Assembly: GCA_028686055.1 (NCBI GenBank)
Contig: JAQUCU010000003.1
Coordinates: forward strand, 1-42,667
From: Desulfuromonadaceae bacterium
GTDB taxonomy: Bacteria; Desulfobacterota; Desulfuromonadia; Geobacterales; Pseudopelobacteraceae
DNA length: 42,667 nucleotides
Direction: 5' to 3'
Part shown: piece by piece, positions 1 to 42,667 of the stretch
Numbering within the stretch: the stretch's first letter is position 1
How the letters are laid out: the number at the start of each line of letters is the position of its first letter
Notes under the pieces: generated by a model
Databases searched by the model: none
What the model was told of the DNA's origin: nothing
What the model saw: the letters and a program-made list of their open reading frames with translations, nothing else
Position numbers and translations under genes: made by a program

Positions 1-1
1 G

Positions 2-505
2 GCGGCGCTTTTAGCAGCGCATATTCCGCCAGGTTTGCAGCGCCAGTTCGGGTTTCAGCATTGGCAGGATTTTGATAGCGGGCTCTGGAATCAGATCTGC
101 ACTGAAGCCGAGAAGGATATCCGCAGACTACCGATTGGTTTGATAACCGGATATGATCTCGACAACAGGGCTCTTCTCCTGGCGGGGAGGAATGCGGCCA
201 AAGCGGGCCTGGAAGGACAGATTCACTTTTTTCATGCCGCGCTTCAGGAGTTCCGGCCTGAAGGGGACAAAGGCGTGGTAATCCTCAACCCTCCTTACGG
301 CAAGCGGTTGGGTGAGGAAGATGATCTGCGGGAACTGTACTGTCAGATCGGCGATGTCATGAAGAAACGGTGCCGCGGCTGGACCGGATATGTTCTGACC
401 GGCAACCTTGAACTGGCAAAATATATAGGCCTTAAGGCCTCACGCCGCTACATCTTGTTTAACGGGGCGATTGAATGCCGGCTGCTGAAGTATGATCTGT
501 ACTAA
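2..505 (+). CDS. rlmL: RlmL-type rRNA N2-guanine methyltransferase, C-terminal part (5' end outside window)
   Basis: This is the C-terminal catalytic part of a class I SAM-dependent RNA methyltransferase of the RlmL/THUMP family (COG0116), which methylates a guanine in 23S rRNA. The reading frame is open to the window edge, so the gene starts upstream; an internal TTG at 35 is not the start. The visible N-terminal part resembles the family's segment after the SAM-binding motif. The active-site motif NPPYG lies at about codons 97-101, followed by GKRLGEE, as is typical of N2-guanine methyltransferases. The THUMP domain and SAM motif I should lie outside the window. The RbgA-like gene starts 27 bp downstream on the same strand, so two ribosome-maturation genes may be co-transcribed. 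The family call is firm; which guanine is modified is inferred. Confidence 0.85.
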   Translation, partial: AALLAAHIPPGLQRQFGFQHWQDFDSGLWNQICTEAEKDIRRLPIGLITGYDLDNRALLLAGRNAAKAGLEGQIHFFHAALQEFRPEGDKGVVILNPPYGKRLGEEDDLRELYCQIGDVMKKRCRGWTGYVLTGNLELAKYIGLKASRRYILFNGAIECRLLKYDLY

Positions 506-532
506 AACGCATCTCCAAGAGGAATAACATAC

Positions 533-1402
533 ATGACGATTCGATGGTATCCGGGACATATGGGGAAGGCGCAGGAAAAAATGGCCGAAGCGATCCGCAA
601 GATCGATGTGATCATCGAGGTGCTTGATGCCCGTCTTCCGTCATCCAGCTCCAATCACCAGCTTGACGAGATGCGCCGCAACAAGCCCTGCATCAAGGTA
701 TTGAACAAAAACGACCTGGCCGACCCGGCTGTCACCAAGGCATGGGTGCGCCATTTTGAACAGGAGTCCGGCGTCTGCGCCCTGCCGCTCTCTGCCAGGC
801 TGCACGCCGATGCTAAACAGCTGCTCAAGCTCTGCCAGAAAACGGTGCCGCATCGCGGGCGTCCGGGATGGCCGTTGCGGGTCATGGTGTTCGGCATTCC
901 CAACACCGGCAAATCAACCCTGATCAACACCCTGGCTGGGAAATGCATGGCCAAGGTCGGCGATAAGCCCGCGATCACCACCTGCGGTCAGCAGATCGAT
1001 CTCAGGAACGGCATTGTCCTGTCAGACACACCCGGCATCCTCTGGCCTGACATGAACGACCAGGCTGTGGCATACAGACTGGCCACCAGCGGTGCTATCG
1101 GGGCAAGCGCCCTCGACTACACCTGTGTCGGGCTTTTTGCAGCAGAGTATATGATGGGCAGGTACCCGGAGATGATGATGGCACGGTACAAACTATCCGA
1201 GTTGCCTGAGGCTCCGACCGACATGCTTGAAACCATCGGGCGTCGCCTCGGCTGTCTTATGGCTGGTGGAGAAATAGATGTACACAGGGCGGCTGAGGCG
1301 TTTTTGAGGGAGTTGCGCGCGGGGAAACTCGGGCGGATCAGCTTTGAAGAGCCGGTGCAGGCTGCCGATATGACTGTTTCTAATGAAGAAATCTCCGATT
1401 GA
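533..1402 (+). CDS. ylqF: Ribosome biogenesis GTPase YlqF/RbgA
   Basis: This is a circularly permuted GTPase of the YlqF/RbgA family, needed for late assembly of the 50S subunit. The permuted G-motif order is visible: the G4 motif NKND near residue 60, then the P-loop GIPNTGKST near 122-130, then the G3 motif DTPG near 163-166. The N-terminus (MTIRWYPGHMGKAQ) is the family signature. At 289 residues the length is normal. The ATG start has an AGAGGA Shine-Dalgarno about 10 bases upstream. It follows the rRNA methyltransferase by 27 bp, which fits a role in 50S maturation. It converges on the cytochrome gene with only 12 bp between stop codons, and I see no clear terminator there. Confidence 0.93.
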   Translation: MTIRWYPGHMGKAQEKMAEAIRKIDVIIEVLDARLPSSSSNHQLDEMRRNKPCIKVLNKNDLADPAVTKAWVRHFEQESGVCALPLSARLHADAKQLLKLCQKTVPHRGRPGWPLRVMVFGIPNTGKSTLINTLAGKCMAKVGDKPAITTCGQQIDLRNGIVLSDTPGILWPDMNDQAVAYRLATSGAIGASALDYTCVGLFAAEYMMGRYPEMMMARYKLSELPEAPTDMLETIGRRLGCLMAGGEIDVHRAAEAFLRELRAGKLGRISFEEPVQAADMTVSNEEISD

Positions 1403-1414
1403 TTTTAAATTCAG

Positions 1415-1726
1415 TTATCTCTTCAGCTTATGGCAGAACAGGCAGCGGTTCTTGGAGGGGTGATTCGCTGGAAATTGCACCCCTTTTTCCTTGTGACACG
1501 GCTCACAATAAGCCTCAGCACCTTTTTTATCCGGCTTGTAAAAGGCTCTTTTAAAGATTGGAGCATCAGGAGCCGGAGCATTTCTGAATGCGGTTTCATA
1601 GACTATCCTGTGCATCTGGTCGTTGGGCACAGGTGTCGTCTTTTCTTTTCCGGAAATACCGATAAAGACCACTAATACAATAACTACCACTGCTATGAAT
1701 ATCCAGTCACGTCTTTCTATTCTCAT
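1415..1726 (-). CDS. Small membrane-anchored c-type cytochrome with two CxxCH motifs
   Basis: This 103-residue protein has a basic N-terminus (MRIERRDW), a single hydrophobic helix at about residues 9-26 with no evident cleavage site, and a periplasmic tail. The tail holds two heme-attachment motifs, CEPCH and CLFCH, in the last 35 residues. A histidine between them (PANHP) could be a distal ligand. The arrangement predicts a membrane-tethered diheme or split-heme c-type cytochrome that carries electrons in the periplasm. The ATG has an AAAGGGA Shine-Dalgarno about 8 bases upstream. Small cytochromes of this sort are common in Geobacter, but I cannot assign a partner or a named family. It lies downstream of the small membrane-protein gene on the same strand, with 93 bp between. 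Confidence 0.78.
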   Translation of the reverse strand: MRIERRDWIFIAVVVIVLVVFIGISGKEKTTPVPNDQMHRIVYETAFRNAPAPDAPIFKRAFYKPDKKGAEAYCEPCHKEKGVQFPANHPSKNRCLFCHKLKR

Positions 1727-1819
1727 GTAACAATCCCTTTAGTAAGTTAAAAGTGCCTTTCCGGCAAAAGACACGTTTGTTAACGCGTAACCATATCCCG
1801 GCCGGCAGCGTTATGCGTA

Positions 1820-2158
1820 TCAGTCCGATTTTATCAGTGAAAAATAAATAATCACACCGCCTACCAGCAGGCCGCCACCGATAAACGGCAATAGCGATGA
1901 CATTGAAAGGTCATCGCCAGGCTCCGGCATCGCATAGCGAATGATAACAGCGATACAGATCAGCGAGAAGAGGCTGAGCAGGACGGTCTTGGAGCGTCTG
2001 ACAACCCCGAAAAAGAATATTACGATAATAAAAAAAAGTACTGCGGGGTGGGAAAAAACCTGATTAACACTCAGATGCTTCGCAGTTTCTATCAGATTTG
2101 ATGTTTCAAAGGGGCGAAGAGTTTCGGTAGTTTTTTCGACCAACTGCTGTTTGTCCAT
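1820..2158 (-). CDS. Small membrane protein of unknown function
   Basis: I do not recognise this 112-residue protein. The soluble N-terminal 35 residues (MDKQQLVEKTTETLRPFE...) are followed by three hydrophobic segments, at about 40-55, 58-75 and 88-108, so it is probably an inner-membrane protein. I chose the ATG at 2158 because an AGGGG Shine-Dalgarno lies 8 bases upstream; an in-frame TTG at 2191 would add 11 residues but has no better site. It sits between the dnaJ terminator and the small cytochrome gene, all on the minus strand, so it may be co-transcribed with the cytochrome. No catalytic motif is visible. Confidence 0.6.
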   Translation of the reverse strand: MDKQQLVEKTTETLRPFETSNLIETAKHLSVNQVFSHPAVLFFIIVIFFFGVVRRSKTVLLSLFSLICIAVIIRYAMPEPGDDLSMSSLLPFIGGGLLVGGVIIYFSLIKSD

Positions 2159-2221
2159 GGAATGCCCCTGAAAGCCACCTGAATTGGTCAAGGATACTAT
2201 GATAGATTACCTGCCTAGGCA

Positions 2222-2252
2222 AGAAATAAATGAGCCCGCGGGAAGCGGGCCC
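2222..2252 (-). terminator. Putative Rho-independent terminator after dnaJ
   Basis: On the minus strand a GCCCGC/GCGGGC stem with a short loop (arms at 2234-2239 and 2245-2250) is followed by TCATTTATTTCTT. It lies just past the dnaJ stop and would end the hrcA-grpE-dnaK-dnaJ transcript. The T tract is interrupted, so strength is uncertain. Confidence 0.6.
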
Positions 2253-2260
2253 AGTATCTG

Positions 2261-3391
2261 CTAACTGATAAAATCCATTACCTTATCGAGAAATCCTTTT
2301 TTCATTGGGTGTACGTCCTCCCCGCTGATCTTGGCAAATTCCTCCAATAGCTCTTTCTGCTTTTTGTTCAGGTTGGTAGGCGTTTCGATCCGGATAACGA
2401 CCAGTTGGTCGCCACGGCCATACCCCTGCAGTGAAGGAATACCCTTCCCCTTCAGGCGATAGATCTTCCCCGACTGGGTCCCATCCGGTATCTTCATGGC
2501 AACCTTGCCATCCAGAGTCGGAACATCAAGCTCACACCCGAGCGCAGCTTGAATGAAACTGATCGGTACTTCACAGATGACATTGTTTTCCTCACGCTGG
2601 AAGATCGCATGTTCCCTGACGCTGATAGCGACGTATAAATCGCCGTTGGGGCCGCCTTTGCCCTGCCCCCCTTCACCGGTCACCTTAAGCCGCGTACCGG
2701 TCTCAACTCCGGCAGGAACCTTGATAGAGAGCGTCTTGGTATCTTTTATGCTCCCCTTGCCGCGACAGTCTGGACAGGGATTGTCAATTACCTTGCCTTC
2801 GCCGTTACACTGACCGCACGTTTTGCTGACGCTGAAAAATCCCTGCTGGTAGCGAACCTGTCCCGCTCCGCGGCAGGTCGGGCAGGCCTTGGGTTCGGTG
2901 CCCGGCTTTGAGCCGGAACCGCTGCAGGTGCTGCAACGTTTTGCAAAAGGAACTTCAATCTTCTTCTCAACGCCGAAAGCAGCCTCTTCGAAACTGACCT
3001 CCATGTTATAGAGAAGATCGTCCCCCCGCCTCCCCTGTGTGCGCCCACGACCGGCGCCACCACCGAAGATGTCGCCGAAGATATCGCCAAAAATATCACC
3101 AAACGGAGTCCCAGCGCCGAAGCCGCCAAAACCGCCACCGGAAAAACCACCCGCTCCGGAAACACCGGCATGACCGTATTGATCATACTGGGCGCGTTTC
3201 TGGGGGTCTGAAAGGATTTCATACGCCTCAGAGGCCTCCTTGAAGCTCTCTTCAGAAACCTTGTCTCCCGGATTTTTGTCTGGATGGAACTGGACCGCCA
3301 CCTTCCGGAAGGCTTTTTTTATCTCCGTTTCAGAGGCGTTGCGATGAATCCCAAGCACCTCGTAATAATCACGTTTTTCGCCATTTGCCAC
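2261..3391 (-). CDS. dnaJ: Chaperone protein DnaJ (Hsp40)
   Basis: DnaJ is the co-chaperone that delivers substrates to DnaK and stimulates its ATPase. All domains are present in 376 residues: the J domain with HPD (QFHPDKNPG) at about 36-39, a Gly/Phe-rich linker at about 77-120 with repeated FGDIFGDIF units, four CxxCxGxG zinc motifs at about 148-210, and the C-terminal substrate-binding domains. The start is GTG, with AAAGGA 8-9 bases upstream. It lies 89 bp downstream of dnaK, and that gap holds a near-perfect 29-bp palindrome. It is the last gene of the heat-shock operon, before a terminator-like hairpin. Confidence 0.96.
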
Positions 3392-3420
3392 AATAGGTTC
3401 CTTTATATCTTGAAATACAG

Positions 3421-3449
3421 GTAGGGGCGGGTTTGAAACCCGCCCCTAC
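3421..3449. repeat. Perfect 29-bp palindrome between dnaK and dnaJ
   Basis: The arms GTAGGGGCGGGTTT and AAACCCGCCCCTAC are exact reverse complements separated by a single G. The RNA would form a very stable hairpin within the dnaK-dnaJ gap (dnaK stop at 3481, dnaJ start at 3391), without a following T tract. It looks like a repetitive extragenic palindrome (REP) rather than a terminator. In the operon mRNA it could protect the dnaK 3' end or lower the yield of dnaJ. Confidence 0.8.
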
Positions 3450-3480
3450 TGTGCTGAACCGGCGAAGCCCTTCAGGACCC

Positions 3481-5397
3481 CTATTTCTTCTCGTCCTTAA
3501 CCTCTTCAAAATCGGCATCAACAACTTTATCGTCTTTCGGCTTGGCTTCGCCGGCCTGCTCTGCCCCGGCAGCAGCCTCGCCTTCTCCCCCTTCTTTTTT
3601 GGCATACATGGCTTCGGCCAGTTTATGGGAAGCCTGGGCCAACTCGTCGGTGGCTTTCTTGATAGCTTCGGCGTCTTCGCCTTCCATCAGTTTTTTAAGC
3701 TCCGTCAACTTGTTCTCGATGTTCCCTTTTTCTACCGCATCGATTTTATCGCCAAACTCTTTCAGCGATTTCTCGGTGCTGTACACCAGACTGTCAGCAT
3801 GGTTGCGGGCCTCGATAGCTTCACGCTTCTTCTTGTCCTCGTCGGCATGAGCCTCGGCATCACGCACCATCTTGTCGATCTCCTCCTTGGAGAGCCCGGA
3901 AGATGCGGTGATGCTGATGGACTGCTCCTTGCCGGTGCCGAGATCCTTTGCAGAAACGTGCACGATACCGTTGGCATCTATATCAAAAGTGACTTCAATC
4001 TGCGGCAGGCCTCGCGGCGCCGCAGGGATTCCCGAAAGCTCGAAATTACCAAGGGTCTTGTTGTCGCGGGCCATTTCACGCTCGCCCTGCAGTACGTGGA
4101 TTGAAACTGCCGGCTGGTTGTCGGCCGCAGTTGAAAACACCTGACTTTTGCGGCACGGGATTGTGGTGTTTTTCTCTATCAGCTTGGTCATGACGCTGCC
4201 CAGAGTCTCGATACCAAGAGAAAGCGGTGTAACGTCCAGCAGCAGCACGTCCTTGACGTCGCCTCTGAGAACGCCCCCCTGAATGCCAGCGCCGATGGCG
4301 ACAACTTCATCCGGGTTAACGCCCTTGTTCGGCACTTTGCCGAAAATATCTTCAACACACTTCTGGACAGCAGGCATACGGCTCATACCACCAACCAGAA
4401 TAACCTCATCAATCTGGCTTGCGGTCAGACCGGCGTCTTTCAGTGCGGTACGGCATGGGCCCTCAAGCTTTGCCAGCAACGGGGCGCAGATTGATTCAAG
4501 CTTGGCCCGCGTAAGCTTCAGCGTCAGGTGTTTCGGACCGGTCGCATCAGCAGTGATGAACGGAAGGTTGATATCGGTCTCAACAGAAGTTGAAAGTTCA
4601 CATTTGGCCTTTTCAGCAGCTTCTTTAAGTCGCTGGAGAGCCATCTTGTCGCCACGCAGATCAATACCCTGGTCTTTCTTGAATTCGTCGGCGATCCAGT
4701 CGATAACCAGCTGGTCGAAGTCTTCTCCACCCAGAAATGTATCACCGTTGGTCGACTTGACTTCGAACACGCCATCGCCCAGCTCCAGTATGGAGACATC
4801 GAACGTGCCACCGCCCAGGTCGAATACGGCGATTTTCTCATCCTTCTTCTTGTCCAGGCCGTAAGCCAGTGCCGCGGCGGTCGGCTCATTGATGATGCGC
4901 AGAACGTTCAGACCGGCGATCTTACCGGCATCCTTGGTTGCCTGACGCTGAGAATCATCGAAATAGGCCGGCACCGTAATGACAGCATCAGTAACGGTAG
5001 TGCCAAGATAGTCCTCTGCGGTCTTTTTCATCTTCTGCAGAATCATAGCCGAAATTTCCGGCGGTGAATAACGCTTGTCGCGCACTTCAACCCAGGCATC
5101 GCCGTTGTCAGCCTTAACAATTTTAAACGGCGAAATAGCGATATCTTTTCTAACCGCCTCCGAATCAAACTTGCGGCCGACCAGACGCTTGATGGCATAA
5201 AGAGTGTTCTCAGGGTTTGTGACCGCCTGCCGTTTGGCCTGCTGTCCAACCAACCGCTCACCGCTGTCGGAAATGGCGACCATTGAAGGTGTCGTGCGCC
5301 CCCCTTCGGAGTTGGCTATAACGACAGGTTCACCACCCTCCATAATTGAAACACAAGAGTTGGTTGTTCCCAGGTCGATTCCGATTACTTTACTCAT
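3481..5397 (-). CDS. dnaK: Chaperone protein DnaK (Hsp70)
   Basis: This is the Hsp70 chaperone, 638 residues, the usual length. The N-terminal ATPase domain begins with [10 protein letters not shown] (phosphate-1 loop), has the second phosphate loop [11 protein letters not shown] near residue 195 and the adenosine motif [10 protein letters not shown] near 340. The substrate-binding domain carries the [13 protein letters not shown] segment near residue 395. The C-terminus ends in EEVKDEKK, the expected acidic tail. The ATG start is preceded by AGGAGG 8 bases upstream. It is the third gene of hrcA-grpE-dnaK-dnaJ, so it should be under HrcA/CIRCE control. Confidence 0.98.
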
Positions 5398-5474
5398 GAT
5401 GTGTAGTCCTCCTTTTTGGATACTCTGAAATTAAGATATTCATCGCGTTTATAAAAAACAAGGGTTCGTAAAAA

Positions 5475-6083
5475 TTATTTTAACGGCGTTGCTACCGTTA
5501 CCATAGCCGGACGGAGCAGCCGATCTTTAAGCATGTACCCCCTCTGGTACTCTTCAACGACCGTATTCGGCTCGTGCTGATCAGTCGGAACCTGCGCCAT
5601 GGCCTGATGGTAGGCCGAATCGAAGGGTGTGCCGACGGACTCGATCGGTGTGACATTGAATTTTTTGAGTGCCGTCAGCAGCATGCCATGAGTCATCCGG
5701 ATACCCTCGACAACGGCACCCTGGCTATCCTCGGAGGCGTGGGCAAGGGCACGTTCCAGATTGTCGATGATCGGCAGTATCTCTTCAAGCAGTGACTTGT
5801 TACCGTAGTTCAGCAACTCTTCCTTTTCACGCCCCACCCGCTTGCGGTAGTTTTCCAGATCGGCCCGCTCCCGCAGAAAGCGGTCCCAGTTTTCACGTGC
5901 CTCCTTTTCCTTGGCAGCCAACTGTTCCTCGAGCGATACCTCTGGTTCTGGAGACTGAGTGTCAGAAGTTTTCTCCTCCCCGACAACCGTTTCAGTTTTT
6001 TCGAGCTCTGCAATATCATTTGGTTCCATGCTATTGTGTCCTCTTGCTGCTTTCATATGGTGATGTCCTTTTGCTGAGTTCAT
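5475..6083 (-). CDS. grpE: Nucleotide exchange factor GrpE
   Basis: GrpE releases ADP from DnaK. The protein has an acidic, low-complexity N-terminus, a long helical coiled-coil ([31 protein letters not shown]) and the C-terminal beta domain ending in RPAMVTVA. The start is ambiguous: three in-frame ATGs at 6083, 6056 and 6029 are exactly 27 bp apart, each behind an AGGACA Shine-Dalgarno, because the region is a triple tandem repeat. Products would be 202, 193 or 184 residues. A GTG at 6128 overlapping the hrcA stop is less likely. I list the outermost ATG. The extra N-terminal residues are His/Lys-rich and not part of the conserved family. It follows hrcA and precedes dnaK by 77 bp. Confidence 0.93.
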
Positions 6084-6103
6084 AGCGTGTGTCCTTTTGC
6101 TGC
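6022..6103 (-). repeat. Three tandem 27-bp repeats carrying Shine-Dalgarno and ATG before/within grpE
   Basis: Read on the minus strand, the block is three imperfect copies of GCAGCAAAAGGACAC...ATGAA. The copies differ by a few bases. Each contains AGGACA or AGGACAT followed 8-9 bases later by an ATG, and since 27 is a multiple of three all three ATGs are in the grpE frame. The duplications thus multiply the ribosome-binding site and start codon of one gene. Confidence 0.88.
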
Positions 6104-6117
6104 GTTTATAATCGGAA

Positions 6118-7149
6118 TCAGACTTCACTTAACAATTTGCTGACCATCCGGGCTGTGTAATCGACAATCGGGATTACACTTGAATACCCCATACGGGTCG
6201 GCCCCACCACCCCAAGCATACCGATCGTGTTGCTGCTGGTAACAAAACGGGAGGTAATCAGGCTGATTCCGGCAGACTGGCTGAGCGATGTTTCCGAACC
6301 GATATAGATCTGCACACCGTCCGCCTTCATGCAGCGAGAAAGGAGCTGGACAAGCATCCCCTTCTGTTCGAACGCCTGATAAATCTCCTTCATCCTGCCG
6401 GCATCGCTGAATTCAGGCTGATCAAGAATGCGGGCCTGCCCCTCCACAAAAATCTCGTCACCTTCCATTCTCATCGCTTGTTCACTGATCTTCAGAGCCC
6501 TTGACATGAGCTGGTCATACTGCACCTTCTCGGATTCCATCTCTATTAGAATCTGTTCGCGAACCTGGGTGATCGTCAAGCCCTGCATCCTGTCGTTCAG
6601 GTAATTGCCCATCCTGACAAGTTCTTCGGAGGCGTACTCTTCCTCCGTTTCAATCAGACGGTTTTGAAGTGCTCCCTTGTTGGAAACCAGGATGGCCAGA
6701 ATCTTGCGCTGACCAAGGCGTATGAATTCGATGTGGCGGAATACGTCCGCGGTAAAGCTGGGAGCGACGACTATGCCCATATAGTTGGAGAGCTGCGACA
6801 GCGTCCGGCTTGTCTCTTTCAGAATACCGGAAAGACCGCTGCCAGCCTGACGGCAGTGGCTTATAATCTGGCGCTTTTCATCACGGCTGACCTGGCGCAG
6901 GACAACCAGGGAGTCAACATAAATACGGTAGGCTTTTTCAGTCGGGATCCGTCCCGCAGATGTATGTGGCGATGTCAGGAGGCCCATATCTTCCAGGTTG
7001 GCCATGACATTGCGCACAGTTGCCGATGAGAGTGTCAGGGCATGACGGCGTGCCACAGCGCTGCTGCCGACCGGCTCGGCAGTAGCAATATAATCCTCAA
7101 CAATCGCTTCCAGTATCTGTTTGCTTCGTGCAGAAAGGTCTACAACCAT
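6118..7149 (-). CDS. hrcA: Heat-inducible transcription repressor HrcA
   Basis: HrcA represses class I heat-shock operons by binding CIRCE. The N-terminal winged helix ([25 protein letters not shown], then [18 protein letters not shown]) and the central GAF-like dimerisation region are intact. From the ATG at 7149 the protein has 343 residues, normal for HrcA; a GGAG lies 7 bases upstream. The frame is open further upstream, but that extension would run through the CIRCE operator, so I reject it. The CIRCE element lies about 20 bp upstream of this start, giving autoregulation. The stop is followed 35 bp later by the first grpE ATG. It heads the grpE-dnaK-dnaJ operon. Confidence 0.96.
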
Positions 7150-7167
7150 GTCATAACTCCGCAAAAA

Positions 7168-7194
7168 ATAGCACTCAATACAGGTGAGTGCTAA
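7168..7194 (-). promoter_or_regulatory. CIRCE operator (HrcA-binding inverted repeat)
   Basis: On the minus strand the sequence is TTAGCACTC, nine bases, GAGTGCTAT. It matches the consensus TTAGCACTC-N9-GAGTGCTAA at every position but the last. It lies between the predicted promoter and the hrcA start, so bound HrcA would block or stall RNA polymerase. Confidence 0.96.
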
Positions 7195-7201
7195 CACTTT
7201 C

Positions 7202-7230
7202 AAGGTAATAAGCGACCCTGTTTTTGTCAA
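7202..7230 (-). promoter_or_regulatory. Predicted promoter of the hrcA-grpE-dnaK-dnaJ operon
   Basis: A perfect -35 TTGACA (7225-7230) and a -10 TACCTT (7202-7207) are separated by 17 bp, directly upstream of CIRCE. The -35 contains the TGA stop codon of the preceding TudS-like gene. The sigma-70 assignment is inferred; the -10 is a weak match. Confidence 0.7.
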
Positions 7231-7805
7231 GGATATTTCAGGAGATTATTAGCTTTCAGCGGAGTATGATCCATGCAGGATTCTTTTTTAACATCCTTCT
7301 TACGGTAATAGAGTAAGACGCGCTCGATGAAGTCGTTTCGGATACGCGGATTGTGCAATCGTTCAGCTTCCTCCATCGGCATTAACGGAAAACAACGTAC
7401 GACCTCATGTGCAAACAGTCCAATGGCAAATAATTCAGAAACGCCGTTCCCGGAGAGTGGAATCTTTGTAAGACCGCAACTGGGCGAACGCTCCTTGAAG
7501 ATAAATCCGCAGATGTCCTCGCTCATCAGTCCCCCGACCTTTGCGGCGCAGTAGACCAGCATCCGTTCGGTCCGATCAACCCGTGACTGGATTGTCATCA
7601 GGCGCGGGGCAGCCGGATTCCCTTCAAGCCGCATCGCCTCACGGGGGATCGGCAGTCCGCACCCGACTTCCGGGCATACCGGGACGAAGGTAAAATATGC
7701 CCCAAGGATATCGGTTATGTGCCGGTCATGTTTATGGCCAGCGTCATAGCGGACATGTTCCCCCAACAGACAGGCACTGACACCGATTATGATTGGCTGC
7801 GTCAT
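7227..7805 (-). CDS. DUF523 / TudS-type protein (possible Fe-S thiouracil desulfidase)
   Basis: This 192-residue protein belongs to DUF523. A characterised member, TudS, removes sulfur from 2-thiouracil using a [4Fe-4S] cluster held by three cysteines. The signature segments are visible: SACLLG near the N-terminus, PVCPEVGCGLP at about 42-52, and the SPSCG motif at about 106-110, giving the conserved cysteines. I chose the ATG at 7805 because it overlaps the stop of the upstream kinase-like gene as ATGA and has GGAGAG about 8 bases upstream; a GTG at 7814 is the alternative. The two genes should be translationally coupled. The substrate is inferred from the family only. Confidence 0.82.
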   Translation of the reverse strand: MTQPIIIGVSACLLGEHVRYDAGHKHDRHITDILGAYFTFVPVCPEVGCGLPIPREAMRLEGNPAAPRLMTIQSRVDRTERMLVYCAAKVGGLMSEDICGFIFKERSPSCGLTKIPLSGNGVSELFAIGLFAHEVVRCFPLMPMEEAERLHNPRIRNDFIERVLLYYRKKDVKKESCMDHTPLKANNLLKYP

Positions 7806-8524
7806 ATCCGGCACTCTCCATGGGCTGCAAACACAAAATCGGCAATGGTACCGGCAATGGCACCCGGGGTAACACGATCGTTGTTGAACAGCAAATCATA
7901 GAGGGCCGGATTTTGGGGATCCTGATCGAGAAACTCCCTTGTGAAATGGTCGCGCAGTTTCTGTTTTTTGTGCATCAGCTTTTCGGCGGCATCATCTTCT
8001 ATTCCCAAACGGCAGGCAAGTGTAGCGGTTTTAAAAGCATCCGAACCGTATATTCTGAAGTGGCACGAATGTTCGATATGCCTCGCAATAATGGCGCCTC
8101 CCAACTCAATGATAATAACGTTACCCTGCTCTGCCAGAGCGACGATGTGGCGGGAAAGGAGAGTAAAACAATCCTGGTCGCTCTTCCAGCGTGGCGAGAA
8201 GGTCGCCAGAATTTCATTAAGAATCCGGTTGTTTTCTCCCAGGGTCTGCAGGATCTCTTTCGAGATATTGTGGTGCCGGGCTACCTCATCCAGAACATCC
8301 TTATCGATTATTACCCATTCATCACCGGTCTTCTGCATCATAAGCTCACGCAGCCGCTCTGCAACGGGATATCCCGCGCATCCGAATTCACGCGAGAGGG
8401 TAATGCACGGGCGCGGTTTCGGCTTTCTGTGATGCAAAGTCTCCTTTTCCCTCTGCCTGCGGTTGTACTCTTCCAGAGAGCCTATTCTAAGGTCAACAGA
8501 TGGCATCAAAAGGTTTTCCGGCAT
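7802..8524 (-). CDS. Cytidylate kinase-like family protein
   Basis: This 240-residue protein resembles the cytidylate-kinase-like P-loop family (Cytidylate_kin2). After an N-terminal extension of about 40 residues, the segment CITLSREFGCAGYPVAERL replaces the canonical GPxGSGK loop, as is usual for this family. A DKDVLDEVA segment follows. The usual VGRGA motif appears as ELGGAI, lacking the arginine. The C-terminal arginine-rich lid (CRLG...KLRDHF) is present. It is not the housekeeping Cmk, and its substrate is unknown. The ATG has a strong AGGAGG 5 bases upstream. Its stop overlaps the TudS-like start, so the pair likely forms an operon, perhaps in salvage or repair of modified pyrimidines. 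Confidence 0.75.
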   Translation of the reverse strand: MPENLLMPSVDLRIGSLEEYNRRQREKETLHHRKPKPRPCITLSREFGCAGYPVAERLRELMMQKTGDEWVIIDKDVLDEVARHHNISKEILQTLGENNRILNEILATFSPRWKSDQDCFTLLSRHIVALAEQGNVIIIELGGAIIARHIEHSCHFRIYGSDAFKTATLACRLGIEDDAAEKLMHKKQKLRDHFTREFLDQDPQNPALYDLLFNNDRVTPGAIAGTIADFVFAAHGECRI

Positions 8525-8617
8525 GGCACCTCCTTCAAAACAGAAATACTATACATCTTTGTGTGATTGAAACAGTTATCAACCTGACTAAACCGGGGAA
8601 ACAACTCGGATAATTTC

Positions 8618-8645
8618 ATGACAGAGTCCCCATGGTTGTTATAAT
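8618..8645 (+). promoter_or_regulatory. Predicted sigma-70 promoter for the epimerase-like gene
   Basis: ATGACA (8618-8623) and a perfect TATAAT (8640-8645) are separated by 16 bp, about 105 bp before the ATG at 8752. The remaining divergent gap shows no other clear element. Confidence 0.5.
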
Positions 8646-8751
8646 ATGCATGGCAGCCCTGTGGCAAGCATCATGGTTTTATTTTAGTGTTAGCGAAGGT
8701 CGTAACCGTAAGTAAATAATTTCAGTTAATCCCGTACCCCAGAGGAAAACA

Positions 8752-9663
8752 ATGAACCTTAAAAAAGTGTTGGTGACCGGAGCGGGCGGATTTATCGGCC
8801 GGCGGCTTACGAAAGCGCTTCTCGCCGAAAACCTGCAGGTGCGCTGCATGGTACGTAAATCAGCAGGCCCCTCCGACAACACCATCGAAACCGTGCGGGG
8901 TGACCTGCTGGAACCTGCCACGCTGTCAGCGGTAATGGATGGTATCGACACGGTCTACTATCTGGTACACGCCATGGCAGGGGGACGGGCCGGTTTTGAA
9001 CGTCGTGACCGTGAAGCCGCCGAAAATTTTGTCCGTGCCGCCGAAAAAGCGGGCATCCGGCGGGTTATCTACCTTGGTGGACTGGGGGAGACCGGCGATG
9101 ACCTCTCCGAACATCTGAAAAGCCGGCTGGAGGTTGCCGATATCCTCCGAGCGGGGAAATTTGCAACCACCTTTCTGCGAGCGGCGATCATCATCGGTGC
9201 CGGTGGAGCCTCGTTCGAGATGGTTAAGGCACTGGTCGAACGATTGCCGGTCATGATCACCCCGCTCTGGGTTACAACGCGCTGCCAGCCGATTGCAGTA
9301 GAAGACGTTATCAGCTATCTGGTCGGCTGTCTGAACGATGAACGGACGACCGGCGGGACATTCGACATCGGCGGACCGGACGTGCTGACCTATAAGGAGA
9401 TGATGGAGCGGTTCGGGCGCATCTGCGGTCGCTCACTCTACATCCTGCCGGTGCCGGTACTGACTCCCCGGCTGTCGTCATATTGGGTAGGACTGATCTC
9501 TCCGGTGGCCCCATCTGTTTCGATGCCGCTGATTGAAGGGCTCAAAAACGAGGTGGTCTGTCGGGAACACGCCATCCGTTCCCTGATACCGCTGCAGTTG
9601 ACGTCGTATGACGAAGCTGTCCGGCAGGCGCTTGCCGAGGAAAACCTAACCCTGGGTTACTGA
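8752..9663 (+). CDS. NAD(P)-dependent epimerase/NmrA-like SDR protein
   Basis: This 303-residue protein is an atypical (extended) short-chain dehydrogenase-like protein. The N-terminal Rossmann motif VTGAGGFIGRRL is at residues 8-19, followed by an NADP-type basic strand end (CMVRKS) and a GDLLEP segment. The YYLVHAM segment near residue 65 and GGLGETG near 105 match NmrA/NDUFA9-like or DUF2867-linked SDR proteins. The canonical YxxxK active site is not obvious, so it may bind a nucleotide without classic dehydrogenase activity. The ATG has AGAGGA about 6 bases upstream. It is followed by a terminator hairpin, so it is probably monocistronic. The substrate is unknown. Confidence 0.82.
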   Translation: MNLKKVLVTGAGGFIGRRLTKALLAENLQVRCMVRKSAGPSDNTIETVRGDLLEPATLSAVMDGIDTVYYLVHAMAGGRAGFERRDREAAENFVRAAEKAGIRRVIYLGGLGETGDDLSEHLKSRLEVADILRAGKFATTFLRAAIIIGAGGASFEMVKALVERLPVMITPLWVTTRCQPIAVEDVISYLVGCLNDERTTGGTFDIGGPDVLTYKEMMERFGRICGRSLYILPVPVLTPRLSSYWVGLISPVAPSVSMPLIEGLKNEVVCREHAIRSLIPLQLTSYDEAVRQALAEENLTLGY

Positions 9664-9724
9664 GCAGGCCAGGGATTCAAGTCCATCAGCACTCCCTTAT
9701 CACACGGAAAGACGACAATTCAGT

Positions 9725-9751
9725 ACAGGACTGGTTTGGTCCTGTTTATTT
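9725..9751 (+). terminator. Rho-independent terminator after the epimerase-like gene
   Basis: A 7-bp perfect stem ACAGGAC/GTCCTGT with a 7-base loop is followed by TTATTTT. It separates the epimerase-like gene from wrbA. Confidence 0.72.
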
Positions 9752-9833
9752 TACCTATTCCTATGGTACACTTTGATTCACAAAACAGAGGCTTTATTAT
9801 CTGTCATATTCATTATTCAAAAAGGAGCAAGTC

Positions 9834-10448
9834 ATGTGCAAGGTAGCGATCATTCAGTACAGCATGTATGGCCACATTCTCAAGATGGCGGAGGCGGTAG
9901 CGGAGGGCGTGCGGGAAGTAGCCGGCTGTGAGGCGATCATCAAGCGAGTGCCGGAAACCCTTTCGGATGAGGTGCTCGGAATGATGGGGGCACTGGAGGC
10001 TCAGAAGGGGATGGCGCACATTCCGGTGGCAACGGTGAATGACCTGGCTGAAGCCGATGCGGTTATTTTCGGCACCCCTACCCGTTTCGGCAATATGTGC
10101 GGTCAGATGCGGCAGTTCCTCGATGCATCGGGCGGACTCTGGGTAAAAGGGACCCTGATCGGTAAACCCGCAAGTGTCTTCTGCAGCTCAGCCACCCAGC
10201 ATGGCGGCCAGGAATCAACGATCCTCAGTTTTCACACAACGCTGCTGCACCAGGGGATGATTGTCATCGGCCTCCCCTACTCCTTTGCCGGACAGATGGG
10301 GTTTTCAGAAGTCACCGGCTGCAGCCCCTACGGCGCATCTACCATTGCCGGCGGGCAGGGGGAGCGGATGCCGAGCGAGAACGAGCTGGCCGGGGCCCGT
10401 TTCCAGGGCGCCCACGTGGCGCGCATTGCCCTTAAACTAAAGGGGTAG
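9834..10448 (+). CDS. wrbA: NAD(P)H:quinone oxidoreductase WrbA
   Basis: WrbA is a flavodoxin-like FMN enzyme that reduces quinones by two electrons, limiting redox cycling. The protein has 204 residues, the family length. The FMN-binding loop YSMYGHI is at residues 8-14, [16 protein letters not shown] at about 81-96, and the conserved [10 protein letters not shown] near 119-128. The C-terminus with [10 protein letters not shown] is characteristic. The ATG has a strong AAGGAG 7 bases upstream. It stands alone between a terminator and the 6S RNA locus on the opposite strand. Confidence 0.94.
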
Positions 10449-10489
10449 ACATCGCACATTCCAATGAGCACCCGGGTGGGAACTCACAC

Positions 10490-10518
10490 AAAAAAAGGGG
10501 ACACCTTCCGGTATCCCC
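10490..10518 (-). terminator. Strong Rho-independent terminator of the 6S-like RNA
   Basis: On the minus strand GGGGATACC and GGTGTCCCC form a 9-bp stem (one U-G wobble) with a GGAA loop, followed by seven T residues. On the plus strand the stem has a mismatch and no T tract, so it acts for the minus strand. Confidence 0.88.
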
Positions 10519-10713
10519 TCTCTCATATTCTCTCCACCCTGTCGTCAGCATTAAGGGCCTCCGGCGAGTTCCTTAATTATGGGAGTCAGTATACTGTTTC
10601 AGGCAGACCTGCGTACTGAAGGCAGCACACCACAGCAGGGAGCAACCCCCGTCTTGTTCAGCATTCCGCCCGGGCGCATCAGCCAACGGGCAGGGTAGAG
10701 AGAACTAAACTTC
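10519..10713 (-). ncRNA. ssrS: Candidate 6S RNA (RNA polymerase-binding regulatory RNA)
   Basis: 6S RNA mimics an open promoter and sequesters sigma-70 RNA polymerase in stationary phase. No protein frame fits this 318-bp gap. The 5' and 3' ends pair over 14 uninterrupted base pairs (10691-10704 with 10528-10541, one wobble), closing a structure of about 180 nt, the size of 6S RNA. Near the 3' end the stretch GCCCTTAATGCTGACGACA closely resembles E. coli 6S GCCUUAAAACUGCGACGACA. A promoter lies just upstream and a strong terminator just downstream, so this is a stand-alone transcription unit. I did not fold the whole RNA, so the central bubble is not verified. Ends are approximate. Confidence 0.8.
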
Positions 10714-10719
10714 GATTAA

Positions 10720-10748
10720 TTATTACTCCGATGGGATAGACATTTCAA
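10720..10748 (-). promoter_or_regulatory. Predicted promoter of the 6S-like RNA
   Basis: TTGAAA (10743-10748) and TAATAA (10720-10725) lie 17 bp apart, starting 18 bp beyond the aroF stop. Transcription would start near 10713, just ahead of the closing stem. Confidence 0.65.
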
Positions 10749-10765
10749 GTGTTTTGTATACACAT

Positions 10766-11779
10766 TCACCGGCTCTGCAGAAATGCAGTTAACTGACTTA
10801 TTTTGTTCATCATCTGTTCGAAGCCGGGAAAGGTCAGCGACTGGGGACCATCGGACAGCGCCTTTTCCGGTTCGGGATGAACCTCTACCAGCACACCATC
10901 AGCTCCGGCCACCAGTGCCGCCATAGCCATCGGCGAAACCAGCGAGCGTTTGCCGGTCGCGTGTGACGGATCAACCATGATCGGCAGGTGTGACAGTTCC
11001 TTGACCAGAGGCACGATCGAGAGATCCAGGGTGTTACGGGTAGCAGTCTCAAAGGTGCGGATGCCCCGTTCACAGAGAATAACCTGGTCGTTCCCTTCCG
11101 CCAGAACATACTCTGCCGCTGCGAGAAACTCTTCAACAGTGGCACTCATGCCCCGTTTCAGAAGTACCGGCTTGCGGATTCTTCCCAGTTCGCGCAGCAG
11201 ATCAAAATTCTGCATGTTGCGGGCGCCGACCTGCAGCAGATCGGCATATTCAGATACCAGTCCGACATTGTCAGGGCTCATGACCTCGGTCACAACAGGT
11301 AGTCCACTCTCTTTTCCGGCAATGGCCAGCAGTCTGAGACCCTCTTCACGCAACCCTTGAAACGTATGAGGCCCGGTACGCGGTTTGAAGGCCCCGCCGC
11401 GCAGCATATCCGCACCGCATTTTTTCACGAAGAGAGCCGTCTTGATGATCTGTTCCTCGCTCTCAACCGCACAGGGACCACCGACAACAACCGGACGGCA
11501 TCCCTGTCCGACCTTGACTCCGGCTACATCGACGATTGTATCTTCAGGGTGGAAATCACGCGAAACCAGCTTGTAGGGCTTTGAAACGTGGATAACCCGC
11601 TGCACTCCCGGCAGCTCCAGTATTTTGCTGTCATCCACATAACCATGATTGCCCAGCACACCGATAGCGGTCCGCTCACTCCCCGGGATAGGCTCGGCCC
11701 TGAAACCCATCTCTTTGACAATTCTGGAAATAGCATCCACATCTGTCTGGGTAGCATTATGATTCATTACTATCAGCAT
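10766..11779 (-). CDS. aroF: 3-deoxy-7-phosphoheptulonate (DAHP) synthase, type I-beta
   Basis: This enzyme condenses phosphoenolpyruvate with erythrose 4-phosphate in the first step of aromatic amino acid synthesis. The 337-residue form has an N-terminal ferredoxin-like/ACT-type regulatory domain (about 1-70; MLIVMNHNATQTDVDAISR) fused to a KDO8P-synthase-like barrel. The barrel shows GGPCAVESEEQ near residue 99, the RGGAFKPRTGPHTFQG loop near 126-141, LLKRGMSAT near 206 and DPSHATGKR near 267. It starts 15 bp after the stop of the Crp/Fnr-type gene; AGGGGG lies 7 bases before the ATG. Upstream on the same strand is transketolase, a source of its substrate. Feedback inhibition through the N-terminal domain is likely from the family. 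Confidence 0.95.
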   Translation of the reverse strand: MLIVMNHNATQTDVDAISRIVKEMGFRAEPIPGSERTAIGVLGNHGYVDDSKILELPGVQRVIHVSKPYKLVSRDFHPEDTIVDVAGVKVGQGCRPVVVGGPCAVESEEQIIKTALFVKKCGADMLRGGAFKPRTGPHTFQGLREEGLRLLAIAGKESGLPVVTEVMSPDNVGLVSEYADLLQVGARNMQNFDLLRELGRIRKPVLLKRGMSATVEEFLAAAEYVLAEGNDQVILCERGIRTFETATRNTLDLSIVPLVKELSHLPIMVDPSHATGKRSLVSPMAMAALVAGADGVLVEVHPEPEKALSDGPQSLTFPGFEQMMNKISQLTAFLQSR

Positions 11780-11794
11780 TGCAGTCCCCCTACT

Positions 11795-12484
11795 TTAGTC
11801 GTGACGTTCAGACAGCTTCTGCAGTTTTTCCATCTGGTGCACTACAATCCTGTTCCCCTGCACTTCGATAACACCTTCATCCTTCAATTTCCGGAAGGTG
11901 CGTGAGATGGTCTCGCTGGCCGTTCCCAGTCGTGAGGCAAGCTCTCCCTTTTTGATCCCCAGATCAATATAGGTTATACCGTCATAGCTGGTCGAGTTCT
12001 CCGCAGCACGTCGCACGAGAAATGAGGCCAGTCGTGATGTAACATCGGCAAAGGAGATCTCTTCGATCTGGCGGGCAAACTGCCGCAGCATGAGTGAGAG
12101 CGATACGACAAGATTAAGGGCAAAACCGGGATTATGGCCCATAAGCTCCATAAAGCCCTGACGCGGCAGGTACAGGGCCTCACCCGCTTCGAGTACACGG
12201 GCCTCAGCCGGGTATTTGCCATCGCCAAAGAAAGCGGCTTCGGCAAAAGTCTCACGCGGCTTGACAAAATGCAGCACTTTCTCGCGCCCATCCGGCGACA
12301 TCCGGCAGAGTTTGATGCTTCCGGACAGGAGCAGATAGAAACCGGTAGCCTCCTCACCTTCACCGAACAGGGTTTCCCCCTTCCTGAAGGTGCGGCGGAC
12401 CGTAATGCCGGCCAGCTCGGCAAGATCGGCATCATTCAGACCGGAAAAAAGGAGCGGTTTTTTCAGCTGTTCAATCAGTTCCAT
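11795..12484 (-). CDS. Crp/Fnr family transcriptional regulator
   Basis: This 229-residue regulator has an N-terminal cyclic-nucleotide-binding-type beta barrel (about 10-125, with GETLFGEGEEATGFYLLLSG) , a long dimerisation helix, and a C-terminal HTH_Crp domain with GELASRLGTASETISRTFRKLKDEG (about 178-200; ASETISRTFRKL is the recognition helix). It lacks the N-terminal cysteine cluster of FNR, and the barrel does not show the arginine/serine pair needed for cAMP. A different ligand or redox signal is therefore likely. It lies 8 bp after tkt and 15 bp before aroF, so all three should share a transcript. Confidence 0.88.
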   Translation of the reverse strand: MELIEQLKKPLLFSGLNDADLAELAGITVRRTFRKGETLFGEGEEATGFYLLLSGSIKLCRMSPDGREKVLHFVKPRETFAEAAFFGDGKYPAEARVLEAGEALYLPRQGFMELMGHNPGFALNLVVSLSLMLRQFARQIEEISFADVTSRLASFLVRRAAENSTSYDGITYIDLGIKKGELASRLGTASETISRTFRKLKDEGVIEVQGNRIVVHQMEKLQKLSERHD

Positions 12485-12492
12485 AAGAAACC

Positions 12493-14502
12493 TTATGCCT
12501 GTTTCTTCATAAAAGAGACAATTTTATCCGCCACCTGCGGCGTGGTGAAGCCGAACTTCTCTGCAAGAATCCTGTCCGGTGCCGAAGCGCCGAAACGTTC
12601 GATACCGATAAAGAGACCATCACAGCCGATCAGACGTCCCCATGGCATTCCCTTTCCGGCCTCAAGGGCCACACGAGGTATGTCTGCAGGAAGTATCTGG
12701 CTGCGGTACTCTGCCGGTTGGGCCATAAAGGTTTCCAGACAGGGGACCGATACGACACGCACCTTCATACCCTGCGGGGCGAGTTCTGCAGCCGCTTCTG
12801 CCGCAATATGCACTTCGGAACCGCTGGCCATAACGACAACATCAGGTGTACCATCGGGGGAATATACGATGTACCCCCCCTTGAGTGCATCTGCCGGGGT
12901 GAACGATGCTGATCTGGCAATCACCGGCAGCTTCTGACGGGTCAGAATCAGCGCAGTCGGACCGTTGTACTGCAGGGCAGCCTGCCAGGCCATGGCGGTT
13001 TCAATTCCGTCGGCCGGGCGGATTACCTGCAGGCCGGGGATCAGGCGGAGTGAAGCGACATGCTCAATCGGTTGGTGCGTCGGGCCGTCTTCGCCGACAA
13101 AGAATGAATCATGGGTGAAAAGGTAGATTGCCTGCTGACTCATCAACGCCGAAAGCCGTACAGCAGGACGGCAGTAGTCGGCAAAAACCAGGAACGTTGC
13201 CCCGTAGGGGATAAAACAGCCGTACAGTGCCATGCCGTTTATGACCGCTCCCATGGCATGTTCGCGGATGCCGAAGTGCAGGTTGCGGCCGGAGAAAGTG
13301 CCGGCCTGTACCGAAGGAGAGCCCTTGATGTCGCTGTTGTTAGATGGGGACAGGTCGGCCGAACCGCCGACCAGTGAGGGAATCAGCTCGGCCACCTTCT
13401 GCAGCACAGTTCCTGAGAGTGCACGGGTAGCGCCGTCCTTGCCGGCAACAGCCGCCAACAGTTCCTCTGTCAGGGTAGCCGGCAGACTTTTGTTCCACAT
13501 CCGGTCCCAGAGTTCGGCTTTATCCGGATTGGCGGTACGCCAGGACGCGAAGCCGCGCTGCCAGGCGGCATGGTCCTGCTTCAGTTTTTCGACCCTCTGC
13601 CGGCAGGTATCGCGCACGTCCTGCGGCACCTCAAACGGCGGAGTGTCCCACCCCAGGTTGGCACGGGTGGCGGCGATTTCATCCCTGCCGAGCGGTGAGC
13701 CGTGCGCAGCGGAAGACCCCTGCTTGGCCGGACTGCCGAATGCGATGTGGGTAGTGGCGATAATGATCGAAGGCTTGCCGGTTTCGTCCCTGGCGGCGGC
13801 AAGAGCGGCAACGATCTGGTCATTGTTGTGACCGTCAACCTTCTGCACGTGCCATCCGCAGGCGGTGAAGCGCCCCTCGACATCTTCAGACCAGGCCAGA
13901 TCTGTTTTCCCCTCGATAGTGATGCTGTTGCTGTCATAGATGTAGATCAGGTTGCCCAGTTTGAGGTGGCCGGCCAGCGCAGCCGCCTCGTAGCTTATTC
14001 CTTCCTGAAGGCAGCCGTCACCCATCAGAGCGTAGATGTAATGGTTGATCGGTTTGAAGTCGGATGTATTAAAACGCTCGGCGGCCATGCGAGAGGCGAT
14101 CCCCATACCGACGCCATTGGCAAAGCCCTGTCCCAGGGGGCCGGTAGTAACTTCAACGCCGACCGTGTGACCGAATTCCGGGTGCCCCGGTGTCTTGCTC
14201 CCCCACTGGCGGAAGTTTTTGATCTCTTCCATCGGGAGGTCAAAACCGAACAGATGCAGCAGCGAATAAAGCAGCATCGAGCCATGACCGGCGGAAAGGA
14301 CAAAACGGTCACGGTTGGGCCAACGTGGATCGTCGGGATTAAATTCAAGGAAATTACCCCACAGGGCGACTGCACAGTCTGCCGCTCCCATCGGGAGGCC
14401 GGGGTGACCGGAGTTGGCCCTGTCTACCGCGTCGGCGGAGAGGATTCGGACGGCGTCGGCGCAACGCCGTGCCTTGTCAGCGGGAATCATGATGCTATGC
14501 AT
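12493..14502 (-). CDS. tkt: Transketolase
   Basis: Transketolase moves two-carbon units between sugar phosphates in the pentose phosphate pathway with thiamine diphosphate (ThDP) as cofactor. From the ATG at 14502 (AAAGGA about 8 bases upstream) the protein has 669 residues, normal length. Visible are the N-terminal SGHPGLPMG, the ThDP-binding [13 protein letters not shown] near residue 150, the GHD-type KVDGHN near 220, the [10 protein letters not shown] acid/base region near 400 and [18 protein letters not shown] near 463-480. An in-frame TTG at 14517 has no better site. ThiL, which makes the cofactor ThDP, is the preceding gene 33 bp away; the Crp/Fnr gene and aroF follow. The neighbourhood links cofactor, enzyme and user of its product erythrose 4-phosphate. 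Confidence 0.96.
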
Positions 14503-14535
14503 GGAAGTTCCTTTCAACTGGGTATTTTTATATTT

Positions 14536-15621
14536 TTATTTAAAATGGTTGAAACCCTCTTTTTGAGCGACGTACCGACTGCCGTCCGGATTTACAGCCG
14601 TTACCCCGGAAAATCTTGTTACTATACCAACACGTGTTACCGCAATGCCACATTTTTTCAAGCAGTCGACAACTTTTTCCCGGTTGGAGCTGTCAGCAGT
14701 AAAACAGAGTTCGTAGTCTTCTCCTCCGGAAAGCGCCAGGTGGAATGGAAATATCGGGAGAGATTCGGTCTGCCTGCAAAAGCTTTCGGAAAGTGGGAGA
14801 CAATCAAGGCGGATGCAGCCGCCGACACCCGATTGCTCGGCTATATGGCCGTAATCAGCCAGAATGCCGTCACTGACGTCGATCATCGCGGTAGCCAGAC
14901 CGGCTTCAGCCAGTGCCAGAGCAGCAGAAACCCGAGGGACCGGATCGAGCAGGCGGGAGAAAAGGTAATCCCTCCCTCCGACTCCGCTCAGGGAACTGCG
15001 TGATGGTAGAGAACTATTTATTGCCCCGGTATTACCAGACGAATGAATTGAGTCCAGCGGCTGAGCGGAGCCGAAGCCACTCTCCAGCAGCTTCAACCCA
15101 AGCGCAGCATCACCGAGCGTGCCGGTCACCCATATATCATCGTCCGGCATCGCACCGGAACGCCGCACAATCCGGTCAGGGTGCTGTTCACCCATTATGG
15201 TTACCGAAACAGTCAGCCCCGTGCGTGATGAGCAGGTATCGCCACCGATCAGGGCAACCCGTTTTTCTGCTGCCATTTCCAGAAAACCACGCATAAAATC
15301 ATCTATAAAGTCCAGCGGGAGCATAGATGGAATAGCCAGGGACAGAAGCGCCCAGCAGGGGATTCCTCCCATGGCCGCAATATCGGAGATACTGACGGCC
15401 AGAGATTTGCGCCCCAGCCGGTAGGGGTCATGCCAGGCACGGCGGAAATGGACATCCTCCAGCAGCATGTCGGTGGACGTCAGCAGCTGCATCCCGGGTG
15501 AAATTGCAGTGACTGCGGCATCGTCACCGATGCCGGTGATAACACTTTCAGGCGCAGAAACTCGGTCAGCAATGCGTGATATCAGGCCGAATTCGCCAAG
15601 ATTAGCTAATGAATGGGTCAC
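14536..15621 (-). CDS. thiL: Thiamine-monophosphate kinase ThiL, with a repeat-derived internal insertion
   Basis: ThiL phosphorylates thiamine monophosphate to the active cofactor thiamine diphosphate. Family motifs are present: LGEFGLI near the N-terminus, GIGDDAA, LLTSTDMLLEDVHF, SDIAAMGG, GGDTC, VTGTLGDAALGLKLL, DVSDG and LSGGEDYEL. The frame is open to 15984, but a TACAAT-type promoter lies inside it and the family begins at the segment after the GTG at 15621, giving 361 residues; no good Shine-Dalgarno is visible there. Compared with E. coli, about 20-25 extra residues lie between the GDAALGL helix and the RLLDPVPRV segment. That insertion is encoded by an imperfect palindromic DNA repeat (14974-15076). 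The fold should tolerate a surface loop there. Confidence 0.92.
   Translation of the reverse strand: MTHSLANLGEFGLISRIADRVSAPESVITGIGDDAAVTAISPGMQLLTSTDMLLEDVHFRRAWHDPYRLGRKSLAVSISDIAAMGGIPCWALLSLAIPSMLPLDFIDDFMRGFLEMAAEKRVALIGGDTCSSRTGLTVSVTIMGEQHPDRIVRRSGAMPDDDIWVTGTLGDAALGLKLLESGFGSAQPLDSIHSSGNTGAINSSLPSRSSLSGVGGRDYLFSRLLDPVPRVSAALALAEAGLATAMIDVSDGILADYGHIAEQSGVGGCIRLDCLPLSESFCRQTESLPIFPFHLALSGGEDYELCFTADSSNREKVVDCLKKCGIAVTRVGIVTRFSGVTAVNPDGSRYVAQKEGFNHFK
14974..15076. repeat. Imperfect inverted-repeat element translated inside ThiL
   Basis: Two arms, CCCTCCGACTCCGCTCAGGG (14974-14993) and CTGAGCGGAGCCGAAG (15061-15076), are inverted relative to each other (14 of 16 paired bases) and flank about 67 bp. 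The element is in frame and encodes a Ser/Gly-rich stretch that other ThiL proteins lack. The same 20-base core recurs with one difference at 35292-35311. Confidence 0.75.
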
Positions 15622-15692
15622 AGTCGGGTCGATTCTGTAGACAATTGAAGTAAAGCGGACACTGTTTAGTGCGCTTGGTAAAGAGGCTTTGC

Positions 15693-15720
15693 ATTGTAGC
15701 GCACCAGGCTTTAATGGCAA
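15693..15720 (-). promoter_or_regulatory. Predicted promoter of thiL-tkt-crp-aroF
   Basis: On the minus strand TTGCCA (15715-15720), 16 bp, then TACAAT (15693-15698). It lies about 70 bp before the GTG start of thiL and inside the spurious N-terminal extension of that frame, supporting the shorter ThiL. Confidence 0.55.
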
Positions 15721-15772
15721 GTAAAAACCATTAAATATGTGTGGTGAAATAATGTTGCAACAGCCGGAGTGA

Positions 15773-15778
15773 TATGCT
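15773..15778 (+). promoter_or_regulatory. Possible extended -10 for the first PpiC lipoprotein gene
   Basis: TGATATGCT carries a TGn extension and TATGCT hexamer about 50 bp before the start codon. No convincing -35 is spaced correctly, so this is tentative. Confidence 0.35.
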
Positions 15779-15829
15779 AGCTTTTGCCAGTTTTCATATA
15801 TTTGAGCACACATCAAAAGGAGCATGATC

Positions 15830-16762
15830 GTGAAAATATTTACCACTACAAAACTGTTTACAGCTGCCCTCTGCGTGGCTGCACTTGTCGGCTGCCAGGG
15901 CGGGGGCACTTCCGGTGGTTCACAGTCACAGGGAAAAAAAGAAGGCAAGGTACTTGCCGAGGTCAATAACGGCACCATCACCACCGGGGATTTTGACCGT
16001 GAGCTTAAAAATCTGCCCGAATATCTGAAGGCTATGGCCGATACCCCTCAGGGGCGTAAAGAGATGCTGGACACCATGGTCATCCGCGAACTGATCCTGC
16101 AGCAGGCCGCCAAAGACGGCCTCGACAAGGGCCCCGATATCGAGGAAAAACTGCAGGATCTCAAAAAACGCCTGATTGTGGAATCGTTTCTCAAGAAGAA
16201 GGTTGAAGCCGAATCCAAGGTTTCCGATGAAGACATGAAAAAGTTCTATGAGCAGAACAAGGACAAATTCAAGACAGGCGAACAGATCAGAGCCAGCCAT
16301 ATCCTGGTAAAAACCGAAAAAGAAGCCAAAGACATCCTCGCCAAACTTAAATCCGGCGGTAATTTTGAGGAACTGGCCAAGAAATACTCTGTCGACTCAT
16401 CCGCTGCCAAAGGCGGCGACCTTGGGTGGTTCGGCAAAGGGAGCATGGTACCGGTCTTTGAAAAGGCAGCTCTTGCACTCAAGGAAGGGCAGATCTCCGG
16501 CATTGTCAAGTCCGATTTCGGCTTCCACATCATCAAGCTGACCGGCAAGCGTCCGGCTGGTATCCGTCCTTTTGAAGAGGTGAAGGAGCAGATCAAGGGC
16601 GCGATCATGCCGACCAAACAGCAGGAAGTTTTCCAGAAGATCAAGGATGAGCTCAAAAAAACCGCTAAAATTACGGTCAAGGAAGATGTTTTGAACAGCA
16701 TCGGCGGGAAGCAGGAAAATCCGACTGCAGCTCCCACACCGGCTGCTCCCGAAAAGAAATAG
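15830..16762 (+). CDS. Parvulin-type peptidyl-prolyl isomerase, lipoprotein
   Basis: This 310-residue periplasmic foldase has a lipoprotein signal (KIFTTTKLFTAALCVAALVGC) with lipobox LVGC at about residues 18-21. A SurA-like helical N-domain follows (about 40-140), then a PpiC rotamase domain (about 145-240; RASHILVKTEKEA, GGDLGWFGKGSMVPVFEKAA, FGFHIIKL), and a Pro/Ala-rich tail. I chose GTG at 15830 because AAGGAG lies 7 bases upstream; the ATG at 15824 is only one base from that site. It should fold outer-membrane or extracellular proteins from a membrane anchor. A paralogue follows after a hairpin. LspA, which processes such signals, is also in this window. Confidence 0.9.
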   Translation: MKIFTTTKLFTAALCVAALVGCQGGGTSGGSQSQGKKEGKVLAEVNNGTITTGDFDRELKNLPEYLKAMADTPQGRKEMLDTMVIRELILQQAAKDGLDKGPDIEEKLQDLKKRLIVESFLKKKVEAESKVSDEDMKKFYEQNKDKFKTGEQIRASHILVKTEKEAKDILAKLKSGGNFEELAKKYSVDSSAAKGGDLGWFGKGSMVPVFEKAALALKEGQISGIVKSDFGFHIIKLTGKRPAGIRPFEEVKEQIKGAIMPTKQQEVFQKIKDELKKTAKITVKEDVLNSIGGKQENPTAAPTPAAPEKK

Positions 16763-16800
16763 CGACCTCTGTTTCTGCCCGAGGCACGTACAGAACACAT

Positions 16801-16839
16801 AAAACCGGAAGTGCGGGAACATATCCCCCTTCCGGTTTT
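16801..16839 (+). terminator. Terminator or attenuator between the two foldase genes
   Basis: An exact 11-bp stem AAAACCGGAAG/CTTCCGGTTTT closes a hairpin with an inner GGG/CCC pairing; the 3' arm supplies TTTT. It ends 29 bp before the second foldase start, so it may lower read-through rather than abolish it. Confidence 0.7.
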
Positions 16840-16867
16840 AACATCTACTGAAGAAAAGAGTTCAACT

Positions 16868-17965
16868 ATGATGCAACGTACTTTGGCAACAGTTGCAGCC
16901 TCACTGGCCCTGCTCACAGCGGCCGGATGTGCCGGCAGCAATGTTTCTGTCCCCACCCCACCCTTAACGGCAACAGCAAAGGCTACGACTACGGATGCGC
17001 TCAAGACGGCGAAGCCAAAGCCATCCCCTGAACTGCCCAAGAAACCTGAAAAAGTAACCAATGCCATTGTAGCTATCGTAAACGACGAGATCATTACCCT
17101 GCATGAACTTAATACTGAGGCGCTGACTGCCGTCGCTGAAGCCGAGAAGAAGGGGCCACTGAATGACGCAGACCGGCGCAAAATCCTCCGTTCCGCCCTT
17201 GATCGTCTGATTGAAAAGAAGCTGACTGAGCAGAAGATCAAGGAGTTGAATATCCGTGTGTCCGAAGAAGAAATTCGCCAGGCAATTGATGACGTGCGCA
17301 AACAGAATAATATGCCTTCGCAGGAAGCCTTGATAAAGGCTCTGGCAGCCCAGGGACTTTCACTTGACCAGTATCGATCCCAGCTTAAGGACCAGCTCGA
17401 AAAATTAAAACTGGTGAGCATGGAAGTTCGCGCCAAGGTCCAGGTAGGCGAGACCGAGATGCGTGAATATTACGCAGCCAACCAGTCTAAATACAGTGAA
17501 GAGGAGACCTTTCAAGCCCGGCACATCTTCTTTAAAACCGGTGAAAAGGCAACGCCTGACGATATAAAACGCACCAGAACCACAGCCCTCGCTGTTCTGG
17601 CTGATGCCAAGAGCGGCAAAGACTTTGCCGAACTGGCAAAAAAATTCTCTGAAGACCCGGCAGCCCGCAAGGATGGCGGCGACCTGGGAAGCTTCAAAAA
17701 AGGGGACATGCAGCCGGAACTGGAGAAAGCAATCCTTGCCTTGAAACCGGGTGAGGTCAGCGGCTTGGTGACTACACCGATCGGATTTCACATCATCAAG
17801 CTTGAAGCCAGGATTCCTGGCACAATCAAGCCCTTTGAAAGTGTCAAAACAGAAATTGAAGAGATTCTCTATCGTAAAAAATCAGAAGAGCGCTTCAGCC
17901 AGTGGGCCGCCGAACTCCGCAGCAAGGCCAGTATTGAAATCAAAAATCTGGACGGCTTGTTATAG
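16868..17965 (+). CDS. SurA/PpiC-like peptidyl-prolyl isomerase, lipoprotein
   Basis: This 365-residue paralogue of the preceding gene has a lipoprotein signal with lipobox TAAGC near residue 20, a Pro/Thr/Lys-rich linker to about residue 60, a SurA-type N-domain (VAIVNDEIITLHELN near 73, then long helices) and a PpiC domain (about 210-310; FQARHIFFKTGEK, GGDLGSFKKGDMQPELEKAI, IGFHIIKLE). The VNDEIIT segment is the SurA/peptidylprolyl signature. Start: ATG at 16868, with AAGAG 7-8 bases upstream. An upstream GTG frame passes through the terminator hairpin and is rejected. It probably helps outer-membrane protein or cytochrome folding in the periplasm. Confidence 0.9.
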   Translation: MMQRTLATVAASLALLTAAGCAGSNVSVPTPPLTATAKATTTDALKTAKPKPSPELPKKPEKVTNAIVAIVNDEIITLHELNTEALTAVAEAEKKGPLNDADRRKILRSALDRLIEKKLTEQKIKELNIRVSEEEIRQAIDDVRKQNNMPSQEALIKALAAQGLSLDQYRSQLKDQLEKLKLVSMEVRAKVQVGETEMREYYAANQSKYSEEETFQARHIFFKTGEKATPDDIKRTRTTALAVLADAKSGKDFAELAKKFSEDPAARKDGGDLGSFKKGDMQPELEKAILALKPGEVSGLVTTPIGFHIIKLEARIPGTIKPFESVKTEIEEILYRKKSEERFSQWAAELRSKASIEIKNLDGLL

Positions 17966-17986
17966 CCATGCACAGGTCATAAAAAG

Positions 17987-18026
17987 ACAGCCGCTCACCC
18001 GATGCCGGGAGGCGGCTGTTTTTTTA
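17987..18026 (+). terminator. Rho-independent terminator after the second foldase gene
   Basis: ACAGCCGC/GCGGCTGT forms an 8-bp stem with an inner CCCG/CGGG pairing, followed by seven T residues. It ends the foldase transcription unit. Confidence 0.93.
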
Positions 18027-18044
18027 TATTTATGCCTCTATCTG

Positions 18045-18785
18045 TTACTCTCTGCGGCGTATATGCCCGAGAAACTCATCGCAGGAAAGCTGTTTTTTTC
18101 TGACCAGATGGGCAATTTCCCTGCTCATGGCAAGTTTCTCGCCCTCCTTCATTTCGTCTTTTAACAGAACGAACAGGGGAATGTTGCTGCTGTACGGGTA
18201 TAATCGGAATCGCTCCTGCAATTCGAACGCTGACATGTCCGGCAGCATCTGGTTGCAGAATACCACATAAACCGGATGAATTGACGAGATGGCCAGAGCC
18301 TCCTTGCCGGTATACCCCTTTACTACTTCAAATCCCAACGACTCAATCGCCTTCGAAAGTTTATCTTCACCGTTCCGTGACACCACCATTGACTGCAGGT
18401 CCCAGGTTTCGGCTTCTTCAGTCAGCCCGTAAACTGCCAGACGATTCTGGAGGTATTGCTCGTCGACCGGAAGTGTAAAAAAACCGGCAACCGGAAACAC
18501 GCCGCCCACCTTCCCTTTTTCACTCAGAAACACCGGCAGTACCGGGATGTCGCGTATTTCAGGAGAGTTCTTGATCTGCAGCAGAACTCCCCAGCCATCT
18601 TCGGAAAATGGTGAGATATCCAGAACAGCACCCAGTGGTCGGCCGGTTTTAAGGTTTTCGAATTGTTCAACCCGGCAGGTATACCCACCCGCTTTCAGAT
18701 ACGAAATAATGACCTCTTCGCGCCCACTCCCAGGCTTTATACCCAGTACCCAGAGTTCCCTGCATGGTTTGGTGTACTCTGCCAT
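18045..18785 (-). CDS. Protein with two receiver-like domains (pseudo-receiver)
   Basis: This 246-residue protein appears to be two response-regulator receiver domains in tandem with no output domain. Domain 1 (about 10-115) keeps an Asp at the expected phosphoacceptor position (GAVLDISPFSEDGWGVLLQI). Domain 2 (about 125-240) has the segment VVFCNQMLPDMSAFELQERF, which aligns to the usual LDLMLPDMDGFEL but with Asn in place of the acceptor Asp. Domain 2 is therefore probably not phosphorylated in the usual way. Start: ATG at 18785 with AGGAG 5 bases upstream; an in-frame TTG at 18803 is weaker. It is convergent with the foldase pair and downstream of hldE. Its target is unknown. Confidence 0.7.
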   Translation of the reverse strand: MAEYTKPCRELWVLGIKPGSGREEVIISYLKAGGYTCRVEQFENLKTGRPLGAVLDISPFSEDGWGVLLQIKNSPEIRDIPVLPVFLSEKGKVGGVFPVAGFFTLPVDEQYLQNRLAVYGLTEEAETWDLQSMVVSRNGEDKLSKAIESLGFEVVKGYTGKEALAISSIHPVYVVFCNQMLPDMSAFELQERFRLYPYSSNIPLFVLLKDEMKEGEKLAMSREIAHLVRKKQLSCDEFLGHIRRRE

Positions 18786-18868
18786 AGCCGCTCCTGTCTG
18801 CAATGCATTGAATCAAATAATTATCTCATACCAGAAAACCACACCAAAAACCAGACTAATAAGCCGGA

Positions 18869-20341
18869 TTATTCCACCGAATAGAGTTCAAGGACACGCT
18901 CAATAATATTGGTAGTCGACTTGCCATCCACGAAGGTAATCAACTCCACTCTTCCACCGTATGATTCGACAAACTCACGGCCGACCACGCCATCCAACGA
19001 ATAATCACCCCCCTTGGCCAGAATATCAGGTTTGAGAGCGGTTATCAGCTCCATGGGGGTATCCTCGTCAAAAATAACAACATAATCGATGCAGTTAAGA
19101 GCCGCCAGCAGATGAGCACGTTCGTCCTGATCGATCAGCGGTCGCTTTGACCCTTTCAAGCGGCGTACGGAAGCATCGCTGTTAAGACCCAGCACCAGCA
19201 TGTCGCCGAGGCTGCGCGCTTTTTGCAGATATTTCACATGTCCGAAATGTAGCAGGTCAAAACAACCGTTGGTGAAAACAATCCGTTTTCCCCTGTTTTT
19301 TTCAGCAGCGATCAGCGCAGACAACACCTCAAGACTCTTGATTTTTGCATGGCTGTCCATGTGAGCCAGCGATACGGCATCAATGATCTCCTGCGGGGTA
19401 ACGATAGAAGTCCCCAGTTTTCCAACGGCAATACCTGCCGCAACGTTAGCCAGCCGGGCCGATTCCGCCATACTGAAACCGGAAGCAACACCGACCGCCA
19501 GTGCTGCAAGCACCGTATCCCCGGCGCCGGAAACATCAAAAACTTCACGGGCGACGGTAGGAATATGCACAGCCTCGTTTCCCTGTGAAAAAAGCGACAT
19601 CCCCTCTTCACTGCGGGTGATGAGCAGGTGCTGCAGGCCCGCCGCTCCCATGATAACAGCAGCAGCCTCTGCCAGAGATGCGGCATCGGTTATGGCAACT
19701 CCGGAAGCGGCCTCTGCCTCTTTGCGATTCGGCGTCAGCAGTGTTGCACCGCCATAGCGGGTAAAGTCCGTCCCCTTCGGGTCAACCAGAACCGGTATGC
19801 CTGCCGCAGCTGCCGCAGAAACCACTGCGGCTATGACAGCCGGAGTCAATACACCCTTATTGTAATCAGAAAGCACAATGACCCTGTATTCGCAGGCATG
19901 GTCGTTTATCCAGAGGCAGAGCTGCTGCTCTACTGATGGCTGCAGCGCTTCCCGCGATTCCCGATCGATACGCACAATCTGCTGATGCGCGGCAACAACC
20001 CTTGTCTTGCGGCTGGTCCGGCGATCAGGATCAAGAAAAATTGCCCGTGTATCTATGTGATGCTGGCAGAACTGACCCAGCAACTCGCGGCCGTTCTGAT
20101 CATCGCCGACTACCGAGCAGACAGAAACCTGAACCCCGAGTGCCGCCAGATTATGCACCACATTGCCGGCACCGCCCAGGCGCAGCTCTTCACGGACGAC
20201 ATCAACCACCTGCACCGGCGCTTCAGGCGAAATACGTTCCGCCCTGCCCCACAGGTATTCGTCCAGCATAAGGTCGCCAACTACCAGGCAGCTTATTGCA
20301 GCACTATGGGCAAAAAGAGTTTCAATAACCGTGCGATCCAC
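18869..20341 (-). CDS. hldE: Bifunctional heptose 7-phosphate kinase / heptose 1-phosphate adenylyltransferase HldE
   Basis: HldE makes ADP-heptose for the LPS inner core. The N-terminal ribokinase-type domain (about 1-325) shows GGAGNVVHNLAALG near residue 55 and the catalytic GAGDTVLAALA near 269-279. The C-terminal nucleotidyltransferase domain (about 345-490) has FTNGCFDLLHFGHVKYL, including the HxGH motif. At 490 residues it is slightly longer than E. coli HldE (477). The start is GTG with GGAGG about 4-5 bases upstream. It lies 11 bp after gmhA, which supplies its substrate sedoheptulose-derived heptose 7-phosphate; a glycosyltransferase gene is upstream. Confidence 0.95.
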   Translation of the reverse strand: MDRTVIETLFAHSAAISCLVVGDLMLDEYLWGRAERISPEAPVQVVDVVREELRLGGAGNVVHNLAALGVQVSVCSVVGDDQNGRELLGQFCQHHIDTRAIFLDPDRRTSRKTRVVAAHQQIVRIDRESREALQPSVEQQLCLWINDHACEYRVIVLSDYNKGVLTPAVIAAVVSAAAAAGIPVLVDPKGTDFTRYGGATLLTPNRKEAEAASGVAITDAASLAEAAAVIMGAAGLQHLLITRSEEGMSLFSQGNEAVHIPTVAREVFDVSGAGDTVLAALAVGVASGFSMAESARLANVAAGIAVGKLGTSIVTPQEIIDAVSLAHMDSHAKIKSLEVLSALIAAEKNRGKRIVFTNGCFDLLHFGHVKYLQKARSLGDMLVLGLNSDASVRRLKGSKRPLIDQDERAHLLAALNCIDYVVIFDEDTPMELITALKPDILAKGGDYSLDGVVGREFVESYGGRVELITFVDGKSTTNIIERVLELYSVE

Positions 20342-20352
20342 AGGGCCTCCGT

Positions 20353-20925
20353 TTATAAGGGGAAAAGCGTTTTTTCCAGCAGATCACAGACGATATGAAT
20401 AATCGTTATATGCCCTTCCTGAACACGCGGCGTATCATTGGTAGGCACAATCAGCGCCAGATCACAGACATTCTTGATGCTGCCGCCATCCTTGCCGAGC
20501 AGGCCAACCGTCCGGCACCCCTTTTCACGCGCCAGCTCCAGCGCCCGCAGTACATTGGGGGAATTGCCGCTTGTCGAAATCCCTACAACCAGGTCACCCA
20601 AGGTAGCCAGCGCCTCTACCTGACGACTGAAGACTCTGTCGAAACCATAGTCATTGCCGATTGCGGTCAGAATAGAGGTATCGGTTGAGAGTGCAATCGC
20701 CGGCAACCCTCTCCGTTCCATCTTGAAACGCCCGACGATTTCGGCGACAAAATGCTGTGCATCCGCCGCCGAGCCACCGTTACCCATCACCAGCAGCTTT
20801 CCGCCGTTCTTGAAGGTTTCCGCCAGCAGCATCACCATTTCGGCGATAAGAGGTGACAGTTCCTGCTCAACCCTGGCGATGACTTCTCTGTGAACGGCCA
20901 GCTGCATTGTAATTTCTGATATCAT
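20353..20925 (-). CDS. gmhA: Sedoheptulose 7-phosphate (phosphoheptose) isomerase GmhA
   Basis: GmhA converts sedoheptulose 7-phosphate to heptose 7-phosphate, the first step of ADP-heptose synthesis. The SIS-domain protein has 190 residues, as expected. Motifs: [20 protein letters not shown] at about 49-68, [17 protein letters not shown] at about 79-95, and [11 protein letters not shown] near 115-125. The start overlaps the stop of the upstream glycosyltransferase as ATGA, indicating translational coupling. HldE follows after 11 bp. Transketolase in this window can also produce sedoheptulose 7-phosphate, but that is general metabolism. Confidence 0.95.
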
Positions 20926-21989
20926 GGTGCTATCTCCTCAAGGTGTCCGGCAACAGACGTTGTGTGGGCAAGTATGCTGCGGTGCAGTTCTTCCTGCGAG
21001 ATTGCAGCATCGATACCCGGAAAAATAATCCCGCTGCTTCCCCGTACCGCGACCAGATCCGGTGAAGCGCTCTGCAGCGCTGCAATTTTCCGCTGCAGAT
21101 CCCGCGAAGAAAAAGGAATCGATATCCGCTGCAGATCTATCCCGGTATGCATGCCATTCCACCCCATTTCCCGGAAAACAGAATACTGGCGCCGATGCAG
21201 CAGCAACGTAAAACGATGCCCCTGGCGGGCACCGTCCAGAATTGCGGTTACGGTATCGCCAAAAGATCCGGCGTCAGCCTCCTTGCCGAAATAAACGCAA
21301 TAATGACGGGCAGTCCCCCACCGGGATATGTACGCCGAACGGCTCTGCTGCACCATCTCATTCCTGCGCTGTACCGATCCGAACTGTTGCCCGGTAGCGC
21401 AGGACAAGCAGAGGTTCCCGGTGATGCAGGTGCGATAGCCCTGCCCGGCGACGCGCCGAACATACTCTTTCAGGCACCACTCGTTACCGTCGAGATGCTC
21501 ATCAAAAGTACCTGCAACCATGCGCATCTCGGTGCGCAGCAGAAGCGTATCGAAAGCTACCGTACTGCTCTCCATGATCGTGCATCCCCGAGCCATCTGC
21601 GGCAGGCGCGGCGCTTCCGCTCCTCTGAATAATGGCGAAACAATCCCGGCACCGGCAGTTTCAGCCGCACCCCTCAAGGCTTCCAGCCATCCGGCCTGTA
21701 CGGTTACGTGCGGCCGTACGATGACGGTATAATCGTTATCAGAGCGGGCCAAGCCGAAATTTATCGCCGCAACCAGGCCGATATTCTTCTCTGACTTGAT
21801 AAACAACCCCTGGTCACCCAATGGCTCGGAGAACTCCTCAAGCATCAGTTCCGTCTCGCGACTGCTGCCGTTGTCGACAACAATAAGACGCGCGCCGGGT
21901 GAGTGCATCAGAATCGCCGCAAGACAGGCACGGGTTTCAAACGGGTTGTTCCAGACGGGGACAAGTATGTCAATGGTGGGGGAGGTCAT
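20922..21989 (-). CDS. Family 2-like glycosyltransferase lacking the usual DxD
   Basis: This 355-residue protein has the GT-A fold entry of family 2 glycosyltransferases: [21 protein letters not shown] (about 6-26), [11 protein letters not shown] (about 37-46) and [15 protein letters not shown] (about 68-82). At the position where relatives have an Asp-rich metal site (for example LNxD), it reads [14 protein letters not shown], with no aspartate. The remaining 200 residues are cysteine-containing and not clearly conserved. It may use a metal-independent mechanism, act as a binding protein, or be decaying. It starts just past the mreB terminator with a poor Shine-Dalgarno and overlaps gmhA by 4 bp. 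Context suggests LPS or surface-polysaccharide work. Confidence 0.75.
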
Positions 21990-22011
21990 TGTAGATATGA
22001 AATGGCTCTAT

Positions 22012-22054
22012 AATTAAAACAGAGTCACAGAGATTTGGCACTCTGTGACTCTGT
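22012..22054 (-). terminator. Rho-independent terminator after mreB
   Basis: An exact 14-bp stem ACAGAGTCACAGAG/CTCTGTGACTCTGT with an 8-base loop is followed on the minus strand by TTTTAATT. It isolates mreB from the LPS genes downstream, which then need their own promoter near 21990-22010, where I see only a weak TATAGA. Confidence 0.88.
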
Positions 22055-22062
22055 ATGAGAAA

Positions 22063-23106
22063 TCACGAAGAAATAGCAACCCGGCGCAGCAGATCGAGCT
22101 CATCCAGAATAAGCCCGGAGCCGAGGCAGACGCAGTCAAGAGGGTTTTCTGCAATAAGCACCGGCACCTTGGTTACTTCCCGCAGCAGCAGGTCCAGGTT
22201 GCGCAGCATGGCGCCGCCACCGGCCAGGAAAATACCCTGATCGACAATATCGGCGGCCAGTTCCGGTGGCGTCTTTTCCAGACAGATCCTCACGGTATCA
22301 ACAATCGAGTTGACCGCTTCCTTGAGCGCTTCGCGGATTTCGTCAGAATTGACCTTGATGGTTTTAGGAATACCTGAGACCAGGTCGCGTCCCTTGACCT
22401 CCATCTCCAGAGTTTCCGGCCCCGGATAGGCTTCACCGATCTCCATCTTGATCTTTTCAGCCCAGCGCTCACCGATCTGCAGATTGTATTTTTTGCGGAT
22501 ATACTGGACGATCGCCTCATCCATCTTGTCGCCGCCCATGCGGGTTGACTGGGCATAGACAATTCCGGCCAGCGAGATAACCGCGACTTCAGTCGTGCCG
22601 CCACCGATATCAACGATCATATTACCCGATGCCTCGGTGATCGGGAGGCCGGCACCGATAGCGGCCGCCATCGGTTCTTCAATCAGATAGACCTCACGGG
22701 CCCCGGCTGATTCAGCCGATTCCTTGACCGCACGCTTCTCCACCTGGGTTATGCCGGACGGCACGCAGATGACAATGCGAGGACGAACGAGGGTTTTGCG
22801 GTTATGAACCTTATGAATGAAATAGCGCAGCATCTCCTCGGTGATGTCAAAATCGGCGATGACACCATCCTTCATCGGACGGATGGCGGTAATGGAGCCG
22901 GGAGTCCGGCCGAGCATCTGTTTCGCCTCCATGCCGACCTTGAGCACCTTCTGCTGGCCGTTGGGCATTTTCTGCACCGCGACAACCGACGGTTCACGGA
23001 CAACGATCCCCTTCCCCTTCAGATACACGAGGGTGTTGGCTGTGCCGAGGTCAATGGCCAGGTCATTGGAAAACATCCCGAACAGATAATCAAACATTTT
23101 AAGCAT
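22063..23106 (-). CDS. mreB: Rod shape-determining protein MreB
   Basis: MreB is the bacterial actin that directs lateral cell-wall synthesis in rod cells. The 347-residue protein has the actin-like phosphate loops [10 protein letters not shown] near residue 19 and [13 protein letters not shown] near 166, the segment [13 protein letters not shown] near 142, and [10 protein letters not shown] near 297. The N-terminal [18 protein letters not shown] resembles other membrane-associated MreBs. Start: ATG at 23106 with AAAGGA about 11 bases upstream; a second ATG three codons later is possible. It lacks mreC/mreD neighbours here and is followed immediately by its own terminator, so it is probably monocistronic. 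Confidence 0.96.
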
Positions 23107-23155
23107 TATTTGTGATCCTTTCAGTGATCATATCAAGTCTGTAAAACGACGAAAA

Positions 23156-23185
23156 AGAATAGCAGAGTCGCTGCAGATAATGCAA
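23156..23185 (-). promoter_or_regulatory. Predicted promoter of mreB
   Basis: TTGCAT (23180-23185), an 18-bp spacer, then TATTCT (23156-23161) on the minus strand, about 50 bp before the ATG. Confidence 0.55.
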
Positions 23186-23274
23186 GAAAGAATATAAATA
23201 CAGCTTGATATCCGGACACCGCAATCACACGGTTCCGCCATTGAACACTTCCCCGGCCCGGACGAGCCCGATCC

Positions 23275-23303
23275 TTGACATTACTGCTTTATATCTGTAA
23301 TTT
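23275..23303 (+). promoter_or_regulatory. Predicted promoter of ileS
   Basis: A perfect TTGACA (23275-23280), 17 bp, then TAATTT (23298-23303), about 40 bp before the ileS ATG. The short leader leaves no room for a T-box. Confidence 0.65.
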
Positions 23304-23342
23304 AGTCCAGTTTTAACGAATCTGGAACGGAGACAGCATCCC

Positions 23343-26117
23343 ATGGAATATAAAGATACCCTCAACCTGCCGCAAACCGATTTTCCGATGAAGGCAAACC
23401 TCAATCAGCGCGAACCGGAAATGCTCGCTAAATGGGAGCAGAACGGGCTCTATAAAAAGTTGGAAATTTCCGGCAAAGAGAAGCCGCTTTACGTACTGCA
23501 CGACGGCCCCCCCTACGCCAACGGGCACATCCATATCGGCCATGCACTCAACAAAACGCTCAAGGACATTCTGCTTAAAGTCAAACGCATGGAGGGTTTT
23601 CATGCCCCCTACGTTCCCGGGTGGGACTGCCACGGCCTGCCGATCGAACTGCAGGTGGAAAAAAACCTCGGTTCAAGAAAAAACCAGATCAGCAAGCTGG
23701 AGATGCGCCGCGAATGCCGGAGCTATGCCGCCAAATTCGTCGACATCCAGAAAGAGGAGTTCAAGCGTCTCGGCATCCTTGGCGACTGGGAAAAGCCCTA
23801 TCTGACGATGAACTATGAATACGAAGGGCTGACCGCAGGCGAACTGGCCCGCTTTGCCCACAATGGCGGACTCTACCGCGGCCGCAAGCCGGTGCACTGG
23901 TGCTCCTCATGCGTTACGGCTCTGGCCGAGGCCGAGGTCGAGTACGCCGATCACGTTTCACCATCCATCTACGTCCGTTTTGCCCTGCAGGATGACCTGT
24001 CATCCGACATCCCGGCCCTGGCCGGCAAACAGGTGTTCATCGTCATCTGGACGACCACACCCTGGACGATCCCGGCCAACCTGGCCGTGGCGCTCCATCC
24101 GGAGTTTGATTACGTGGCGCTGGAGACCGAAAAGGGTATTCTGATCGTCGCAGAGGGGCTCAAAGAGTCATTCCTGGCGGCCGTCGGCCTGACCGGGCCC
24201 GTCATTGCAACATTCAAGGCGGGTCTGCTGGAACGCAAACGGTGCAAACACCCCTTTTACGATCGTGATTCAATCGTGCTGCTGGGAGAACACGTAACAC
24301 TGGAAGCCGGCACCGGCTGCGTCCACACCGCCCCGGGGCATGGCCAGGAAGACTATGAACTGGCGCTGAAAGAGGGACTGGAGATCTACAATCCGGTCGA
24401 CAACCACGGGAAATATCTGGCCAATGTCGAATTCTTCGGCGGGCAGCAGGTTTTTCCCGCCAATCAGAGCGTAATCGACAAACTGATCGAGGTTGAAGCA
24501 CTGCTGAAGACCGAAAAAATCACGCACTCCTACCCGCACTGCTGGCGCTGCAAAAAACCGATCATCTTCCGCGCCACCGAGCAATGGTTCATCAGCATGA
24601 AGGCTAATGACCTGCGCGACAAGGCACTGAAAGCGGTTGACCAGGTCCAGTGGATTCCGAAATGGGGGCGGGAGAGGATCTACGGCATGATCGAAAACCG
24701 TCCCGACTGGTGCGTTTCCCGCCAGCGTTCGTGGGGCGTGCCGATCACCGCATTTTCCTGCACGTCCTGCGGCGAATACATCGCCGACGGCACGATCATG
24801 GACCACGTGGCGGAAATTTTCAAAAAGGAAAGTTCCGATGTATGGTTCGACTGGAGCGCCGAAAAGCTGCTTCCCGCCGGAACGGTCTGTCCTAAATGCG
24901 GTTCGGCGGCCCTTGAGAAGGAAAATGACATTCTGGACGTCTGGTTCGATTCGGGTGTTTCGCACGCAGCGGTGCTGGAACCGAACCCCAACCTCCGTTC
25001 GCCGGCCGACATGTATCTTGAGGGAAGCGACCAGCATCGTGGCTGGTTCCATTCATCCCTGCTGGAGAGCGTCGGTACACGCGGGCGCGCACCGTACAAA
25101 AGCGTACTGACCCATGGCTTCGTGCTGGACGGTCAGGGACGCAAGATGAGCAAGTCCGTCGGCAATGTCGTGGCCCCGGAAGATGTCATCAAGAAGTTCG
25201 GCGCCGACGTCCTGCGCCTCTGGGTAGCCGCAATGGACTACCAGGATGATACCCGCATATCGCAGGAGATTCTGACCAGGGTAGCGGAAGCGTATCGCCG
25301 CATCCGGAACACCTGCCGCTACATTCTCGGCAATATCAGCGGCTTCAATCCGGAATCACAAGCGGTACCGTTCGCGGAGATGCCGGAAATAGACCGCTGG
25401 GCCCTGCACCAGCTTGAGTTACTGAAAGAGCGGGTACTGACCGCCTATCAGGACATGGAATTCCATGTTATCTATCAGGAAGTCAACGGTTTCTGCACGA
25501 CAGAGATGAGTTCATTCTACCTCGACATCCTCAAGGACCGCATGTACACCAGCAGGGGCGATTCACTCGAGCGCCTCAGCGCCCAGACGGTCATGTACCG
25601 GATTCTTGACACCCTGGTGAGGGTTCTCGCCCCGATACTCTCGTTCACCTCTGATGAGGTCTGGCAGTTCATGCCGGGCGAGCGTGAGGAAAGTGTCCAC
25701 CTGGCAGCGTTCCCTGCTCTGAACCCGGGGTGGAAGAATGAAACCCTGGCTGCCCGCTGGGAGCGCATCATAAAAGTACGCTCGGATGTTTCAAAAGCAC
25801 TGGAACTGGCCCGTGTCGCCAAGACTATCGGACATTCTCTGGACGCCGCCGTAACGATCGCCGCGCCACCTGAACTGCTCGCGTTCCTCCAGAGCTATGC
25901 AGCAGAACTGAACAGCATTTTTATCGTCTCCAAAGCGACCCTGGCAGCTGACCTTGATGGTGAATTCTGGACGTCTGAAAATATTGAGGGGCTGAAGATC
26001 CAGGTTACAGCGGCGCCTGGCGAGAAATGCGAGCGGTGCTGGTATTACAGCGAAGAGCTGGGTACGGATGCCAGTCACCCGACCATCTGCCCCAAATGTA
26101 CGGCTGCCGTCGCATAG
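23343..26117 (+). CDS. ileS: Isoleucyl-tRNA synthetase
   Basis: IleRS charges tRNA-Ile and edits misactivated valine. The protein has 924 residues, typical of the bacterial type. Motifs: HIGH at residues 64-67 (DGPPYANGHIHIGHAL), the editing domain with WTTTPWTIPANLA near 236-248 and HTAPGHGQEDYE near 330-341, KMSKS at 601-605, and a C-terminal zinc site with CERCWYYSEE and CPKC. The upstream sequence CGGAGACAGCATCCC before ATG gives a GGAG about 11 bases away. lspA follows 96 bp downstream, the ileS-lspA pairing common in bacteria. Confidence 0.97.
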   Translation: MEYKDTLNLPQTDFPMKANLNQREPEMLAKWEQNGLYKKLEISGKEKPLYVLHDGPPYANGHIHIGHALNKTLKDILLKVKRMEGFHAPYVPGWDCHGLPIELQVEKNLGSRKNQISKLEMRRECRSYAAKFVDIQKEEFKRLGILGDWEKPYLTMNYEYEGLTAGELARFAHNGGLYRGRKPVHWCSSCVTALAEAEVEYADHVSPSIYVRFALQDDLSSDIPALAGKQVFIVIWTTTPWTIPANLAVALHPEFDYVALETEKGILIVAEGLKESFLAAVGLTGPVIATFKAGLLERKRCKHPFYDRDSIVLLGEHVTLEAGTGCVHTAPGHGQEDYELALKEGLEIYNPVDNHGKYLANVEFFGGQQVFPANQSVIDKLIEVEALLKTEKITHSYPHCWRCKKPIIFRATEQWFISMKANDLRDKALKAVDQVQWIPKWGRERIYGMIENRPDWCVSRQRSWGVPITAFSCTSCGEYIADGTIMDHVAEIFKKESSDVWFDWSAEKLLPAGTVCPKCGSAALEKENDILDVWFDSGVSHAAVLEPNPNLRSPADMYLEGSDQHRGWFHSSLLESVGTRGRAPYKSVLTHGFVLDGQGRKMSKSVGNVVAPEDVIKKFGADVLRLWVAAMDYQDDTRISQEILTRVAEAYRRIRNTCRYILGNISGFNPESQAVPFAEMPEIDRWALHQLELLKERVLTAYQDMEFHVIYQEVNGFCTTEMSSFYLDILKDRMYTSRGDSLERLSAQTVMYRILDTLVRVLAPILSFTSDEVWQFMPGEREESVHLAAFPALNPGWKNETLAARWERIIKVRSDVSKALELARVAKTIGHSLDAAVTIAAPPELLAFLQSYAAELNSIFIVSKATLAADLDGEFWTSENIEGLKIQVTAAPGEKCERCWYYSEELGTDASHPTICPKCTAAVA

Positions 26118-26160
26118 CAACCAGCGGCAGCAATTTAACCAACATAACCACCATCAAACA

Positions 26161-26199
26161 CATCCCGTTAATGCCGTCTGAGGATGCATTCACGGGATG
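26161..26199 (+). repeat. Inverted repeat just upstream of lspA
   Basis: CATCCCGT (26161-26168) and ACGGGATG (26192-26199) are perfect 8-bp arms around a 23-base loop that contains an in-frame ATG at 26184. The hairpin ends 14 bp before the preferred lspA start and could affect which start is used. It may be chance. Confidence 0.45.
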
Positions 26200-26213
26200 C
26201 ACGGACATACGCC

Positions 26214-26699
26214 ATGAAATCTCGCTATACCCTGTTCGCAGCACTATCCCTCGTCGGCATAATCATCGACCAGATCACCAAGATCGCCATTGATCGCAGC
26301 ATGCCGCTGTTTGACTCTATCCCGGTTATTGAAAACTTCTTCAATATCACCTACGTCAGGAACAAGGGGGCCGCCTTCAGCTTCCTCTCCAACGCATCGT
26401 GGCGGCTGCCGTTTTTCATCACCATATCAATTGTGGCAGCGATCGTTATTCTGATCGCCTTCCGCAGGCTGCGTGACAACCAGAAACTGGCGCACATTTC
26501 GCTGGCAATGATTTTTTCCGGTGCGGTCGGCAACCTTATCGACCGGATACGTCTGGGGGAAGTGATCGATTTTCTTGACGTCCACTGGTACCGGCTCCAC
26601 TGGCCGGCCTTCAACGTCGCCGACTCACTGATCTGCGTCGGAGTTTTTCTGCTGGCTGTCGATATGATTCTGGAGGAGAAACGATTGAAGAGAGGCTAA
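26214..26699 (+). CDS. lspA: Lipoprotein signal peptidase LspA (signal peptidase II)
   Basis: LspA cleaves the signal peptide of diacylglyceryl prolipoproteins at the lipobox. The 161-residue protein has four transmembrane segments (about 5-22, 55-75, 80-100 and 125-150) and the conserved DQITK near residue 20, NKGAAFSF near 47, GNLIDRI near 105 and FNVADS near 132; the last two supply the catalytic aspartates. I prefer ATG at 26214 because the hydrophobic helix begins soon after; ATG at 26184 would add ten mostly polar residues. The Shine-Dalgarno is weak (CGGA). Substrates in this window include the two foldase lipoproteins. Confidence 0.93.
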   Translation: MKSRYTLFAALSLVGIIIDQITKIAIDRSMPLFDSIPVIENFFNITYVRNKGAAFSFLSNASWRLPFFITISIVAAIVILIAFRRLRDNQKLAHISLAMIFSGAVGNLIDRIRLGEVIDFLDVHWYRLHWPAFNVADSLICVGVFLLAVDMILEEKRLKRG

Positions 26700-26708
26700 A
26701 CCTGAAGG

Positions 26709-26750
26709 AAACCCTGTCACAGAGTCTGCTGTAAATCTGCGGCAGGGTTT
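26709..26750. terminator. Hairpin between the convergent lspA and amidohydrolase genes
   Basis: AAACCCTG (26709-26716) and CAGGGTTT (26743-26750) pair perfectly, enclosing a smaller possible stem. T tracts are short on both strands. Its position between two stop codons suggests a bidirectional terminator. Confidence 0.55.
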
Positions 26751-26767
26751 ACATATTTCTGAACAAA

Positions 26768-28030
26768 CTACTTACTGCCGGCGTACTGCACCCCGCCGGC
26801 ATAAACTTCCTGAAGTTCTCCCTCCCGCATAACCCTTTCCAGCAACCTGTCTTCACCGCCGTCGAGGCAATTGCCGACCACCTGAAAATCCGCCCGTTTG
26901 CCGACCTCCAGCGAGCCGCAGGTTGCCGAGATCCCAAGAGCTGCGGCACCGCCGGTCGTAACCATACGGAGGACATCCGGTTCCGAAAGGTCGTTCGGGA
27001 AAATCTCGAGAGCAAAGCGCAGTTCGTCCCACAAAGAGAGGGAATTATTGCTCGCCAGCGAATCGGTGGCAAGGGCCAGAGGAATGCCGAACTTTTTAAA
27101 TAGGGCGACCGGGGCACGTCCGACATCCAGAACTTCATTACTGCGGGGGCAGAGCGCAACATGAACTCCGCGCGACTTGATGATGCGGGCATCGGCAACG
27201 GAGAGATGGACGCAGTGAACCGCCAGGGTCGTCGGCGTCAGCAGCCCGTGGCGGTCAAGGAGCTCGGTAGAACTGCAGCGGGCCGGATGTCCGAGAAAAC
27301 GCTCCCACCCGACAAAGGGATAGAAGGATGAGGCCAGCTCTCCGGTCCCGTCAAAGAGAAACTCCGACTCGGCACGGGACTCCGAAAGATGGATTGCCAG
27401 CGGCAGTGAATGTGATGCGGAAGCGTCTCGTATTGCGGCCAGATGATCCTGCGCAATCGTATAGGGGGAATGTGGAGACAGGCCGGACAAAAGTGTCTGT
27501 TCTTCACCCTGACGTGCTGCAGCGACGGCAGCGGCAAGCTTGTTTTTGAAAAAGCCGGGCTCCTGCCCGAGCAGCTCGAAGTAGAGTCGTCCGGCAAGCG
27601 GAGATTCATAGTAATACTCGGCCAGTGCCGGATTGGTGACGATCTCGCCAATAGCGGTTGTACCCGATCCCAGGCACATCCGCACCCCCTCCTGAACCGA
27701 GGGGGGATAGTCTGCAGCTGTCAGGCCACGGGCAATCTTGATCAACTGGATAATCCAGTCGGTAAAGCGGCGCGGATTGTAATCAACTGCCGACCGGAGC
27801 CGCCAGGAGGGGAAGTGCGTTAATTCAAGGTGGGTGTGGGCGTTTACAAATCCGGGCAGCAGGACAGAGCCGGGGAAATCAGCCACCGGCGCGGAATATT
27901 CTTCACGGAGCTTGTGGAGAGGCCCTGTGGCGGCTATCATACCGTCCCGAACGAGCAAAGCCCCGCCGGCAACAGGCGGGGCGTCTGCATTGATAAGCCA
28001 GGATGCGGCGTAGATGATCTGTTCAGCCAT
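26768..28030 (-). CDS. Amidohydrolase of the deaminase/chlorohydrolase family
   Basis: This 420-residue metal-dependent hydrolase has the amidohydrolase barrel with HTHLE metal ligands at about 65-69, SPHSPYT near 186, HLSES near 214-218, the HCVHL ligand near 268 and TDSLASN with the catalytic Asp near 315. A small beta-sandwich is made from both termini (residues 1-60 and the last 50, GKRADFQVV). It resembles SsnA/MtaD-like deaminases and the aminofutalosine deaminase of the futalosine menaquinone route, which Geobacter relatives use; that specific function is a hypothesis. It follows lon by 25 bp on the same strand. The ATG is at 28030 with a GGGGG-type site upstream. Confidence 0.82.
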   Translation of the reverse strand: MAEQIIYAASWLINADAPPVAGGALLVRDGMIAATGPLHKLREEYSAPVADFPGSVLLPGFVNAHTHLELTHFPSWRLRSAVDYNPRRFTDWIIQLIKIARGLTAADYPPSVQEGVRMCLGSGTTAIGEIVTNPALAEYYYESPLAGRLYFELLGQEPGFFKNKLAAAVAAARQGEEQTLLSGLSPHSPYTIAQDHLAAIRDASASHSLPLAIHLSESRAESEFLFDGTGELASSFYPFVGWERFLGHPARCSSTELLDRHGLLTPTTLAVHCVHLSVADARIIKSRGVHVALCPRSNEVLDVGRAPVALFKKFGIPLALATDSLASNNSLSLWDELRFALEIFPNDLSEPDVLRMVTTGGAAALGISATCGSLEVGKRADFQVVGNCLDGGEDRLLERVMREGELQEVYAGGVQYAGSK

Positions 28031-28055
28031 GAATCACCCCCGAACGAGCAGATGC

Positions 28056-30518
28056 CTACCCTCGTGCCGCAGCTGCTTTCCCCTTTGGACGCGCCTGCGG
28101 CTTGGGGGGAACTGCTGCCGAAACAGCTTTTTCAGGTTTCTTACCGGCCCTGTTGGCGGATGGCGGATACTTCTCCAGGGCGAGCCTGAGAGCTTCGTCA
28201 ACCTCTGACACCGCAACAATTTTCACCTTTTTCAGGATTTCCGGTGGAATATCCTCCAGATCCTTTTTGTTCTGCTCGGGAATGATCACCATCCGCATCC
28301 GGGATCTGACGGCAGCCAGTATTTTTTCCTTAAGGCCGCCAATCGGAAGCACCTTGCCGCGCAGCGTAACCTCTCCGGTCATGGCCACATCCTTTCTCAC
28401 CGGGATGTGACACAGGATCGACGCCAGCGCCACCGTCATCGCGACACCGGCCGAAGGACCGTCCTTGGGTATGGCGCCGGCCGGAACGTGTACATGGATC
28501 TCATTATCCTGGAATAGTTCCGGTTTAAGGTGCAGCATCTCTGCATGAGCACGGACATAGGAATGGGCCGCCTGCACCGACTCCTTCATCACGTCGCCCA
28601 ACTGGCCGGTCAGCGTCAGAGCGGTTTTGCCGGCCATCAGGCTGGCTTCGATATGGAGTATTTCACCTCCGACCGGCGTCCAGGCCAGACCATTGACGAC
28701 CCCTATCTCGTTTTTATCCAGCTCTTCTTCACGTATATATTTCGGAGCTCCCAGGTAGGTATGCAGACTCTTCGCGCTTACCTTGACCATGCGGGGGTTC
28801 CCTTCCGCCACTTTCCGGGCCACCTTGCGGCAGATCTTGCCGATTTCCCGTTCCAGATTGCGCAGGCCGGCTTCACGGGTGTATTTGGAAATGATCTCTG
28901 CAATTGCTTCATCTTCGAAACTGATGTGCTTCGGTTTAAGTCCGTTTTCCTTGATCTGGCGCGGGACAAGATAGCGTTTGGCAATCTCAAGCTTTTCTTC
29001 CTCGGTGTAACCGGCCAGGTTTATGACCTCCATACGGTCGCGCAGGGCTGACGGAATCGGGTCCATCTGGTTGGCGGTCGCCACGAACATCACATTCGAG
29101 AGGTCGAAGGGCTGGTTGATGTAATGATCGGAGAAGGAGTGGTTCTGCTCCGGATCGAGTACCTCAAGAAGTGCCGACGAAGGATCCCCCTTGTAGTCAT
29201 AGCCGAGCTTGTCCAGCTCGTCCAGCATGAAAACAGGGTTGTTGGCGCCGGCCTGTTTCAATCCCTGCAGAATGCGTCCCGGCAGAGCACCTATATAGGT
29301 GCGGCGATGCCCGCGGATTTCAGCCTCATCACGTACGCCACCCAGTGAAATCCGGACAAATTTGCGGTTCATGGCGCGGGCGATCGACTTGCCCAGCGAG
29401 GTCTTGCCGACCCCTGGAGGGCCGACGAAGCAGAGGATCGGTCCCTTCATTTTTTTCTTCAGCTTGCGCACCGCCAGAAATTCCAGGATGCGTTCCTTGA
29501 TCTTCTCCAGATAAAAATGGTCATCATCGAGAATCTTCCTGGCCCGCACAATATCCAGGCTGTCGCGGGTGGACTTGCCCCAGGGGAGCTCAACCATCCA
29601 GTCCAGATAGGTCCTGACAATGCTGGCTTCGCCGCCATCCGGATGCATATTCTCCAGACGCCCCAACTGTTTGAGCGCCTCCTTCTTCACCGGCTCAGGC
29701 ATCCTGGCTGCCTCGATCGCCTTTCTGATTTCGGCCAAATCCTCCTTGCCTTCGTTTTCCCCAAGTTCGCTCTGGATCGCTTTCATCTGCTCGCGCAGGT
29801 AATATTCCTTATGGTTTTTACCCATCTCCTCACGTGCAGCATTCTGGATCTTGGCCTGCACACTCAGGAGTTCAACCTCCCGGTTCAGCAGTTCATTAAC
29901 CTTTGTCAGACGAACGACCGGATCGTTTATCTCCAGCAGGGCCTGGGCATCCGAAACTTTCAGTCCGAGATTGCTGGAGACCAGATCTGCCATGCTTCCC
30001 GGCTCCTGGATATTCTCCAGAATGACCATCACCTCGGGAGAAATCTGCTTGCCAAGTTCAACAACCTTGGTCAGCTGTTCGCGCACGGTCCGTATCAGCG
30101 CCTCAACCTCCAGCGATATATCGACAACCGCGGAATCGTGCTGCCGCTCAATCCGGACAGTGTAGAACGGCTTGTCAGAGACATACTCGGTAATGCGCGC
30201 CTTGGCGAGACCCTGTACGAGGATTTTGACGCGGCCGTCCGGCAGCTTGAGCATCCGCATGATCATGGCGACCGTACCGACCTCGTAGATTTTGTCGGCC
30301 GGCGGATCCTCGTCACCAACATCGTGCTGGGTGGCAAGGAGAATCATCCGGTCACCCGCCAGAGCACTGTCCACGGCTTTTACCGACATTTCTCTCCCGA
30401 CAAACAGCGGTATGATCATAAACGGGTAGACTACCACATCCCGAATCGGCAGCAGCGGCATAACATCCGGTATTTTCAGCTCTTCCGAACTCTGTTCGGT
30501 ATCGTTCTCTATCTCTAT
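28056..30518 (-). CDS. lon: ATP-dependent protease Lon
   Basis: Lon degrades misfolded and regulatory proteins. Domains in about 820 residues: an N-terminal LON substrate domain (about 18-210, beginning LPLLPIRDVVVYP-like), a coiled-coil, the AAA+ module with Walker A GPPGVGKT (367-374) and Walker B FMLDELDK (431-438), and the protease domain with the catalytic Ser690 in PKDGPSAG and the Lys in GGLKEK (731-733). The tail is Lys/Ala/Pro-rich and not conserved. The start is TTG (codon at 30519-30521, so the gene runs to 30521) with AGGAG 7 bases upstream, one base after the hsp20 stop. The pair should be co-expressed in stress. Confidence 0.96.
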   Translation of the reverse strand: MEIENDTEQSSEELKIPDVMPLLPIRDVVVYPFMIIPLFVGREMSVKAVDSALAGDRMILLATQHDVGDEDPPADKIYEVGTVAMIMRMLKLPDGRVKILVQGLAKARITEYVSDKPFYTVRIERQHDSAVVDISLEVEALIRTVREQLTKVVELGKQISPEVMVILENIQEPGSMADLVSSNLGLKVSDAQALLEINDPVVRLTKVNELLNREVELLSVQAKIQNAAREEMGKNHKEYYLREQMKAIQSELGENEGKEDLAEIRKAIEAARMPEPVKKEALKQLGRLENMHPDGGEASIVRTYLDWMVELPWGKSTRDSLDIVRARKILDDDHFYLEKIKERILEFLAVRKLKKKMKGPILCFVGPPGVGKTSLGKSIARAMNRKFVRISLGGVRDEAEIRGHRRTYIGALPGRILQGLKQAGANNPVFMLDELDKLGYDYKGDPSSALLEVLDPEQNHSFSDHYINQPFDLSNVMFVATANQMDPIPSALRDRMEVINLAGYTEEEKLEIAKRYLVPRQIKENGLKPKHISFEDEAIAEIISKYTREAGLRNLEREIGKICRKVARKVAEGNPRMVKVSAKSLHTYLGAPKYIREEELDKNEIGVVNGLAWTPVGGEILHIEASLMAGKTALTLTGQLGDVMKESVQAAHSYVRAHAEMLHLKPELFQDNEIHVHVPAGAIPKDGPSAGVAMTVALASILCHIPVRKDVAMTGEVTLRGKVLPIGGLKEKILAAVRSRMRMVIIPEQNKKDLEDIPPEILKKVKIVAVSEVDEALRLALEKYPPSANRAGKKPEKAVSAAVPPKPQARPKGKAAAARG

Positions 30519-30522
30519 CAAT

Positions 30523-30951
30523 CTAGATCTCCTTTATTTGCACAAGCCGCTCACCGCTTTTAGGACAGATCACACGCAGTACCCCGCGGCGGTATTCCGC
30601 CCTGATCGCACCCGGATCAACGTTTCCCGAAATGTGTACGGCGTGATGAAAGCGGCCATAGCTTCGTTCCACACATATAAATTTTCCTTCGTTTTGTTCC
30701 TTCGGCTTGCAGGCATCGAGAATCAGCGTCAGACCGCTGACTTTCAGCGAGATCGAATCCATCGTGAACCCCGGCAGGTCAAACTCGATGATTATATCGT
30801 CGCATGTTTCATACATATCCATCTTCGGACGGGTTTCACTGTCTTCGAACAGGTCCCGAAGCTCAAGGGCGTTCAACAGACTGCGCATTTCGCCGACGTG
30901 TCGATCAAATATTTCCTGTGTAAACGGCTTCCTGCCTGAAAATCGTGGCAT
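30523..30951 (-). CDS. Small heat-shock protein, Hsp20/alpha-crystallin family
   Basis: This 142-residue holdase has an N-terminal arm of about 40 residues, an alpha-crystallin domain (about 42-130; PKMDMYETCDDIIIEFDLPGF, RSYGRFHHAVHIS) and a short C-terminus. The AxxRxGVLxV core appears as AEYRRGVLRVICPK. The usual C-terminal IxI motif appears only as LVQIKEI. It binds unfolding proteins and prevents aggregation. The ATG has AGGTG about 6 bases upstream. Its stop lies one base from the lon TTG start, so refolding and degradation are coupled. A TTGACT/TACCTT promoter lies about 50 bp upstream. Confidence 0.92.
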   Translation of the reverse strand: MPRFSGRKPFTQEIFDRHVGEMRSLLNALELRDLFEDSETRPKMDMYETCDDIIIEFDLPGFTMDSISLKVSGLTLILDACKPKEQNEGKFICVERSYGRFHHAVHISGNVDPGAIRAEYRRGVLRVICPKSGERLVQIKEI

Positions 30952-31001
30952 AAGGGCACCTGTTAGTAAAGGTAACGTACCGGAGTGTCTGAATTAGTGC
31001 G

Positions 31002-31030
31002 AAGGTAATCATTCGCTCCGGCAAAGTCAA
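31002..31030 (-). promoter_or_regulatory. Predicted promoter of hsp20-lon
   Basis: TTGACT (31025-31030), 17 bp, then TACCTT (31002-31007) on the minus strand. The same -10 and spacing occur before hrcA. No CIRCE is visible here, so HrcA is not expected to control this operon. Confidence 0.55.
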
Positions 31031-31099
31031 GGCAGTCATTACGCAGAAACCCTTTTCACGGTTGCTGGCTGAAGTCAGCGCCCTGAGACAAATTAGAAT

Positions 31100-31128
31100 T
31101 TGACTTTAACCATACTATGCAATAAATA
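31100..31128 (+). promoter_or_regulatory. Predicted promoter of the speA polyamine operon
   Basis: TTGACT (31100-31105), 17 bp, TAAATA (31123-31128), about 45 bp before the speA ATG. No riboswitch-like element is evident in the short leader. Confidence 0.55.
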
Positions 31129-31174
31129 AGGTAGTTTATTTGTTTGCGACTAACCGGAACAGAGGGAGCAGGTC

Positions 31175-33082
31175 ATGGAAAAATGGTCCATCGGTGAATC
31201 CGCCAAGATTTACAACATCGACAACTGGGGCGCCGATCTCTTTTCGATCAATAAAAAAGGGAATATCTGCGTTCATCCCTCGTCAAACTCTAAACAGTCC
31301 ATAGACTTACGAGAACTTGTAAACGACCTGATCAAACGAAAAATCAAGCCTCCCATCCTGCTTCGCTTCATGGATGTGCTGCAGGGACGCATCGCCTCGA
31401 TAAACCGGGTCTTCAAAAATGCCATTCAGGAAAATGACTATCCCGCCACATACCAGACCTTCTATCCGATCAAGGTCAACCAGCAGCGCCAGGTGGTTGA
31501 AGCGATCGCCAGCTACGGAAAACGCTATAACATCGGCATCGAGGTCGGCTCAAAACCGGAACTGGTGGCTGGTATTTCGATCTCCAGCGGCAACAACCTG
31601 CCGATAATATGCAATGGCTACAAGGACGCCGAATACATTGAAACGGTACTGTATGCCACCAAAATCGGTTTTGACATCACGCTGGTCGTCGAGAAGCTAT
31701 TCGAACTCGAAAAAATAATAGAAATATCCAAAAAGACCGGCATAATGCCGAAGTTGGGCATCCGGGTCAAGCTATCCTCCAAGGGAACCGGCAAATGGGC
31801 AACCTCCGGTGGTGAAGATGCCAAATTCGGCCTGCGCATGTCGGAAATAATCGCCGCAATCCGGATGCTGGAAGAACAGGGGATGCTTGATTGTGTTAAA
31901 CTGCTCCACTCACACATCGGCAGCCAGATAACAAAGATAGACAAGATTAAAACAGCACTGATCGAAGTTGCCCGCGTTTACTCCGAGATGAAAAAGCTGG
32001 GGGTCGGCATAGAGTATCTCGATATCGGCGGAGGCCTGGGTGTCGATTACGACGGCTCCAAATCGAGTTACTTTTCCAGCGTCAACTACACTATTGAAGA
32101 ATATGCCAACGATGTCATCTACCAGATCAAGAACATCTGTGACGAAGCGGGAGTCGACTGCCCCAACATCATCTCGGAATCAGGACGGGCAACGGTCGCT
32201 CACTACTCGGTACTGGTAACCAACGTCCTCAACACCAACACCCAGCACCTGATGCCCGATTTCGATGAGGTCCTGACCCAGGCGGAAAAAGTAGCCCCTA
32301 CCGTCAAAAAGCTGACTGACATCTACAAAAGCATTGATCGCTATTCCCTGAGAGAGGACTACCACGACACGCTGCAGTTGATAAACGAGGCGGTCAGCCT
32401 CTTCAACCTGGGGTACCTGACGCTCAACGACCGGGCTATCGCCGAATGGCTCTACGCCAAGATCATCAGGAAGATCAACGGCATCGTCGAAAAACTGAAG
32501 CCGATTCCTGAAGAGCTCCAGAACTTCCAGCTCCACCTGCGCCAGACCTATTTCGCCAATTTCTCGCTGTTCCAGTCGATCCCCGACTCCTGGGCCATTG
32601 ACCAGCTCTTCCCGATCATGCCGCTGCAGCGGCTCAACCACAAGCCGGATGTCATGGCCTCGATCGCCGACATCACCTGTGACTCGGACGGAGAGATCAC
32701 CAGCTTTGTCGGCGAAAACGGTCGTTCCAAATACCTGCCGCTCCATAAAATCCGCAAGGACGAGGATTATTATATCGGCTTCTTCCTTATCGGCGCGTAT
32801 CAGGAAATTCTTGGGGATCTGCACAACCTGTTCGGCGACACAAACGCAGTCCATATAACCTTCAACAAGAAGACCGGCTATATGATCGACACCGTCATCA
32901 ACGGCGACACCACGTGGGAAACGCTGAAATACGTACAGTACAAGGGGCCGGAGATCCTGAAGCGCGTCAGGGACAACCTGGAGAAAAGCGTGGCTTCAAA
33001 GAAAATTTCCATTGAGGAGAGCGGTCACTTTGTCGAACTGCTCGACAGAACACTGCTGGGATATACCTATCTGGGGGAATAA
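31175..33082 (+). CDS. speA: Biosynthetic arginine decarboxylase SpeA
   Basis: SpeA is a PLP enzyme of the alanine-racemase fold that converts arginine to agmatine. The 635-residue length matches the family. The PLP lysine is K100 in FYPIKVNQQRQVVEA; the HSHIGSQ segment is near 244, the GGGLGVDYDG phosphate loop near 287 and the ESGRATVAHYSV segment near 333. The N-terminal MEKWSIGESAKIYNIDNWG is typical. The ATG has a GAGGGAG site about 8 bases upstream. The next gene starts 3 bp after the stop, so it heads a polyamine operon. No agmatinase or agmatine deiminase is present in the window. Confidence 0.96.
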   Translation: MEKWSIGESAKIYNIDNWGADLFSINKKGNICVHPSSNSKQSIDLRELVNDLIKRKIKPPILLRFMDVLQGRIASINRVFKNAIQENDYPATYQTFYPIKVNQQRQVVEAIASYGKRYNIGIEVGSKPELVAGISISSGNNLPIICNGYKDAEYIETVLYATKIGFDITLVVEKLFELEKIIEISKKTGIMPKLGIRVKLSSKGTGKWATSGGEDAKFGLRMSEIIAAIRMLEEQGMLDCVKLLHSHIGSQITKIDKIKTALIEVARVYSEMKKLGVGIEYLDIGGGLGVDYDGSKSSYFSSVNYTIEEYANDVIYQIKNICDEAGVDCPNIISESGRATVAHYSVLVTNVLNTNTQHLMPDFDEVLTQAEKVAPTVKKLTDIYKSIDRYSLREDYHDTLQLINEAVSLFNLGYLTLNDRAIAEWLYAKIIRKINGIVEKLKPIPEELQNFQLHLRQTYFANFSLFQSIPDSWAIDQLFPIMPLQRLNHKPDVMASIADITCDSDGEITSFVGENGRSKYLPLHKIRKDEDYYIGFFLIGAYQEILGDLHNLFGDTNAVHITFNKKTGYMIDTVINGDTTWETLKYVQYKGPEILKRVRDNLEKSVASKKISIEESGHFVELLDRTLLGYTYLGE

Positions 33083-33085
33083 ACT

Positions 33086-34282
33086 ATGAGCAAAGTCCTT
33101 ATAATCGGTGCCGGCGGAGTCGGCGGAGTCGTTACGCACAAATGCGCGCAGCGCCGCGACATCTTCAGCGAGATCACCCTCGCCTCCCGGACAAAATCAA
33201 AATGCGATGGTATCGCCGCCCAGCTGGGCGGCAGCATCAAGACCGCACAGGTCGATGCGGACAACGTCCCCGAACTGGTGGCCCTGATCAAACAGGAGCA
33301 GCCGCAGCTGGTTATCAACGTGGCGCTCCCCTACCAGGATCTGCACATCATGGATGCCTGCCTGGAGAGCGGCGTCGATTACCTCGACACCGCCAACTAT
33401 GAGCCGCTCGACACCGCCAGGTTCGAATATTCGTGGCAGTGGGCCTACCAGGAGCGTTTCAGGGAGAAGGGGCTGATGGCACTGCTCGGCTCCGGCTTCG
33501 ACCCGGGGGTTACCAACGTCTATACCGCCCTGGCCGCAAAGAAATATCTCGATGAAGTTCAGGAACTCGACATCATCGACGCCAACGCCGGCTCTCACGG
33601 CCAGCCTTTTGCGACCAACTTCAACCCGGAGATCAACATCCGCGAGGTGACCGCCACCTGCCGTCACTGGGAAAACGGGCAGTGGGTCGAGAGCCCTCCA
33701 TTGACGACGAAACATTCCTTCGATTTCCCGGAGGGGATCGGGCCGATGAACATCTACCGCCTCTACCACGAGGAGATGGAGTCGCTCGTCAAGCATATCC
33801 CGACGATCCAAAAGGCCCAGTTCTGGATGACCTTCTCCGACAACTACCTGAAGCACCTTGAGGTGCTGCAGAATGTCGGCATGACCCGCATCGACGAGGT
33901 GGAGTTTAACGGCCAGAAGATCGTGCCGATCCAGTTTTTAAAGGCGCTGCTCCCGGACCCGGGGTCACTGGGGCCGCTGACAAAGGGTAAGACCTGCATC
34001 GGCGTCATTGCCCGCGGTATCAAGGACGGCAAGCGGAAACAGGTCTACATCTACAACATCTGCGACCACGAGGCGTGCTACCGCGAGGTACAATCCCAGG
34101 CGATCAGCTATACCACCGGCGTTCCGGCCGTGGTCGGCGCAATCATGATGCTGACCGGCACATGGCACGAGGCCGGGGTCTTCAACATGGAACAGTTTGA
34201 TCCGGAGCCGTTTCTTGATGTACTGGGACCGATGGGGCTGCCGACGGTCGTCATCGATGGCGGCGAATGGCCGGAACTGTAA
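33086..34282 (+). CDS. Saccharopine dehydrogenase-like: carboxynorspermidine/carboxyspermidine-type dehydrogenase
   Basis: This 398-residue enzyme matches carboxynorspermidine dehydrogenase (Lys1-like), which joins aspartate semialdehyde to an amine by NADPH-dependent reductive amination. The Rossmann motif LIIGAGGVGGVVTHKCAQR is at 5-23. The VDYLDTANYEP segment near 100, GSGFDPGVTNVY near 136-147, and DANAGSHGQPFATNFNPEINIREVT near 168 are family hallmarks. It lies 3 bp after speA and upstream of an nspC-like decarboxylase, the usual dehydrogenase-decarboxylase pair for alternative spermidine synthesis. With SpeA in the same operon, the amine substrate could be agmatine rather than putrescine. 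Confidence 0.92.
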   Translation: MSKVLIIGAGGVGGVVTHKCAQRRDIFSEITLASRTKSKCDGIAAQLGGSIKTAQVDADNVPELVALIKQEQPQLVINVALPYQDLHIMDACLESGVDYLDTANYEPLDTARFEYSWQWAYQERFREKGLMALLGSGFDPGVTNVYTALAAKKYLDEVQELDIIDANAGSHGQPFATNFNPEINIREVTATCRHWENGQWVESPPLTTKHSFDFPEGIGPMNIYRLYHEEMESLVKHIPTIQKAQFWMTFSDNYLKHLEVLQNVGMTRIDEVEFNGQKIVPIQFLKALLPDPGSLGPLTKGKTCIGVIARGIKDGKRKQVYIYNICDHEACYREVQSQAISYTTGVPAVVGAIMMLTGTWHEAGVFNMEQFDPEPFLDVLGPMGLPTVVIDGGEWPEL

Positions 34283-34325
34283 CGATCAGTGTATGTGCAA
34301 CATACAAAAAAATAGAGGGGGTATT

Positions 34326-34778
34326 ATGAAAAGATTACTTGTTTTCAGCCTGGTCCTTTCCCTGTTGTCACCACTGGCGGCATTTGCCGGCGGCCTGGAA
34401 GATTTTCTTTCAAATGTGAATGTTCAGGCACGGGTCGACCTGCCGGGATTTTCGGCAAGAATAAGCAACCAGTTCGGGGTGCCGGTTACTCAGGTCCAGG
34501 CAGTTATCCGTTCGGTACGCGAACCGGCCGATGCCTTCATGGTCTTTCAGCTTGGACAGTTTTCCGGAAGGCAGCCTGAAAGCGTTATGGATGTGTATAG
34601 AAGGGATAAAGGCAGGGGATGGGGAGTCATTGCCAAAAATCTGGGCATAAAACCTGGTTCGGCCGAGTTCCATGCGCTGAAGAGCGGCAACCTTTCGTTT
34701 AGCGGCAAACCTTCCGAAAACGACGCCGCTCCCGGCAAAGGGAGAGGCAAAGGGCACGGCAAAGGGCATAACAAGTAG
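34326..34778 (+). CDS. Secreted small protein with a Gly/Lys/His-rich tail, in the polyamine operon
   Basis: I do not recognise a named family. The 150-residue protein has a signal peptide (MKRLLVFSLVLSLLSPLAAFA, cleavage after AFA near residue 21), a compact middle of about 100 residues (including QVQAVIRSVREPADAFMVFQLGQ and GWGVIAKNLGIKPGSAEFHAL), and a low-complexity C-terminus made of GKGRGKGHGKGHNK. The tail could bind metal or polyanions. The start at 34326 is set by AGAGGGGG about 6 bases upstream; the longer open frame overlaps the previous gene. It sits 43 bp after the dehydrogenase and 14 bp before the nspC-like gene. A periplasmic product inside a cytosolic biosynthetic operon is unexpected. 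Confidence 0.8.
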   Translation: MKRLLVFSLVLSLLSPLAAFAGGLEDFLSNVNVQARVDLPGFSARISNQFGVPVTQVQAVIRSVREPADAFMVFQLGQFSGRQPESVMDVYRRDKGRGWGVIAKNLGIKPGSAEFHALKSGNLSFSGKPSENDAAPGKGRGKGHGKGHNK

Positions 34779-34792
34779 GGGACCATTATAAC

Positions 34793-35947
34793 GTGACCGG
34801 CATCGACATCAGCAGAATCCTCCGCATATCACCCTCGCCAGCCTATGTGGTGGACCTGGGGAGAGTGCGTCATAACCTGGCGGTTCTGGACGACGTGCAG
34901 CGGCGCAGTGGCGCCAGGATTCTGATGGCGCTGAAGGCCTTCTCCATGTGGAGTATTTTCCCGCTCATCAGCCATACGCTGCAGGGTGTCTGCGCCAGTT
35001 CCCCCTGGGAAGCACGCCTGGGGCGGGAAGAGTTCGGCGGCGAGGTGCACAGCTTCGCCGCCGCCTTCAAGGAGAGCGATGTAGTTGAACTGCTCCGGAT
35101 CTCCAACCATCTTGTTTTCAACTCCTTTGGCCAACTGGAACGTTTCCGCCCATTGTGGGAGAAGGAACAGGGACGGGTTTCGGTCGGCCTGCGGGTCAAC
35201 CCGGAACACTCAGAAGGGCATACGGAGATCTACGACCCCTGCGCTCCCAACTCACGCCTCGGCATTCCCCGCCGGGAGTTCGAAGGAAGATCCCTGAGCG
35301 GAGTCGAAGGGCTGCATTTCCACACCCTCTGCGAGCAGCTCTTTGAGCCACTGGAACGGACGGCAAGGGTTTTTGAAGAGCGCTTCGGCGAGTTTCTGCC
35401 GGGGATGAAATGGATCAACTTCGGCGGCGGGCACCACATCACCCGCGAAGGGTACGACATCGACGGGCTGGTGGATCTGGTCAAGTACTTTCGAGAGAAA
35501 TACAGGCTTACGGTCTACCTTGAACCGGGCGAGGCGGTCGCAATAGGTACCGGCATCCTGGTGGGAGAGGTCCTTGATGTGGTCAACAACGGCGTGGATA
35601 ACGCCATCCTGGACGTATCCGCCACCTGCCATATGCCTGACATCATCGAGATGCCCTACCGCCCCGTCATCGATGGCGGCTTCGACCCCGGTGAAAAACC
35701 GCACACCTACCGACTGGGAGGAGCCTCCTGTCTTGCTGGTGACATAATCGGCGACTGGTCATTCGAGAAGCCGCTCCGTCCGGGCGACAGGCTCGCTTTT
35801 GAGGACATGGCACACTATACGATGGTGAAGACCACCACCTTCAACGGCATTCAGCACCCGCACATCTGCACCTTTGAACCGGAAAGCGGGGAGTTGAAGG
35901 TGGTACGCAGCTTTGGCTACGAAGATTTCAAACAGAGACTTTCATAA
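34793..35947 (+). CDS. nspC: Carboxynorspermidine/carboxyspermidine decarboxylase-like (NspC)
   Basis: This PLP-dependent decarboxylase removes CO2 from the product of the preceding dehydrogenase-type enzyme, giving spermidine, norspermidine or aminopropylagmatine. The 384-residue protein shows the PLP lysine K48 in MALKAFSMWSIF, NSRLG near 151, the GLHFHTLCEQ motif near 170-179, NFGGGHH near 210, EPGEAVAI near 244 and the catalytic-region CHMPD near 280. The start is GTG with GGGGA about 10 bases upstream. Codons for LSGVEG just before GLHFHTLCEQ are encoded by a 20-base sequence nearly identical to the repeat in thiL. It follows the secreted small-protein gene by 14 bp. Confidence 0.93.
   Translation: MTGIDISRILRISPSPAYVVDLGRVRHNLAVLDDVQRRSGARILMALKAFSMWSIFPLISHTLQGVCASSPWEARLGREEFGGEVHSFAAAFKESDVVELLRISNHLVFNSFGQLERFRPLWEKEQGRVSVGLRVNPEHSEGHTEIYDPCAPNSRLGIPRREFEGRSLSGVEGLHFHTLCEQLFEPLERTARVFEERFGEFLPGMKWINFGGGHHITREGYDIDGLVDLVKYFREKYRLTVYLEPGEAVAIGTGILVGEVLDVVNNGVDNAILDVSATCHMPDIIEMPYRPVIDGGFDPGEKPHTYRLGGASCLAGDIIGDWSFEKPLRPGDRLAFEDMAHYTMVKTTTFNGIQHPHICTFEPESGELKVVRSFGYEDFKQRLS
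35292..35311. repeat. 20-base repeat core inside nspC, matching the ThiL element
   Basis: CCCTGAGCGGAGTCGAAGGG is the reverse complement, with one mismatch, of 14974-14993 inside thiL. It is in frame and codes for residues at a position where relatives have similar L-x-G-(I/V)-x-G residues, so it may be partly coincidental or conserved by fit. Confidence 0.6.
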
Positions 35948-35957
35948 GGAAACTACC

Positions 35958-36167
35958 ATGTCAATCAACACAAGAATTTGGATGACCGGCTCACTGGAAT
36001 GGTTCGGCTATATCGGAGAAGAGGAGATGTTTCTCGGACAGCGCTCTTTCCCCAACCCTCCTGAAGAAGGAGACGCCTGGACAACCGAAGTTGGCGATAT
36101 GTTCAAAATTATCGACGGCGAAATAACGTTATTAGGCAAGACAGAACCACCGAAGAAATACTGGTGA
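35958..36167 (+). CDS. 69-residue protein of unknown function
   Basis: This short gene lies 10 bp after nspC and overlaps the priA GTG start by 4 bp, so it looks like a real operon member. AAGGA about 7 bases before the ATG at 35958 supports the start. The protein is soluble and acidic, rich in aromatic residues and Gly, with no membrane segment or cysteine (MSINTRIWMTGSLEWFGYIG...). The sequence suggests a small beta-rich domain. I recognise no family. It could serve the polyamine enzymes or PriA, or neither. Confidence 0.65.
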   Translation: MSINTRIWMTGSLEWFGYIGEEEMFLGQRSFPNPPEEGDAWTTEVGDMFKIIDGEITLLGKTEPPKKYW

Positions 36168-38446
36168 CACGACCGGATGCCCCCCACGATACAACAGCCA
36201 CCCACCACATGACATACCCACTCCATATCATTGAAGTCGCCATCCCGCTGTACCTGGACAGGACCTTCCACTACCTGGTGCCCGAACATCTGCAGCCGGA
36301 GGCACTATCCGGACGCCGGGCCCTGGTGCCGTTCGGGCGGCGCCAGCTGACCGGCTATATCCTCGGCAGCGTTACAGACACCGCAATTGAAAACCTTAAA
36401 GAGATCACCGGTATCCTGGACAGGGAAAATCTCTGGACTCCGGGAGAACTGGAATTTTTTCGCTGGACAGCAGCGTATTACCAGCATCCGCTGGGCGAAG
36501 TCGTGCGTACGGCCCTTCCGGCCGGAATAAATATCCAGACCCGCAAGGGTTCCACCAATGGACAGGAAACACTGACCGGTGGGAAAAATGCACGGCATGA
36601 AAAGTTCTATCTGCCGGGTACGATCGTAGATCCTCCCCGCCAACCGGGCGTCAAAGCTCTCGAAGTACTGGCGGTCATTCGGGAGGCCGGCGATATTTCA
36701 GGCGCGGAGCTGCGCAAACGCTTCGGCGTCTGTGCCCCACAGCTTAAACGGCTTGTCGAGCTCGGGATGATTACGGTAGAAGAGCGCGAAGTATACCGGG
36801 ACCCTTTTAAAAACTGCACCGTTGAACGTGACGAACCGCGCCGCCTGCACACCCATCAGAAGGCGGCTCTGGATGTAATTGCGGACAGCCTGGACAGTCA
36901 GCGGTTTACCCCGTTTCTGCTCTATGGTGTAACCGGCAGCGGCAAGACCGAGGTATATCTTCAGGCCATAGCGCACGCCCTCGAACTCGGCAGAAATGCG
37001 CTGGTGCTGGTCCCTGAAATCGCTCTCACCCCCCAGCTGACCGGCCGCTTCCAGGCCCGCTTCGGCGGCGGCATCGCGATCCTGCACAGCGCCCTTTCCG
37101 ACGGCGAACGCTATGACGAATGGCGCCGCATCCGGAGGGGACTGGCAAGGATCGTCATCGGCGCCCGTTCGGCGATTTTCGCACCGCTGGACAGGATCGG
37201 CATAATCATCGTAGACGAAGAGCATGAGGCATCGTTCAAGCAGTCCGACGGACTACGCTACAATGCCCGCGACCTGGCGCTGGTACGGGGCAGGATGGAA
37301 CAGGCAGCGGTCGTGCTCGGCTCGGCGACGCCGTCGGTGACCACTATCCATGCTGCGGACGAGGGGCGCCTGACACTGCTTGAACTGCCGGAGCGGGTCG
37401 AAGGGCGTCCCATGCCGCAGGTTGATCTGGTGGCGATGAAAGGCTCTAAAGAAACCATCTCAAAAGAGCTGTCGGCATGCCTGACCGGAACGTACGCGCA
37501 GGGACACCAGGCGATTGTTTTCCTGAACCGGCGCGGATTCGCCACCTTTCTTGTCTGCGCCGACTGCGGCAAACCGCTGACCTGCCCCAACTGCTCCGTC
37601 ACGCTCACCTATCACCGCCAGCGCGGTCAGAGTCTCTGCCATTACTGCGACTATGCCGTTCCGGCACCAGGCACATGCCCCTCGTGCGGCGGAACGACAC
37701 TGAGTGAACTGGGGGCCGGGACCGAAAAACTCGAACAGGAGTTGAAAGGGCTGCTGCCGGCCGCACGGATTCTCAGGATGGACAGTGACACCACCTCGGG
37801 CAAGGGGAGCCACGAGCGCCTGTTGTCGCGGATGAACGATGGCAGCGCCGATATCCTGGTCGGCACCCAGATGATTGCCAAGGGGCATGATTTCCCCGAA
37901 GTGACGCTGGTCGGGGTGGTGAACGCCGAGACGAGCCTGGGAATGCCCGATTTCCGCGCCGCCGAACGCACCTTCCAGCTGCTGTCGCAGGTCATCGGCC
38001 GGGCAGGGCGTGGTGAAAACCCGGGGCGGGTGATCGTGCAGGCACTTGACACGGAGCATTATGCAATCAAGGCTGCTGCAGAGCATGATGCTGCAGGATT
38101 CTACCGGCAGGAGCTGGAGTTTCGCCGGGAAGCCGGGTATCCCCCCTTTGCACATCTGGCGGCATTTGCCGTATCCGGCCTGTCAGAGCAGGCGGTCTCC
38201 GCCCAGGCCGACACCACCGCCCGTTTACTGATGCAGCTGAAATCAGAGATGAAACTACGCGTCGAGATCCTGGGCCCGGCCCCCTCCCCGATCTACCGCC
38301 TGAGAAACCGTTTTCGCCGTCAGATCCTGCTCAAGGGAGCAAACCGCAGCGAACTGCATCGCCTGCTCAAAGCCTGGCGGCAGCGGACTGCAACCGTCTC
38401 AACGGTCCGCATTTCCGTCGATATAGATCCGGTCGACATGATGTAG
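36164..38446 (+). CDS. priA: Primosomal protein N' (replication restart helicase PriA)
   Basis: PriA reloads the replisome at collapsed forks. The 760-residue protein has a DNA-binding N-domain (VAIPLYLDRTFHYLVPEH), a superfamily 2 helicase core with Walker A GVTGSGKTE (about 258-266) and DEEHEAS (about 350-356), a zinc-binding region of eight cysteines (CADCGKPLTCPNCSVTL, CHYCDY, CPSCGG; about 465-510) and motifs SATPSVTT and QVIGRAGR. The GTG at 36164 overlaps the preceding stop (GTGA), implying coupling. The ATG at 36209 (MTYPLHIIEVAIPL) matches the family N-terminus better but has no clear Shine-Dalgarno; both are possible. Confidence 0.95.
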   Translation: MTRPDAPHDTTATHHMTYPLHIIEVAIPLYLDRTFHYLVPEHLQPEALSGRRALVPFGRRQLTGYILGSVTDTAIENLKEITGILDRENLWTPGELEFFRWTAAYYQHPLGEVVRTALPAGINIQTRKGSTNGQETLTGGKNARHEKFYLPGTIVDPPRQPGVKALEVLAVIREAGDISGAELRKRFGVCAPQLKRLVELGMITVEEREVYRDPFKNCTVERDEPRRLHTHQKAALDVIADSLDSQRFTPFLLYGVTGSGKTEVYLQAIAHALELGRNALVLVPEIALTPQLTGRFQARFGGGIAILHSALSDGERYDEWRRIRRGLARIVIGARSAIFAPLDRIGIIIVDEEHEASFKQSDGLRYNARDLALVRGRMEQAAVVLGSATPSVTTIHAADEGRLTLLELPERVEGRPMPQVDLVAMKGSKETISKELSACLTGTYAQGHQAIVFLNRRGFATFLVCADCGKPLTCPNCSVTLTYHRQRGQSLCHYCDYAVPAPGTCPSCGGTTLSELGAGTEKLEQELKGLLPAARILRMDSDTTSGKGSHERLLSRMNDGSADILVGTQMIAKGHDFPEVTLVGVVNAETSLGMPDFRAAERTFQLLSQVIGRAGRGENPGRVIVQALDTEHYAIKAAAEHDAAGFYRQELEFRREAGYPPFAHLAAFAVSGLSEQAVSAQADTTARLLMQLKSEMKLRVEILGPAPSPIYRLRNRFRRQILLKGANRSELHRLLKAWRQRTATVSTVRISVDIDPVDMM

Positions 38447-38541
38447 TGTCGCCACGTTCCCCTTTGTTATTTCACTCCGACAGATAAATCTGATAAAGTG
38501 CCGATCAACAGCATACTTCATTTGACAGCGGACCATGTTCT

Positions 38542-40338
38542 ATGCATCACGGCGGAATTTACGAGGAAGAAATAGCGGGCAAGGCGTACGACACCGCCCT
38601 GTTACGGCGCTTTGCACGCTACGTGGCCCCCTATCGGCTGTCCATCACGATCGTGGTGCTGATACTGCCGCTGGTCGCAGCGTGCCGGCTGGCGCAGCCC
38701 TGGATCATAAAGCTGGCCATCGACAACCATATCATCACCGGAAAACTGGCCGGGCTCGAAAACATCGCCCTCGGTTTCCTCGCTGTCCTGCTGGCTGAGT
38801 CGCTGTTCTCCTTTCTGGAGGTGTATCTGCTGCAGTCAGTCGGGCAGCAGGTCATGTCGGACATGCGCTCAGAGCTGTACCGGCACGTCATGCATCTTCC
38901 GGTTTCGTGGTTCGACCGCGTGCCGACCGGAAGTGCGGTAACCCGACTGACGAGCGACATCGAGGTGCTGGGCGAAATGTTCGCCTCCGGCATTATCACG
39001 ATCATCGGTGACATCCTGCTGCTGATCGGGATCATCTCCGTCATGCTCTGGATGGACTTGAAACTGTCGCTGGTGACCTTTTCGGTCCTGCCGGTGCTGC
39101 TGTATGTCGCCTATACATTCCGGCGACGCATGAGAAAATCGTTCCGGGAGGTCCGTGCCCGTCTGGGGAGACTGAACGCCTTCCTCAATGAATGCATCTC
39201 GGGGATCAGCATCATCCAGATCTTTAACCGGGAACGGGATGAGGAGCGGCGTTTCAGCCTTCTGAATGGATCGTATCGCGACGCCAATACGCCGGTCATC
39301 TTCTGGGACGCATCCCTGTATGCCCTGGTTGAGGCGCTGTCATCAATTGCCGTGGCTCTGATACTATGGTACGGCGGCGGTGAGATCGTAAAAGGAGCCC
39401 TGACCTTCGGCGTGCTGGTTGCCTTCATCCAGTATATTGAAAAGTTTTTTTCCCCCATACGCGACCTCTCGGCCAAATATTCAGTCATGCAGGGAGCGAT
39501 GGCATCGCTGGAAAGGATCTTTGCGCTGCTTGATACTCCGGCGACAGAGCAGAAATCCCCCCTCCCAACCTTTGATAAAAGTGGATACTCGGCAGGGGGG
39601 GATGAATCGATTCCTCTTATCGAATTCCGCGATGTATCATTCTCCTACCAGGACGGCAATGACATCCTGAGCGGCTTCAGTCTGGCGGTTCAGCGCGGAG
39701 AGCGGATCGCAATCGTCGGGGAGAGCGGCGGCGGCAAAACGACCATCACCCGTCTGCTTACCCGCCTCTATGAAATCGAGCGGGGCAGCATCCTGCTGCA
39801 GGGGAAAGACATTCGCGAGCTCGACCTGGCACAGGTGCGCCGGCGGGTTGGTGTCGTTCTTCAGGACCCCTGCCTGTTTGCCGGAAGCATCGAGTTCAAT
39901 ATCTGCCTGGGCGACCTTCAGGCCAGACAGCGCGTGCGCCAGGCAGCGGCGGCGGTAGGAGCGGACCGTTTTATCGACCGGCTGCCGAACGGCTATGATG
40001 AAGAGGTACGGGAGAAGGGGAGCAATTTTTCCGTCGGCGAGAAACAGCTGATCTCATTCGCCCGGGCCGTCGCCTTCGATCCGGAGATTCTCGTTCTGGA
40101 CGAGGCCACCGCCAGTATTGACAGCGCCTCGGAGCAGATGATTCAGGAGGGGATCAAGGGGATGATGCAGGGTCGTACCTCGCTGGTCATCGCCCATCGC
40201 CTTTCCACGGTCCGGGATGCAGACCGCATCATCACGATCCGGCACGGCATCAAGACCGAAGAGGGAACGCACGAGGAACTGATGCGCGCAGAGGGAATAT
40301 ACTCCAGGCTGTATCGGCTGCAGTTCGGTGAAATGTAA
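38542..40338 (+). CDS. MsbA/YheH-like ABC exporter (fused permease-ATPase)
   Basis: This 598-residue half-transporter forms a homo- or heterodimeric exporter for lipids or drugs. Six transmembrane helices lie in about 30-310. The nucleotide-binding domain shows Walker A GESGGGKTT near 393-401, the Q-loop VVLQDP, signature FSVGEKQLISFARA (a variant of LSGGQ seen in the YheH/LmrCD branch), Walker B ILVLDEATASID and IAHRLS. The linker before the ATPase domain contains a repeat-derived stretch. The start ATG at 38542 has a weak CGGA site. It follows priA by 95 bp and precedes hypB with a promoter between. The substrate is unknown. Confidence 0.92.
   Translation: MHHGGIYEEEIAGKAYDTALLRRFARYVAPYRLSITIVVLILPLVAACRLAQPWIIKLAIDNHIITGKLAGLENIALGFLAVLLAESLFSFLEVYLLQSVGQQVMSDMRSELYRHVMHLPVSWFDRVPTGSAVTRLTSDIEVLGEMFASGIITIIGDILLLIGIISVMLWMDLKLSLVTFSVLPVLLYVAYTFRRRMRKSFREVRARLGRLNAFLNECISGISIIQIFNRERDEERRFSLLNGSYRDANTPVIFWDASLYALVEALSSIAVALILWYGGGEIVKGALTFGVLVAFIQYIEKFFSPIRDLSAKYSVMQGAMASLERIFALLDTPATEQKSPLPTFDKSGYSAGGDESIPLIEFRDVSFSYQDGNDILSGFSLAVQRGERIAIVGESGGGKTTITRLLTRLYEIERGSILLQGKDIRELDLAQVRRRVGVVLQDPCLFAGSIEFNICLGDLQARQRVRQAAAAVGADRFIDRLPNGYDEEVREKGSNFSVGEKQLISFARAVAFDPEILVLDEATASIDSASEQMIQEGIKGMMQGRTSLVIAHRLSTVRDADRIITIRHGIKTEEGTHEELMRAEGIYSRLYRLQFGEM
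39555..39603. repeat. Palindromic repeat DNA translated in the ABC exporter linker
   Basis: ATCCCCCCT (39555-39563) and AGGGGGGGAT (39594-39603) are inverted arms around CCTTTGATAAAAGTGG, an inner imperfect palindrome. The C/G runs encode part of the segment SPLPTFDKSGYSAGGDES, a linker not conserved in the family. It resembles REP-type elements from this group and differs from the ThiL element. Confidence 0.6.
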
Positions 40339-40361
40339 ACAGGATCCAGGTTCAACTGATA

Positions 40362-40390
40362 TTGCATCCGCGATTATAAACTGATACCTT
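40362..40390 (+). promoter_or_regulatory. Predicted promoter of hypB-hypF
   Basis: TTGCAT (40362-40367), 17 bp, TACCTT (40385-40390), about 30 bp before the hypB ATG. Confidence 0.45.
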
Positions 40391-40418
40391 ATTCTGAACA
40401 ACGTAATAGGAGCCCACC

Positions 40419-41207
40419 ATGTGCACAACCTGCGGATGTACGACAGCGGACCATAATCACGACCATGACCATGGGCACACACACCGTCACGACCACTCTG
40501 ACGGGCACTCCCACGGAGGAAAACATTCTCACGAGCACGGCGCTGAATCCGGAACGCGGACAAAGGTCACCATTGAAGAAGATATCCTGGGTAAGAACAA
40601 CCGTCTTGCAGGCTTTAACCGCGCCCTGTTCAGGGAAAAGGGGATTTTTGTCCTGAATCTGGTCAGTTCGCCCGGTTCAGGCAAGACAACCCTTCTTGAA
40701 CGTACCCTGCGGGACCTGTCGCACAAACTCCGCTTCGCCGTCATCGAGGGGGACCAGCAGACAGATAACGATGCCCGGCGCATCGCCGCGACCGGAGTGC
40801 CGGCACGTCAGATTAATACCGGTTCAGGGTGCCATCTGGATGCCCACATGATCATGCACGGCACCGACAGTTTCGACCTCGACCACCTGGATCTGCTGAT
40901 GATCGAAAATGTCGGCAACCTGGTCTGCCCGGCCGCCTTCGACCTGGGAGAAAACCACAAAGTGGTCGTCCTCTCCGTCACCGAAGGTGAGGACAAACCG
41001 CTTAAATACCCGCAGATGTTCCATAACTCGACCGTCATGCTGCTCAACAAGACCGACCTGCTGCCGCACACCGATTTCGATGTTGAAAAGTGCAGGGAAT
41101 ATGCACGCCGCGTAAGCCCCGGTATCATCATCTTTGAAGTATCAGCCCGGAACGGCGACGGCATGGAGGCGTGGTACCAGTGGCTCTGCACCGAGGCACA
41201 ACACTGA
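40419..41207 (+). CDS. hypB: Hydrogenase nickel incorporation GTPase HypB
   Basis: HypB delivers nickel to [NiFe]-hydrogenase large subunits, driven by GTP. The 262-residue protein begins with MCTTCGC, the high-affinity nickel CxxCGC motif, followed by a His/Asp/Gly-rich stretch (about 12-42) that stores metal. The GTPase domain has the P-loop SSPGSGKTT at about 83-91, EGDQQTDNDARR near 110, IENVGNLVCPA near 165 and the NKTD motif near 209. AGGAG lies about 7 bases before the ATG. hypF follows with a short overlap. No hydrogenase structural genes are in the window. Confidence 0.97.
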   Translation: MCTTCGCTTADHNHDHDHGHTHRHDHSDGHSHGGKHSHEHGAESGTRTKVTIEEDILGKNNRLAGFNRALFREKGIFVLNLVSSPGSGKTTLLERTLRDLSHKLRFAVIEGDQQTDNDARRIAATGVPARQINTGSGCHLDAHMIMHGTDSFDLDHLDLLMIENVGNLVCPAAFDLGENHKVVVLSVTEGEDKPLKYPQMFHNSTVMLLNKTDLLPHTDFDVEKCREYARRVSPGIIIFEVSARNGDGMEAWYQWLCTEAQH

Positions 41208-42667
41208 CACGCCGCTGCCGGCACACGATTGGGGGGATTGTCCAGGGGGTCGGTTTCCGCCCGTTCGTGTACCGGCTGGCGCATGAGCTGAATCTTACCG
41301 GCTGGGTGCGCAACACTCCGGCCGGTGTCGAGATCGAAATCCAGGGGGACGATGACCGGCTGAACGCCTTTGAGCAGGATCTGCAGGACAAACTTCCCCC
41401 TCTGGCTCAGGTAACCTCCCACGTAAGGGTGGATATCCCTGCCTGTGACGACAATTATTTCACGATACTCCCGAGCGGTGACGGCAGAGTTGATATCCGG
41501 ATCGCCCCAGATTTTGCGATCTGCGCCGACTGCCTGCGGGAACTTTTCGACCCGGCCGACCGGCGCTACCGCTATCCGTTCATAACCTGTACCAACTGCG
41601 GACCCCGTTATTCCATTATCACCGGCACCCCCTACGACCGTCCCAACACAACCATGGCAGGTTTCCCGCTCTGCCCCGACTGCCTGCAGGAATACCGGGA
41701 GCCGCTTGACCGGCGCTTCCATGCCCAGCCGATAGCGTGCCACAGCTGCGGGCCTCAGGTTACCCTGCTGACATCCAAAGGTGAAAAAATTGCCTTTCGC
41801 GACGAGGCTGTTGTGCAGGCGGCAGAGCTGCTCAAAAGCGGCGCAATCATTGCAATCAAAGGCATCGGCGGCTACCACCTGGCGGTTGATGCCTGCAATC
41901 ACGGTGCGGTACAGCAGCTGCGGGAGCGGAAGAAGCGCGATGAAAAACCGTTCGCCGTCATGGCGGCAAACCTTGAAACAGCGCGCAAACTGGTGTTTAT
42001 GAGTAACATGGAAGAGCGGCTGCTGAGCTCTGCGGAAGCGCCAATCGTCATCGCCGCAAAACGCCATGACACGCCGCTTTCTCCACTGATCGCCCCCGGC
42101 AACGGCTGGCTCGGCCTGATGCTGCCGTATGCGCCGCTGCATCATCTGCTGATGCGTAACAGTTTCCAGGCGCTCGTCATGACCAGCGGCAACATATCAG
42201 ACGAGCCGGTGGCCTTTGAAGATCGTGAGGCCCTGCAGCGCCTGGCCGGCATAGCAGACTATTTTCTGATTCATGACCGCCCGATTCATATCCGCAGCGA
42301 TGATTCGGTGATGCGCGTTTTTCAGGGGAGGCCGCTCTTTTACCGCCGCGCCAGGGGTTATGCCCCCAGTGCCCTCACACTCCCGTTCACTGTGCCGCCT
42401 CTGCTTGCAACAGGGGCCGAACTGAAGAGCGCAGTCTGCCTCGCAGACGGCAACCGTGCGTTTCTCAGCCAGCATATCGGCGACCTGAAGAACCAGAGTA
42501 CACTGGACTCTTTTGCGCATACTGTTACACATCTCTCCGCCATCCTGGCAGTCAAGCCGGGGCTGGTCGCCTGCGACCTGCACCCGGACTACCTTTCATC
42601 ACGTTTTGCCGAGGATTCCGGCGTGCCGCTGATCCGGGTACAACACCATCACGCCCATCTGGCCTCC
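41180..42667 (+). CDS. hypF: Carbamoyltransferase HypF, N-terminal part (gene continues past window)
   Basis: HypF makes the thiocarbamate cyanide precursor for the active-site iron of [NiFe]-hydrogenase. The 496 visible codons hold the acylphosphatase domain (GIVQGVGFRPFVYRLA at about 20-35), a double zinc-finger region (CADC, CTNCG, CPDC, CHSCG), the YrdC-like domain (AIKGIGGYHLAVDACN, then KKRDEKPFAVM) and the start of the Kae1-like carbamoyltransferase domain (ATGAELKSAVCL, CDLHPDY, QHHHAHLAS). The start is not certain: GTG at 41180 lies about 10 bases after GGAGG and overlaps hypB by 28 bp; the first family residues begin near 41213. No stop occurs before the window edge. Confidence 0.93.
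   Translation, partial: MALHRGTTLTRRCRHTIGGIVQGVGFRPFVYRLAHELNLTGWVRNTPAGVEIEIQGDDDRLNAFEQDLQDKLPPLAQVTSHVRVDIPACDDNYFTILPSGDGRVDIRIAPDFAICADCLRELFDPADRRYRYPFITCTNCGPRYSIITGTPYDRPNTTMAGFPLCPDCLQEYREPLDRRFHAQPIACHSCGPQVTLLTSKGEKIAFRDEAVVQAAELLKSGAIIAIKGIGGYHLAVDACNHGAVQQLRERKKRDEKPFAVMAANLETARKLVFMSNMEERLLSSAEAPIVIAAKRHDTPLSPLIAPGNGWLGLMLPYAPLHHLLMRNSFQALVMTSGNISDEPVAFEDREALQRLAGIADYFLIHDRPIHIRSDDSVMRVFQGRPLFYRRARGYAPSALTLPFTVPPLLATGAELKSAVCLADGNRAFLSQHIGDLKNQSTLDSFAHTVTHLSAILAVKPGLVACDLHPDYLSSRFAEDSGVPLIRVQHHHAHLAS

Follow-up and report, generated by a model that had tools for sequence, protein, structure and literature searches.

A REPIN-like element, in which two inverted REP hairpins enclose a spacer, very likely lies in frame within the thiamine-monophosphate kinase gene (thiL) of a Desulfuromonadaceae bacterium. 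We place almost as much confidence in the whole explanation, namely that the element sits in a surface loop where ThiL tolerates extra residues and that it is translated in frame with the rest of the enzyme. The window, that is, the whole stretch of DNA that was analyzed, comprises 42,667 nucleotides. Relatives used for comparison were genomes of the same genus together with named Geobacteraceae and Desulfuromonadaceae metagenome-assembled genomes.

An in-frame segment in a disordered loop of ThiL

The gene and the parts of its insert are located as follows.

14536..15621, minus strand: thiL, thiamine-monophosphate kinase; 361 aa, GTG start, intact ORF
14974..15075, minus strand: thiL insert, 34 residues (183-216), 102 bp; absent in relatives with loops of 13-16 aa; pLDDT <50 at residues 184-214
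15058..15078, minus strand: left REP arm, GGC-stem type, GGCTTCGGCTCCGCTCAGCCG; encodes GFGSAQP
14995..15057, minus strand: spacer between the arms; only arm fragments match elsewhere in the genome, and the spacer has no second copy
14974..14994, minus strand: right REP arm, CCC-stem type, TCCCTGAGCGGAGTCGGAGGG; encodes SLSGVGG

The protein matched PDB ThiL chains in a sequence search (E 7e-63) and contained AIRS and AIRS_C domains, and Foldseek comparison of its predicted structure returned ThiL as the top match in every case; the AIRS fold, the ThiL sequence similarity, and the conserved residues of this class are thus all present. The insert (FGSAQPLDSIHSSGNTGAINSSLPSRSSLSGVGG) keeps the reading frame open throughout and sits between helices at residues 171-179 and 215-225, with conserved flanks and an otherwise intact protein. 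In the AlphaFold model, which had a mean pLDDT of 86.8, it is predicted to form a disordered loop in a confident fold, in agreement with the exposed loop that a first-pass annotation, made from the letters alone, had anticipated. That annotation had also noticed inverted arms agreeing at 14 of 16 bases around the segment, and these are real: the 16-mers at 14976-14991 and 15061-15076, at the ends of the insert, are 88% complementary, and no second pair of this kind occurred within thiL or in 12 codon shuffles of the gene. Its estimate of 20 to 25 extra residues, by contrast, was too low, although the segment does lengthen ThiL; the loop has 46 aa compared with 13-16 aa in insert-free relatives, hence about 31 net extra residues. 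No target duplication was seen at the insert, the longest word common to the two flanks being 4 nt.

It is extremely improbable that the insert is an assembly or binning artefact. The draft genome is fragmented (306 contigs) and has an estimated contamination of 3.45%, but the insert is interior to a 42.7-kb contig and equivalent inserts occur in many independently assembled genomes.

A dispersed family of REP hairpins

The genome was searched with CTGAGCGGAGYCGAAG, allowing up to 2 mismatches and using the reversed sequence as a control. This search recovered 19 arm sites, 8 of them exact, compared with 3 in the control, and the T form of the arm, at up to 1 mismatch, had 12 sites compared with 0. 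Each thiL arm lies within one base of this genome-wide repeat; the right arm is identical to the consensus arm at 20 of 21 bases, and the left is the CTGAGCGGAGCCGAAG variant, the same variant core being found at C188:355 and C120:7638. Several of the genomic copies are inverted doublets as in thiL. Some are intergenic (for example, C160:525-572), as had been suspected for further copies in the first-pass annotation, and others fall in genes: within an hsdM-type methylase, in frame (C188:355-430); within a type I restriction R gene, as a single arm in frame (C188:7133); in an interrupted R-like reading frame (C188:4410-4451); and in the C-terminal end of a probable ROK-family gene (C279). The type I restriction genes of this genome (hsdM, hsdR, and hsdR-like; L009, L011, and L016 on G000 C188) thus carry REPs.

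Across the genus, the REP core was found in 30 of 39 genomes, with 0-33 copies each (reversed control, 0-1), and beyond the genus exact cores had a patchy distribution among genera of the order. Doublets at genus loci were in inverted -+ order in 55 of 59 cases and never in +- order. The hairpin loop, TGAGCGGAGTCGAA, is constant and the flanking 3-bp stem varies by compensation: stem pairs 1, 2, and 3 are formed in 101, 95, and 90 of 106 REPs, compared with shuffled means of 79, 48, and 40, and ten different perfect 3-bp stems were observed, including CCC/GGG, GGC/GCC, and TGG/CCA. A GTAG or CGTC tag was found within 14 bases on the 5' side in only 1 and 4 of 108 REPs, respectively, and the family is accordingly described as untagged.

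The thiL segment is built like a REPIN (REP doublet), with two inverted REP hairpins and a spacer. A translated, mobile palindromic repeat of the Rickettsia type had been proposed for it. The dispersed palindromic repeat in an open frame was found as proposed, although its anatomy is that of a REPIN without the GTAG/CGTC tag; the repeat is presumably mobile.

The same loop in related species

The loop between the GDAALGL and RLLDPxPRV motifs is the most variable part of ThiL, ranging from 13 to 58 aa. Short loops (13-16 aa), often with a native motif of the LLENGETVSDELLS type, occur in about 15 species, so that the segment is missing in many species of the same genus, as had been expected of at least some close relatives. 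The two observations that the first-pass annotation had named as speaking against a mobile insert, conservation of the segment in all relatives and lack of other copies in the genome, were both checked, and neither was made. In 11 sampled species the loop holds a REPIN, identical in orientation and frame in all of them, which reads (G)-F-(D/G/N)-S-(A/T/S)-Q-P ... S-L-S-G-V-E-G or a near variant. Its suggestion that such inserts are rarely noted in this group was an understatement, given how frequent in-frame copies are across the genus and how many species have this very ThiL loop occupied.

A G-rich palindromic repeat unrelated to the REPIN fills the loop in about five other species, with translations such as SPPFQGEGQGG; in G033 this repeat has six copies in the genome, one of them exactly in thiL. 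The G-rich palindrome (AAGGGGAGGGTCAGGGTGGGG type) was detected in 22 of 39 genus genomes and lies in frame in the thiL loops L029, L039, L078, L082, and L085, the last being a record in which most of the loop is hidden by a stretch of N beside a possible G-rich palindrome. Further ThiL loops had no clear origin.

A native, selected extension of ThiL whose DNA resembles the repeat by chance would be compatible with the intact protein and its conserved flanks. We consider it very improbable: the arms are within one base of the genome-wide repeat and covary as hairpins, its dispersed copies contradict a native origin, and the loop is hypervariable and predicted to be disordered.

How often the loop was occupied

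The ThiL protein tree was poorly resolved, and an rpoB DNA tree was therefore used. On this tree the REPIN loops are scattered, and well-supported branches force at least four changes of REPIN state; G031, which has a REPIN in thiL, lies within a 100/100 clade whose other three members lack the insert. Between species, arm codons at identical residues were the same in 92% of comparisons, a figure that is inflated by the choice of copies for their likeness to the repeat, compared with 50% in the remainder of thiL. A co-inherited neutral segment would hardly have turned up in this comparison at all. Because the arms keep the codons of the repeat, they were probably acquired or refreshed recently. 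Together, the scattered pattern on the rpoB tree and the identity of arm codons favor repeated acquisition along with recombination among repeats, and we think it rather likely that the thiL loop acquired a REPIN repeatedly, not once, within the genus.

A single ancient REPIN insertion in the ancestor of the genus, with arms homogenized by gene conversion and with loss or replacement in the species with 15-aa loops, is the main alternative. It would account for the identical position, orientation, and frame in 11 of 11 REPIN-type loops, for the significant traces of decayed arms kept in the G028 loop (and perhaps for arms decayed in that of G013), and for the arms and spacer that the sister species G022 and G011 have in common. 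Against it, the insert-free species share a conserved native loop, which precise deletion would not have recreated, and G031 is alone among its three insert-free relatives. Spacers look unrelated by eye between most species, and the sister of the window's species, G006, has no significant trace of either arm. We judge this single-insertion history to be unlikely, though not negligible.

Repeated acquisition, on the other hand, is not easily reconciled with independent random insertion, as all sampled thiL REPINs (GFDSAQPP...SLSGVEG) share one orientation and frame, an agreement rarely expected by chance. This agreement is poorly explained. The element may prefer this site, selection may favor a single frame, or parts of thiL may have passed from one species to another. 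One further cause considered for the common frame, that unoccupied thiL loops natively contain a TGAGCG seed, was rejected, since short-loop species have GTT TCA codons at that place and no such seed.

The greater closeness of the arms to the repeat than of codons elsewhere in thiL could also be read as a sign that the insert is kept for a role at the DNA or RNA level (as an mRNA-stability hairpin, a protein binding site, or a transcription attenuator), and is not merely harmless. In other bacteria, REPs have been proposed to act in supercoiling, termination, and mRNA stability (PMC3733652). In thiL, however, the whole insert folds no more stably than its shuffles (z -0.78), it has no match in Rfam, and it is absent from many relatives, which makes such a role improbable.

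In-frame copies in other genes

Among 62 repeat clusters sampled from six relatives, 36 lay within spanning reading frames, in contrast to the mainly extragenic placement expected of REPINs. All 20 of the spanning frames that were scanned matched Pfam families, although a few of these frames may have repeat-like sequence of native origin. The matching genes encode cobyrinate synthase (CbiA), NuoL-like antiporter subunits, an MmeI-type methyltransferase, HsdM, HsdR, RNase R, TilS, HypF, NuoG, MacB, and ketosynthases. As with Rickettsia palindromic elements, the repeats are thus in frame in otherwise normal conserved proteins (thiL, hsdM, and hsdR here, and others in relatives). In nspC, cbiA, the NuoL-like gene, hsdM, and the MmeI gene, two or more species carry the repeat at a matching position. 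Different species carry a REPIN at the same inter-domain or loop position in CbiA (L186 and L219) and in the NuoL-like subunit (L192 and L231), and the hsdR gene of G017 (L187) contains two in-frame REPINs.

The window itself holds one further REP-like sequence.

35291..35312, plus strand: REP-like arm TCCCTGAGCGGAGTCGAAGGGC in nspC (34793-35947); encodes RSLSGVEGLHFH; probably native coding sequence

The core at window position 35294 was considered as a second inserted REP and set aside; it is most likely native, because relatives hold RSLxGVEGLHFH at that place, with the core at 0-6 mismatches. In several species, this one included, the native nspC sequence equals the right REP arm exactly, and in at least five (G029, G015, G010, G002, and G032) a left REPIN arm and a spacer have been added beside the native arm. 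The nspC genes of G034 and G007 have insertions of similar length that are diverged. A similar arm in a cytochrome c-like gene of three species (L199, L223, and L234) looks native and was left out of the insert count.

More tentatively, an untagged REPIN family of Geobacteraceae-type bacteria may systematically enter fixed loops of core enzymes (thiL, nspC, cbiA, the NuoL-like subunit, and hsdM), at a position that is constant across species and, in thiL, with constant orientation and frame as well, through site preference or through recombination with a REP-like seed. Such a family would repeatedly supply proteins with new disordered segments, a possibility that we consider less likely than not.

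Spread and persistence of the element

No Y1_Tnp transposase was found in this genome, whose assembly is 98% complete. In REP-rich relatives, none of the matches listed placed a Y1 gene adjacent to REPs, the nearest being about 1.5 kb away (G017:C197). An association of the RAYT/REPtron kind was accordingly set aside as far as these listed matches go.

We propose that the REPIN spread as single-stranded hairpin DNA, with a transposase acting in trans, and that a copy came to lie in the permissive surface loop of ThiL, where it would be translated in the cell as part of the enzyme. Many other landings would have been purged by selection. The thiL insert would survive where the loop tolerates about 30 disordered residues and the kinase is not blocked, and repeated occupation of the same loop probably reflects several independent insertions, along with arms renewed when they recombined with other copies. 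We saw no sign of a positive function of the insert peptide.

Comparison with known translated repeats

Papers containing the arm 14-mers, or relevant to such repeats in Geobacter, were not found in the searched literature, which covered few subscription papers, and the report on intragenic REPs (PMC3733652) does not mention Geobacter. REPINs were described as REP doublets that form hairpins (Bertels and Rainey 2011, PMC3116915). The present family resembles them in that two REPs lie inverted on either side of a spacer in a fixed order, changes are compensatory, copies are dispersed, and singlets also occur. Unlike REPINs, the repeats of the thiL type are often intragenic and in frame, have low copy numbers (0-33 per genome), and have no RAYT gene adjacent among the matches listed in the compared genomes.

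REPs with GTAG or CGTC tags and REP dimers have been reported inside ORFs, where they code for 20-30 aa, and recB of two Xanthomonas species carries different REPs at about the same site (BMC Genomics 2013, PMC3733652). REPs or REP dimers in ORFs and an insertion site shared across species (there recB) are common to both systems. Here, by contrast, the repeats are untagged, and in many species one and the same loop harbors a repeat of one of two families.

Rickettsia palindromic elements (RPEs), repeats of about 150 bp in obligate intracellular bacteria (summarized in PMC10969869), are likened to the thiL element by description only: both are palindromic repeats in frame in unrelated genes and predicted to be compatible with protein structure. 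The host here is not an obligate intracellular Rickettsia, and the thiL insert, at 102 bp, is shorter than an RPE. RU elements, small mobile repeats in frame within enterobacterial ORFs (Delihas 2007, PMC2759123), are similar, again by description, as small repeats read in frame within genes, but their units are longer (103-168 bp) and MITE-like.

The results suggest that in-frame palindromic repeats extend beyond obligate intracellular Rickettsia and the few REP-rich genomes described. In this genus, a single enzyme loop is found empty, with fresh or decayed copies, or with a second repeat family, so that an old question, how a mobile repeat turns into protein sequence, can be traced stepwise and tested by a simple enzyme assay. 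Translated palindromic repeats as such are already known from Rickettsia RPEs, intragenic REPs of several free-living bacteria (PMC3733652), and RU elements; judged against the searched literature, two things are new, this repeat family in its present setting and the finding that two unrelated repeats have repeatedly come to occupy one enzyme loop.
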